46,179 nt of DNA from Phycisphaerae bacterium (GTDB lineage Bacteria > Planctomycetota > Phycisphaerae > Sedimentisphaerales > Anaerobacaceae), in the NCBI GenBank assembly GCA_017993835.1, contig JAGOLX010000048.1, positions 1-46,179 of the forward strand. Direction: 5' to 3'. Made by a program: the position numbers and the translations under genes. Each line of letters opens with the position of its first letter. The first letter of the stretch is position 1. This document shows positions 1 to 46,179 of this stretch, one piece after another. The notes under the pieces are model-generated. The model worked only from the letters and a program-made list of their open reading frames with translations, was not told the DNA's origin and did not search any database.

Positions 1-44
1 TGCGACAACGTCGTACCGTATTCGGGAAAAGGACAGGGGGTACC

Positions 45-506
45 ATGGGCAAGACATTCGGGAGCGTGAACGAGGTTCTGGATTTCGCGATTGCCGGGGA
101 GACCGAGGCCAGCGAGTTCTACACCGCCCTGGCGGCCAGGATGGAGACGCCGGCGATGAAGAAGGCGTTCGAGGAGTTTGCGGCGGAGGAGCGGGGGCAT
201 CGAGCGAAGCTGGAGGCCGTCAAGCGAGGCGACTACTCGTTCGGAACCGGCGCGAAGCAGGTCCAGAGCCTGGGGCTGGCCGATTATCTCGTCGCGGAGA
301 AGCCCTCGGCACAGATGGACTACGCCCAGGCCCTCGTCCTGGCGATGAAGAAAGAAAAGGCCGCGTTCAAGCTGTACTCGGATCTGGCCGCCGTGGCGCC
401 GGACGACGCTCTCCGGCACCTGTTCCTGTCGCTGGCGGCGGAAGAGGCCAGGCACAAGCTGCGATTCGAGGTCGAGTACGACGACTTCGTGCTGAAGGAA
501 AACTAG
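45..506 (+). CDS. Ferritin-like diiron protein (rubrerythrin-type, no rubredoxin domain)
   Basis: A 153-residue four-helix ferritin-like protein. The sequence shows two helix pairs with iron ligands: Glu19 in AIAGETEASEFY and E49-x-x-H52 in the first half, Glu104 in KKEKAAF and E134-x-x-H137 in the second half. This is the diiron pattern of the rubrerythrin/ferritin-like superfamily. Members with a C-terminal rubredoxin domain carry CxxC pairs; none is present here, so it is the short form. The likely role is peroxide reduction or iron handling in the cytoplasm of an anaerobe or microaerophile (family knowledge, not shown here). The ATG at 45 follows a purine-rich run (aaaaggacaggggg). It stands alone; the next gene begins about 170 bases on, after a dispersed repeat. 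Confidence 0.85.
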   Translation: MGKTFGSVNEVLDFAIAGETEASEFYTALAARMETPAMKKAFEEFAAEERGHRAKLEAVKRGDYSFGTGAKQVQSLGLADYLVAEKPSAQMDYAQALVLAMKKEKAAFKLYSDLAAVAPDDALRHLFLSLAAEEARHKLRFEVEYDDFVLKEN

Positions 507-526
507 CCGTCGCGGCCGGCCGCGAT

Positions 527-662
527 GGAAATCCGAAACAAGCACGAATGACGTAAATTCAAAATTCAAGACGGCACCTGCGATGGGCGTCAGCGTTTCG
601 ATCATTTGAGTTTGGGGCCTTTGGATTTGTTTCGGATTTCGACATTCGGATTTCGTGCTTGC
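527..662. repeat. Dispersed AT-richer inverted repeat, copy A
   Basis: The left arm carries GAAATCCGAAACAAGCACGA and the right arm carries TTTGTTTCGGATTTCG, with a GC-rich centre (cgatgggcgtcagcgtttcg). The same arms and the same centre recur at 14583-14736, so this is a dispersed family. It lies just upstream of the serine hydrolase gene, and an apparent upstream TTG start at 606 for that gene falls inside the repeat and is best ignored. Confidence 0.75.
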
Positions 663-674
663 TGGAGTCCCGGC

Positions 675-2903
675 ATGAGAACATGGCATATGTTGACCGT
701 TATCGTCCTTTGCGTGAGCAGTATGGCGTCTGCGCCCGATCCGGCCTTTCCGGGCCGGGAGTGGGCGACAAGATCGCCTGCGGAGGTCGAGCTCTCCGCG
801 GACAGGCTCAATGCCTTCAGCGACTTCGCAGGCGGGTTCGGCTGCGTCATTCGACACGGGTACATGGTCTACTCCTGGGGCGATCCCGCCCGGCGGATGG
901 ATGTCGCCTCGGCGGCAAAGCCCGTCTATGCCCATTTCCTGTTCAGAGCGGTCGAGGACGGGCGGGTCTCCGGTCTCGACGAGCCTGTGTGCCAGTGGGA
1001 GCCCCGGCTCCAGCAGATCAACGCGAGCCTGGGACACAAGGACTCCCGGATCACCTGGCGGCACATGGCCAACCAGATCTCCTGCTACGGCCTCGTCGAG
1101 GAGCCCGGCGCCGCGTACGCCTACAACGACTGGCAAATGGCCTTGTTCGTCGACGCGCTGTTCGCGAAGGTCTACGGAGCCTCGCACGCGACCGTGGATT
1201 CGCAGGTCTTCCATCCGCTGCTGACGGACCTGATCGGCTGCCAGGACGACCCGACGTTTCTGGCCTTCGGGGCCGACGACCGTCCGGGCCGGCTGGCGAT
1301 TTCCCCTCGTGACTTCGCGCGGTTCGGCCTGCTGTATCTCCACCGCGGCCGGTGGGGCGACAAGCAACTGCTCAGTCCCGAGCACGCAAAGATGGCCGTG
1401 ACCAGTCCCCTGCCGAACTCGATCCCGCGGGCAGGGGACAAGGCCGCGGAGATGATCCCCGGCCAGCGGAGTCTCGGCTCGCGACAGATCCCGGACAACC
1501 AGACCGACCACATGGGCAGCTATAGCTGGCTGTGGTGGGTCAACGGTGTGGACCGCGAAGGCCTCCGGCATTGGCCTGATGCCCCGACGGACGCATTCGG
1601 CTGTTTCGGGCACGGCGGCATGCGCGCGGTCGTGGTCTTCCCGAGCTTGGACCTGATCGTGAGCTGGAACGACACGCGAATCGAGGGTCGGGACAAAGAG
1701 AACGAGGCCCTCCGACTTCTTCTCGACGCGGTCGTCGAACCGAAGGGACACGCGGTGTCTTCCGCTGACCCGTCCCCCCGATCCAGTCGTCCGCCGTTGT
1801 TCCTGTGCGGGCCGGGAGACCCGGAAGGGTTCCTCTACCGGGGCACGCTGAATCCCGACGGCACGCGAGCCGGCGACCAGATGCAACTGATCGAGAAGCT
1901 CGTGCCCACCGGCGCCAACTGCATCTACTTGATGGCGATCCGCTCGCACGGCGGCGATGGCGACGCGACCCACAATCCCTTCATCCGCAACGACCCGGCC
2001 CAGGGCATGAACGCCAAGGTCCTGGATCAGTGGGAGCAGTGGTTCGCCGAGATGGATCGCCACGGGATCGTCATCTACTTCTTTATCTACGATGACGACG
2101 CCCTCGTGTGGAACACCGGCGATGAGGTCGGCGACCGAGAACGGGAGTTCCTCCAAACGCTCGTCAGTCGGTTCAAGCACCACAAGCACCTGGTCTGGTG
2201 CGTCGCGGAGGAGTACGGCGAGAAGCTCAGCGCCGAACGGGTCCGGCGGATCGCGAGGATCATCCGAGACGCAGACGACCGAGGGCATGTCATCGCGGTG
2301 CACAAGAACGACGGCCTGGATTTCTCCGAGTTTGCCGACGATCCCTGCATCGACCAGTTCGCGATTCAGTACAACGTCGAGACCGCAGAGCAACTGCACG
2401 CGGGCGTGGTCCAAGCCCGGCGCGAGGCCAAAGGCCGCTACAGCGTGAATCTCTCCGAGGCCGCCGACTGGGGCGCCGGCGCCGAGTCGCGACGCAAGTG
2501 CTGGGCCTGTGCGATGGGCGGCGCCTCGGTGATGGTCCTCGGGATGGACATCGCGAGCACGCCTGCGAGCGATCTGGAGGACTGCGGCACGGTGGTCCGC
2601 TTCTTCCAGATGGTGGCGGATCGGTCGTCCATGGAGCCGCACGACGAGCTGGCGCACGCCGGCACGCAGTATGTGCTCGCGGGACCGGGTGGATCGTACA
2701 TGATCTACGCGTCGAAGCCCCAGGCACAGGTGGGCCTCAAGGGCATGACGGCGGGCACATACTCGTTTCGCTGGCTCGACTGTGCGAGCGGAAGGACCGT
2801 GCTTCAGGAGTCGGTCTACGTACCCGCCGGCGACGGGACCTGGGCGAGGCCGGAAGGCATCGGCGACGAGGTCGCGGTCTATCTGCGTCGCGTCGGCGAG
2901 TGA
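675..2903 (+). CDS. Secreted class-C beta-lactamase-like serine hydrolase fused to a glycosidase-like TIM-barrel domain
   Basis: A 742-residue exported protein. ATG 675 opens a typical signal peptide (MRTWHMLTVIVLCVSSMASA); the open frame extends upstream to a TTG at 606, but that part is repeat sequence. Residues about 30-370 resemble class-C beta-lactamase/penicillin-binding esterases: an S-A-A-K tetrad (SxxK) in DVASAAKPV, a Y-N motif in AYAYNDWQ and an H-G-G motif in CFGHGGMRAVVVF. From about residue 375 a second domain begins (LFLCGPGDPEGFLYRGTLNP) that looks like the DUF4038/GH140-type barrel, with a C-terminal beta domain like the 'putative collagen-binding' domain of those proteins. 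Residue-level catalytic acids of the second half were not assigned. Joining the two enzyme types in one chain is unusual; function on an esterified or peptide-linked glycan is inference only. Confidence 0.7.
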   Translation: MRTWHMLTVIVLCVSSMASAPDPAFPGREWATRSPAEVELSADRLNAFSDFAGGFGCVIRHGYMVYSWGDPARRMDVASAAKPVYAHFLFRAVEDGRVSGLDEPVCQWEPRLQQINASLGHKDSRITWRHMANQISCYGLVEEPGAAYAYNDWQMALFVDALFAKVYGASHATVDSQVFHPLLTDLIGCQDDPTFLAFGADDRPGRLAISPRDFARFGLLYLHRGRWGDKQLLSPEHAKMAVTSPLPNSIPRAGDKAAEMIPGQRSLGSRQIPDNQTDHMGSYSWLWWVNGVDREGLRHWPDAPTDAFGCFGHGGMRAVVVFPSLDLIVSWNDTRIEGRDKENEALRLLLDAVVEPKGHAVSSADPSPRSSRPPLFLCGPGDPEGFLYRGTLNPDGTRAGDQMQLIEKLVPTGANCIYLMAIRSHGGDGDATHNPFIRNDPAQGMNAKVLDQWEQWFAEMDRHGIVIYFFIYDDDALVWNTGDEVGDREREFLQTLVSRFKHHKHLVWCVAEEYGEKLSAERVRRIARIIRDADDRGHVIAVHKNDGLDFSEFADDPCIDQFAIQYNVETAEQLHAGVVQARREAKGRYSVNLSEAADWGAGAESRRKCWACAMGGASVMVLGMDIASTPASDLEDCGTVVRFFQMVADRSSMEPHDELAHAGTQYVLAGPGGSYMIYASKPQAQVGLKGMTAGTYSFRWLDCASGRTVLQESVYVPAGDGTWARPEGIGDEVAVYLRRVGE

Positions 2904-2918
2904 GCGGGTCTTGATATG

Positions 2919-4892
2919 TCAGAGAGCGTTGACGGGTCTGGCCTTGCCATCGAGCAGCAGGGGACCGGCGGGTGCCTTCCAGACTTGGCACAGAGGTTGT
3001 TCTTCGCGTTTCCAGCCGGGCTCGTCCAGTTGAGACAGTGTTGTGTAGCGGAACTGCCCGGAGGCGGCGTGACGGTATTCGTAGAGCGGCACGATGCACG
3101 GATTCGCAGTCGCCTGCCCGGTCGGCGGCACCGCGCGGAACAATGGCTTCGCCGACGTGTCCTGTGACTCGGTCGTCAGGCGGGTGTTTCCATCGGGCAG
3201 CTTCTCCGCATACACCGAGACCAGGTATTCATCGCCTCGACCTGGCTCGATGGCGTAGAACGCGACGGACTCGACGTCGTCCCATTGGTTGCGTTCTGCG
3301 ATGGCATCGCTCAGCAAGCATGTCCCGCGGTCCTGGTCGTCCGCCACCTGATAGACCGCGACCGGCAGGACCAGCCGGGGGTCGTCTAAGTCCAGGCGGT
3401 ACATGATCTGGTTATAGTCATATCGCGGCGTGGCCCGCTCCTCCGAGCCGGAGAAGGTCCACGAGTAGGTGCCCTCGAAGTAGATCGTCCGGCCGCCGTC
3501 CTGGTCGAAATAGGGGTGGTGCTTGGGGTTGTAGAACGAATACTTGTTGTGCGTCGCGACCTTGCGAGCGTAGGCCCACGGCCCAACCGGCGTATCCGCC
3601 TCGGCATACCAGACCTCGCCCAGGTAGGAACTCTCGCCGCCGATTTGCAGGAAGAGGGCGATCCACTTGCGCCGGTGGGCGTTGAAGTAGACGCTCCCGC
3701 CGTGGGGAGTGACCTGCTTGCCCGAGTCCACGTCGAGGAAGCGAGCGTCCTTCTTCTCCTGCTTGAGAGCCTCAGTGACACGGGCTCGTGCGGAGGCGTC
3801 GTTTCCTGCGATGTCCCGGAATGTCACCCAGCGAGGCCGCCCGCCCTGCGAAGCGGTCAGGACCTCGTAACGATTCGGATCGATCACGTTGTCCCATTCT
3901 GCCTCCACTCGCATGCGGACGGTCAGCGGGAAGGGCAGCGCGAAGTAGTAGTACGGCCGGCCTTCGACCTCGACATGGAACGCGTGCCCGAAATCCGGAT
4001 AGGGCAGGAGATTCGGGTCCGACCGGACGATCGGCTCGAAGGAGCCTGTGTCGTCGTTGAAGACCATCAGGCCTCGCTCCAGCACGTGCCCCAGGTCCTT
4101 GAGCCGGGCGTATTTGGCGACCATCCGCTCCCGACCGTCGTTGTCGTGGACGACGAGAAAGCCGTCGAGCCAGACGAGTCCGGGCTCCTTCAGACGGGCG
4201 ACGGGCCGACTGAAGCCGTCGTTGTCGACGAAGTAGTCGAGATCGACGCCGACCGCAGGGGCGAGACCGCCGCGCCCGGGCAGGTCGGACACCGCGCCTG
4301 CCATCGCGAAGTGGCCGAGCGGATACGACGGCCGGCCGGTATCGCCCCACGTCCAGAACAGCCGGCCGTGGTAGAGGCACGTGTCCACCGAGTCCTGGCC
4401 GATGACCTGGCCGTTTAGGACTGGATTCTTCAGCGGGACGGGGCGACCCACCAGGGCGCTGTCGCGGTAGATGCCCTGGCCTGTGACGCGGTACAGACGC
4501 TCTGCGATGTTGATCCGGTCGATCTTGACGACCGCTGTCGTGCCAGGGGTTGTGCGGAGCCTGACGCCGCGATACCCGAAGCCATCCTTGGGGTACTCGT
4601 AGCCGTGACTCTCGACGAAGAAAAAGACCTCTTTGTCCATCAGGCCCGGCTCGAGGAACGCGACGATCCCGTTGCTGTCGGTGAAGTAGCGGATGCAGTT
4701 CGTCGTCCTGAGTTCGACCAGGGGCACGCCCCGGCCTGTCCGGCTGTCCACCACCTGGATCGCGAAGTAGTCGCCAGAATGATTCGGTTCTCCGGCCGGA
4801 GCCTGCCCGGCCGCGGATGCGATCAGGAGCATCGTTACCACCGCAGTGACCGATAGGCTCTTACGCGCCGTCAAAATCATTTCGTGCGCCAT
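2919..4892 (-). CDS. Secreted beta-propeller-like protein with C-terminal DUF5648-like domain
   Basis: A 657-residue exported protein of uncertain function. ATG 4892 is chosen because AGAGGAG lies 7-8 bases upstream and a signal peptide follows (SLSVTAVVTMLLIASAAGQA); the frame is open further upstream but without a site. Residues about 35-130 form a carboxypeptidase-regulatory-like or Ig-like domain (FAIQVVDSRTGRGVPLVELRT). The middle resembles five-bladed propeller, DUF4185/GH43-like folds (NGQVIGQDSVDTCLYHGRLFWTWGDT and later ESSYLGEVWYAEADTP). The end (VPLYEYRHAASGQFRYTT) resembles the DUF5648 repeat found in secreted hydrolases. Carbohydrate binding or hydrolysis is a reasonable inference, but no catalytic residues were identified. 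It converges on the preceding serine-hydrolase fusion gene with only 15 bases between them. Confidence 0.6.
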   Translation of the reverse strand: MAHEMILTARKSLSVTAVVTMLLIASAAGQAPAGEPNHSGDYFAIQVVDSRTGRGVPLVELRTTNCIRYFTDSNGIVAFLEPGLMDKEVFFFVESHGYEYPKDGFGYRGVRLRTTPGTTAVVKIDRINIAERLYRVTGQGIYRDSALVGRPVPLKNPVLNGQVIGQDSVDTCLYHGRLFWTWGDTGRPSYPLGHFAMAGAVSDLPGRGGLAPAVGVDLDYFVDNDGFSRPVARLKEPGLVWLDGFLVVHDNDGRERMVAKYARLKDLGHVLERGLMVFNDDTGSFEPIVRSDPNLLPYPDFGHAFHVEVEGRPYYYFALPFPLTVRMRVEAEWDNVIDPNRYEVLTASQGGRPRWVTFRDIAGNDASARARVTEALKQEKKDARFLDVDSGKQVTPHGGSVYFNAHRRKWIALFLQIGGESSYLGEVWYAEADTPVGPWAYARKVATHNKYSFYNPKHHPYFDQDGGRTIYFEGTYSWTFSGSEERATPRYDYNQIMYRLDLDDPRLVLPVAVYQVADDQDRGTCLLSDAIAERNQWDDVESVAFYAIEPGRGDEYLVSVYAEKLPDGNTRLTTESQDTSAKPLFRAVPPTGQATANPCIVPLYEYRHAASGQFRYTTLSQLDEPGWKREEQPLCQVWKAPAGPLLLDGKARPVNAL

Positions 4893-5850
4893 GTGCCATC
4901 TCCTCTTTACTATGTTGACAGTCCCCATGTAACCTCGACCCGCCTGCCGCACCGTCCATCCAAGGCACAGATATACCACACTTCGCACCGCCAATCGAGC
5001 CGTGAGCTGCTTCTTCGCACGGCGCCGGGCCGCCCATGATTGGGTTCGTTTCAAACACTTGTTCCGATGCCTCGCAATGGCAGCTCACCGTGGCGGCCGG
5101 CGGGTTCGTAGTGACGCCGTAAGGCGTTATCTTCTCTTGGAGTTTGAAGTGTGATGTTTGAAGTGTGAAGTCGCAAGGGCCGCCGCCCAGAGCCTGACAC
5201 GTCGCACTTGACGTTCCCTCCGACGATGATTCCGCGCCAAACGAAGCCAATTCCGCCGGCGCCGCGGACTCCTGACCCGCCGGGAGGCTGCCCTCCGAAC
5301 GCAGGACTTCTTTTGGCTGGGCTGCCGTCGCGCGTGCCTGTCGTGCTTCCCGCTCCTTACGCAGTTGGGCCATCGTCCGGTACAGGCTGCTCTCGATCCG
5401 CCGTTCGTACACCAGCAGCCGATCCAGCACCTGGGCGCGGGCGAAATCCGTTATCACCACCTGTCCCAGGACCACCTCGTCCTCGCCCGGACCGGGTTGG
5501 ATCGGCAGCCCATGCTTGGGCCAGAGCACCACATCGTTGGCGTTCTCGCGGTAGACCGTCGCAAAGACGGCGCCTTGCAGCCGCTCGGCCCGTAGCAGCC
5601 GCCAGGAGAGGCTCACCGCCCGCTCGGCCAGCATCGCCTCCACCGCCCCGACCGGGGCCAGCTCATCGAGCATCCCCTCGCGGTAGAGATCGAATTGGGC
5701 CGGGTCTTCTCCTTTGATCACCACCTGTTCGGCCAGGAGCCCATGTTTGACCGCGTTCTGAGACGCCACCGTCTTCCCTTGGGGCGTACGCGGCCCGGTG
5801 GACTTCCGCGCATTGGACCGATTGGCCTGGATCTGAGCGACACTCGCCAT
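4861..5850 (-). CDS. Conserved hypothetical protein of the 'NARKSTGPRTPQGK' family with a repeat-derived tail
   Basis: The first ~175 residues match a widespread uncharacterised bacterial family recognised by the N-terminal motif QANRSNARKSTGPRTPQGK followed by NAVKHGLLA. The remainder of that region is helical and charged (YERRIESSLYRTMAQLRKER). ATG 5850 has GGAGG seven bases upstream. Function is unknown; family members often occur in many copies per genome. From about residue 225 the protein reads through dispersed repeats (the 5'-ward translations TLQTSHFKLQ and SQVFETNPIMGG-like strings are repeat-derived) and the frame ends at 4861, 32 bases inside the start of the downstream propeller gene. 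The tail is therefore probably not an ancestral part of the protein. Confidence 0.6.
   Translation of the reverse strand: MASVAQIQANRSNARKSTGPRTPQGKTVASQNAVKHGLLAEQVVIKGEDPAQFDLYREGMLDELAPVGAVEAMLAERAVSLSWRLLRAERLQGAVFATVYRENANDVVLWPKHGLPIQPGPGEDEVVLGQVVITDFARAQVLDRLLVYERRIESSLYRTMAQLRKEREARQARATAAQPKEVLRSEGSLPAGQESAAPAELASFGAESSSEGTSSATCQALGGGPCDFTLQTSHFKLQEKITPYGVTTNPPAATVSCHCEASEQVFETNPIMGGPAPCEEAAHGSIGGAKCGISVPWMDGAAGGSRLHGDCQHSKEEMAHGARNDFDGA
5111..5169. repeat. Short palindrome and tandem 14-mer inside the hypothetical gene's tail
   Basis: A small palindrome, ACGCC-GTAA-GGCGT (5114-5127), is followed by two tandem units gtttgaagtgtgat/gtttgaagtgtgaa (5142-5169). Both lie in the 3' part of the 329-residue reading frame and explain its low-complexity tail. 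Confidence 0.6.
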
Positions 5851-5911
5851 GAGGAATCCTCCGAATGAATTACTGATGATTGAACGGCTAATCGAAACAC
5901 GGAACCGACTC

Positions 5912-5985
5912 TGTCATTCCCGCGAAGCGGGAATCCAGGCTTTTTCGCGACATTCCTGGACCCCCGCTTTCGCGGGGGTGACAAT
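5912..5985. repeat. REP-like double palindrome
   Basis: Two GC palindromes lie 25 bases apart: ATTCCCGCGAAGCGGGAAT (5916-5934) and CCCCCGC-TTTC-GCGGGGG (5961-5978). The first shares its core (CATTCCCGCG...CGGGAATCCA) with the larger elements at 23.3, 28.8, 33.9 and 45.5 kb and with 20071-20092. Confidence 0.75.
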
Positions 5986-6288
5986 ACCGGCTGCATTTGT
6001 CCATTCAAAAGCCAATAGTTGCTGTTGAACGATACATCTCGCATTGCCTGGCTATCAGACAGGCACGTTAGTTCACAGATCAGCAAATGCCGTGCCACCG
6101 CAAGACTCTTTCGTATCCCGGCGGGAGCGATGGCAGACCCTGGCCGCACAAGGGTTTACAGGCGGTGATTTTTAGACGGCGCAGAATCCCGGCGCGACGC
6201 CCGCGTGAAACTGCCACAATGGCAGTCGAGCGAGCCCGTCCGCGCACGCGGCAGGCTGGAGGTGAAAGACAAATGGGACCAACGATCG

Positions 6289-6324
6289 GGCGACAGCGGT
6301 AGGGTGTGCTCTGCACACCGATTG
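6289..6324. repeat. CGACAGCGGTAGGGTG palindromic repeat, copy 1
   Basis: The motif gcgacagcggtaggg-type lead is followed by the palindrome GGTGTGCTCTGCACACC (6303-6319) and CGAT. The same lead and a GTGGGCTACGCCCAC palindrome recur at 9869-9904; the arms changed together, which preserves pairing. Confidence 0.7.
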
Positions 6325-6421
6325 CCTTCTTCCCCCTATGCGATTCCGGACAGAATGTGAAAATGTGTAGGTCCGACCCCAGGAGTCCCGTATCCCCCTA
6401 TATGGACGACCCTTCTAACCC

Positions 6422-7192
6422 CTACAGTGTGCCGTCGAGGTATTTGAGATAATTCTCAATCATCATCCGTGCAGCAGCCATACCCTCATCTACTTCCTCC
6501 GTTTTGGCATTCCGCAACTCTGACTTCTCGCCGCGGTGTCGGCCCTGTTTCAGGGGTTCGGTGTTGGACAACCTACCCAAGGCACTCCAGTTCGCTTTCG
6601 GGATTTTCAATGCTCGCCTGGCTTCGGCTTCACCAGCGAAGCGTGTCTTCAGAGCATCCCTAATCTCGTACAGGTGGACGAATAGGTTACTCTGGTCTTT
6701 GCTTGCGTTGTGATAGCTCTGGAGGATCTTCCGGGCTGTCTCGTCGGTACCGCCGTGCTTGGCTGCAAGATCAGCCAGGGATTCCGTCCGCTTGATCCTC
6801 TCTGCCCTGCTGTCGGCAATGACTCTGCCGTCTTTGTCTGTGACCTCGAGGTCTGCGTGGATATCGGCCACCATAACCAACTCCGAGACTTCTACAAAGA
6901 TGTCTCTCCCTCCGCCCGGTCTTTCACGACAGACGGAGGACGGCAACAACTCGAATTGCTTGTGGGACTCCAATTGCGCACCGATGAACAGGTTGTTCAG
7001 GTAGGTGTCCAACTCGCTACGAAGCGTAAGCCGGGGATCGCCGAAGGTGAGGTCGATCTTGGCTTTGACTTTCCCCTCCTCGATGGCTAAGTCACAATGC
7101 TTATGTCGGATTAGACGGGGCTGCTCAAAAAAGTCGGTCGGCGAGTATGTCCACTCGATGAACCACTGCACTTGGTCTCTGCTATCAGGCAT
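6422..7192 (-). CDS. Uncharacterised 256-residue protein
   Basis: I do not recognise this protein by name. ATG 7192 is preferred because AAGGAG lies ten bases upstream; the frame is open to 7255. There is no signal peptide or membrane segment. The first half is beta-rich and acidic (QWFIEWTYSPTDFFEQPRLI; KAKIDLTFGDPRLTL). The second half is helical, with LYEIRDALKTRFAGEAEARRALKIP followed by WSALGRLSNTEPLKQGRHRG and a helical end (MAAARMMIENYLKYLDGTL). The pattern 'EARRALKIPKANWSALGRLSN' recalls conserved helical C-terminal modules of orphan accessory genes. It sits alone inside the repeat-rich accessory stretch, so it could be cargo, for example a defence or stress protein; that is a guess from position only. 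Confidence 0.5.
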   Translation of the reverse strand: MPDSRDQVQWFIEWTYSPTDFFEQPRLIRHKHCDLAIEEGKVKAKIDLTFGDPRLTLRSELDTYLNNLFIGAQLESHKQFELLPSSVCRERPGGGRDIFVEVSELVMVADIHADLEVTDKDGRVIADSRAERIKRTESLADLAAKHGGTDETARKILQSYHNASKDQSNLFVHLYEIRDALKTRFAGEAEARRALKIPKANWSALGRLSNTEPLKQGRHRGEKSELRNAKTEEVDEGMAAARMMIENYLKYLDGTL

Positions 7193-7265
7193 ATCGCGAT
7201 TGCTCCTTGAATAGTGGGTGATTGAGAGAAGCTGCCGATTCTCACCGCCCTCCATCTCGTTTCAT

Positions 7266-7360
7266 CCGACACTTGGGCTGGCACAGTTACTCACCTCATC
7301 TGAGCCTTGCCATGCTCGTCCGATACAACGGGAGCGGCAATTGCTTTGTCGCAGCTTCAT
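7266..7360. repeat. CCGACACTTGG-type dispersed repeat, copy 1
   Basis: About 95 bases beginning ccgacacttgggctggcac and ending ttgtcgcagcttcatc. It aligns with 14427-14523 (ccgacacttggactggcac ... tcgtcgcagcttcacc) and, in part, with 11381-11440. All three are in gene-free DNA of the accessory stretch. Confidence 0.6.
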
Positions 7361-7561
7361 CAAGGTGCTTCTCTGTGGAGAATTATCACGCAATGGTCGA
7401 GGTAGGCAAGATAAAAAAAGGACCGCCTGAACGGAAATGACGTATTGGCCTGCGAAGTGCAACGCCTCTTGCCATCGAATCCCGTCCATTCCAGTCATGC
7501 GCGGCGTGGACGTTCTCCGACAGACTCCTCAGGCGTGCAGAACCAGAACATGAGACGATCC

Positions 7562-7589
7562 TTGAACGAAAGCGATGCGACACTACAAT
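7562..7589 (+). promoter_or_regulatory. Candidate sigma-70-type promoter of the fucosidase gene
   Basis: TTGAAC (7562-7567) and TACAAT (7584-7589) are separated by 16 bases. Transcription would begin near 7596 and leave a leader of about 75 bases before ATG 7672. Confidence 0.4.
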
Positions 7590-7671
7590 GGTCCCTGGAA
7601 CTGAAAAGCGTCTCCTGACTCAGAGACCGCTGGGTCTCGTTCTTGGTGACAACGTGCCGTATGGAGGTCGT

Positions 7672-9717
7672 ATGAAAGTCAAGACACTGCTGGTCGCTCT
7701 GTTGATTCTTTGCCGTTGCGGAGACGCTTGGGCGGGCAGTGCCGATACGATGAAGTGGTGGCAGGAGGCGAAGTTTGCGTTGTTCGTGCATTGGGGACCG
7801 ATCACCGTATTGGGCAAGGAGATCAGTTGGTGCAGGGGTCTGCCCCGGACCGGGGAGGAATATGCGACATGGGACAGAAGCGTGCCTTCCGCGCAGTATG
7901 ATTCGCTCTATCGAGAATTCAACCCGGTCAAGTTCGATGCGGAGGAGTGGGTGCAGATGATGAAAGACGCGGGGATGAAGTACCTCATCTTCACGACGAA
8001 GCATCATGACGGGTTTGTGAATTTCGACTCCCAGCATACGGACTACAAGATCACATCGAAAGACAGTCCCTTTGGGCGTGACATTGTCAGGGAGCTGGCG
8101 GATGCCTGTCATCGGGGCGGAGTGGGATTGGGTTTCTATTACTCGCCGCCGGACTGGCACCATCCGGAGTATCTCGGCCCCCATCACGACACGAAATACA
8201 TCGAGTACTTTCATGGGCAGATCGAAGAGCTGTGCAAGAACTACGGGAAGGTGGACATTTTCTGGTTTGACGGTCTGAGGGGCACTGCGGAAGACTGGCA
8301 CGCCCAGGAGATCGTCGACAAGATCAAGAAATGGCAGCCGGATGCGCTGATCAACAATCGGCTTGGAGTCGAGGGCAACATGGGGACACCCGAGCAGACG
8401 GTGGGCGGATTCAATCGAGGCCGGCCTTGGGAAAGTTGCATTACGATCGGGACGCAGTGGACGTGGGGCGGGAACGACAAGACGAAGAGCTATGAAGAAT
8501 GCATGAAGCTTCTGCTGGGCACGGCCGGCGGCGATGGGAATCTGCTCTTGAACATGGGGCCCAGGCCGGATGGTCGTTTTGAGGCCTCGCAGGTCGCCGT
8601 CGTCAAGAAGATGGGGCAATGGCTGAAGCAATATGGAGACAGCATTTATGAAACTAGGGGCGGGCCCTTCAAGCCCGGACGATTCGGAGTGAGCACGTGC
8701 AAAGGCAACAAGATCTACGTGCATATTGCCGAGTTCGATGGCGAGACGGTGCAACTCGGGAAACTGCCTGCGAAGATCGTGGGCGCCCGTGTGATGACCG
8801 GTGGGGATTGCCATTTTGTGCAGGATGACGACGGGGTCGCGATCACTGTCGCCAAGGAATTCCATCAGCCAATCGATACGCTGGTTGTACTTGAGGTGGA
8901 TACGAATGCCGTTGGAATCCCGATGATCGAGCCTATTGCCCAGGCCGAGAAGATCGATCTGGGACATCAGGCCGAACCCGCAAAGAAGATCGTTGGCAAG
9001 ACACCCAAGGTGGTGTTCAAGAATGATGGCAGAGAGCTGGTCGATGTGCCGGCGGGCGCGCATGTGAATCATGAGGGAAAGAAGATCCATCTCGACGAGT
9101 ATTCCATCCAGAAACATGAAGTGACCAATGCCATGTTCTGCGAGTATCTCAATAGCAGCAGCGAGGCCGGCCAAGCCTATCATCCCGCGATGCAGATTGA
9201 GAAGAAAGAAGCGGATGGCAAGGCGACCTATTCGGTTGAAGCCGGCAAAGAGAATTATCCCGTTGTCTACGTCAGCTACTATACGGCCCAGGCCTATGCC
9301 CAATGGATGAGTCGTGAGACTGGCAAGAAGTACTCCGTGCCGAGTGAAGCACAGTGGGAAAAGGCGGCGGGCTGGGATCGTGAGAAACAGCACTTCTATG
9401 CCTACGGATTCGGGACGGACGAGATTCGGCCCTTGGATTTCGCGGGCAGCACGAGCATCTATTATGACCGGGATGTCCCGAGCGGATATGCACCCATCGC
9501 GGTGGGCAGTTTTGATGTCACGAGTCCTGTGGGTTGTTATGACATGAGCGGAAATGTCCGTGAGTGGACAACCGACAAGGTCGGCGACAAGATGGTCATG
9601 AAGGGCGGCAGCTATTGGAACTATCATACGAGCTGCAGAACATTTTCGCGTTGTCCGATCGAACCAGGCGGTGTCGGCGGAGACCGAGGCTTCCGGCTTG
9701 TGGTGAACCATGATTAG
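7672..9717 (+). CDS. Secreted GH29 alpha-L-fucosidase fused to a C-terminal FGE-sulfatase-like domain
   Basis: A 681-residue exported enzyme. ATG 7672 has GGAGGT just upstream and opens a signal peptide (MKVKTLLVALLILCRCGDAWAG). Residues about 25-430 match GH29: W-W-Q-E-A-K-F-A-L-F-V-H-W-G-P near the start, TKHHDGF in the barrel, and IFWFDGLRG with Asp200 as the expected nucleophile. From about residue 445 (ELVDVPAGAHVNHEGKKIHLDEY) to the end lies a formylglycine-generating-enzyme-like (SUMF1) domain with EVTNAMFCEYL, VPSEAQWEKAA, YDMSGNVREWT and a terminal GGDRGFRLV. Of the two copper cysteines of true FGE, the first is replaced by Asn in GGSYWNYHTSC, so formylglycine synthesis is unlikely; binding or structural use is more likely. 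Base composition looks lower in GC than neighbouring genes, which may reflect transfer. Confidence 0.88.
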   Translation: MKVKTLLVALLILCRCGDAWAGSADTMKWWQEAKFALFVHWGPITVLGKEISWCRGLPRTGEEYATWDRSVPSAQYDSLYREFNPVKFDAEEWVQMMKDAGMKYLIFTTKHHDGFVNFDSQHTDYKITSKDSPFGRDIVRELADACHRGGVGLGFYYSPPDWHHPEYLGPHHDTKYIEYFHGQIEELCKNYGKVDIFWFDGLRGTAEDWHAQEIVDKIKKWQPDALINNRLGVEGNMGTPEQTVGGFNRGRPWESCITIGTQWTWGGNDKTKSYEECMKLLLGTAGGDGNLLLNMGPRPDGRFEASQVAVVKKMGQWLKQYGDSIYETRGGPFKPGRFGVSTCKGNKIYVHIAEFDGETVQLGKLPAKIVGARVMTGGDCHFVQDDDGVAITVAKEFHQPIDTLVVLEVDTNAVGIPMIEPIAQAEKIDLGHQAEPAKKIVGKTPKVVFKNDGRELVDVPAGAHVNHEGKKIHLDEYSIQKHEVTNAMFCEYLNSSSEAGQAYHPAMQIEKKEADGKATYSVEAGKENYPVVYVSYYTAQAYAQWMSRETGKKYSVPSEAQWEKAAGWDREKQHFYAYGFGTDEIRPLDFAGSTSIYYDRDVPSGYAPIAVGSFDVTSPVGCYDMSGNVREWTTDKVGDKMVMKGGSYWNYHTSCRTFSRCPIEPGGVGGDRGFRLVVNHD

Positions 9718-10198
9718 GGCACTGAACCCTGGTCTCTCTGGAACTAACGAAACACCCCGAAAGAGCCTCCACCACCGAGGCACGGAGGCCACGGAGCAGG
9801 ATGAACGGAATCCGAAGATCACGTTGCCTGGGCGGTCTTCGCCAGAGGGATCTCGATGATACAGAGACGCGGCGACAGCGGTAGGGTGGGCTACGCCCAC
9901 CGATCATCCATCCCCCAAACCGCAGAATCCGTCAACGAGGCCCTCCGCCTGGTCCTCCAATTGACCGAGCTCCGCTCCAAGAAGCGAAAGCCCTCCCACC
10001 ATTGCGGAGGCTCGGCAGAACGCGCAGAGGCCGGCGATAGTCATTCTCTCGTCTCCGGAACACGGTAGTTGGCCCCATTATTGCGACAGTTGTCGGCGAA
10101 TTAACATGGTGAACGCAACAGGAATATAGAAGCGACATCGCGAGTCGAATCCGGTAGCTTGGAGTTGTTCAAGGACTTCAGACTACGGAGTGCTCGCG
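9718..10198. other. 480-base intergenic stretch upstream of the IS30 gene
   Basis: It contains a ccaccgaggcacggaggccacgg low-complexity string near 9767, the palindromic repeat at 9869-9904, and a leader before the transposase that includes gtgaacgcaacagg (10108-10122). That last string resembles the ends of IS30-family elements, so the left end of the element probably lies in about 10060-10125. No gene is supported; a short frame around 9925-10010 (VNEALRLVLQLTELRS) may be a gene remnant. Confidence 0.45.
9869..9904. repeat. CGACAGCGGTAGGGTG palindromic repeat, copy 2
   Basis: The lead gcggcgacagcggtagg is followed by the palindrome GTGGGCTACGCCCAC (9886-9900) and CGAT. It is the second member of the family at 6289-6324. 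Confidence 0.7.
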
Positions 10199-11566
10199 AT
10201 GTCGTACCATCATCTTACCATGGACGAACGAAATGTCATCTACCGAATGCGATTCCAGGGCTACCCGGATGCCGAGATCGCCCGCTGCCTCGGTTGCCAT
10301 CGAGCCACCATCGGTCGCGAAGTCAAACGCAACGCCAGCGTCGAAAGCCGCTACTATCCAGGCACCGCCCAGACCCTGGCGAACCGCCGCCGACGGGCCC
10401 ATCTGTCTCGGCCCAAGACCGGCCATCGTCGCCTGATGGCCTACGTCGGCGAGCGGCTGGCGGACCACTGGTCGCCGGAGCAGATCGCCGGACGCGTGTC
10501 GTCCTGCCCTCCGCCGGACCTCGCGGGCCTTTCGATCAGTCACACCACCATCTATCGCTGGATCTGGGCGGATCGCCGGCGAACGCAGCAATTCCGTCCC
10601 TTCCTGCGAATCGCTCGAAAACCCCGTCGCAAGCCCTACGGCAAACCCTCTCGCCAGGGCCAGATCCTCGGCAAACGGTCCATCGACGAACGCTCCAGAG
10701 AGGCCAACGAACGCACCCGGCTGGGCGATTGGGAAGGCGACACCGTGGTCGGCAAAGGACGCAAGGGATATCTGGTCACCTGCGTGGATCGGGCCAGCCG
10801 CTACGTCATGGCACGAAAGGTCCACGCCTGTGCCGCCGAGCCGGTCGCCGAGCAACTCCACCGGACGATCCGCAGACTGCCCGCCGAGAAACGCCGCAGT
10901 CTGACGCTGGACAACGGCCGGGAGTTCGCCCGTCCCATCGAGCTGGAACGCCGACTCGATCTGCCCATCTACTTCGCCCACCCCTATCACTCCTGGGAAC
11001 GCGGAACCAACGAGAACACCAACGGCATCCTGGGTCCTTCCTGGCTGACGACGGTTCGGCAAAAACAGTCTATCAACCAGATTCGAAGCCGGGATGCATT
11101 CATGAAAACAGTGAGGTTCCGCTTGCTTCGTCCCTGGAACTTCGTCGGTTCGGCGTCGGCCCTCACCCCAACCGGGCCGGCGACGAAGCGGCGGAGTGCA
11201 AGGGACGTCCCTGGGCACTTCCGAGGCAGGCCGAGGTCCGCCCCCCCCTCAAATCCACCCACAAATCAGTTCAGAGAACCAGTTTTCTCTTTCATATGTC
11301 TTGGATGCTATTCAGGACAACCGGGGGTGGGACCGGGGCAGCCACCTATGTGCGGCTTCCTCTATCCTGTTTTTTCCGGTTGTTGGACTGGCACGACTAA
11401 CCGACTCATCGCGGCCTCGCCAGGCTCGTCGGGTATGTCGGAACAACCTGCCCTCACGGCTTTGCGGGATCGAGGCGGGATTGGTCGGGGGAATCAGGGA
11501 TTGAACCTACAGATTTCACAATTGTGCTGTCAGAGGGACGTTTCTCGGGACAGATCGTGCGGGTAA
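10199..11566 (+). pseudogene. IS30-family transposase, 3' part replaced
   Basis: The N-terminus (MSYHHLTMDERNVIYRMR) with its helix-turn-helix (AEIARCLGCHRATIGREV) and the DDE core are typical of IS30: first Asp in GDWEGDTVVG, second Asp in LTLDNGREFA, catalytic Glu in ERGTNENTNG. Normal members continue LLRQ(F/Y)FPKGTDF; here the frame turns to GILGPSWLTTVRQ at about 11035 and runs through unrelated DNA to 11566. The end of the catalytic domain and the right inverted repeat are therefore missing, and the element is probably dead on its own. ATG 10199 is chosen over the frame opening at 10190. The extension from about 11035 overlaps the 3' end of the opposite-strand esterase. Confidence 0.8.
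11381..11440. repeat. Partial copy of the CCGACACTTGG-type repeat
   Basis: The string ttggactggcacgac ... ctcatcgcggcctcgccaggctcgtc matches the middle of the copies at 7266 and 14427 at lower identity. Confidence 0.4.
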
Positions 11567-12362
11567 AGAGCCATTCATATAAATAGGGATCCGAGTAGCC
11601 TGCAAAGGCCGCATGAGGTTCCGTGGGGTATTCTGTATAGCGCACAATCTCCACCCCATCCTTTGTCAGAATCCTGGTATGGCGGGCAACGTCAACGTCC
11701 CCATGTCGGATCGTGTCGTCGACGGTCGTCTCTACGGCTGATACGTTGCTGGGATGATTCTTGAGATGGGCATACAGGTCGCGTGACACCTGCACGCGAA
11801 GAGGTGTATCAAGGAGTCCGATGTGCACCCAGATCGCCGTCTTCTCAACGGCCTGTTCTGCGAGAATGCTCTCGGATTGCCCTGCGATTCTGTTGATCGC
11901 GGCGAAATACTTTCCCTTGCTGAGAAATCCTCTGACCAATTTGAAGGAGCCTGAACCGCCGGCAGACCATCCCGTCAGGTAAATGCGTCGCGTGTCGATG
12001 CGGAAATGGTGGTCCTTCATGCAGACGTCGATGAGGTCGGACAAGGCGGCGCCGGCCTCCTCGCTGCTCTCGATGTAGGACACGTAGAAGGCCGGATAAC
12101 GTTTCCGTATGTCGATCGTGAAAAACTCGCTGGCTTCGTTATGACGTCCGAAGACGACGAGAGGGTACATGCGCTCGGAGTTCTCAGGCTTATCATAGCC
12201 CCACGGCATGTGCCATGTCCGGTCCCCGACAACAACGGGAGTTGGCTGGTCCTTGGCTTCAAACGGTTCCAAAGGGCGCAATGGGACGCTGCCATGCTGA
12301 TCTTCCGCACCCAGGGGAGCAACCAAAACCAAGCCAACGACTAAACCGACGATTCTGTTCAT
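11454..12362 (-). CDS. Secreted alpha/beta-hydrolase esterase (PHB-depolymerase-like), altered C-terminus
   Basis: A 302-residue exported hydrolase. ATG 12362 has GGAGGT five bases upstream and a signal peptide follows (MNRIVGLVVGLVLVAPLGA). The nucleophile elbow is G-W-S-A-G-G in YLTGWSAGGSGSFK; a His candidate lies in EPHAAFAGYSDPYLYEWLF. This matches the esterase/PHB-depolymerase family and the dienelactone-hydrolase-like esterases attached to glycan utilisation. The first 265 residues look complete. The last ~37 (from ICPEKRPSD) do not look like the family; the DNA there includes gattgaacctacag and a string that reads like a tRNA 3' half, so the natural end was probably lost to an insertion. 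The transcript is opposite the IS30 remnant. Confidence 0.7.
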   Translation of the reverse strand: MNRIVGLVVGLVLVAPLGAEDQHGSVPLRPLEPFEAKDQPTPVVVGDRTWHMPWGYDKPENSERMYPLVVFGRHNEASEFFTIDIRKRYPAFYVSYIESSEEAGAALSDLIDVCMKDHHFRIDTRRIYLTGWSAGGSGSFKLVRGFLSKGKYFAAINRIAGQSESILAEQAVEKTAIWVHIGLLDTPLRVQVSRDLYAHLKNHPSNVSAVETTVDDTIRHGDVDVARHTRILTKDGVEIVRYTEYPTEPHAAFAGYSDPYLYEWLFTRTICPEKRPSDSTIVKSVGSIPDSPDQSRLDPAKP

Positions 12363-12467
12363 ACGTCACCTCCCTTACTCAGCCGCTAAATCCACGGCCT
12401 CTGGCCGTGTGACCCGAAGAGCTTCGAGCGATCCGGCGTATACCGAATCGGTCCAGGCATGGTAGGC

Positions 12468-12504
12468 TCTCCTTCCAGGAAGGCCCCGTGGGGCAGGAAG
12501 GAGA
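12468..12504 (+). promoter_or_regulatory. Leader hairpin sequestering the tnpA ribosome-binding site
   Basis: TCTCCTTCC (12468-12476) pairs with GGAAGGAGA (12496-12504), and an inner GCCC/GGGC stem lies in the loop. The AAGGAG site of the transposase (12498-12503) is inside the 3' arm. In IS200 itself a 5' hairpin is known to mask translation of tnpA; this one has the same layout. Confidence 0.65.
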
Positions 12505-12512
12505 ACCGAAGC

Positions 12513-12938
12513 ATGCATGAGTGGCAAAGTCTGTCCCATGTGCCATGGGAGTGCAAGTATCATGTGGTGATTATACCGAAGTACCGTCAGCGAGTGCCAT
12601 ACGGAAAACTCAAGCGGCAGATCGGCCCCATCCTGCGGGAGTTGTGCCGGCAGAAGGGGGTAGAGTTGCTGGAAGGGCGGTGCTTGCCCGATCACATCCA
12701 TCTGTGCCTGAGCATCCCGCCCAAGTACAGTGTGGCTCACACGATCGGGTTCCTCAAGGGTAAGAGTGTGGTGCGGATTCACCGGGATCTGCTGCGAGAG
12801 CGGCGGATGACGGGCCTGCATTTCAGGACTACGGGCTATTGCGTGAGCACCGTGGGCCTGGATGAGCAGACGATTCGCAAGTACATCCAAGAACAGGAGC
12901 AACTGGAATCCGGTCAAGGAGAGCTTGACCTGAAGTAG
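12513..12938 (+). CDS. tnpA: IS200-type Y1 transposase TnpA
   Basis: A 141-residue HUH single-strand transposase. The sequence shows the metal-binding H-I-H in LPDHIHLCLSIPP and the catalytic Tyr in the C-terminal helix TIRKYIQEQE. Length and order match IS200 TnpA (about 140-150 residues), which acts as a dimer on single-stranded DNA during replication. ATG 12513 is taken since AAGGAG precedes it by nine bases; upstream in-frame codons belong to the leader hairpin. The gene looks intact. It lies between the esterase and a run of tRNA-like fragments. Intactness plus intact end hairpins suggest it may still be mobile. Confidence 0.9.
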   Translation: MHEWQSLSHVPWECKYHVVIIPKYRQRVPYGKLKRQIGPILRELCRQKGVELLEGRCLPDHIHLCLSIPPKYSVAHTIGFLKGKSVVRIHRDLLRERRMTGLHFRTTGYCVSTVGLDEQTIRKYIQEQEQLESGQGELDLK

Positions 12939-12993
12939 CGTAGGTCGCCCCCCACGGGGGCTTCACGACGCGCTCGGCCCGCTCGGGCGGGCC

Positions 12994-13477
12994 TTCGTAA
13001 TGCCACGCTGAACCGGCGACACACGGATTTTCAGTCCGTCCAGGGTGTTTGTAAGTCCTTGTGCAGAAACGATTAACAACGGCCACATAGGAAGTTATGA
13101 GATCAGGCGTAGATCAGCCGAAGACCAAGCGAAGACCAGACGTACATGGCTGGCGCGCACTTTGGCGCGCGCCTGGGGATCGCCGTAGTTGGTGAGACCG
13201 GTCCAGTAGCACTCGCTCCCATTGCAGCAACAGCAGCCCACCCGACACATCTGAACCCAACAACCCATCGGTGCCGTTCAGCCTCGCCGCGCCACCCCCC
13301 GAAACCCCCCGCACCGTCATCCACAAGCGTCAGCTTATTCATCCGAGCCACCCAGACGGTCTTCCGCCAGGGCTTTTCGAGCCTGTACCATACGACGTCA
13401 TCTTCCGTGCTGATTTCACTGGTAATAGCCTGCAATCACTCGTGTTACGCCCGGATGAGTTTGTGCACCATACGGGA
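12994..13477. other. 480-base gene-poor stretch
   Basis: Apart from the tRNA-Phe-like fragment at 13009-13041 nothing is recognised. Several open frames exist on both strands without ribosome-binding sites or family resemblance. Confidence 0.5.
13009..13041 (-). other. tRNA-Phe-like fragment (anticodon arm to T arm)
   Basis: Read on the minus strand, GGACTGAAAATCC forms an anticodon arm with the Phe anticodon GAA, followed by GTGTGTCGCCGGTTCA as in the variable loop and T arm. No D arm or acceptor stem flanks it, so it is not a functional tRNA gene. A 20-base part (TGAACCGGCGACACACGGAT) recurs at 14036-14055 with one mismatch. Confidence 0.5.
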
Positions 13478-13900
13478 TTAGGAGGAACTTGGAATGTATC
13501 GTAACACAGTGACGAAGAGCAAAAGCGCAGAGCCAATGGCTAGCAGGATTAAGTAAACTTGTACCATGATCCGGAACGCCGGGCCGAACCGCGTGGGCAA
13601 CATTGCCGCAAGCAGGCCCGCATCAATCAACACGGTAGTGAGCATAGTCATGACGACCACGACAACTGGCGAGCCAGCGGCGTTGTTCATCATCCATCCG
13701 ACGAACATATTGACACAGACAATGATGAACACCATGACCCTCGCCCTGTTTATCAACGGCTCCGGTACGCTGGTCGTCGAGCCGGCACGATGGGCGCGCC
13801 TGTTGTACCAAGCAATGGCCGCACGAAGAATCTTCGCCCCGATCAGTGTGGCAATAATGAGGTAAACGACAAGGTAGAATGGCCTCTCAAAGATGTCCAT
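13478..13900 (-). CDS. Small four-helix membrane protein
   Basis: A 140-residue hypothetical integral membrane protein. ATG 13900 has AAGGAG six bases upstream. Four hydrophobic segments are visible: residues about 8-30 (YLVVYLIIATLIGAKIL), 52-70 (VMVFIIVCVNMFVGWMM), 76-99 (SPVVVVVMTMLTTVLIDAG) and 110-134 (MVQVYLILLAIGSALLLFV). There are no charged or metal-binding motifs that suggest a task. It is the only gene between the two tRNA-Phe-like fragments (13009 and 14036), so it could be cargo of an integrated or decayed mobile segment; that is inference from position. Confidence 0.6.
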   Translation of the reverse strand: MDIFERPFYLVVYLIIATLIGAKILRAAIAWYNRRAHRAGSTTSVPEPLINRARVMVFIIVCVNMFVGWMMNNAAGSPVVVVVMTMLTTVLIDAGLLAAMLPTRFGPAFRIMVQVYLILLAIGSALLLFVTVLRYIPSSS

Positions 13901-14035
13901 GCCTGCTCTCCTTCACCCGACATTTCCCATCTGGCCTTCTCCCGGCGAGGATGCCGGTCTCCTAGCCCACAAATATACCGCCATTCCCCTGGAAGATTCA
14001 AGTGCAAAGCGTCTTCCATGCGCGATAACTGACGG

Positions 14036-14055
14036 TGAACCAGCGACACACGGAT
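14036..14055 (-). other. Second tRNA-Phe-like fragment / direct repeat of 13009-13028
   Basis: TGAACCAGCGACACACGGAT differs from 13009-13028 at one base in 20. On the minus strand it reads ATCCGTGTGTCGCTGGTTCA, the 3' side of a tRNA-Phe anticodon arm running into the T arm. It is 1027 bases from the first copy, in the same orientation. Confidence 0.5.
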
Positions 14056-14426
14056 AAACTATGAAACCGCAGCCTCCCCGGTTTCGGTAGAATGCTTCTG
14101 CTGAATCCTATCTCGCTGTTATCAAACCGACCGGTTTGTTAACACCGCCGCCCTTCATCCCGACACACTCGATCCGTCGTCCCGCTCGCAAATGATAATC
14201 GACGGGGTATTCCTTGATACCTGTGTCCGCCATTGCATCATTTGCTAGCAGTCTTCTGAGCTACGGTATACGTCGCACACCCGTTGAGCCGCACCTGTAC
14301 GTCTTATCCGATCCCACTGCGCTTGCCGCTTGTCCTCTCCTACAACGTACTCATTGAAGACCGGTGTGATGCAGCCGAGAGATTGGTGACAGCCACCGAT
14401 TATGGCTCTCCTCAGTTCTGTTGCGC

Positions 14427-14523
14427 CCGACACTTGGACTGGCACGACCGTCGCGCTCATCTCGACCTCGGCGGATTTGTCTGACAAGGCGGAGCCGCCA
14501 ACTGCTTCTTCGTCGCAGCTTCA
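14427..14523. repeat. CCGACACTTGG-type dispersed repeat, copy 3
   Basis: It begins ccgacacttggactggcac and ends ttcgtcgcagcttcacc; see 7266-7360 for the best-matching copy. The middle differs more than the ends. Confidence 0.6.
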
Positions 14524-14582
14524 CCCTGTATCACGGAATGGGCCGAGGGAAGCAAGGACAAAGCAGGAGGCCTGCTTTGGGA

Positions 14583-14736
14583 ATTCGAATATCGAAACTC
14601 GAAATCCGAAACAAGCACCAAGGACCGAAATTCGAAATTCCAAACGGCCCCCGCGAGTGGGCGGCAGCGTTTCGGTCATTTGGGCTTCGTGCTTCGAATT
14701 TGTTTCGGATTTCGATATTCGAGTTTCGTGTTTGCG
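14583..14736. repeat. Dispersed inverted repeat, copy B
   Basis: The left arm contains ATCGAAACTCGAAATCCGAA and the right arm TTGTTTCGGATTTCGATATT, separated by a GC-rich centre (gcgagtgggcggcagcgtttcgg). Arms and centre match copy A at 527-662. Confidence 0.75.
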
Positions 14737-14782
14737 CGGTCTTGCTTCCGCGGCCGCGGGGACCCGCGAAACAGGGCCGGCG

Positions 14783-15058
14783 CTACAGGACGATTCGGAA
14801 ATCCGTGTATCGGGGGCTGACGACCGCGGGCTCGATTTGCGTGTCGCGGATGTGGCCGGCGAATTCCGCCTGGACGTCGGCGATGAAGTTGTCGATCTCC
14901 ATGGCGTCGCCCTGGACGAGCATCTCGACCGAGCCGTCGGACTGGTTCCGGACGAAGCCGGTGACCGTGTACTGGCGGGCGACGCTGTGGGTCGTGTAGC
15001 GAAACCCGACCCCCTGGACTCGCCCGCGGAAAACGACGTGCCTGGCCGTCTGTTCCAT
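14783..15058 (-). CDS. acyP: Acylphosphatase
   Basis: A 91-residue enzyme that hydrolyses acyl phosphates in the cytoplasm. The family signature is complete: GRVQGVGFR with the phosphate-binding Arg, followed by GFVRNQSDGSVE with the catalytic Asn, and the strand VEMLVQGDAMEIDNF. Length (about 90-97) is normal. Two ATGs are possible, 15058 (MEQTARHVV) and 15076 (MARIRGMEQ); AGGA lies 8 bases before the first, while the second has no clear site, so 15058 is preferred. It is transcribed away from the adjacent membrane-protein gene, and the two share a short intergenic region with a candidate promoter for the latter. The downstream side is bordered by inverted repeat copy B. Confidence 0.93.
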   Translation of the reverse strand: MEQTARHVVFRGRVQGVGFRYTTHSVARQYTVTGFVRNQSDGSVEMLVQGDAMEIDNFIADVQAEFAGHIRDTQIEPAVVSPRYTDFRIVL

Positions 15059-15098
15059 ACCTCTGATCCTGGCCATCTGGAATCGGCCGGTATTCGCA

Positions 15099-15127
15099 TT
15101 GACGATTGACTGTCTTGTGCTTACTAT
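15099..15127 (+). promoter_or_regulatory. Candidate promoter of the GT-C-like gene
   Basis: TTGACG (15099-15104) and TACTAT (15122-15127) are separated by 17 bases, about 70 bases before ATG 15199. Confidence 0.4.
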
Positions 15128-15198
15128 CTGACTCCCGCAGTGTGCCTCGGGTTCGTGCCGAGGGGGGCGTCATACATCCTGTGAATTGTAAGTCGAGC

Positions 15199-17073
15199 AT
15201 GGTGAACCGTAAATCGGAAACTCTCGTGGTGCTGATCGTCTCGCTGGGCGCGATCGTCGTTTCGTTGCCCGCGCTGAAGATGGGATTCCTCAACGACGAC
15301 TTCATGCATCGCTCGATCCTCGCCGGGCCTTCCGAGTCGGGGGATCGTCTGGCCCAGAGGGGCCTGATGCCCCAGGGCTCCGGCCACCTGGGGTTTGCGC
15401 TGTCTCATCTGTTCGTCGCGGTACACCCGGACGAGAACCTCCAGCCGCTGAGAACCTACGGGGCTTTGCCCTGGTGGACTTGCGATGGTTTTCGCGTGGC
15501 CTTCTGGCGGCCGGTGGCGGCCTTCACGCACTGGCTGGACTATCGCCTGTTTCCCCAGTCCTGCTGGATGATGCACCTTCACAGCATTCTGTGGTTCGCT
15601 GTCGCGGTCCTGGGCGTCGCGGTCCTGTACGGGCGGATCGCCCGAATCGAGCCGTCGGGACTGGCGGCCGATTCACCGCATGTCCGGACGGCGTGGATCG
15701 GTGCTCTCGCGGCCCTCCTGTACCTCCTGGACGGCGACGGGTTCTTCCCCACCATGTGGATTGCCAACCGCAATCTCCTGATCTCGCTGTTCTTCGGGGC
15801 CATGACCCTGATCGCCCACGATCGCTGGCGGCGGGAGTCCTGGCGACCCGGCGCCGTGCTCGCGCCGGCGTGCCTGCTGGCCTCGCTGCTGGCCACGGAG
15901 GGGGGGACCGCGACCTTCGCCTACCTTTTCGCCTATGAAGTGGCGCTGGGGCGCGGGCCCGCCCGCCGGAGGGGGCTTGCCCTGGTCCCTGCGGCGGTTG
16001 TCATCGTCCTGTGGCGACTGGTCTACAACCTCCTCGGGTACGGCGCCAGCGGAGGCGGATTCTACGCCGACCCCGTCCGCGAGCCCCTCGACTACCTGGT
16101 GGCGGTCGTGCTCCGAGGTCCGTTCTTTCTCGGGGGGCAATGGACCGGCGCTCCCGCCGACCTGTACGGCTATCTTCCGCCCGCCAGCAAGTGGCTCCTG
16201 TGGCTCCTGCTGGCCGCGTTGACCGTCCTGATTTCCCTGGTGCTGATCCCCATGCTGCGGACGAACCGTCGAGCGCGATTCTGGTTGATCGGAATGTACG
16301 GGGCCGCGTTGCCGGTCTGTGCGACCGTCCCGATGGGCCGGGCGATGCTCTTCCTCGCCGTCGGGGCCTTCGGCGTCGTGGCCGAGTACCTTGTGGACTG
16401 GTGGACGGTCGATCGATGGGTGCCGTCTCGTCGCTGGATGTGGCACGTTTGCAGGACGCTCTTCGTCGTGTTCCTGCTGGCCCATCTCCCGGTGGCGCTG
16501 GCGGGACGCATCCTGGTGCCGCGTGCGACGGCCAAGATGCAGGCCAAAGTGGCACAGACTCAGGATTTCGGTCCGAACGGGATCCTGGAGGGACAGGACC
16601 TGGTCGTTGTGAACGCGCCCAACCCGATTTCGTTCCTCTACGATCCGTTTGCGCGGGCCTTGCAGGGGCAACCGCTGCCTCTCGGCGTTCGGGTCCTGGC
16701 GCCGGGTTTCAACAGCGTCGATGTAACGCGAACCGGCGAGCGACGCCTGACTGTCCGAGCGGTTTCGGACAGTCTGCTGGATTGCCAGCGCGGCAAACGC
16801 ATGGACTTCGCCTTCTTCTATCGATACCTGGGCGATGTCCGCAGTCGGGAGCATCCGCTGCACGCGGGAGATCGCATTTCGCTGCCGCGAGTGCAGGTGC
16901 AGGTCTTGCAGGTCGATAGCCGGGGATTCCCCGTCGAAGCGGCCTTCGAGTTTGACGTGCTCCTGGAGGACCCCTCCTTGAAATGGCTTGTTTGGGACTG
17001 GGATGACGATTGTTATCGGTCGTGGTCCATCCCTGCCCAGGGACAGGTCGTGCGATTGCAGGGGCCTTTCTGA
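15199..17073 (+). CDS. Polytopic membrane protein, GT-C glycosyltransferase-like
   Basis: A 624-residue membrane protein. The first helix (TLVVLIVSLGAIVVSLPAL) is followed by the short motif GFLNDDF, which resembles the FxxDD/NDDF loop-1 acidic motif of GT-C glycosyltransferases; at least nine further hydrophobic segments extend to about residue 430 (for instance LLWLLLAALTVLISLVLIPML). The last ~190 residues form a soluble domain (VVNAPNPISFLYDPFARAL ... WLVWDWDDDCYRSW) without known motifs. No named family was recognised; lipid-linked sugar transfer is an inference. Start: ATG 15199 (MVNRKSETLVV) is used, but the DNA before it (aattgtaagtcgagcatggtg) resembles dispersed repeat sequence and has no ribosome-binding site, so a slightly later start is possible. 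Confidence 0.6.
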   Translation: MVNRKSETLVVLIVSLGAIVVSLPALKMGFLNDDFMHRSILAGPSESGDRLAQRGLMPQGSGHLGFALSHLFVAVHPDENLQPLRTYGALPWWTCDGFRVAFWRPVAAFTHWLDYRLFPQSCWMMHLHSILWFAVAVLGVAVLYGRIARIEPSGLAADSPHVRTAWIGALAALLYLLDGDGFFPTMWIANRNLLISLFFGAMTLIAHDRWRRESWRPGAVLAPACLLASLLATEGGTATFAYLFAYEVALGRGPARRRGLALVPAAVVIVLWRLVYNLLGYGASGGGFYADPVREPLDYLVAVVLRGPFFLGGQWTGAPADLYGYLPPASKWLLWLLLAALTVLISLVLIPMLRTNRRARFWLIGMYGAALPVCATVPMGRAMLFLAVGAFGVVAEYLVDWWTVDRWVPSRRWMWHVCRTLFVVFLLAHLPVALAGRILVPRATAKMQAKVAQTQDFGPNGILEGQDLVVVNAPNPISFLYDPFARALQGQPLPLGVRVLAPGFNSVDVTRTGERRLTVRAVSDSLLDCQRGKRMDFAFFYRYLGDVRSREHPLHAGDRISLPRVQVQVLQVDSRGFPVEAAFEFDVLLEDPSLKWLVWDWDDDCYRSWSIPAQGQVVRLQGPF

Positions 17074-17178
17074 GGTAGGTGCGAGATTCCCCTGTGCTAT
17101 TCCGGCGTAGACACCGGGGGGGCGCCAAGTCCCACCTGAGCGAGGGAAATTGCCATTTCCCTAATTTGACGTGTGCCT

Positions 17179-17184
17179 TATAAT
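17179..17184 (+). promoter_or_regulatory. Possible -10 box upstream of the phosphatase gene
   Basis: TATAAT lies 33 bases before ATG 17218. A TTGACG at 17166-17171 is only 7 bases away, too close to be its -35 partner, so the assignment is weak. Confidence 0.25.
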
Positions 17185-17217
17185 GCCCCGGAGTTTTTGA
17201 ACGGTCGTATAGTTGCC

Positions 17218-18609
17218 ATGCAGAGTATAGAACGACAAACTGAGATCAACGAGCAAATCTACCAGCTCAGCACGCTGGTCGCGGGCGATTTCTCCCTGCA
17301 GGAGGTGCTCGACAAGCTGGCGGAGGCGGCGGTCAAGATCATCGGCGCCAAGGCCTGTTCGATTCGCCTTCTCGACGAGGAGGCCAACGACCTGCGGATG
17401 CGCAGCACGTACGGACTGAGCGAGGAGTACCGCAGCAAGGGGCCCGTGACCAAGGACGACGCGGTCATCAAGGCCGCTTTTGCGGGCGAGGCGATCGTCA
17501 TCAACGACATGCGCGTCGACGATCGGATTCAGTACAAGCAGGCGACCCTGGCGGAAGGGCTCGTCAGCCAGTTGACGGTCGCGATGCAGTTCCGAAGCAA
17601 GCCCATCGGGGTCCTGCGGATGTACAGTCCCCGCCCGGACGCCTTCACGGACAGTGATATCGTCGTGGCGCGGGCGGTGGCCTCGCAGTGCGCGGTCGCC
17701 ATTACGAACGCCAAGCTCTACAGCGAAGCGATCCAGGCCCAGCGGATCAGCGAGCAGATGCGCCTGGCGGGACTGATCCAACGCCGGATGATCCCGGAGA
17801 AGGCGCCCCAGATCAAAGGGCTGGATATTGCTGCGACCTATATCCCGTGTTTCGACGTGGGCGGCGATTTCTACGACTTCCTGCCGATCAACAAGGACCG
17901 CCTGGTCATCACGATTGCCGACGTGATCGGCAAAGGCGTCCCGGCGGCGATCATGATGAGCTGGTTCCGCGGGGCCGTCCACGCGTACACGGAGGGATTC
18001 CGCGAGGTGCTCCGCGACGTCGGCTCCCTGAGCGGCGACCTCAACAGCGGCATGCGGAGTGTCGTTCGCACCCGCAACGCGATCGAGAACTTCAACAAGA
18101 TGGCCTGCATGGAGTGCAGCGAAGGCGAGTTCATCACGCTGTACTACGCGACGATCGACGCCGCGGAGAAGACCATGACCTACTGCAACTGCGGGCACGA
18201 GCCCGCCGTGCTGATCCGCGACGGCCAAACACAAGACCTGGCTGCCGGCGGCCTGGTCCTCGGCGTGGACCCCCATGCCAAGTACGAGATCGAGACGGTC
18301 GAGCTCCGCGACGGCGATTGCCTGCTGTTCTACACCGACGGTCTCGTCGACGCGATGGATTTCAGCAACGACCTGTGGGGTCGGGATCGCATGTTGGAGG
18401 CCGCCCGGCGATTCACGGATTGTCCCGCGGACCACGTCGTACGCAATGTCCTGGGCTATCGCAGGCGATTCGTCGGCCTGGCCCGGCAGGTGGACGACAC
18501 GAGCATCGTCGTGGTGAAGGTGGGGGCGCCCCGCCGGAGCGAGGCCTGCGGCGAGTGCATGGCGGCCGAGAGCAGCGACCTCGCCGGCGAGATCACAGAG
18601 GCCCGGTAG
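17218..18609 (+). CDS. GAF-domain PP2C-type (SpoIIE-like) serine phosphatase
   Basis: A 463-residue cytoplasmic regulator. Residues about 20-165 form a GAF sensor domain (LQEVLDKLAEAAVKIIGAKACSIR ... AVASQCAVAITNAKLY). A short helical linker (QRISEQMRLAGLIQRRMIP) leads to the SpoIIE/RsbU-type PP2C domain from about residue 195, with metal-binding motifs FDVGGDFYDF and ITIADVIGKGVPAA and a late DGLVDAMD plus VDDTSIVVV. In known systems such enzymes dephosphorylate anti-anti-sigma factors to switch on stress or developmental regulons; no partner kinase or STAS protein is seen nearby. ATG 17218 is preferred to an upstream frame opening. The cytidylate kinase fusion starts five bases after the stop, so the two are probably co-transcribed. 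Confidence 0.9.
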   Translation: MQSIERQTEINEQIYQLSTLVAGDFSLQEVLDKLAEAAVKIIGAKACSIRLLDEEANDLRMRSTYGLSEEYRSKGPVTKDDAVIKAAFAGEAIVINDMRVDDRIQYKQATLAEGLVSQLTVAMQFRSKPIGVLRMYSPRPDAFTDSDIVVARAVASQCAVAITNAKLYSEAIQAQRISEQMRLAGLIQRRMIPEKAPQIKGLDIAATYIPCFDVGGDFYDFLPINKDRLVITIADVIGKGVPAAIMMSWFRGAVHAYTEGFREVLRDVGSLSGDLNSGMRSVVRTRNAIENFNKMACMECSEGEFITLYYATIDAAEKTMTYCNCGHEPAVLIRDGQTQDLAAGGLVLGVDPHAKYEIETVELRDGDCLLFYTDGLVDAMDFSNDLWGRDRMLEAARRFTDCPADHVVRNVLGYRRRFVGLARQVDDTSIVVVKVGAPRRSEACGECMAAESSDLAGEITEAR

Positions 18610-18614
18610 ACACG

Positions 18615-20024
18615 ATGGCGGAACTGATTATCACAATCGACGGTCCGGCCGGAAGCGGCAAGAGCACGATGGCCAAGCGGCTCGCCCAGCGGCTCGGCGC
18701 CACGTTTCTCGACACCGGCGCCATGTACCGGGCCATCACCCTCGCCGCGGTCCGAGACGGCGCCGACCTGACCGACGAAGGGCAACTGGTCCGGGTCGCG
18801 CAGTCGCATCGCTTCGATTTCGAGGCTTCCGGCGGCAAGATGCTCGTGCGAATCGATGGCGGCGACGTTACGGACTTGATCCGGGACCCCGAGCTGACCG
18901 CGAAGGTCCGCCATGTCGCCGGGGCGCCGCGGGTCCGCGACCAACTGGTCGCGATGCAGCGTGCGTTCGCCCAGAGGCATGACAAGATCGTCACCGAGGG
19001 TCGGGACCAGGGGACCGTGGTGTTCCCCGACGCCCGCATCAAGTTCTTCCTGACTGCGGACGCCGCCGAGCGGGCCAGGAGACGTGCGGAAGAACTCCAG
19101 GCCAAGGGCGCCGAGGTCAATCTCGACGAGATCCGGCAGGCCATCGAAGCGAGGGACAAGAGCGACGAGAGCCGCGCCGTGGGACCGCTCAAGGCGGCGC
19201 CGGACGCTGTGAAGATCGACTCGACAGGCCTGAGCATCGAAGAGGCCGGTGAGCGGATCTGCCGCTGTGCTGAGGATCTACTGCGTCCTGCGGCCCCTGT
19301 GTCCGCCAAGCCTCCGGAGCAGAGCGTCGAGCGAGCGGTCGGCCAGGACAGGCGCCACGAGTCTCTCCAGGTCCCGCGCTCGCCGGCGGCCTGGTATTGG
19401 GTTGCCCGGTCGATGTGTCGGGTCTTTTGCGCGATCTTCTTTCGCTATCGCGCCTATGGCCGCGAGAATCTCCCTCGCACCGGTCCCTTCATCCTGGCGG
19501 GCAATCACCAGAGCTTCCTGGACCCGGTCTTCTGCGGCGTTGCGGTGAAGCGGCACGTGACCTACATGGCCCGCGACACGCTCTTCAAGCACTGGTTCTT
19601 CGGCAGGCTGATTGCCTCGGTGAACGCCATCCCGCTGAGCCGGGACAAGGCGGACATCGCGGTGATGCGACTGGTGATCGACCGGCTCCGCCAGGGCGCC
19701 GCGGTGTGCCTCTATCCCGAAGGCACGCGGACCTCGGATGGGCGGATCGCTGCGTTCAAGCCGGGCTTCGGCCTGCTGTGTCGCCGGTCGAAGGCGACGG
19801 TCGTGCCTGTGTTGATCGATGGCGCGTTCGAGTGCTGGCCGCGACACAAGAAGCTCTTCTCCCCCGGCTCCATCACAGTCCAGTTCGGCAAGCCGCTGCC
19901 GCCCGAGCAGGTCGCCACCATGAACAACGAGCAACTCGCCGACGCGGTCACGCACATCCTCCGCGAAATGCAGCGCGAGGTCCGCCTCAAGCAGAGCAAG
20001 CAGCCGTACAATTACGAGGGATGA
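18615..20024 (+). CDS. cmk-plsC: Cytidylate kinase fused to 1-acyl-glycerol-3-phosphate acyltransferase
   Basis: One 469-residue reading frame with two enzymes. Residues 1-~222 are a complete CMP kinase: P-loop GPAGSGKST (10-18), LDTGAMYRAIT, EGRDQGTVVFPDA and the helical end IEARDKSDESRAVGPLK. This makes CDP for nucleotide and phospholipid synthesis. After a linker (~225-255) comes a complete PlsC domain: motif I N-H298-QSFL-D303 (HX4D), motif III E369-G-T-R372, and VVPVLIDGA. It transfers the second acyl chain in phosphatidic acid synthesis. No stop or frameshift separates them. The two activities both feed CDP-diacylglycerol formation, which gives the fusion a metabolic logic. An open frame continues upstream to 17688, but the ATG 18615 starts the conserved kinase exactly. 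Confidence 0.93.
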   Translation: MAELIITIDGPAGSGKSTMAKRLAQRLGATFLDTGAMYRAITLAAVRDGADLTDEGQLVRVAQSHRFDFEASGGKMLVRIDGGDVTDLIRDPELTAKVRHVAGAPRVRDQLVAMQRAFAQRHDKIVTEGRDQGTVVFPDARIKFFLTADAAERARRRAEELQAKGAEVNLDEIRQAIEARDKSDESRAVGPLKAAPDAVKIDSTGLSIEEAGERICRCAEDLLRPAAPVSAKPPEQSVERAVGQDRRHESLQVPRSPAAWYWVARSMCRVFCAIFFRYRAYGRENLPRTGPFILAGNHQSFLDPVFCGVAVKRHVTYMARDTLFKHWFFGRLIASVNAIPLSRDKADIAVMRLVIDRLRQGAAVCLYPEGTRTSDGRIAAFKPGFGLLCRRSKATVVPVLIDGAFECWPRHKKLFSPGSITVQFGKPLPPEQVATMNNEQLADAVTHILREMQREVRLKQSKQPYNYEG

Positions 20025-20070
20025 TCCAGACACGGGGTCACATGGAATGAATGCGAGTTTTCGTTCTTGT

Positions 20071-20092
20071 CATTCCCGCGGATGCGGGAATC
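20071..20092. repeat. Single REP-like palindrome
   Basis: CATTCCCGCGGATGCGGGAATC lies between the acyltransferase stop and the kinase start. It shares its arms with the larger elements elsewhere in the window. Confidence 0.65.
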
Positions 20093-20119
20093 CAGTTCCT
20101 TCTACGGAGTCGTGAGGGC

Positions 20120-20644
20120 ATGAGACGCGGCAAGAAGATCGTGATTATCGCCGGCCCGAACGGAGCAGGGAAGACTACCTTCGCCCGGGAGTTTCTGCCG
20201 CAGGAGGCTGGCTGCCCAGACTTCATCAATGTAGATTTGATCGCAGCGGGTCTGTCGCCATTCGATCCCGACCGGGCGGCGCTCCGGGCGGGTCGGATCA
20301 TGCTTGAAGAGATCAAGCGTCGCGTGCTCACAGGCGAGAGCTTCGCCTTCGAAACAACGCTGTCTGGCCACAACTACGCGAGAGCCATTCCCCGCTGGCG
20401 GGAGGCCGGATACCATGTGAAACTGATCTTTCTCAGCCTGCCTACGGCGGATGTGGCCGTAGCCAGAGTCGCAGCGCGAGTGTCCCAAGGCGGGCACAGT
20501 ATACCCGAGGAGGTCATTCGCCGACGGTTTGACGCAGGCCTGCGGAACTTTGGGAGATTGTACCGAATGCTGGTAGACACCTGGGTCATATACGAGAATT
20601 CCGGGTCGATGCCGGTGCCTGTTGCATCAGGAGATAACAAGTGA
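20120..20644 (+). CDS. Zeta-toxin/AAA-type P-loop kinase
   Basis: A 174-residue P-loop protein of the zeta-toxin-like group. It shows Walker A GPNGAGKTT (12-20), the FINVDLIAAGLSP motif that follows in these proteins, a typical 'FETTLSGHNY' segment, and REAGYHVKLIFLSLP leading to RVAARVSQGGHSIPEEVIRRRF. The fold phosphorylates small molecules; classical zeta toxins phosphorylate UDP-N-acetylglucosamine, but chromosomal relatives such as this are largely uncharacterised. ATG 20120 is used; the frame upstream runs through a REP palindrome (VIPADAGIQ), an artefact. The stop TGA overlaps the GTG start of a 59-residue gene by four bases, which indicates coupled translation and suggests a two-gene toxin/partner unit. 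Confidence 0.8.
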   Translation: MRRGKKIVIIAGPNGAGKTTFAREFLPQEAGCPDFINVDLIAAGLSPFDPDRAALRAGRIMLEEIKRRVLTGESFAFETTLSGHNYARAIPRWREAGYHVKLIFLSLPTADVAVARVAARVSQGGHSIPEEVIRRRFDAGLRNFGRLYRMLVDTWVIYENSGSMPVPVASGDNK

Positions 20645-20820
20645 AGAAGAAATCGATGAGATCAAAAGACCCAGATATCATCGCTTCGTACACGGCGCTG
20701 CGTCGGGCAGCCAAGCGAGCTTTGCAGATCGGACTCGAAACAGGTACCCCGGTGTACGTGCTGGAAGACGGCAGGATTGTCGATTTGACCAAGCGATGCC
20801 GGCGCCAGCTCAGGAAGTGA
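20641..20820 (+). CDS. 59-residue partner of the zeta-like kinase
   Basis: A short gene starting at GTG within a GTGA overlap with the kinase stop. The product is basic and helical at first (MKKKSMRSKDPDIIASYTAL, then RRAAKRALQIGLETG) and ends with a beta-like segment TPVYVLEDGRIVDLTK. Small proteins with this 'TPVYVxxDGxIVDL' ending are commonly found beside zeta-like kinases; an antitoxin or modulator role is inferred from the arrangement only. The overlap, reading-frame quality and small size support a real gene. Confidence 0.65.
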   Translation: MKKKSMRSKDPDIIASYTALRRAAKRALQIGLETGTPVYVLEDGRIVDLTKRCRRQLRK

Positions 20821-20884
20821 GGTGATGTACCTCGCACGTCGCCATTGTTTGATCTGAATTCCGGATACGAGTACTCGACATCGC

Positions 20885-22198
20885 TCACATTTCCAGGAGC
20901 CAGGATCTGCCTTGTTTCCGAACGCCGGACTTCATCATGCTGAGGAACCGGGATCGGAGCAGATCGCTCATCATTGTCTGCTTCACGGACGGTATGCGCA
21001 GAAAACCGCCGACGAGAGCTCGCAGGAAACGGTGCGTGATTCGGTTTGGATTGCTGAAGAGCTGATTTTGCAGCGTCCCTCTCTCGAGGCTTGCCAGGAT
21101 GATTCGTTCGAACACCGTCTCAGGGTGAAGTACGCGCTGCCTCCTCTTAACCTGGCGGATCGCAGCACGGGGGCACCTCAGCACGCAGACGCCACACCCC
21201 AGACAGATCAACGTGTTCAGCCTTGCCTTCCGGGCGTCGTTCGTGGGGGATACCGCGCTCGCGGCCATCTCGATGGCGTGGATGGGACAAGCCTCTGCGC
21301 ACTTGCCGCACCCGGCACACCGCTCCTCATCGATCGATGGGACATAGGTGGATGTGACAATTGTATTGGCGTATCCGTGCTGCGTGATGCCGAGCATCAG
21401 GTTGCAGCAGCAACCGCAACAATGGCAGATAAACGTCACGTTCCTCTGGACGTTGTCGGCTGTCATCGCCAGCCTGAGCTCCCTTGAGCGGGCGTTGTTC
21501 TCCTTCATCTCGGATTTCGTTACTTCCCTGGCCATGCCGTGGCGAATCATTACCTCGGCGCTATGCCCAAAGGAGGAGCACGTCTCCAGCGGCGTCTCGC
21601 AACGTTTCTGACCGGTGTGAAGCTTCTCATGCCGGCAGGAGCAAATGCCGATGGCGCACTTACTCGATGTCTCCACGATCTCGTCGGCCCGTTCGTAGTC
21701 TAGGATCTCGACGTGCTCCGTTTCTGCGATCGTCGCCTCGTGCGGCAGCGCCCTGGCAATCGACACTCTCTCGCCATGGGCGAAGTTGGCCGCATAGAAC
21801 GTGTCGTCACCGTGCATGTAGTTGTGGAACAGCCGTGCCCACTCGGCGTATCGGACCTGGCCCCTGGTGCGCATCATGGTCATCTCGAAAATCCCGACCG
21901 CAAGGGGCGCGATCGCATACTGGTAACGGTCCTCGATCCAGAGGTCGAAGACCAGTCCTTTCTCGCACAACCCATCAACGGTCGCATGCAGGTCCACCGG
22001 GTCGCCCTTCGTGCATCCCAGGATTTCCTCGAAACTGGACGGGCCGTATGGCATCTGCACGAGGATCTCGGCCTCACGTGGGGTGTAGAGTTCTTTCAGG
22101 ATCTCGTACAGCGCTTGATTCCATGGCACGCGCGCTGTGAGCCCGTCAACCTTCCTGCCCAGTCTCCGATAGATCTCCTTGCCGCCGCAATGAGCCAT
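20885..22198 (-). CDS. 4Fe-4S dicluster protein with Cys-rich centre and winged-helix-like N-terminus
   Basis: A 437-residue iron-sulfur protein without signal peptide. The strong site AAGGAGGTG lies two bases before ATG 22198. Residues about 30-120 look like a winged-helix or sensor region (EILKELYTPREAEILVQMPYG; EEILGCTKGD). The middle has scattered Cys (CAIGICSCRHEK; CETPLETCSSFG) and CHCCGCCCNLM near residue 262. Two ferredoxin motifs follow: CAGCGKCAEACP (~296) and CLGCGVCVLRCP (~336). The C-terminal ~85 residues are helical and basic. Similar proteins in anaerobes have been described only as 4Fe-4S binding proteins; electron transfer or a redox sensor are both possible. It stands alone; the cyclotransferase gene downstream of its start region is in the same direction but 75 bases away with its own promoter. 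Confidence 0.75.
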   Translation of the reverse strand: MAHCGGKEIYRRLGRKVDGLTARVPWNQALYEILKELYTPREAEILVQMPYGPSSFEEILGCTKGDPVDLHATVDGLCEKGLVFDLWIEDRYQYAIAPLAVGIFEMTMMRTRGQVRYAEWARLFHNYMHGDDTFYAANFAHGERVSIARALPHEATIAETEHVEILDYERADEIVETSSKCAIGICSCRHEKLHTGQKRCETPLETCSSFGHSAEVMIRHGMAREVTKSEMKENNARSRELRLAMTADNVQRNVTFICHCCGCCCNLMLGITQHGYANTIVTSTYVPSIDEERCAGCGKCAEACPIHAIEMAASAVSPTNDARKARLNTLICLGCGVCVLRCPRAAIRQVKRRQRVLHPETVFERIILASLERGTLQNQLFSNPNRITHRFLRALVGGFLRIPSVKQTMMSDLLRSRFLSMMKSGVRKQGRSWLLEM

Positions 22199-22273
22199 AC
22201 CACCTCCTTGAGGAAGGTCCGTCCCAGCTCCGGAACACCCCGATCCTACTCGCGATCTTACCGCTACTGCACC

Positions 22274-23209
22274 CTACTGTGAATAGGTGAGTTCGATCTC
22301 ATAGACCTTGGGCCAGAGCTTGCCTGTGACGAGGAGGTGTTTGGTTTCGGGGATCCAGGCGATGCCGTTGAGGACGTTCTCGGAGTCTTCCGGACGGGGG
22401 TAGAGCCTCGAGAGGTCGAGCCGGCCGGTGACGCGGCCGGTCTTGGGATCGATGACGACGATCATGTCGGTCGGCCAGACATTGGCGAAGACCTGTGGCC
22501 CAGCCTCGAAGCCCTGTGGCCCAGCCGCCCCCGGCTGGGAATCGATCACCCCCGAGGGCGGGGGTGCCACATATTCATCGATCACCCCCGAGGGCGGGGA
22601 TGCCACATACTCCAGCTCGTTCAGGCCTCGGACAGGCCGGCCTTGGTCGCGGACCTCGATCCGCCCGGTCTCGACGAACGTGTTCGGGTCGAGGAACCGC
22701 AAGGTCGCAGTGCCGTCGCTGTAGATCAGACGCTTGCCGTCGTGCGTGATGCCCCAGCCTTCGGTCGGATAGGTGAACTGCTTGAGCAGGGTGAACGTGT
22801 CCTTCTTGTACACAAAACCGACGTTGTCCTGCCATGTGAGCTGGATGATCTTGTCCTGGAAGAGGGTGATCCCCTCGCCGAAATGCCTCCTGGCGAGATA
22901 CGTGGTCTTGATGGCTTTGCCCGTCTTCAAGTCCCGCTTGGCGAGCATGGATCGGCCGTAAAGGCCCGTCCCCTCGTAGAGAATCCCGTTCTCGTAGACG
23001 AGCCCCTGGGTGAAGGACCGGCGGTCGTGCGGATAGGACTGGACGACTTTGTAGCCGTAGCGAATGACCGCCGGCGGCTCCGCGGCTCGGGCGAGTGGGC
23101 ACGCGACGCTCGACAGCCACGCCAGGCCAAACGCCAACAGAAGCCCCAGCCCGGTGACTCTTCGTCGCCGCGTGGTTTCACGACCCAACTGTTGCACTGC
23201 CGCACCCAT
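22274..23209 (-). CDS. Glutaminyl-peptide cyclotransferase (glutamine cyclotransferase family) with a repeat-encoded insertion
   Basis: A 311-residue exported five-bladed propeller enzyme that cyclises N-terminal Gln to pyroglutamate (PF05096-like). Visible hallmarks: FTQGLVYENGILYEGTGLYG near residue 65, LKQFTYPTEGWGITHDGKRLIYSDGT, and NVWPTDMIVVIDPKTGRV followed by LNGIAWIPETKHLLVTGK. ATG 23209 opens a signal peptide (LGLLLAFGLAWLSSVAC). About 40 residues (199-239, including two copies of PPPSGVID/PPSGVID and SQPGAAGPQGFEAGPQ) interrupt the conserved run between LNELEYV and VFANVWPTDM. They are encoded by the GC palindromic repeat at 22494-22614, so a repeat has inserted in frame. No ribosome-binding site is seen; the promoter lies so close that the message is probably leaderless. 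Confidence 0.85.
   Translation of the reverse strand: MGAAVQQLGRETTRRRRVTGLGLLLAFGLAWLSSVACPLARAAEPPAVIRYGYKVVQSYPHDRRSFTQGLVYENGILYEGTGLYGRSMLAKRDLKTGKAIKTTYLARRHFGEGITLFQDKIIQLTWQDNVGFVYKKDTFTLLKQFTYPTEGWGITHDGKRLIYSDGTATLRFLDPNTFVETGRIEVRDQGRPVRGLNELEYVASPPSGVIDEYVAPPPSGVIDSQPGAAGPQGFEAGPQVFANVWPTDMIVVIDPKTGRVTGRLDLSRLYPRPEDSENVLNGIAWIPETKHLLVTGKLWPKVYEIELTYSQ
22494..22614. repeat. GC-rich palindromic repeat inserted inside the cyclotransferase gene
   Basis: It contains two tandem 36-base units (22543-22578 and 22579-22614), each with CACCCCCGAGGGCGGGGGTG-like palindromes, preceded by CCTGTGGCCCAGCC twice (22494-22507, 22513-22526) and GCCCCCGGCTGGG. The same blocks occur at 33594-33677 in the opposite orientation. 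Length stays a multiple of three, so the gene remains open. Confidence 0.8.
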
Positions 23210-23217
23210 ATCTGGTG

Positions 23218-23247
23218 ATTATACGAGTCTGGCGGCTCGACGGTCAA
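23218..23247 (-). promoter_or_regulatory. Strong promoter, leaderless start of the cyclotransferase gene
   Basis: On the minus strand TTGACC (23247-23242) and TATAAT (23223-23218) are separated by 18 bases. TATAAT ends eight bases before ATG 23209, so transcription would begin about one to three bases before the start codon. Confidence 0.65.
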
Positions 23248-23273
23248 TGCCGCCGGGGCGGGTGCAGGGCAAA

Positions 23274-23495
23274 GGGTGTATGACCGCTGTTGCGCCTTCC
23301 GATGGGCCGACGAGGTATGGGCGGGACTCTGTCATTCCTGCGGAAGCAGGAATCCACAAGCCATGGCATGTGGCGCATCCCAGGAACTGGATACTCGCGT
23401 TCCCCCCGATCGGGTCGAGGGCAGGTCTGGCTGGAATGACAATCCGGGGTCTCCGTGAACCCCTCCTGTATGTGAGCAAGTACGGTCATGCGACC
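23274..23495 (-). repeat. MITE-like element, copy 1
   Basis: About 220 bases with terminal inverted repeats (left gtgtatgaccgctgttgcgc; right gcaagtacggtcatgcgac) and internal palindromes of the CATTCC-type (23331-23360 and beyond). Orientation is opposite to copies 2 and 3. Confidence 0.7.
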
Positions 23496-23570
23496 ATTTC
23501 CACTTGAAAGGACGACGGGGATTTGTGATACTCGTCGCAATTCCGTGGAACGTTGTCTGTGGGAGTGTCG

Positions 23571-25484
23571 ATGGCTCGACGCAAGCCCGGTGAGAAACGA
23601 AGTCAGGAGTCCCGACGGCCGGCGGACAGCGTGTCCGTCGCGCTGGTGCAGCAGGGCGTGTCCCCACACCGATTCCGGGCGCCGCGGAGCGTGGTCTTCT
23701 TTGCCCTGTTCTGCCTCTACTTCGCCTTCGGGATCGATGTCCGTCTGATCTACCATTGCGGCGGGCTGGTGGACGACTTCCCCTGTTTCTACTGGGGATG
23801 GGATTTCCTCCGCGATTCTCTCGCTGTGCCCGGCGGGGCCGTCGAATACCTCTCGGCGCTTCTGGCCCAGTCCTTCTACTATTCCTGGCTCGGCGCCGCG
23901 GTGATGACAGCCAAGGCCTGGCTGCTCCTCGCGTGCACCGACTATGTCCTGAAGAACCTTGGCGTGGGTCACCTTCGAGGACTACGGTTCCTGGGCCCGT
24001 TGGCGTTGCTCGCCGTCTACTCGCGATACGGATTTCCGTTCCTGACCACGCTGGCCCTGCTGGCGGCACTGCTGGGCGTGTGTCTGTATCTGAGACTCCG
24101 GACGACGACCGACGGTCGCGCCGTCGGCTGGTTCCTGGCCATCGGTCTGCCTCTGTATGCGGTAGCCGGGGGTGCGTCGCACGTCTTCGTCGTCTTGTGC
24201 GGACTGTACGAACTGCTCGTGCGGCGCCGGCTGCGTGTCGGCGTCGTCCAATTGGCCTGCGGCGCGGCGACGCCGCTCGTGCTCGGGAATCTCGCGTATG
24301 GGGTCCGACTCGCCGACGCCTACTGGTGCCTGACGCCGCTGTCGTGGGAACTCCTGGGGCACAGCACATTCCGGATCATGCTAAATGCCATCTGGGTTCT
24401 CTACCTGTTCCTGCCTGTTCTTGTCGGTGCGGTAGGGGGATGGCGTCTGATCTTCGCAGGTCGGGGAGGTCTCGCGTCATCCTGGGGCAAGACCCGCGTC
24501 GCGCGAGTTCTCAGCGAGGACTGTCGGGGCAAGGTTGGCTTGAACCCTCCGACGCTGGCCCTCGTCGTCGTCACCGCTGTCGTCCTGCTGCTCGCCCGCG
24601 CGCCGGCGACCAAGGAGGTTCTGGTCGCCGACTACTTCTCTCGATACGAGATGTGGGATCGGCTGCTCGATCTGGGACGACGGAGTCCCTATCGCTACAC
24701 GGTCTGCCACGCGGTGGATCGCGCCCTGTGCCGGCTCGACCGATTGTGCGACGAGATGTTCTGCTTTCCGCAACAGCCTGAGGCGCTGCTGCTGACCGAT
24801 CGGACGGCCGAGCCGGTCTGGCAGAAATTTGACACGTGCCTGGATCTCGGCCTGATCAACCAGGCGGAGAACGCGCTGCTCATGTCCACGGAGATCTACG
24901 GCGAGCGGCCCCTCCTGCTCCACCGGCTGACGAGGGTCAACCTGGTCAAAGGCAACGTCGAGACCGCCCGCGTCTACCTCGAAGCTCTGACACGGGTCCC
25001 GTTCTGGGGTGCGACGGCCCGCCGGGATTTGGCTCGCCTGCAAGCCGATCCGGATTTGTCCGAGGACGAGCAGATCCAGCACTGGCGAAGCATCATGCTC
25101 AAGGCGGATTCCGTGAGGAACGTGGACGTCCTGGGCCAGTTGCTGACGGAGAACCCGGCGAATCGCACGGCCTATCAATACGCCGTAGCTTTCTCTCTGC
25201 TCTCGATGGATCTGGACGGCTTCGTGCGGCTGTTCGAGACGTACCATCAGCGGAGCTTCTCGCGAATTCCCAGGCACTTGGAGGAAGCCCTGCTGGTGTT
25301 CCGAACGGTGAAAAGGCAATCGCTCGATGCGCCGGGGCAGGCGGTTTCCCCCGAGGCCAAGGCGCAGCTCCAGGAATTCCTCCAGGTGTTCCAGCAGGCG
25401 GGCAGGGAGAAGACCGCCGCACGGTCGGCGATCCGCGAGAAGTTTGGCGGCACGTACTACTATTACTACTTCGTGGGCAGGTGA
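23571..25484 (+). CDS. DUF6057-like polytopic membrane protein with TPR-like soluble tail
   Basis: A 637-residue protein. ATG 23571 has GGAG five to six bases upstream; a TTG at 23553 is less likely. After a basic N-terminus, about ten hydrophobic segments run from residue ~45 (VVFFALFCLYFAFGIDVRLIYH) to ~345 (TLALVVVTAVVLLLARAP). The rest is soluble and helical, resembling TPR repeats (LINQAENALLMSTEIYGERPLLLHRL; NPANRTAYQYAVAFSLLSMDLDGFVRLFETYHQ), ending in a Tyr-rich GGTYYYYYFVGR. The layout fits DUF6057 proteins, whose function is unknown; assignment is from memory of that family. The stop overlaps the next gene by four bases (GTGA), so both are translated together. Confidence 0.65.
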   Translation: MARRKPGEKRSQESRRPADSVSVALVQQGVSPHRFRAPRSVVFFALFCLYFAFGIDVRLIYHCGGLVDDFPCFYWGWDFLRDSLAVPGGAVEYLSALLAQSFYYSWLGAAVMTAKAWLLLACTDYVLKNLGVGHLRGLRFLGPLALLAVYSRYGFPFLTTLALLAALLGVCLYLRLRTTTDGRAVGWFLAIGLPLYAVAGGASHVFVVLCGLYELLVRRRLRVGVVQLACGAATPLVLGNLAYGVRLADAYWCLTPLSWELLGHSTFRIMLNAIWVLYLFLPVLVGAVGGWRLIFAGRGGLASSWGKTRVARVLSEDCRGKVGLNPPTLALVVVTAVVLLLARAPATKEVLVADYFSRYEMWDRLLDLGRRSPYRYTVCHAVDRALCRLDRLCDEMFCFPQQPEALLLTDRTAEPVWQKFDTCLDLGLINQAENALLMSTEIYGERPLLLHRLTRVNLVKGNVETARVYLEALTRVPFWGATARRDLARLQADPDLSEDEQIQHWRSIMLKADSVRNVDVLGQLLTENPANRTAYQYAVAFSLLSMDLDGFVRLFETYHQRSFSRIPRHLEEALLVFRTVKRQSLDAPGQAVSPEAKAQLQEFLQVFQQAGREKTAARSAIREKFGGTYYYYYFVGR

Positions 25485-27082
25485 AGGGCCTCGTCGTGTC
25501 CAGACGTTTCATAGTTGGTTTGCTCCTGTTGGTCCTTGCGGCCGGCATCTTCCTCGGCGGAGGACTGCTGTACCGGTCGGTCTCGCAGGCGATGATTCGG
25601 CAGGCGGAGCCGGTAGACCGGCAGGCTCGGATACGACCCGACTACAGTGGGTCGGTCATCCCGCCGGATATTGCCCCGCTGAATTTCGCAATCCAGGAGT
25701 CCGGCGTCGCGTTCTGTGCCCGGATCTCGTCGCAGCAGGGCCAGGCCATCGAAGTGTTCAGCCGGGACGGCGTCGTCGAGATTCCGCTGAAGCGATGGCG
25801 GAGCCTGCTCGATGCCAACCGGGGGCAGACGCTGTGCGTGGATGTCTTCGCCCGCGATAGGAACGGGCGGTGGAGTCGTTTCCAGACGATCACGAACCAA
25901 ATCGCGCGAGAGGATATCGACGACCACCTCGTGTACCGCAAGATGCATCTGACCCACGTCCGCGTCCGCAGCAGGATCGGCGTCTACTGCCGGGATTTGA
26001 CCGGCTTCAAGGAATCCGTCGTGCTCGACAGCACCAGCTATGAAGGGGGGTGCCTGAACTGCCACAGTTTCCGCCAGAACCGCTGGGACAAGATGCTGCT
26101 GGGCGTCCGGTCGGAGAAGTACGGCACCGCGACGCTTCTGGCCGAGGACGGCGTCGTCCGCAAGCTCGGGACGAAGTTCGGCTACACCTCCTGGCACCCC
26201 AGCGGGCGACTGGCGGTCTACGCCGTCAACAACATCCCGCTGTTCTTTCACTCGACGCAGAACGAGGTGCGCGACACGACGAACGTCGATTCCATGCTGA
26301 TGGTGTACGACGCACAGCAGCATCGGATCGCGGTCGAGCCGAAGCTGGCGCAGAAGGACTGGCTGGAGAACTGGCCGACCTGGTCGGGCGACGGCAAGTA
26401 CCTTTACTTCTGCACGGCCCGCAAGCTCTGGCCGGCCGGCGCGGGCACGCCGCCCCCGCAGTATGACCAGATCAAGTACGACCTGGTTCGCATCCCGTAC
26501 GAGATCGAGACGAACACATGGGGGCAGATCGAGACCGTGCTGTCGGCCCAGCGGACCGGCAAGAGCATCGGCATGCCGCGAGTCAGTCCGGATGGCCGGT
26601 TCCTCTCGTTCTGTATGTTCGACTATGACTACTTCCCCGCCTGGAAGCAGGAAAGCGATCTGTACCTGATTGATCTCCAGGCTCCTCAACAGGATGGGCA
26701 GTTCGCCTACCGGCGCCTCGACATCAACAGCGACCAGAGCGAGGCCTGGCAGACGTGGTCGAGCAACAGCCGATGGCTCGTGTTCAGCAGCAAACGACTC
26801 CAGGGCGTCTTCACCCGGTTGTTCATCAGCTACGTGGACGCCGAGGGCAACGCCCACAAGCCCATCCTCCTGCCTCAGAAGGACCCCGAGTTCTATGACT
26901 CCTGTCTGCTCGTGTTCAACACGCCGGAATTGGTGGTCGGTCCGCCGCAGGTGGCAGGCGAGTCTCTCGCGAGGGCCTTCCGCAGTCGGCGAGCCACGTC
27001 GGTAGCGATGCCCGTCACGATGGCGACGCCGGCCTCGCCCCGGCCTCCTTCCGCCCCCTCGTCGCAAATGCAACACGAGTAA
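25481..27082 (+). CDS. Membrane-anchored PD40/TolB-like propeller with CxxCH motif
   Basis: A 533-residue protein starting at GTG 25481 in a GTGA overlap with the DUF6057-like gene. An N-terminal anchor (FIVGLLLLVLAAGIFLGGGLLY) exposes the rest outside the membrane. An Ig-like part (LNFAIQESGVAFCARISSQQG) precedes C191-L-N-C194-H195, a c-type heme attachment motif in EGGCLNCHSF. Then come PD40/TolB-like blades (TSWHPSGRLAVYAVNN; ENWPTWSGDGKYLYFCTA; MPRVSPDGRFLSFCM; QTWSSNSRWLVFSS). The paired gene is always of interest since it implies one complex: membrane TPR protein plus surface propeller. Whether heme is bound is untested, and only one CxxCH is present. Confidence 0.8.
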   Translation: MKGLVVSRRFIVGLLLLVLAAGIFLGGGLLYRSVSQAMIRQAEPVDRQARIRPDYSGSVIPPDIAPLNFAIQESGVAFCARISSQQGQAIEVFSRDGVVEIPLKRWRSLLDANRGQTLCVDVFARDRNGRWSRFQTITNQIAREDIDDHLVYRKMHLTHVRVRSRIGVYCRDLTGFKESVVLDSTSYEGGCLNCHSFRQNRWDKMLLGVRSEKYGTATLLAEDGVVRKLGTKFGYTSWHPSGRLAVYAVNNIPLFFHSTQNEVRDTTNVDSMLMVYDAQQHRIAVEPKLAQKDWLENWPTWSGDGKYLYFCTARKLWPAGAGTPPPQYDQIKYDLVRIPYEIETNTWGQIETVLSAQRTGKSIGMPRVSPDGRFLSFCMFDYDYFPAWKQESDLYLIDLQAPQQDGQFAYRRLDINSDQSEAWQTWSSNSRWLVFSSKRLQGVFTRLFISYVDAEGNAHKPILLPQKDPEFYDSCLLVFNTPELVVGPPQVAGESLARAFRSRRATSVAMPVTMATPASPRPPSAPSSQMQHE

Positions 27083-27247
27083 TCCATCGTGTGTCCGGCC
27101 CATGCCTCGTCGTCCCATAGGATGCCGCGGGAATGGTTATGTGCCCGCGCCCGGTTTTCGTGTTTGACTTCTGCGGTCCGCCATGTGAAGATTACGGCTA
27201 CGAACGGGTGAGAATCGGTAGCAGAGAGTATCTGGAGTTGTCGAGCG

Positions 27248-27619
27248 ATGAATCGGAGAAGCGATATCCTGGTTCTGCTGGGTGCGGTGGTGTGCGGGGT
27301 GTTGGGATACATCCTCTTCTTCGCGATCGCGCGTCGCGGCTTCTATGCGCTCGCCATACCGGGCGGGTTCTTGGGATTGGGTGCGGGCATTTTCAAGACC
27401 CGCACGAAGGGCGTTGCCGTTGCGTGCGGGCTCGCCGCGCTGGCCTTGGGCTTCTTCACGGAGTGGCGCTTCGCGCCGTTCGTAGCGGACGGCAGCCTGG
27501 GGTACTTCCTGTCGCACATCCATCAGCTCAGCGGGCTCACGCTGGTCATGATCGCCGCGGGTGCAGCGATTGGCTTCTATGTCCCATTCCGCCGTGGCCA
27601 GGAGGTGACGGATGCCTGA
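27248..27619 (+). CDS. Small four-helix membrane protein
   Basis: A 123-residue hypothetical membrane protein, MNRRSDILVLLGAVVCGVLG at the start, with hydrophobic segments at about 8-26, 32-50, 55-71 and 93-113 (LSGLTLVMIAAGAAIGFYV). GGAG precedes ATG 27248 by about nine bases. No family was recognised. Its last codons overlap the start of the next small membrane protein (27612), so the two form one translation unit; joint function in the membrane is inferred. Confidence 0.65.
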   Translation: MNRRSDILVLLGAVVCGVLGYILFFAIARRGFYALAIPGGFLGLGAGIFKTRTKGVAVACGLAALALGFFTEWRFAPFVADGSLGYFLSHIHQLSGLTLVMIAAGAAIGFYVPFRRGQEVTDA

Positions 27620-27977
27620 CCAGTCCACAGGATCTCGCCCATACCAAGGTGGAGACGCACCCGTGAGTCCAGCAGAATCGATGGGACCCCACAGTGCGAA
27701 GTCCGATGTGGTCGGCAGGATCAGCTTCTGGCTGGCTCTGTCGCCCGGGTTCTATGTCATAGCGTCTCTCCTGCGTCTTCCGGGTTTCGGCTGAGGCTCT
27801 CCCCTCGGACTCCTTGGAGGGGTCCTGATTGTGTTCGGTCCCCCTGTGGCCTTCGTCATCGGCCTTGTGGCGATGCTCCTGGACAGGCGAGCGCGGTGGG
27901 CACGGGCTGGTTTCGTCACGAGCCTCGTAGTCTTCGCCCTGTGGCTCACCGCTGTCATATGTGGCGGCTTCAACTGA
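27612..27977 (+). pseudogene. Small membrane protein interrupted by one in-frame TGA
   Basis: The gene begins at ATG 27612 behind AGGAGGTG, overlapping the previous stop. It reads 60 codons, ending RLPGFG, then meets TGA at 27792-27794. The same frame continues without another stop to TGA 27975-27977 and still looks like protein: GLLGGVLIVFGPPVAFVIG and FVTSLVVFALWLTAVICGG are two good membrane helices. The complete product would be 121 residues with three helices. The simplest reading is a TGG-to-TGA nonsense change or a sequencing error. Recoding is less likely: the residue is in a membrane helix context and there is no redox motif, although CCCCTC-N10-GAGGGG can form a hairpin right after the TGA. 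Confidence 0.6.
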
Positions 27978-28048
27978 TACGCGGGATTCTGTGTTTGGCT
28001 ACGCAACCGAGGCTCACAAGAACGAGGGCGGCTAACGGAACAAGGCGC

Positions 28049-28077
28049 TTGACATGATTCGCTCTAAGGTATATACT
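28049..28077 (+). promoter_or_regulatory. vapBC promoter
   Basis: TTGACA (28049-28054), 17 bases, TATACT (28072-28077): near-consensus sigma-70-type promoter 28 bases before the vapB start. Confidence 0.8.
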
Positions 28078-28090
28078 ATGATATATACCT
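28067..28090. promoter_or_regulatory. vapBC operator (inverted repeat over the -10 box)
   Basis: AGGTATATA (28067-28075) and TATATACCT (28082-28090) form a perfect 9-base inverted repeat with a 6-base centre. It covers the -10 box and the transcription start, the place expected for autorepression by VapB or VapBC. Confidence 0.75.
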
Positions 28091-28104
28091 ATACAGGAGT
28101 TGAT

Positions 28105-28341
28105 ATGGATACCGCGAAGCTGTTTAAGAACGGGCGAAGTCAGGCGGTGCGGCTTCCGAAGGAGTACGCGATGCCAGGGGACGAGGTATACGTCAAGCGG
28201 ATCAATGGGGCCGTCGTGCTCATTCCGAAGAATGGCGATCCATGGGGGCCATTTCTCAATAGTCTGGACAAATTCTCGGACGATTGTTTGAGTTCCGAAC
28301 GCGATCAAGGCGCATTCGAGCGGCGCGACGCCATCCCATGA
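28105..28341 (+). CDS. vapB: VapB-type (AbrB/SpoVT fold) antitoxin
   Basis: A 78-residue antitoxin. ATG 28105 has AGGAG five bases upstream; an earlier in-frame ATG (28054 frame) lies inside the promoter and is rejected. The swapped-hairpin DNA-binding motif is clear: MDTAKLFKNGRSQAVRLPKE then GDEVYVKRINGAVVLIPK. The C-terminal part (FLNSLDKFSDDCL) is the usual toxin-binding tail. Its last bases overlap the vapC start (ATGA), typical for VapBC. It should repress its own promoter through the inverted repeat at 28067-28090. Confidence 0.92.
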   Translation: MDTAKLFKNGRSQAVRLPKEYAMPGDEVYVKRINGAVVLIPKNGDPWGPFLNSLDKFSDDCLSSERDQGAFERRDAIP

Positions 28342-28748
28342 ACTACCTGCTCGATACCAACATCTGTATTGACATCATCAGATATAGACCGCCGGCGGTT
28401 CTGACACGGATTCAATCGCAACAGCCGGACGAGGTGGCCATCTCGACGATCACCCTTGCCGAGCTGGAGTACGGGATTGCCCGCAGCCGCTACCCTGATC
28501 GCAACAGGGTGGCACTGTTCGAATTCCTGCTTCCCTTCGCGATTCTCGGGTTTGACCAGAGAGCCGCGACCGAATATGGGTGTATCCGGTCGGCACTGGA
28601 GTCCAAGGGCAGGCCGATTGGCCCGATGGACTTGCTGCTGGCGGCACAGGCCAAGTCGCTCGACCTGACTCTGGTGACGAACAATGAAAGGGAATTCAAG
28701 AGGGTGGAGGGTCTGCGAGTGGAGAACTGGGCGAAGACTCGCAGATAG
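28338..28748 (+). CDS. vapC: VapC-type PIN-domain ribonuclease toxin
   Basis: A 136-residue toxin that cleaves RNA. The PIN acidic residues are present: Asp6 in MNYLLDTNI, Glu42 in TLAELEYG and Asp98 in IGPMDLLLAAQA; the last motif LVTNNEREF has the common Asn form. Start ATG 28338 overlaps vapB. The length is normal and the frame intact, so the module looks functional. An inverted repeat TCTGCGAGT/ACTCGCAGA spans the last codons (28712-28745) without a T-run; it might protect the 3' end of the message. The pair sits between small membrane proteins and a MITE-like element. Confidence 0.93.
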   Translation: MNYLLDTNICIDIIRYRPPAVLTRIQSQQPDEVAISTITLAELEYGIARSRYPDRNRVALFEFLLPFAILGFDQRAATEYGCIRSALESKGRPIGPMDLLLAAQAKSLDLTLVTNNEREFKRVEGLRVENWAKTRR

Positions 28749-28799
28749 CGTGCGGCATCCACGCCCGAAGCGAGTGTGCGCATGGCAGCCGGCCGTTCC

Positions 28800-29124
28800 G
28801 GGTGCATGACCGTAGTTGCACGCGTGCGCTGGAGGTTCACGGGGACCAGGGATTGTCATTCCCGCGAAGCCGTTCATGGGCCTTTGGCCCGCCCGAAGGG
28901 GATGGAAATGGTGCCGCTTCGCCACGTGGTACACAAGTCTTGTCCAATACACGACTTGGCGCGTTTTGTTCCGTTGTCCGTCCGTGTATTTCCAGAGGAG
29001 CGGGAATCCACTCACTCGGTCGCGTCCAGTCCCGCGGCTCCTGGATTCCTGCGTGCGCAGGAATGACAGCGTCCAGGCAATGTCGCGCCAGGTTGCGAAA
29101 GGGCGCAGGAACGGACATGCACAC
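28800..29124 (+). repeat. MITE-like element, copy 2, with an insertion in its first palindrome
   Basis: Terminal repeats are ggtgcatgaccgtagttgca (28801-28820) and cgcaggaacggacatgcac (29104-29122). The right palindrome (GGATTCCTGCGTGCGCAGGAATG, 29042-29064) is intact. The left one is split: ATTCCCGCG at 28859-28867 and GCGGGAATCC at 28999-29008 are separated by about 130 unrelated bases instead of 3-4. Confidence 0.65.
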
Positions 29125-29150
29125 GCTGTTCCTCTCTGACCCCAATTCCT

Positions 29151-29179
29151 TGGACAACGGGTGGGTCGGGCCCTATCAT
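29151..29179 (+). promoter_or_regulatory. Candidate sulfatase promoter
   Basis: TGGACA (29151-29156) and TATCAT (29174-29179) with 17 bases between them, about 67 bases before ATG 29246. Confidence 0.45.
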
Positions 29180-29245
29180 GACCGATGAACACGCAGGCAC
29201 AACTGCGAACATCTGTGGCCGCACGTTATTCGAAAGGGGCAGACC

Positions 29246-30769
29246 ATGAAGGGACAGACGCGACGCGAATTCCTCAAGACCCTGGGTGCTGCGGCGGGAT
29301 TCTCGCTGCTTGGAGGCGGGATCGGGCGGGGTCAGGCTTCCGGGGCGACCGGACGGCCGAACATCCTTTTCATCATGACCGACGACCACGCGTCCCACGC
29401 GATGAGCTGCTACGGGAGCAAAATCAACAAGACGCCCAACCTGGATCGCATCGCCAACGAGGGGATGCGGTTCACCAACAGCTTCTGCACGAACTCGATT
29501 TGCGCCCCGTGTCGGGCGGTGATTCTCACGGGCAAGTACAGCCATCTCAATGGGCTGATCGACAACAGCGTGACGTTCGACGGCTCGCAGCAGACATTTC
29601 CCAAGCTGCTCCAGGAGGCAGGCTACGAGACCGCGATCATCGGCAAGTGGCATCTCAAGAGCGACCCGACCGGCTTCGACTACTGGAACATCCTGCCCGG
29701 GCAGGGGGTGTACTACAATCCCGTGACGATCGAGATGGGCCGGCAGAAGAAGCACGAGGGTTATGTCACCGACATCCTCACGGACTACGCGATCGATTGG
29801 ATGAAGGGCCGTAAGGAGGGCAAGCCCTTCTGCCTGATGTTCCACCACAAGGCGCCGCATCGCGAGTGGGAGCCCGGGCCGAAGTATCTGACGCTGTATG
29901 ACGATGTCGAGATCCCGGAGCCTGCAACGCTCTTCGACGACAACGCCGGCCGGGGTCGGGCCGCCAAAGAGCAGGACATGACGATTGAGAAGACCCTGAC
30001 CAAACGCGACGTCAAGCTCGTCACGCCGGGCAGGCTCACGCCCGAGCAGCAGGCGAAGTGGGACGCCGCCTATGGGCCCAAGATCAAGGCCTTCGAGGAG
30101 GCGAATCTCCAGGGCAAGGACCTCGTCCGATGGAAGTATCAGCGGTACATCAAGGATTACCTGCGCTGCATCGCGTCCGTCGATGAGAGCGTCGGGAAGG
30201 TGCTCGACTACCTCGACCAATCGGGCCTGGCCCGGAATACGGTCGTGATCTACACAAGCGACCAGGGTTTCTACCTGGGCGACCACGGCTGGTTCGACAA
30301 GCGATTCATGTACGAGATCTCGCTGCGGATGCCGCTGCTGGTGCGGTATCCGAAGGAGATCCGCGCGGGCTCGGTGAACAGCGACATCGTGCTGAATCTG
30401 GACTTTGCCGAGACCTTCCTGGACTGGGCGGGCGTGCCTGTTCCCGCTGACATGCAGGGCCGGTCGCTGCGTCTGCTGTTGCAGGGGCGAACGCCCCCAG
30501 ACTGGCGGACCTCGATGTACTATCACTACTACGAGTACCCGGCGGTCCACAGCGTCAAACGCCATTACGGCGTCCGAACCGAGCGATACAAGCTGATTCA
30601 CTTCTACAACGATATTGACGAGTGGGAGTTGTACGACCTCAAGACCGATCCGGACGAAAGGCAGAACGTCTACAACGATCCCCAATATGCCGAGATCGTG
30701 CAGGAGCTGAAAGCCAAATTGAAGCAGTTGCGGGCCCAATACAACGACACGACCGGCGCGCCCGTGTAG
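29246..30769 (+). CDS. Tat-exported sulfatase with a CxPCR active-site variant
   Basis: A 507-residue sulfatase of the alkaline-phosphatase superfamily, exported folded by the Tat path ([11 protein letters not shown]). Metal ligands D46-D47 lie in FIMTDDHAS, and [11 protein letters not shown] near residue 338 supplies the second metal site. The activation motif reads C86-A-P-C89-R90 (usual: CxPSR); the formylglycine-forming Cys86, Pro88 and Arg90 are kept, but the Ser at +3 is Cys. The rest ([29 protein letters not shown]) is standard. It probably removes sulfate from algal or animal glycans in the periplasm. GGGG precedes ATG 29246. No partner gene of the same strand follows; a separate FGE is not seen in the window. 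Confidence 0.92.
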
Positions 30770-30865
30770 TCCATCGGGGCCATGGCAAGCGCGGAAAAGC
30801 AGAAAGGCAGAACCGCGATGACTCTGCCTCTGTGGTCTTTGTCTTCGGCCGGCCTCCCGGCTCGG

Positions 30866-31438
30866 CTAGCGGATCACTTCGCCGGTGGCTTTGTTCCACC
30901 GCGTGGTGCGGTTCTGCATCCGATGCCTGGTCCCGTGGCAGTCGGTGCAGTACTTCTTGGCGTCCGCGCCGGAGGGGGCTTCCTGGAAGATGCTCAACCC
31001 TGCCTGCAGGATGGGTTCGTGGTCCTTGAGGTAGTCGATTTCATGCCTCGGATGGCACATCATGCACATGGGATTGATCCGTTCTTTCGGATACATCAGC
31101 TCGGGCGGCGTGACGTTCCCCTCGTCCGAGCGGTGGCGGAGCGATTCGCCGTGACATCGCTCGCAGCCGATCCCGGCCAGCTCGTGGTCCAGGGCCAGTT
31201 CCTCCTCGTCGAAGTCGAGATGGCAGGCCCGGCAATAGGGGTTGGCTACGAAGGCCTGCGTCGGTTTCGCGTAGTAGTCCTTATTGTCCTGCGGTTCCGC
31301 GGGCGCCTTCACGGCATGAGCGGTCTGTGAGGCGGCGCTGCGATTGCCGTCGTCGAATGAGCAGCTCATCGCGGCCAAGAGCAGCAGACTGCCCAGGAGG
31401 ATCGCTGGGACCGGCAGGGGCCCTTCTCGCCGTTTCAT
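30866..31438 (-). CDS. Tetraheme c-type cytochrome lipoprotein
   Basis: A 190-residue exported protein with four heme motifs: CRACH, CERCH, CMMCH and CTDCH. The signal ends LLLGSLLLLAAMSC, a lipobox that suggests lipid anchoring. Extra His residues (LDHEL, RHRSD, HEIDY, HRMQ) can serve as distal ligands. It resembles small tetraheme cytochromes of the NrfH/NapC-like or cytochrome c554 group only in motif count; no closer family was recognised. ATG 31438 follows the stop of the aldo/keto reductase-like gene by two bases, so the gene is the last of a three-gene operon and likely hands electrons to or from that protein; this is inferred from the arrangement. Confidence 0.82.
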   Translation of the reverse strand: MKRREGPLPVPAILLGSLLLLAAMSCSFDDGNRSAASQTAHAVKAPAEPQDNKDYYAKPTQAFVANPYCRACHLDFDEEELALDHELAGIGCERCHGESLRHRSDEGNVTPPELMYPKERINPMCMMCHPRHEIDYLKDHEPILQAGLSIFQEAPSGADAKKYCTDCHGTRHRMQNRTTRWNKATGEVIR

Positions 31439-31440
31439 TC

Positions 31441-32559
31441 CTACACGTACTCCCAGTTCTTCAGCCACTGGTAATCCGCGGGCAGCTTCGCCCAGGCCTC
31501 GTCCATCGTCTGCCGGAGTTCCACGGCCTCGGCCTCGTTCAGGTCGGGCTCCTTCACCGCCTGGACGACGTTGTCCACCTGATGCGTGTTGATCAGTCCC
31601 GGAATCGGCGCCGTGATTACATCCGTAGCGACAATGTAGCGGATCGCCATGCGGGCGATGCGGTCATCCTGCTCGGCTGTGGGACTCGACAGAGAACCGT
31701 CGCCTTTGAAGACCGCGTTGCTGGAGAACGGCTTGATGCCGAAGACGCCGACATCGTACTGCCTGACCGCGTCGAACAGACTGTCGAGCGGACGGACCTT
31801 GCTCTTGGCGGTGTACGGCGTCACGACCACCTGGACGATCTCGGGGAAGGTCTCGATCATCCACTTGATGTGCGGACGGTCGTGCGATGAGAACCCGGTG
31901 AACCGGCACTTGCCCTGTTGGCGCGCCTTTTCCAGGGCCTTCATCATCTCCTCGACCTGGCCCTTGGAGTGCATCCCGCTCTGCTCGTGCATGGTGATGC
32001 GCCACAGATCGGCATATTCCAGTCCTGCTTCCTTCAGGCCTTTGTCGATCGTTCCCAGCAGGGCGTCGGCCTTCTGAAAGTTCGGATTGCGCATCTCCTC
32101 CTCGTACCAGGAGCAGCCCAGGAACATCTTGTCACGCCGGCCTCTCAAGGCCTCGGCATACGCTTGGACCTCGCTCTTCGTACAAGCGTCGATGTAGTTG
32201 ATGCCCGACTCGATGCAGCGAGTGACGACCTCGTAACGGTTCTTCTTGAAGTCCTCGTCGCTCAGGGAGGCGCCCAGCCAGTTGCCGCCTTGCAGGGCCT
32301 TGGGCGCCATGGTCTCGATGCGTTTCCAGTGTCCGCCCATGCAGACCGCGGAGATCCACAAGCCGGTCTTGCCCAGCTTGCGGTATCTCATGTTGGGATT
32401 GAAGCTGCGAGTCTTGGCCGGCTCTCCGGCATGGGTCTGCGAGGCCCCCAATGTGCGGGCTCCCGCGGCAATTCCCGCGGCCGCAGCGACACTGTCGCGC
32501 ACAAACTCCCGCCGCGTCAGATTCTCACGCCCACATGGCTGTTCGCTTCTGGTGCTCAT
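31441..32559 (-). CDS. Tat-exported aldo/keto reductase-like protein with a degenerate active site
   Basis: A 372-residue protein with a Tat signal (LTRREFVRDSVAAAAGIAAG) and the AKR barrel (MRYRKLGKTGLWISAVCMGG at residue 57). AAGGAG lies seven bases before ATG 32559. The catalytic tetrad is Asp-Tyr-Lys-His in active members; here Asp124 is kept in NYIDACTKSE, but the Tyr usually found five residues on is absent, the Lys of the STK segment reads GCSW, and His191 is kept in ITMHEQ. A classical NADPH reductase is therefore doubtful, as is NADPH supply in the periplasm. Upstream neighbour: sugar isomerase-like protein (31 bases); downstream: tetraheme lipoprotein (2 bases). Confidence 0.82.
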   Translation of the reverse strand: MSTRSEQPCGRENLTRREFVRDSVAAAAGIAAGARTLGASQTHAGEPAKTRSFNPNMRYRKLGKTGLWISAVCMGGHWKRIETMAPKALQGGNWLGASLSDEDFKKNRYEVVTRCIESGINYIDACTKSEVQAYAEALRGRRDKMFLGCSWYEEEMRNPNFQKADALLGTIDKGLKEAGLEYADLWRITMHEQSGMHSKGQVEEMMKALEKARQQGKCRFTGFSSHDRPHIKWMIETFPEIVQVVVTPYTAKSKVRPLDSLFDAVRQYDVGVFGIKPFSSNAVFKGDGSLSSPTAEQDDRIARMAIRYIVATDVITAPIPGLINTHQVDNVVQAVKEPDLNEAEAVELRQTMDEAWAKLPADYQWLKNWEYV

Positions 32560-32589
32560 GGACTTCTCCTTACGATCTGTTGGCTTGAG

Positions 32590-33501
32590 TCAGACTGCCT
32601 GTGTGTCAGCCGGCTTCGCAAGCTTGCCATAGCAGTCCTTCAGATAATCCTTTGCAGTTGCGAGGTTCTTCGTCATGATTTCCGTTCCTGGGTGGCCGTG
32701 CATGAAGGGATTGACGTATCCACGGTACTTCACCTCCGCCAGGGCCCCAAGCCAGGGCGTCATGTCCGTCGGGCCGACGCCGGGAAGCTGCGCGGAATCG
32801 GGCTGGTTCTGCCAGGCATAGAAGAAGAGCAGTTGCCGGCCGCAAATGCGGATCACATCGGGGACCGATACCTTGGCTGCCTGAAGGTGGTAGGGGGCCA
32901 ACGCGATCCCCAGACGCGGTGACGAGTTGGCATCGACGAACGCCTTGAAGGAATCCGTCGAGTCCAGCAATGCGCTTCCATGATTCTCGATGGCCAGACA
33001 GGAGTTGTGCTTCTCCGCCAGCTCGATCAGAGGTTTGAGGTTCTCGATGAACTGACGCATTCGAGAAGACAACTCGGCGGGCTCGCACGGCCCGGCGCTG
33101 CCTTGGACCGCGACGCCTCCGCCCACCTGGCCCAACAACTGGGCGTAGCGTGCATACCCCCCGGCGTAGACGGAGAACGCGGACAGTCTGAGCTTGTGCC
33201 TGTCCAGGAGCTTCCGCAACCCATCGGGTCCGAGCCGGGAGGCCACATCGTCCAGGTGCGGACAGCCCTCGTGGGCGGACCAGATGTCGATCGCTTCGAA
33301 GCCCAGTCCCGCGATTCGCTCGCAGACCCTCTCGATGGGCAACTCCGCGAAATGAATGGAGGAGGTAGCCAGACGCATCCGCCAACGTGCGTCCTCCACG
33401 GGGCTGGAATCGGGAACGGCCGTCGTCGCTCCGCATTTGCCCGAGACGAAGGCGGCTCCCATCCACGTCAGGAATCTGCGTCGACCGATCATGTAGTCCA
33501 T
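32590..33501 (-). CDS. Tat-exported sugar-phosphate isomerase/epimerase-like TIM barrel
   Basis: A 303-residue protein of the xylose-isomerase-like (AP endonuclease 2) superfamily. ATG 33501 is used: GGAG lies eight bases upstream and a Tat signal follows (IGRRRFLTWMGAAFV). The frame is open for another 79 codons, but those cover the GC palindromic repeat and are an artefact. Barrel features are RMRLATSSIHFAELPIERV, GFEAIDIWSAHEGCPH, LKPLIELAEKHNSCLAIENHG with the usual metal-binding Glu/His area, and YRGYVNPFMHGHPGTEI at the end. Substrate unknown. In this operon it may act on the same periplasmic sugar compound as the AKR-like protein; that is inference. Confidence 0.82.
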   Translation of the reverse strand: MDYMIGRRRFLTWMGAAFVSGKCGATTAVPDSSPVEDARWRMRLATSSIHFAELPIERVCERIAGLGFEAIDIWSAHEGCPHLDDVASRLGPDGLRKLLDRHKLRLSAFSVYAGGYARYAQLLGQVGGGVAVQGSAGPCEPAELSSRMRQFIENLKPLIELAEKHNSCLAIENHGSALLDSTDSFKAFVDANSSPRLGIALAPYHLQAAKVSVPDVIRICGRQLLFFYAWQNQPDSAQLPGVGPTDMTPWLGALAEVKYRGYVNPFMHGHPGTEIMTKNLATAKDYLKDCYGKLAKPADTQAV

Positions 33502-33593
33502 GAGACGATCTCCCAGCTTGTGCAGGTCCGAACAAGCACTCACGGTGTCCAATCCTCCTGCTGAGCTTTGACGAGCAAGATCGGCAATCGAAC

Positions 33594-33677
33594 CGTGTGG
33601 CACCCCCGCCCTCGGGGGTGATCCCAGCGGGGGGCGATCCCAGCCGGGGGTGATCCCAGCCGGGGGCGGCTGGGCTA
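33594..33677. repeat. GC-rich palindromic repeat upstream of the isomerase-like gene
   Basis: It contains GTGGCACCCCCGCCCTCGGG, several CCCAGCcGGGGG blocks and GCCGGGGGCGGCTGGGCTACA. It is the same family as 22494-22614, in opposite orientation, here outside coding sequence. Confidence 0.8.
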
Positions 33678-33859
33678 CACTACTGTACTGTCGCCTGAAG
33701 GAACTCCGAGCCAAGCGAACAAAGTCCGCCAAAGCCATCGTACACGCTACCGGACTTGTCTGTCAAAACTCACTAGAACAGCCATGATACAGGTCCGTTT
33801 CCAGAGTAGCAGACGCGATGCCTGTCTGCAACGCATAAATCCGCGAGCGCCCCAGGGAG

Positions 33860-34045
33860 GGTGCATGTCCGCAGTTGCGCGTGCGATAGGGGTTCATGGA
33901 GCCCCCGGGTTGTCATTCCCGCGAACGCGGGAATCCACTCTCCATGTCGCGTGCCAAGTCCCACAGTTCCTGGATTCCTGCTTGGCGCAGGAATGACAGA
34001 GGCGATTCCCGAGGCTCGAAGGAATCTATCTGCAAACATGAATCG
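33860..34045 (+). repeat. MITE-like element, copy 3
   Basis: The left terminal repeat is ggtgcatgtccgcagttgcgcg; internal palindromes are ATTCCCGCGAACGCGGGAAT (33916-33935) and GGATTCCTGCTTGGCGCAGG (33973-33992). The right end is degenerate (ctgcaaacatgaatcgcacc). Confidence 0.7.
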
Positions 34046-34183
34046 CACCCTAGGGAGGTATGGCTGCTGTGCCCTGGAGCTTGCAGGTGTGATGGGGGCA
34101 CGGTAGAATCCCTTCCAGCAGCGGTTCTCGATATCGCCTGCGTTTTCAATGTGGCCGCACAGGAGACTGATGTGCCCGCACGC

Positions 34184-34945
34184 ATGGAACAGGATGGTCA
34201 TTCAGCCGAGAGTCGGCCCCTGGACGAGTTGACGATCACCGTCATTCACGACAACTACCCCTGCGTCGAGTCGCTGCGGACCGCGTGGGGCTTTGCCGCG
34301 CATATCGCCGGGGCAGAGAAGAACATCCTCTTCGACACCGGCAGCGATGGGACGCTCCTGCTGGAGAACATGGCGAAGCTGCAAATCGACCCTGCGGGCA
34401 TCGACGTGGTGGTCCTCTCGCACGTGCACGGCGACCACGCGGGCGGGCTGGCCGGGCTGCTCGATGTGAATCCTCGGGTCCACGTCTGTCTGCCGGGGTC
34501 GTTCCCCGCCCGGGTGAAGGACCTCGTGCGAGGGCACGGCGCGTCGATAACTGAGGTCAGCGAGCCGCAACAGATCTGCGGGAATGTGTACAGCGCGGGC
34601 GCGCTGGGCCGACGGGTCCAGGAGCAGGCGCTGGCTATCCGCACCCGGCGGGGCGTTGTGATCCTCACGGGCTGCGCCCATCCCGGCGTGGCCAGGATCG
34701 TGAGCGAAATCCACCGTCAGCATCCTGGCGACATCGCTCTCGTGATGGGCGGTTTCCACCTCGAATGGACGATGTCGAGGACGATCCGGCAGATCATCAC
34801 CAGCTTCCGCGAGTGCGGCGTCCGGTGCGTTGCGCCGACTCACTGTTCCGGCGTGAAGGCCCGCGAGCAGTTCCGCGAAGCCTATGGGCCGCGGTTCATC
34901 CAGGTGGGCGCGGGAAAGGTCGTGACCCTGGCGGCCCTGCCATAG
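34184..34945 (+). CDS. MBL-fold metallo-hydrolase (DHPMBAP-synthase-like)
   Basis: A 253-residue metallo-beta-lactamase-fold protein. The metal motif H-V-H-G-D-H-A-G-G lies near residue 86 after FDTGSDGTLLLENM, with later ligands His in LTGCAHPGV and His in VMGGFHLEW, and an end APTHCSGVKAREQFREAYG. This pattern matches the 7,8-dihydropterin-6-methyl-4-(beta-D-ribofuranosyl)aminobenzene-5'-phosphate synthase-like branch. The start is uncertain: ATG 34184 has no ribosome-binding site and the frame is open upstream (a GTG at 34151 is possible); a signal peptide or anchor may have been altered by MITE copy 3. A strong hairpin follows the gene. Confidence 0.8.
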   Translation: MEQDGHSAESRPLDELTITVIHDNYPCVESLRTAWGFAAHIAGAEKNILFDTGSDGTLLLENMAKLQIDPAGIDVVVLSHVHGDHAGGLAGLLDVNPRVHVCLPGSFPARVKDLVRGHGASITEVSEPQQICGNVYSAGALGRRVQEQALAIRTRRGVVILTGCAHPGVARIVSEIHRQHPGDIALVMGGFHLEWTMSRTIRQIITSFRECGVRCVAPTHCSGVKAREQFREAYGPRFIQVGAGKVVTLAALP

Positions 34946-34984
34946 GGCGGCTCGCCCCTCGCACTCCGGGCTCGATCAAAACAA

Positions 34985-35016
34985 AAGCCAGGGTCCCCTG
35001 GAAAGGACCCTGGCTT
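34985..35016. terminator. Bidirectional intrinsic terminator between convergent genes
   Basis: AAGCCAGGGTCC (34985-34996) pairs perfectly with GGACCCTGGCTT (35005-35016) around an 8-base loop. On the minus strand it is followed by TTTTGTTTTG, a good U-tract for the large secreted-protein gene; the plus-strand side is weaker. Confidence 0.85.
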
Positions 35017-35137
35017 GATGTCCTGTGTGATCCTGTCTTGTCTTCCTGGAGCAAAGCCGGAGGAAGAGGAAAAGGTTCTCTGTTCTTAGGCCGGCCTCTT
35101 GACTCCGTCACGCTGTGTCCAGGAGGACGAACGCCGG

Positions 35138-36928
35138 TCACCTCCGTCCTTGCTGCATCTGCATGAAGGCCGTCATGATCTCCGTCACGTGCTGCTTGGG
35201 GACCGCCAGCTCGATGGAGAGCTTGCCGCCGTCGGCGTTGCCCGCGACGGCGATGTTGCTCTGGCTCTGGGCCGAGACCGGGGGGATGCCCATAGGCAGC
35301 ATGGCGCTGGCCATCTGGAACGCCCGCAGGAGGTTGAACGTCACGAAGAAGTCGGCCTTCTCCGCTGCGGGAATCAGTTTCGTGGCTGTGTCCACCTCCG
35401 TGGAAGCCGTCGCGGTCGTCCCGCTGGCCTTTACCTGGTCGATCATCTCCCGGACGACCGGAGTGGGATCGCCCGCGAAAGCGTACACCAGGAGATTATT
35501 GACCACGGCAATTCGGCCATTCATCCCTTGGCCGTACATCATCGTGACCATCTGCGCCTCCTGGGAATTCGGATCGGTCGCGGTGAAGGTCATCTTGATT
35601 GCGTCGACGGGGACGCCCTTGTAGGTCTCCGCCTTGCGCTGGATCTCGAAGCTCACCTTCAGGCCCATGTCCTTGTAGAAGTCGGCGACTGCGCCGCTGT
35701 TGAAGAGCTTGGGGGTCTCTTCCATGACTCGGTTGAACGCCTGGGGGTCCTTCAGCCCGACCACGTATCGGACCGCGAACGGGGGCTTGCCTGTCGCATC
35801 GACCGAGAAAGAACCCGCCAACGTGCCGCCGAGGGCGTTCGTGGCGTCTGCCGCGAGTTTCTTCAGTTGGCTCATCTGCGGATCAGTCGCGCCTTTGGCG
35901 ACCATCTTGGCGAACATGTCCACGGCCATGTCGTTGATCCGATTCCACGCAGTGCTGTCCACCGACGCGATGAAGCTGGCTATCGCTCCGTTCTTGACAT
36001 AACGGACGAACGACCGATCCGGGGCGGCCGTACCGCCCTTGAGCGTCTTGGCCAGTTCCGTCTCGGGGAGGGCCGTGAGCGTCAGTCCCGCATTCAGCGT
36101 CGTTGGATTGGGAGTGAGCGTCAGACTCGCGGACTGGGCTTCCTGCATCAGCGTATTGAGCAGCGAGGCGTACCCGTCCATGATGCCCTCCATGCGTACG
36201 GCCATAGGCTGCTCCTGTCCCTGCATCTGCTGGGACATGGCCTTGATCTCCTGGATCTTGGCCTGGATCATCGGGCCGAACATCTTGGAGGCGGTCTGGA
36301 TGTTGAGATAGGCCCACGCGGGCGAGCCCTGGGCGCGCTTGAGTTCACTGGCGTCGAGTCTCTGAGCGAGAGACGTGGCCCCGCGGGGCATCCAGTTCTT
36401 CGCTTCGGTCAAGGCCTGTTTGTTCCCAGTTGTGGTCAATAGGGCGAACGCGCCGGCCTTGACCGCGGCCAGCTCCTGCTCTCCTTCCGGCCCGATCAGG
36501 GAGATGCCCTGGGCGTCGGGTTTTGCGACGTTCGGATTGCCGGTCACGAACTTCTGATAGTCGCTCACCGGAACGAGCACGCCGACCCGCGACGGATCGG
36601 GTCCCTCGCCGCCGGGGAGCGGACCGAACACGGCGAAGCTCCCGGCCATGTCGATCCCGTTCGGCTCTTGGCCGCCCAGGAGCATGGAGATCTGGCCCAT
36701 CGCCATCATGGACACGCCGAAGGGGGACAGGCCCATCAAGAACTGGTCCATCTGGGCCAGCGTGCCGTTGACGTTGTTGATCCGCACGCAGAACAACGAT
36801 TCCGCGGGCACGAGCTGCAATGGATCGCCCGACGCCGACTGAGCCGCGTTGCCGACGCCTGCTGTGAGAAGCACGACCCCTAACACGCACGATAGGAACA
36901 CCCTGTTGCCCTGACTCGACCGCTTCAT
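35138..36928 (-). CDS. Large secreted protein, DUF3352-like repeats, function unknown
   Basis: A 596-residue exported protein. ATG 36928 has AGGAGG six bases upstream and a signal peptide (VFLSCVLGVVLLTAGVGNA). The mature part opens with LQLVPAESLFCVRINNVNGTLAQMDQFL, the style of DUF3352-type planctomycete secreted proteins, and holds repeated strand-helix units (SVDATGKPPFAVRYVVGLKDPQAFNRVMEE; GRIAVVNNLLVYAFAGDPTP). There are no catalytic motifs or cysteines of note; a Met-rich, Gln-rich helix (MQGQEQPMAVRMEG) lies in the middle. The end is terminated by the hairpin at 34985-35016. It is likely a periplasmic or surface structural protein; that is inference from its composition. Confidence 0.6.
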   Translation of the reverse strand: MKRSSQGNRVFLSCVLGVVLLTAGVGNAAQSASGDPLQLVPAESLFCVRINNVNGTLAQMDQFLMGLSPFGVSMMAMGQISMLLGGQEPNGIDMAGSFAVFGPLPGGEGPDPSRVGVLVPVSDYQKFVTGNPNVAKPDAQGISLIGPEGEQELAAVKAGAFALLTTTGNKQALTEAKNWMPRGATSLAQRLDASELKRAQGSPAWAYLNIQTASKMFGPMIQAKIQEIKAMSQQMQGQEQPMAVRMEGIMDGYASLLNTLMQEAQSASLTLTPNPTTLNAGLTLTALPETELAKTLKGGTAAPDRSFVRYVKNGAIASFIASVDSTAWNRINDMAVDMFAKMVAKGATDPQMSQLKKLAADATNALGGTLAGSFSVDATGKPPFAVRYVVGLKDPQAFNRVMEETPKLFNSGAVADFYKDMGLKVSFEIQRKAETYKGVPVDAIKMTFTATDPNSQEAQMVTMMYGQGMNGRIAVVNNLLVYAFAGDPTPVVREMIDQVKASGTTATASTEVDTATKLIPAAEKADFFVTFNLLRAFQMASAMLPMGIPPVSAQSQSNIAVAGNADGGKLSIELAVPKQHVTEIMTAFMQMQQGRR

Positions 36929-37105
36929 TTCGCTACCTCCTGAGGATTCGATGTTCACGATTTACGACTGACTACTGACCTGGTGTCGCACACGCGGCTC
37001 GATGCTCATCGAGACCCGCTGTCCATCCGTCACGCGCACAAACCTGCCGCGGACGAGTCTGCATGATAGCCGGCCGGCAGGGGATCGTCAATGGTCCCGC
37101 GCGAT

Positions 37106-37675
37106 TCAGCCTACGATCAGTTCCCCGAGTGACCGCTTGGGCACGTGGTGAACGCCGGCGCCGTCGCGCCAGTACTTGATGCTCCCGTCCGGGCCCACGT
37201 CCTCGACCACCACCTGCTCTTTGGGTTTGCCCAGTGCGATGACGAGCAGGATCTCGTAGGCGGTCGGGATCGCGAGGGCCGTGCGAAGCTCCTCTCGCTT
37301 GATCAGGCCGACCATGCAGCCGGCGAGGCCCTTCTCCCGTGCCCCCAGCAGGATGCTCTGGGCCGCGATCCCGTGGTCGCAGCCGAAGGTGTGATTGATC
37401 TGCGTGTCGCCCAGGATGACGATATAGGCGGCGGGTCGTTCCCCCTCGACGGGGCCTGGCCATTCCTTCAGGTACCCCGCCCATGCCAGCGTCGCGAAGA
37501 TCCTCGCGTTCTTCTCCGGTTCGCAGGAAAGGAGGTACTTGAGCGGCTGCATATTGGCCGCCGACGCGGAGAACCTCGCCAGCTCGACCAGCTCCTCGAG
37601 CGCCCGACGTTCGACGGCGAATTCCTGATGGAATCGCCGGCAGCTCCGATTGCTGAGGACGAGATCTCGGATCAT
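37106..37675 (-). CDS. Nitroreductase-family flavoprotein
   Basis: A 189-residue FMN-dependent oxidoreductase of the nitroreductase fold. ATG 37675 has GGAG seven bases upstream and lies 14 bases after the GH116 stop. Hallmarks: NRSCRRFHQEFAVERRALEELVELARFSASAANMQPLKYLL at the start (FMN-binding RSCRRF), GIAAQSILLGAREKGLAGCMVG in the middle and the late IALGKPKEQVVVEDV. There is no signal peptide, so it is cytoplasmic. In a glycan-degradation operon it may recycle redox carriers or act on aromatic or quinone products; nothing in the sequence decides this. The open frame upstream of 37675 is antisense shadow of the GH116 gene. Confidence 0.88.
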   Translation of the reverse strand: MIRDLVLSNRSCRRFHQEFAVERRALEELVELARFSASAANMQPLKYLLSCEPEKNARIFATLAWAGYLKEWPGPVEGERPAAYIVILGDTQINHTFGCDHGIAAQSILLGAREKGLAGCMVGLIKREELRTALAIPTAYEILLVIALGKPKEQVVVEDVGPDGSIKYWRDGAGVHHVPKRSLGELIVG

Positions 37676-37689
37676 GGATGATCTCCGTT

Positions 37690-40600
37690 TCACGATTGAC
37701 CTGGTTGCTGAATCTCGACGGACAGACGATCTCCCGGAGAGAGCGTCTGACTGTCGTTCAATTCGATTGTGAGACGACCCCGGCTGATGAGGTCCCGGTG
37801 GCTGATCTCCTTGTCGTTCACGCGGATGGCGACGCGCGCGGTCGTCCACGTGTCGGGGGCCGAGAACGCGAGGGACTTGAGGGTCAGCCGGCCCCAGCGC
37901 AGCTCGATCGTCTCCCGCTGCACGTTGTCCTGGCGGGTCTGGGCGAACGAACCCCACCCTTCGGCGGCGGTGAACGCAGCCCGGAAGTTCTCCGGCGTCA
38001 CGCGAGGCGCGAAGCCCATGTGTCCCCTGGGACCGTCGTACTCGAAGCCCGCCAGCGCGGTGAAGACGCCCCAACTGGCCATCGCGCGGGCGTAGTGATC
38101 GCCGCACTCGATCTCATTGAACGGGTTGTGCCTGGCGGGCTGGTATCGCTGCTCGACCGCGTGACAGATGGCCAGGGCCTCGGGGATCATTCCCTCCCAG
38201 ACCATGTGTCCTGCGACCTGGTACTCGATCCCGGTCCAGACCTCCTCGCGGTAGAGGACACCCTCCTTGATGTAGGGGCTCTTGGGCCAGGTGCAGGTGA
38301 ACAGGCCCGGCTCGCCCGGCAGGGCGAACCACCGGTCCGGCGGGTGCGCCTCGTTCTGCGGGCCGACGTCCGGCGCCCAGTTGTACTTCCAGATCGAACC
38401 GAGGGCTTGTCTCACGTTTGCCGGCGGGTAGATGTACCCGAGTCGGAGCTGATCGGCCCAGCCCTGGCCGAAGAGCTGGTCCGAGAGGCAGCCCTTTTCG
38501 TATTGGTGCTTCGGGTACTTCTGGAGATCGACGACCTGGATGAAGTACTCGCCGTCCCAGAGCCGCTCGACGCTGAGCCGACTGCCGCTCTCGAAGATCG
38601 TGCGGCATCGCTGCGCAAATTCCGCATCGCCCATCAACTGGGCCATCTCCTCACCTGCTCGCAGGGCCGCGAGGTAGAGCGAACCGACGAACGTGTTGGG
38701 ACCTTCGAAGTTGATGTCGTAGGTGTTGTGCTGGCTGTTCTCGATCAGGCCGTCGTCGTTGCCGTCCTGCGAGATCGAGAATTCCAGGGCCCTTTTGATT
38801 CGGGGCCAGTTCCGTTCGAGGAAGGAACGGTCGGGTGAGCACAGGTGCTCGCGATAGGCCTTCAGGATCGTGCCGCATTGGCCGTCGGCCGCGTAGGCTC
38901 GATTGCTCCGGAAACCGACCAGTCCGCGGTTGGGGTCGAAACCCTCGCCGAAGTCCTGCATTTCTCGGGCGCTTCGTTCGAGCTCGGGGAACAGGCGGGC
39001 CGGAGCGTGGGCGTAGTTCCACACGTGCGTGCAGGTCCCCTCGCAGCAGCCGACGCCTTCCCATGCCCAGAATCGGCCGCTCTGCCACCATTGGCAGGTG
39101 CCCGTCGCGAGGTTGCTCACGGTCGAGTGCAGGCGGAACAGCAGCCAGCGGGGCAGCGTACTGTCTTCGTAGAACGTCTGGCACCACGTCCTCGTGTCGC
39201 GGGTCAGGCGAATGTGGTTGTCGAGAACGTAGTGTGCGACCGCAGCGGCGCTGTCGAAACGATTCGCGTATTCGTGTCCTTGCGGGTGATTGGGTAAGAA
39301 CCAGGCCAGGACGGCCGTGAACGTGTAGGCGGCGCCGGGGTCCAGATAGACCGCTTCTGCGGCGGTCGCCATGCTGCGCTTCTCTGTGGCCCGATAGGTC
39401 TTCTGCTTGGCCGCGTAGAGTTCCTTGTTCCAGGCGCCCGCGGACGTGAGGATGTGCTGGGTCTGCTCGGGCGGGACCGTGTCGTCGTTGAAGGCCAGTA
39501 CGAGCGAGCCATTGTCCGGCAGCTTGTCGAACGGTCCCAGGTCCGCCTGATACGCTTCGTCCGCCAGCTCGATCTGGTCGATGTTGATGTGTCCCCAGCC
39601 GCCGGAGTTGCGGTCCACGATCTCGATCCTGGCGGTCTTGCCCTGCACGTCTTCGACGTTCCAGAAGTACCATTCGAGCTTCTCGTTGTCCTTGCCGACC
39701 GCCGTCCGCACGACCTTGTCCTCGACGAGCAGATTGATGCAGGTCTGGTCCGCGTGGCTGCCGCCGCCGATGAGGAAGTTGACGTACCTGCGATTGACCT
39801 CGAAGGCAGGGGAGGTGAGCGTCCCGTGCGGCCGGTCCCCGCCCAGGTAGGTGTTCACCAGACCTTCGCCCAGGAATCCGCTGACCGACTGCTGGCTGGC
39901 GAGCGTGCCGTGGGCGGGGGCCTTGCCGAACGCCTCGCCGGTGACCGTCCAGTCGCCATAGTCCTTGCCCTCGAAGTCCGCCAGGACGATCTTGGCCCGC
40001 GGCTTGTCCACCTGCGTCTTCGGCGCCTCCATCGCCGTGTGGACGATCATCGTGCGATTGCGCTCGTCCACGAGCCGGCTTTGCCGCATTGCATGGACAG
40101 CCTTCGCGGAATCGAGGAGCACCGCGTTTTGAAGCCAGCCGAGCACGCCGACGCGACGGAGCCGGTCGGAGGTGTTCTTGACGGTGATGTGGAACACCGT
40201 CGCCGGCAGGGCGGAGTCTTTTGCGTTCAGCGGGATGAACGGCGAGAACGCCTCCATCTGAACCTGGATCGGGAAGTCGTCCGCCTTGTAGCGGACGATG
40301 CCGATGGGGTACTCGCCTGCGAATTCGACCTGGCCGAAGTCCTGGTTCAACGGGCGCACGAGGGTCTTGCCTTCGGATTCGACCACGACTGCAAATCCGG
40401 AATCGACCGGCGAATCCGGGCGGTACGTGCGATAGTTGTCCCGGCCGTAGCCGCTGAAGACGTGCTTGTTGAAGATCTGCCAGACGCCGAGCGTGCCGTC
40501 GCCGCGAAGGTAGAGCTGGCCGGTCGCGATGCCGCCGACGGGCATGCCGATGGTTTCGAGCGATTCACCCGAATACACGGCCCGCTCGCCCCTCTGGAGC

Positions 40601-40749
40601 AGTTGGGCCGCGTAATCCTGCGGCAGACCCTTGTCCGCGGGCACGAGGTGCGAGATCGTCGCCGCCTCCTGTCCGGCTGCGATCAGACAGCTCCACAACA
40701 CCATCGTACATGCGATTGCCATGATCTGATTCGTCCCGTGCTTTCTCAT
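37690..40749 (-). CDS. Secreted GH116-type glucosidase with inserted jelly-roll domain
   Basis: A 1019-residue exported enzyme like bacterial GBA2-type (GH116) beta-glucosidases. ATG 40749 (MRKHGTNQIMAIACTMVLWS) has GGAG six bases upstream and a signal peptide. N-terminal beta domain: ETIGMPVGGIATGQLYLRGDG. An extra ~140-residue domain (ADFEGKDYGDWTVTGEAFG ... WGHINIDQIELAD) of the secreted-hydrolase jelly-roll type is inserted near residues 260-400. The alpha/alpha barrel follows, with the conserved LATGTCQWW, CCEGTCTHVWNYAHAPARLFP (~570; its Glu is the probable nucleophile) and ENSQHNTYDI (~670; its Asp is the probable acid/base). It is the core enzyme of the cluster. Confidence 0.85.
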   Translation of the reverse strand: MRKHGTNQIMAIACTMVLWSCLIAAGQEAATISHLVPADKGLPQDYAAQLLQRGERAVYSGESLETIGMPVGGIATGQLYLRGDGTLGVWQIFNKHVFSGYGRDNYRTYRPDSPVDSGFAVVVESEGKTLVRPLNQDFGQVEFAGEYPIGIVRYKADDFPIQVQMEAFSPFIPLNAKDSALPATVFHITVKNTSDRLRRVGVLGWLQNAVLLDSAKAVHAMRQSRLVDERNRTMIVHTAMEAPKTQVDKPRAKIVLADFEGKDYGDWTVTGEAFGKAPAHGTLASQQSVSGFLGEGLVNTYLGGDRPHGTLTSPAFEVNRRYVNFLIGGGSHADQTCINLLVEDKVVRTAVGKDNEKLEWYFWNVEDVQGKTARIEIVDRNSGGWGHINIDQIELADEAYQADLGPFDKLPDNGSLVLAFNDDTVPPEQTQHILTSAGAWNKELYAAKQKTYRATEKRSMATAAEAVYLDPGAAYTFTAVLAWFLPNHPQGHEYANRFDSAAAVAHYVLDNHIRLTRDTRTWCQTFYEDSTLPRWLLFRLHSTVSNLATGTCQWWQSGRFWAWEGVGCCEGTCTHVWNYAHAPARLFPELERSAREMQDFGEGFDPNRGLVGFRSNRAYAADGQCGTILKAYREHLCSPDRSFLERNWPRIKRALEFSISQDGNDDGLIENSQHNTYDINFEGPNTFVGSLYLAALRAGEEMAQLMGDAEFAQRCRTIFESGSRLSVERLWDGEYFIQVVDLQKYPKHQYEKGCLSDQLFGQGWADQLRLGYIYPPANVRQALGSIWKYNWAPDVGPQNEAHPPDRWFALPGEPGLFTCTWPKSPYIKEGVLYREEVWTGIEYQVAGHMVWEGMIPEALAICHAVEQRYQPARHNPFNEIECGDHYARAMASWGVFTALAGFEYDGPRGHMGFAPRVTPENFRAAFTAAEGWGSFAQTRQDNVQRETIELRWGRLTLKSLAFSAPDTWTTARVAIRVNDKEISHRDLISRGRLTIELNDSQTLSPGDRLSVEIQQPGQS

Positions 40750-40784
40750 TATTGACTCCGCCTGAAGGGCTTTTGTGACAAAGA

Positions 40785-42065
40785 TCATTGGGGATTTCCG
40801 TTGCTGCCTTGGATGATTCCCAGCCGAACGGCCAGCAGGGTTGGCTCGACGATGTGCAGGTTGTTCAGCAGCGGCTCGGTGTACCTGATGTCCCCGAATT
40901 CGGCGCCGTCGAAGTGGTGCTCCTTGCCGACGTGGTTGTTCCAGTCGACGCCCTCGGTGAGGAATCCCGTATCCCGCTGGTGATGCCTGGCGATGGCTCG
41001 CAGGATGGTCAGGCCGTCCTGCGTGTACTGCTCGTTGGCGGTGTCCTCATAGGCCTCGAAATAGGCCATCGCCGCCTCCGCGTTCTCCCAGAGATACGCG
41101 GTGTCCCAGCTCTTCTCCATGTACAGCAGGCCTTGGGTCTGGACGCCATTGCGGTCCTCCGTCATCTTGAACTGGTCGAGTCCTGCCAGGCACCTGTCGT
41201 AGGCGAAGGCCCGCACAGCGTCGTCATTCAGGAGCTTCGCTACCTGTCGCAGCGCGCGGAACGCGACGGAATAGGCGACGCTCTCGTGTTCGTCGTACGT
41301 GTCGTGATTGATGCTGCCGAAGAATCCGCCTGCGTCGACGAAGACCCTCACGGTTCGTCGGATCGCCTGGCTGTAGTCGGCGAGTCCACGCTGCGTGAGG
41401 GCGGCGTTCAGTTGGATGATGAACAGGCCGTCGCCGCTCTTGTCGAAGAGGATGTCACTGTCGCCATAGGCGTTCTGGGGATAGTGCTCGCCGTCGGGCT
41501 TGCACCGTCTCGGATACCAGCCGTTGGAAGTGGGCCGGATGTTCCGATGAATCCAGTCCGCGGTCTTCACTGCGACGTCCCGCATCGCAGTCCTTCGCGG
41601 CTCGTCCACGAGGTCGCTGAAGATCAGCAGTTGATACGCGATCTTGGCCATCGAGCCCGGGCAGAACCAGTTGCTCTTGTGCTGGTAGTTCAGGCAGAAC
41701 TGGTTGGTCGTCGTCTCGCGGTATCCTGTGATGAAGCCGGTGTCGTAATCGATGAAGCCGTCTTTGAGGACGTGGTCGAGCAGTCGCAGGGCCCTGGCCT
41801 GGAGTTCCGCATCCTTCTCGTACAGGCCGAAGGCGTAGAGTTCGTAGGCTCCGCCGACGGCGTTGGCCGCCCAGCCGGGGCCTTCGAGATTGCCGAAGTC
41901 GTGCCAGCCCATGACGGCGCCGTCTTTGTCCACGAAGCTGGACTTGCAGCACAGATTCCCGTTGTACTCGACGAGCGTCCGCTCCACCGTGAAGCGGACA
42001 CTGTCTCTTGCGGAATCGAGGATCGTGTAGCTTGGGTCCTCCGGGAGGCTAAAAAGAGCCCCCAA
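40785..42065 (-). CDS. Six-hairpin (alpha/alpha-barrel) glycosidase-like protein, probably missing its N-terminus
   Basis: The frame of 426 codons starts only at a TTG (42063-42065) that lies inside the terminator hairpin of the upstream GH172 gene. The product begins abruptly with SLPEDPSYTILDSARDSVRF and has no signal peptide, although all cluster neighbours that act on glycans are exported. The body has the pattern of an alpha/alpha six-hairpin fold: GNLEGPGWAANAVGGAYELYAFG, KSNWFCPGSMAKIAYQLLIFSDL, NAYGDSDILFDKSGDGLFIIQ, DTAYLWENAEAAMAYFEAYED. The glycosidase family is not certain. Loss of 5' sequence by deletion or insertion of the hairpin is the likeliest explanation; expression would need read-through and a weak start. 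Confidence 0.65.
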   Translation of the reverse strand: MGALFSLPEDPSYTILDSARDSVRFTVERTLVEYNGNLCCKSSFVDKDGAVMGWHDFGNLEGPGWAANAVGGAYELYAFGLYEKDAELQARALRLLDHVLKDGFIDYDTGFITGYRETTTNQFCLNYQHKSNWFCPGSMAKIAYQLLIFSDLVDEPRRTAMRDVAVKTADWIHRNIRPTSNGWYPRRCKPDGEHYPQNAYGDSDILFDKSGDGLFIIQLNAALTQRGLADYSQAIRRTVRVFVDAGGFFGSINHDTYDEHESVAYSVAFRALRQVAKLLNDDAVRAFAYDRCLAGLDQFKMTEDRNGVQTQGLLYMEKSWDTAYLWENAEAAMAYFEAYEDTANEQYTQDGLTILRAIARHHQRDTGFLTEGVDWNNHVGKEHHFDGAEFGDIRYTEPLLNNLHIVEPTLLAVRLGIIQGSNGNPQ

Positions 42066-44151
42066 CGCGGGCCTGCGCGTTGGGGGTCTCCATGCTTGTC
42101 GTCGTGCTTTCGAGCTTTACGTAATCCAGTCCGAACATGTAGCTCTTGACGGCCTTCTCGTTGGCGCCGACGATCTCAACCTTGAGCACGTGCCGGCCCT
42201 GGCTCAGATCGTGCGCGCCCATGTCGAGGACGCCGGTGGCGACGACGCCGTCGTTGAACAGGTCGATGGGGTTGCCGAGCTTGTTGCCGTCGAGATAGAG
42301 CTGCACGATGCCGTAGTCGATGGCCTTCGTGAGCTGCATCTTGACCCGATAGTTTCCGGCCTTGGCCACCGGGACTGCCAGTTCGAGCGTATTGCCCGGC
42401 TTGGCGTCGGTCCACCACAGGTGCGCCTCGTTGCTCCACGGGTCGCCGTAGCCGGACATGTCCTGGACCTGCGTGTTGCCGCCGGTCTTCGAGAGGATCT
42501 TCAACTCCTCGCCTTCCAGAGCGCCCTTGACCTTGGGGATCTCGACGGCGACCCAATAGCCTTTGCGCTGATCGACTGGGACGACCTCATAGGGGTCACG
42601 CTGTCCCGCGGCCTGATACCAGTACGTCGTTGCAGCGTACAGCGTGGGCTTGGTGTTCGGATAGTACTTCTCGATGGCCGCTTCGAACGAGGTCTGGAAC
42701 GGGACGTTGTCCGTGATGTGCCAGCGGTTGACCGAGATATGGCCCTTGTTGTTCATGCTGATCGTCTGGTTGTGGTAGCAGTTCTGGAACAGCGTCGGGT
42801 TGCACCAGGCATAGCCGAAGTAGTCCTCGGAGCCGGTGCCGAAGGTGGAGGGGAACTTCTCGCCGTCGACGAAGAACTTCTCGTCGCCCTCGCCCCACCA
42901 GCCGCCGCGGGGGTTCCAGACGTGCAGCATGACGCCGCAGAAGCGGCCGCGACCGTCGGTCTTGAGCATCGTCCAGTCGATCTTCTTTCGCTCGGGGTCC
43001 GTCGGCAGGAAGGCGTCCCGATGCCACTTGGCGTGGAATCGACCGAGGGTCTCGATGGGTTCCGTCACCGGAGCGTGGCTGATCGTGAACTTGATCTTGC
43101 GTTCCTTGTCCCCGTCGTTGGTGACTTTGATCACGGCCCCGTTCTCGACGGGCATGTACCAGCGGCAGTAGAAACCCGCGTCGTTCATGCCCAGAGGGAA
43201 CGATCCGTACGGGTTCACGCCGGGAGCGGTGCCGAAGAAATCGCCCAGGGGCGCCCACACGCTCGGCCGCGATTCCCCATCCCAGTACATGTGCAACGTC
43301 AGTTCGCGAAGGATGTCCCGATCCTCCGGGGAAGAGGGCAGATCCATGCTCACGTCGATTCCCGTGATCGCCCACTTGCCTTCGAGCTGCAGGACGGTGA
43401 CCGTCTTGCCCGGCGGGAGCGTCACGGGCTGGGTCATCTTCTGCTGGCCTCGACGCCGAACCTCGGGTGCGCCGGCACGCGACAGAATGGCGTTGGCTCG
43501 CTCCAGAGCATGCTTCTCCTCGTCGGAGAGGTTTCGCGTGAAGGTCGGCAGGATGGTGTCCTTCGGATAGGTCGTGTAGGTGAAGTGGTAGTAGGCTCCC
43601 CAGTCGCCCTCCGCGACGATCTTGCAGGACTTCTGGAAGGGGATGGGGACGTAGCAGTTCTGGCCTCGGGCCGCCTCATGCACGAGGGCCGGATAGACGA
43701 ACGGCTCGTTTTCGCAGTTGAAGTAGCCGATGAAGGGCAGATCGACCACCGGTTGGGCCTGGCCGTCGAGGTAGATCTTCACGTGCCCCTCTTTTGCGAG
43801 GGCCGACCAGGTTCGCCAGATGACCGCGGGCCCTTCGATCTCCGCGAAGACCAGCGTATTGCCCTCCTTGCGGATGATCCCGTTCCCGTCGCCGTTGGCG
43901 TCCCAATTCAGGTACTCGCCCGAGGCTGCGTCGTACTTGCTGGCGCGGTCCCAGCTCGACTGCTGGGCGCACGTCTCGCCCGGCGCCGGCAGGGTGGCCA
44001 GGTAGTCCAGGTCCGTCAGGCGATTGACCAGATCAATGTAGGTCAACTTCTGGGCTGCGCCGGTCTGTGTCGCTGCCAGCATCGAGATCGCGAGACAACA
44101 GCCCGCCAGGGAGTGGATGAACCGCGTGATGTTCTGCTCACTGATTCTCAT
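42049..44151 (-). CDS. Secreted GH172-type (DUF2961) glycoside hydrolase
   Basis: A 700-residue exported enzyme. GGAGGT lies five to six bases before ATG 44151 and a signal peptide follows (GCCLAISMLAATQTGAAQ). The DUF2961/GH172 core (residues ~40-470) contains the two catalytic glutamates at the expected spacing of 21: Glu421 in GWWGEGDEKF and Glu442 in GTGSEDYFGYAW. Known GH172 members act on fructofuranosides and D-arabinofuranosides. A C-terminal beta-sandwich (GNYRVKMQLTKAIDYGIVQLYLDG ... VLKVEIVGANEKAVKSYMFGLDYVKLE) is the usual DUF2961-associated domain. The final ~18 residues (STTTSMETPNAQARVGGSF) are encoded by a terminator hairpin and look foreign to the family. Confidence 0.9.
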   Translation of the reverse strand: MRISEQNITRFIHSLAGCCLAISMLAATQTGAAQKLTYIDLVNRLTDLDYLATLPAPGETCAQQSSWDRASKYDAASGEYLNWDANGDGNGIIRKEGNTLVFAEIEGPAVIWRTWSALAKEGHVKIYLDGQAQPVVDLPFIGYFNCENEPFVYPALVHEAARGQNCYVPIPFQKSCKIVAEGDWGAYYHFTYTTYPKDTILPTFTRNLSDEEKHALERANAILSRAGAPEVRRRGQQKMTQPVTLPPGKTVTVLQLEGKWAITGIDVSMDLPSSPEDRDILRELTLHMYWDGESRPSVWAPLGDFFGTAPGVNPYGSFPLGMNDAGFYCRWYMPVENGAVIKVTNDGDKERKIKFTISHAPVTEPIETLGRFHAKWHRDAFLPTDPERKKIDWTMLKTDGRGRFCGVMLHVWNPRGGWWGEGDEKFFVDGEKFPSTFGTGSEDYFGYAWCNPTLFQNCYHNQTISMNNKGHISVNRWHITDNVPFQTSFEAAIEKYYPNTKPTLYAATTYWYQAAGQRDPYEVVPVDQRKGYWVAVEIPKVKGALEGEELKILSKTGGNTQVQDMSGYGDPWSNEAHLWWTDAKPGNTLELAVPVAKAGNYRVKMQLTKAIDYGIVQLYLDGNKLGNPIDLFNDGVVATGVLDMGAHDLSQGRHVLKVEIVGANEKAVKSYMFGLDYVKLESTTTSMETPNAQARVGGSF
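42051..42090 (-). terminator. Intrinsic terminator overlapping the 3' end of the GH172 gene
   Basis: On the minus strand GAG-A-CCCCCAACGCG (42090-42076) pairs with CGCGTTGGGGG-CTC (42069-42056), one bulged A, loop CAGGCC, followed by TTTTT (42055-42051). The stem is in the last 14 codons of the GH172 frame and the U-tract runs into its TAG stop. Confidence 0.85.
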
Positions 44152-44352
44152 TCTCTACCTCCTTTCAATGCGTTTGTTGCTGCCGCCGGATCGGTGGCGG
44201 AGGGACTTCATTTCCCACGTCGGTATTCTAATAACAAAGGCTCTTTCCCGCCAGCAAGTTCCTGTTTCTCGGGAACCCGCCGGCAGAAGAGAGCCTGCGA
44301 TCCATCGTGACATGAGGGCTTTTGCCTGCCCTCGCGGTGGATGTGTCGGCGG

Positions 44353-45303
44353 CTACTGTCCGCTGTACTGGATCGGGCAGCCGTAGGGCGGCGTCGCGGG
44401 CATGCTCACCCGCTGGCCCGCCAGCAGTTCGGACAGGGCCTTGTCCACGTAATTGGTGGTCCCAACGCCCGGCTTGTCGCGTGCGGCGTTGTCGATGGCC
44501 CCCTCGTAGACGATTGCCCCGTTCTTGTCGATGACGAACATGTGGGGCGTGCTCCTCGCGCCGTACAGCCGGCCGACCTGGCCGGACCGGTCGTCCAGGA
44601 TCGGATAGGGCAGCTTGTGCTTCTCGGCATATGTCCGGTTGGCCTCGAGCGTCGACGCGCCGGTGCTGTTCACCGCCAGCCAGACGACCCTCTGGTCCTT
44701 GTACTTGGCCGCCAGATCCGCCATCGTATGGGCGGTCTCATGGTGATATCGGGAAAAGGGGCACTCCGGATTGATCCATTCGAGGACCACAATGCGTCCC
44801 TTGTAGTCCGAGAGCTTGATGTTCTTTCTGCTGAAGCTGTCCAGCTCGAACTGCGGCGCCCGCCTGCGGCGAATCCGTTCGGCATCGACGCCGCCTCGCT
44901 CTGGGCGCTCCCGCCCCGCCCGCTGCAACTCGGACTGCTGCTGATCGAGATTCACCAGCGCCCTCTGGAACTCCTGCTGGCGGGTGTCGATCAACGCCTT
45001 GACCTGGGCGGCGGTCTCGGTGGCCTTTTCCTTGATTGCCGTCTGCTGGATGGCCTGCAACTGGGCGATCAGCGCTTTGTGGGCTGCCTTCAGTTCATTG
45101 ATCTGTTGCTGGAGCTTCTGATGCTGCAGCTTGGGTTCGGTTGAGGGTTGTGCCCCTGCGGCGTCAGGAGCCGTCGCGCTCGCGGCATTCGACCGTTGCC
45201 TCGGCCGCTCCGTCCTCTCCCGGGTCGGCGTCTGGCCAGGACCCGTGGAGGCCAACGCGAGGATTATCCCCAAGGCACTGAGAGAGAAGACCGTTCTGTT
45301 CAT
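44353..45303 (-). CDS. Secreted thioredoxin-fold (redoxin) protein with coiled coil and CPFS motif
   Basis: A 316-residue exported protein. AGGAG precedes ATG 45303 by eight bases, followed by a signal peptide (VFSLSALGIILALASTGPGQ). Residues about 60-130 form a long coiled coil (QHQKLQQQINELKAAHKAL ... ATETAAQVKALIDTRQQ). A redoxin domain follows: RIVVLEWINPECPFSRYHH holds C-P-F-S in place of CxxC, then WLAVNSTG, LDDRSGQVGRLYGARSTPHMFVIDKNG. The C-terminal GCPIQY supplies a second conserved Cys, as in related planctomycete redoxins. Thiol-disulfide or peroxide chemistry in the periplasm is likely. It precedes the GH172 gene on the same strand by about 200 bases. Confidence 0.8.
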   Translation of the reverse strand: MNRTVFSLSALGIILALASTGPGQTPTRERTERPRQRSNAASATAPDAAGAQPSTEPKLQHQKLQQQINELKAAHKALIAQLQAIQQTAIKEKATETAAQVKALIDTRQQEFQRALVNLDQQQSELQRAGRERPERGGVDAERIRRRRAPQFELDSFSRKNIKLSDYKGRIVVLEWINPECPFSRYHHETAHTMADLAAKYKDQRVVWLAVNSTGASTLEANRTYAEKHKLPYPILDDRSGQVGRLYGARSTPHMFVIDKNGAIVYEGAIDNAARDKPGVGTTNYVDKALSELLAGQRVSMPATPPYGCPIQYSGQ

Positions 45304-45462
45304 GTCGTTATTCTCCTGAACTGAATGTTCGTCCTGATTCGGATCACCGGGCTCAGAATGCCCCAGGCCGGGCGGGAATCGAGGTTCCGCCTCTGGCCTG
45401 GCGGGTCAGTGTACCTGTTTCTACTCTCGCAAGCCACAGGAAGTTCGCAGCGTGGCGAGGGA

Positions 45463-45656
45463 GGGGTACATGTCCGTTCCTGCGGCCTCCCGCAGAGTGA
45501 CGAAACGTTGCCCCGACTCTGTCATTCCTGCGCCAAGCAGGAATCCAGGAACCGTGGCGTGCGGCGTGTCCCAGGAAGTGGATTCCCGCGTTCGCGGGAA
45601 TGACAACCCAGGGTCTCCATGAACCCCTGTTGCATATGCGCAGATACGGTCCTGCA
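45463..45656 (-). repeat. MITE-like element, copy 4
   Basis: About 194 bases. Left end ggggtacatgtccgttcctgcgg, right end cgcagatacggtcctgca; internal palindromes CATTCCTGCGCCAAGCAGGAAT (45524-45545) and GATTCCCGCGTTCGCGGGAATG (45582-45603). It is nearly the reverse complement of copy 3. The group II intron begins at its last base. Confidence 0.75.
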
Positions 45657-46179
45657 GTGCGCCGTGAAGAAAGGCGCTGTGGTCTAACGGGTGCAAGTCC
45701 CGTCCGGGAAGTTGGAGTCATTCCACCCGGTAGCAGTCGAAGCCGTCGCGGAGGCAACGAAGCGGCGGGAGCCTTCGACGGAAAGGGCGGTTAAGCCGTC
45801 CCGCGAATCGGCAGGCGGTAACGTGAGTGAACGCTGAGCAGGCCTCGAAAAGTCTGATGCCCAAGCCGACCCACCTGCATGTTGGGGAAGGCCGCCGTCA
45901 CGGACGAGCAGACGAATGACCCAGACTCCGTGGTTGGGCCGGGGTAGTGGCGACCGCATGCCGAGAAAGACGACAGACGCAACACGGGAAGTCCCCCCGG
46001 TGAGGGCGTGTGCCCCTCAACCGGCAGCCCGCGAGGGTCAGGCCGGGCCGTCGGGGATGACGGAAAGGCCCGTAGTACCGAAGAAGCGGCTAATCCCCGC
46101 GGAGGGAAGGGGCCTTGGTTGAAGGAGCAGCGAACGAAACGACGAAGGACGAAGGAGATTGACGATGAGTCTACCCCCT
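45657..46179 (+). mobile_element. Group II intron, 5' part (ribozyme domain I onward), cut by the window end
   Basis: The 5' end GTGCGCC matches the GUGYG start of group II introns, and the next signature, cgggtgcaagtcccgt (45695-45710), is the conserved domain I segment of bacterial introns. Long structured RNA without frames follows until 46164, where the intron-encoded protein begins. The upstream exon is the terminal repeat of MITE-like copy 4 (...tacggtcctgca). Confidence 0.85.
46165..46179 (+). CDS. ltrA: Intron-encoded reverse transcriptase/maturase, first codons only
   Basis: ATG 46165 stands eight bases after AAGGAG (46152-46157) inside the group II intron, where the LtrA-type reverse transcriptase/maturase of such introns starts. 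Only five codons (MSLPP) are in the window, so the identity rests on position alone. Confidence 0.55.

Follow-up and report, generated by a model that had tools for sequence, protein, structure and literature searches.

The window, that is, the whole stretch of 46,179 nucleotides that was analysed, carries on its minus strand three tightly packed ORFs, with intergenic gaps of 30 bp between P0001 and P0002 and 2 bp between P0002 and P0003. These genes and the two that border them are as follows.

32590..33501, minus strand: P0001, Tat-type xylose-isomerase-like TIM barrel of 303 aa (PF01261), with a degenerate metal site; a clade-specific accessory.
31441..32559, minus strand: P0002, Tat-type AKR-fold protein of 372 aa (PF00248), its tetrad down to D124.
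30866..31438, minus strand: P0003, tetraheme c-type cytochrome of 190 aa, lipoprotein-like, with four CXXCH motifs and Pfam multiheme matches.
29246..30769, plus strand: convergent Tat-type sulfatase (SGSH_C type), assigned with Pfam; context.
33896..34945, plus strand: divergent neighbour encoding a metallo-beta-lactamase-fold protein, given as the longest ORF, with the domain starting at about 34304; context.

Twin-arginine motifs lie near the N-termini of P0001 (GRRRFL) and P0002 (TRREF), and the hydrophobic leader of P0003 ends in a lipobox-like ...LAAMSC. In the alignments the RR motif is nearly invariant among the AKR relatives, and the cytochromes of relatives repeatedly show lipobox-like leaders; from these motifs and their conservation we read all three proteins as exported. 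Pfam identified a sulfatase, a GH116-type protein and a DUF2961 protein among the neighbours in the window, and no flavin dehydrogenase among the immediate neighbours of the trio that were scanned. Antisense ORF clusters (F1) in the neighbourhood comparison were ORF-shadow artefacts and were set aside. A short repeat ('GTTGTCATTCCCGCGAA...') occurs in diverged copies, 80–85% identical and about 5 kb apart (28821–29055 and 33878–33984), on either side of the region of the sulfatase and the trio; this region could be mobile or the result of recombination. Also present in the window are a small MazE/AbrB-type antitoxin ORF with a PIN-domain toxin ORF after it (a VapBC-like pair, 28054–28748), a PD40 beta-propeller protein with one CLNCH heme motif that is possibly another exported redox protein (25400–27082), and an IS30-like transposase (HTH_38 + rve, 10190–11563).

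The four heme motifs of P0003 are CRACH, CERCH, CMMCH and CTDCH. The protein matches PF13435 (29.7 bits against a cut-off of 20.8), PF14537 and PF14522, which places it among multiheme c-type cytochromes of the c554/c7-like kind. All four CXXCH motifs are invariant in 73 relatives, a set that was itself selected for at least four such motifs. Candidate distal histidines are conserved at H84, H102 and H172, and at H140 in the close group, and they fit a predicted role in electron transfer rather than in catalysis. The preliminary description had reported three minus-strand genes with very short gaps, two Tat signals and one lipoprotein signal, and a tetraheme cytochrome as the last gene, and on each of these points the analysis agrees, the export signals being read from motifs.

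P0002 matches PF00248 with an E-value of 1e-18 (67 bits against a curated cut-off of 24), and the AKR match spans the whole barrel of its AlphaFold2 model (pLDDT 86.6). Leading fold matches of the model are L-galactose 1-dehydrogenases (8usu, Z 27.0, rmsd 3.0, 273 residues aligned), followed by other sugar and aldehyde AKRs at Z 25–27, with the leaders tied within 1 Z; Foldseek placed AKR14A1/YghZ at the top. PDB sequence searches with the trio proteins returned nothing closer than remote relatives among AKRs, c554 cytochromes and ketose epimerases, and structural arguments here rest on fold matches and alignment columns. To follow the catalytic tetrad, all 65 PF00248 proteins of five genomes (the window's own and four relatives) were aligned, with the alignment anchored on a tetrad-complete AKR. 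The full Asp-Tyr-Lys-His tetrad is found in 38 of the 65, whereas P0002 and 22 relatives, 23 clade members in all, keep the Asp alone. P0002 has D124/-/S150/T189 at the D/Y/K/H columns: throughout the clade the loop that bears Tyr is shorter, the Lys column holds Ser, Asp or Ala, and the His column holds Thr, Gln, Ser or Val. The preliminary description was thus right that Tyr and Lys are lost and Asp is kept, but not that the tetrad His is retained; H191, which was probably meant, lies two residues past the His column, at a position where relatives have M, L, N, C or Y.

Five residues of P0002 are invariant in the clade, namely H77, D124, S224, H226 and K276. H77 is present in 23/23 clade members and in none of the 38 tetrad-complete AKRs, whereas H226, K276, S224 and G321, likewise found in 23/23, also occur in many tetrad-complete exported AKRs. 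Because the clade has an invariant residue set of its own, its active site looks rebuilt rather than decaying. At the nucleotide site the G321, Q327 and N330 end is retained, so that bound NAD(P) and redox-neutral chemistry would be possible; the carboxamide Asn/Gln columns are occupied by S/T and aliphatic residues, and these columns vary in tetrad-complete AKRs too. Compared with the AKR superfamily (PF00248; L-galactose 1-dehydrogenase, AKR11C1, AKR14A1/YghZ), P0002 shares the barrel fold (Z 25–27), with clear homology, and keeps the Asp, the Ser of GxSN and the C-terminal PG loop. It differs in the loss of Tyr, Lys and His, the gain of the invariant H77, Tat export and a dedicated tetraheme gene. 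By homology P0002 belongs to the AKR superfamily, although, as judged from the alignment, it lacks the tetrad that defines AKR enzymes. A second group of exported AKRs (L108, L117, L119) has lost the tetrad differently, with D-L-R-C at the tetrad columns, and is without a cytochrome neighbour.

To place the pair in a wider context, loci were fetched by AKR similarity from named genomes of Planctomycetota, Verrucomicrobiota (including Kiritimatiellia), Armatimonadota and Acidobacteriota, and from relatives. Most AKR relatives are followed directly, on their 3′ side, by a P0003-like tetraheme gene, and this extends to more distant subfamilies at about 30–45% identity; the pair was found in Planctomycetota, Verrucomicrobiota and Armatimonadota. 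Since retrieval by similarity could bias the sample, the census of all PF00248 proteins in the five genomes was used as well. There, a 3′ ORF with at least three CXXCH motifs within 900 bp accompanies 16 of 23 tetrad-lost AKRs and 0 of 38 tetrad-complete ones; many of these 38 are also exported (Tat-type), and none sits beside a multiheme gene. In the window's own genome the sole tetrad-lost AKR has a cytochrome and the seven tetrad-complete AKRs do not. Over all loci (156 distinct AKR ORFs collected), a cytochrome lies within 1 kb of 77/108 tetrad-lost AKRs and 0/40 tetrad-complete ones, with a Fisher p-value (5e-17) that is descriptive only, because relatives are not independent. Chance adjacency of AKR and cytochrome is ruled out by the tetrad-complete control set, in which the pairing never occurs. 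The distances among the AKRs and among the cytochromes of 73 pairs correlate strongly (Mantel r 0.775, uncorrected for shared ancestry; reached in 0 of 2000 permutations, the largest giving 0.20), which suggests that the pair is inherited as a unit.

A cytochrome within 1 kb is missing for 31 of the 108 tetrad-lost AKRs. In some of these cases the AKR opens a tandem AKR-AKR-cytochrome array (L017, L037, L038, L055), and two of the exceptions lie in an Acidobacteriota (Bryobacteraceae) genome (L052, L140). Five exported tetrad-lost AKRs of the P0002 clade (L066, L067, L073, L077, L131) have no adjacent cytochrome; they may share a cytochrome encoded elsewhere or may have lost it. The clade is patchy across the phylum, with at least 9 of 294 genomes containing it when six candidates were scored per genome, and is present in 55 of 148 close relatives.

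P0001 matches PF01261 (E 4e-16) and has a TIM-barrel fold. Its model (pLDDT 77.7) resembles the superfamily of ketose 3-epimerases, IolE, UlaE, C-deglycosidases and AtHYD, with matches to D-tagatose 3-epimerase, UlaE, DgpB-C and AtHYD at Z of about 21–23. Three of the four Glu/Asp/His/Glu metal ligands are lost (D to A202, H to Y228, E to N264/F266) and E172 is kept, whereas canonical PF01261 paralogues in neighbouring loci keep all four ligands (E/D/H/E). With the tetrad of P0002 reduced to its Asp and three metal ligands of P0001 gone, both barrels are without their canonical catalytic apparatus. Of 110 tetrad-lost AKRs, 18 have a P0001-like gene directly upstream, members from Armatimonadota and Kiritimatiellia among them; the cytochrome downstream was confirmed in 13 of these cases and absent in 3, and 2 have a short flank. 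Upstream of the same 110 AKRs, a LamG (PF13385) protein was found in 11 cases and another AKR in 7, and most have neither of these nor a P0001-like gene. In relatives from the window's genus (L031, L032, L034), the AKR-cytochrome pair stands by the same metallo-beta-lactamase gene at the syntenic site, without the TIM barrel. Upstream of the AKR in L050, a different PF01261-like family has partly lost its metal ligands in a manner unlike P0001 (L050:4911-5894, 'YNLHHGH').

The trio as a conserved unit is ruled out, because the TIM barrel is absent from the genus relatives and from most subfamilies; the P0001-type protein is an accessory. What is strongly conserved is the AKR-cytochrome pair, and the association tracks the loss of the AKR tetrad. 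The preliminary description had called for a neighbourhood search on the trio and had named the lack of a conserved association as a refutation. Its idea of an exported redox set was partly right, and the core of that idea withstands this test, with the unit redrawn as the AKR-fold protein and its tetraheme cytochrome.

The strongest hints to the predicted function of the pair come from gene fusions. In one polypeptide, the tetraheme domain is followed by a C-terminal PF06439 domain in L065, L068, L074, L075, L127 and L132, whereas PF06439 is N-terminal to the tetraheme domain in L053, L162 and L164, which belong to a different subfamily. The nine relatives with such fusions show both domain orders, which points to two or more fusion events. 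PF06439 is named '3-keto-disaccharide hydrolase' in Pfam (DUF1080), a name that calls for caution; that phrase was not found in the literature searched, and solved PF06439 structures are labelled only as 'putative glycosyl hydrolases'. The family is common in planctomycetes, its biochemical role is uncertain, and transcriptomics of a planctomycete led to the proposal that DUF1080 proteins are xanthan-backbone glycosidases (PMC5673643). Genes near the TIM-barrel subfamily encode, among others, Gfo/Idh/MocA dehydrogenases, additional PF01261 proteins and sulfatases, and in several relatives a sulfatase gene is found 3′ of the pair as well. A sugar context for the module is supported by the PF06439 fusions, the LamG partners, the sulfatase and Gfo/Idh/MocA neighbours and the modelled fold match to L-galactose dehydrogenase.

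In two further loci (L051, L157) a NapC/NirT domain (PF03264; E about 1e-23 to 1e-24) precedes the P0003-like domain in a fusion protein, which would connect the module with the quinone pool. NapC/NirT/NrfH quinol dehydrogenases and cytochrome c554 are, like P0003, multiheme electron carriers, but P0003 itself has no NapC domain and its partner is an AKR-fold protein rather than a known reductase.

We consider that the pair may form a periplasmic sugar oxidoreductase module, in which an AKR with a remodelled site exchanges electrons with a dedicated tetraheme cytochrome, and we put the chance of this just short of even. In such a module, the AKR-fold protein would cross the membrane folded, via Tat, and the mouth of its barrel would hold a sugar or glycoside. 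A site rebuilt around D124, H77, H226, S150/T189 and K276 would stand in for the Asp-Tyr-Lys-His tetrad, and the protein would swap electrons with the membrane-anchored, mostly bis-His tetraheme cytochrome, which would in turn join the quinone pool through NapC/NirT-type partners. In the direction that we modestly favour, the sugar would be oxidised to a keto sugar and its electrons would leave via the hemes, and the keto product would be handled by a subfamily-specific partner, namely the TIM barrel in this window and the fused PF06439 domain in others. No known AKR hands electrons over to heme, and since NAD(P)H donates hydride, the module would need a different cofactor or a firmly bound NAD(P) that works with an intermediary. 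No redox cofactor or intermediary for transfer from AKR to heme is visible in the sequence. The more specific proposal that an AKR-fold clade has turned into a heme-coupled sugar oxidoreductase, with a new site (H77, D124, H226, K276), a cofactor different from freely exchanging NAD(P)H, and an oxidation or reduction wired to the quinone pool via the tetraheme protein, is possible but less likely than not.

The preliminary description had pictured a redox transformation of a sugar with electrons going to hemes; the sugar context is supported, and electrons may run either way, because the NapC/NirT fusions fit a reductive reaction driven by quinol just as well. NapC/NirT proteins normally oxidise quinol and feed periplasmic reductases, and many of the hosts are apparently MAGs from sediments or anoxic zones, which would suit a terminal reductase in which electrons pass from quinol through a NapC-like step and the tetraheme cytochrome to the AKR-fold protein, and from there to a keto sugar or another organic acceptor. 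NapC-type proteins can, however, work both ways, and PF06439, as annotated, better suits a step after oxidation, so that we regard the reductase as unlikely, if a serious contender. Loss of the AKR tetrad and of three of four TIM-barrel metal ligands, together with the LamG-type carbohydrate-binding partners, would also fit a non-redox scaffold, in which the two barrels are sugar-binding pseudoenzymes or redox-neutral lyases or epimerases and the cytochrome, though encoded in the same operon, transfers electrons for a purpose of its own; this is improbable considering that the pairing follows tetrad loss very closely, that both proteins diverge together and that the new polar residue set is invariant, unlike in drifting pseudoenzymes. 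An ordinary exported NAD(P)-dependent AKR with a cytochrome gene behind it by happenstance would agree with the PF00248 score, the fold and the partly kept nucleotide-binding end, but is very improbable, with Tyr, Lys and His absent clade-wide and no cytochrome ever accompanying the exported AKRs that keep the full tetrad in the same genomes.

Known sugar C3 dehydrogenases are flavoproteins or NAD-dependent Gfo/Idh/MocA proteins, and the eliminases need Mn2+. The proposed sugar oxidoreductase module resembles in its logic the cytochrome-linked periplasmic C3 dehydrogenases and 3-keto glycoside cleavage (Agrobacterium GlycDH/AtOGE/AtHYD), where a flavin C3 dehydrogenase acts with an Mn2+ TIM-barrel eliminase and a hydratase (PMC10628242): in both, the sugar would be oxidised without soluble NAD and the keto sugar then processed by isomerase-like TIM barrels or related partners. 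Since its putative oxidoreductase has an AKR fold and its TIM barrel is without three metal ligands, the module is not a member of these pathways. In the PSCyt proteins of PVC bacteria, hemes are tied to LamG or carbohydrate-binding domains and to sulfatases, and these proteins are thought to act on carbohydrates (PMC5615132); the module differs in its AKR fold and CXXCH tetraheme units, and AKRs are unmentioned in that paper (0 matches for 'aldo'). No description of an AKR combined with a tetraheme cytochrome was found in the literature searched, where coverage of subscription journals is thin.

The pair suggests an undescribed route by which electrons may reach or leave extracytoplasmic sugars; testing this should be straightforward, as the cytochrome offers a direct optical readout. 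AKRs are viewed as textbook NAD(P)H enzymes; if the proposal is true, an AKR barrel would have been turned into a periplasmic electron-transfer enzyme. Planctomycetes and their relatives are rich in sulfatases and in PF06439 genes of unclear role, and such a module could help explain how extracytoplasmic sugar cleavage or oxidation is coupled to respiration in these bacteria.
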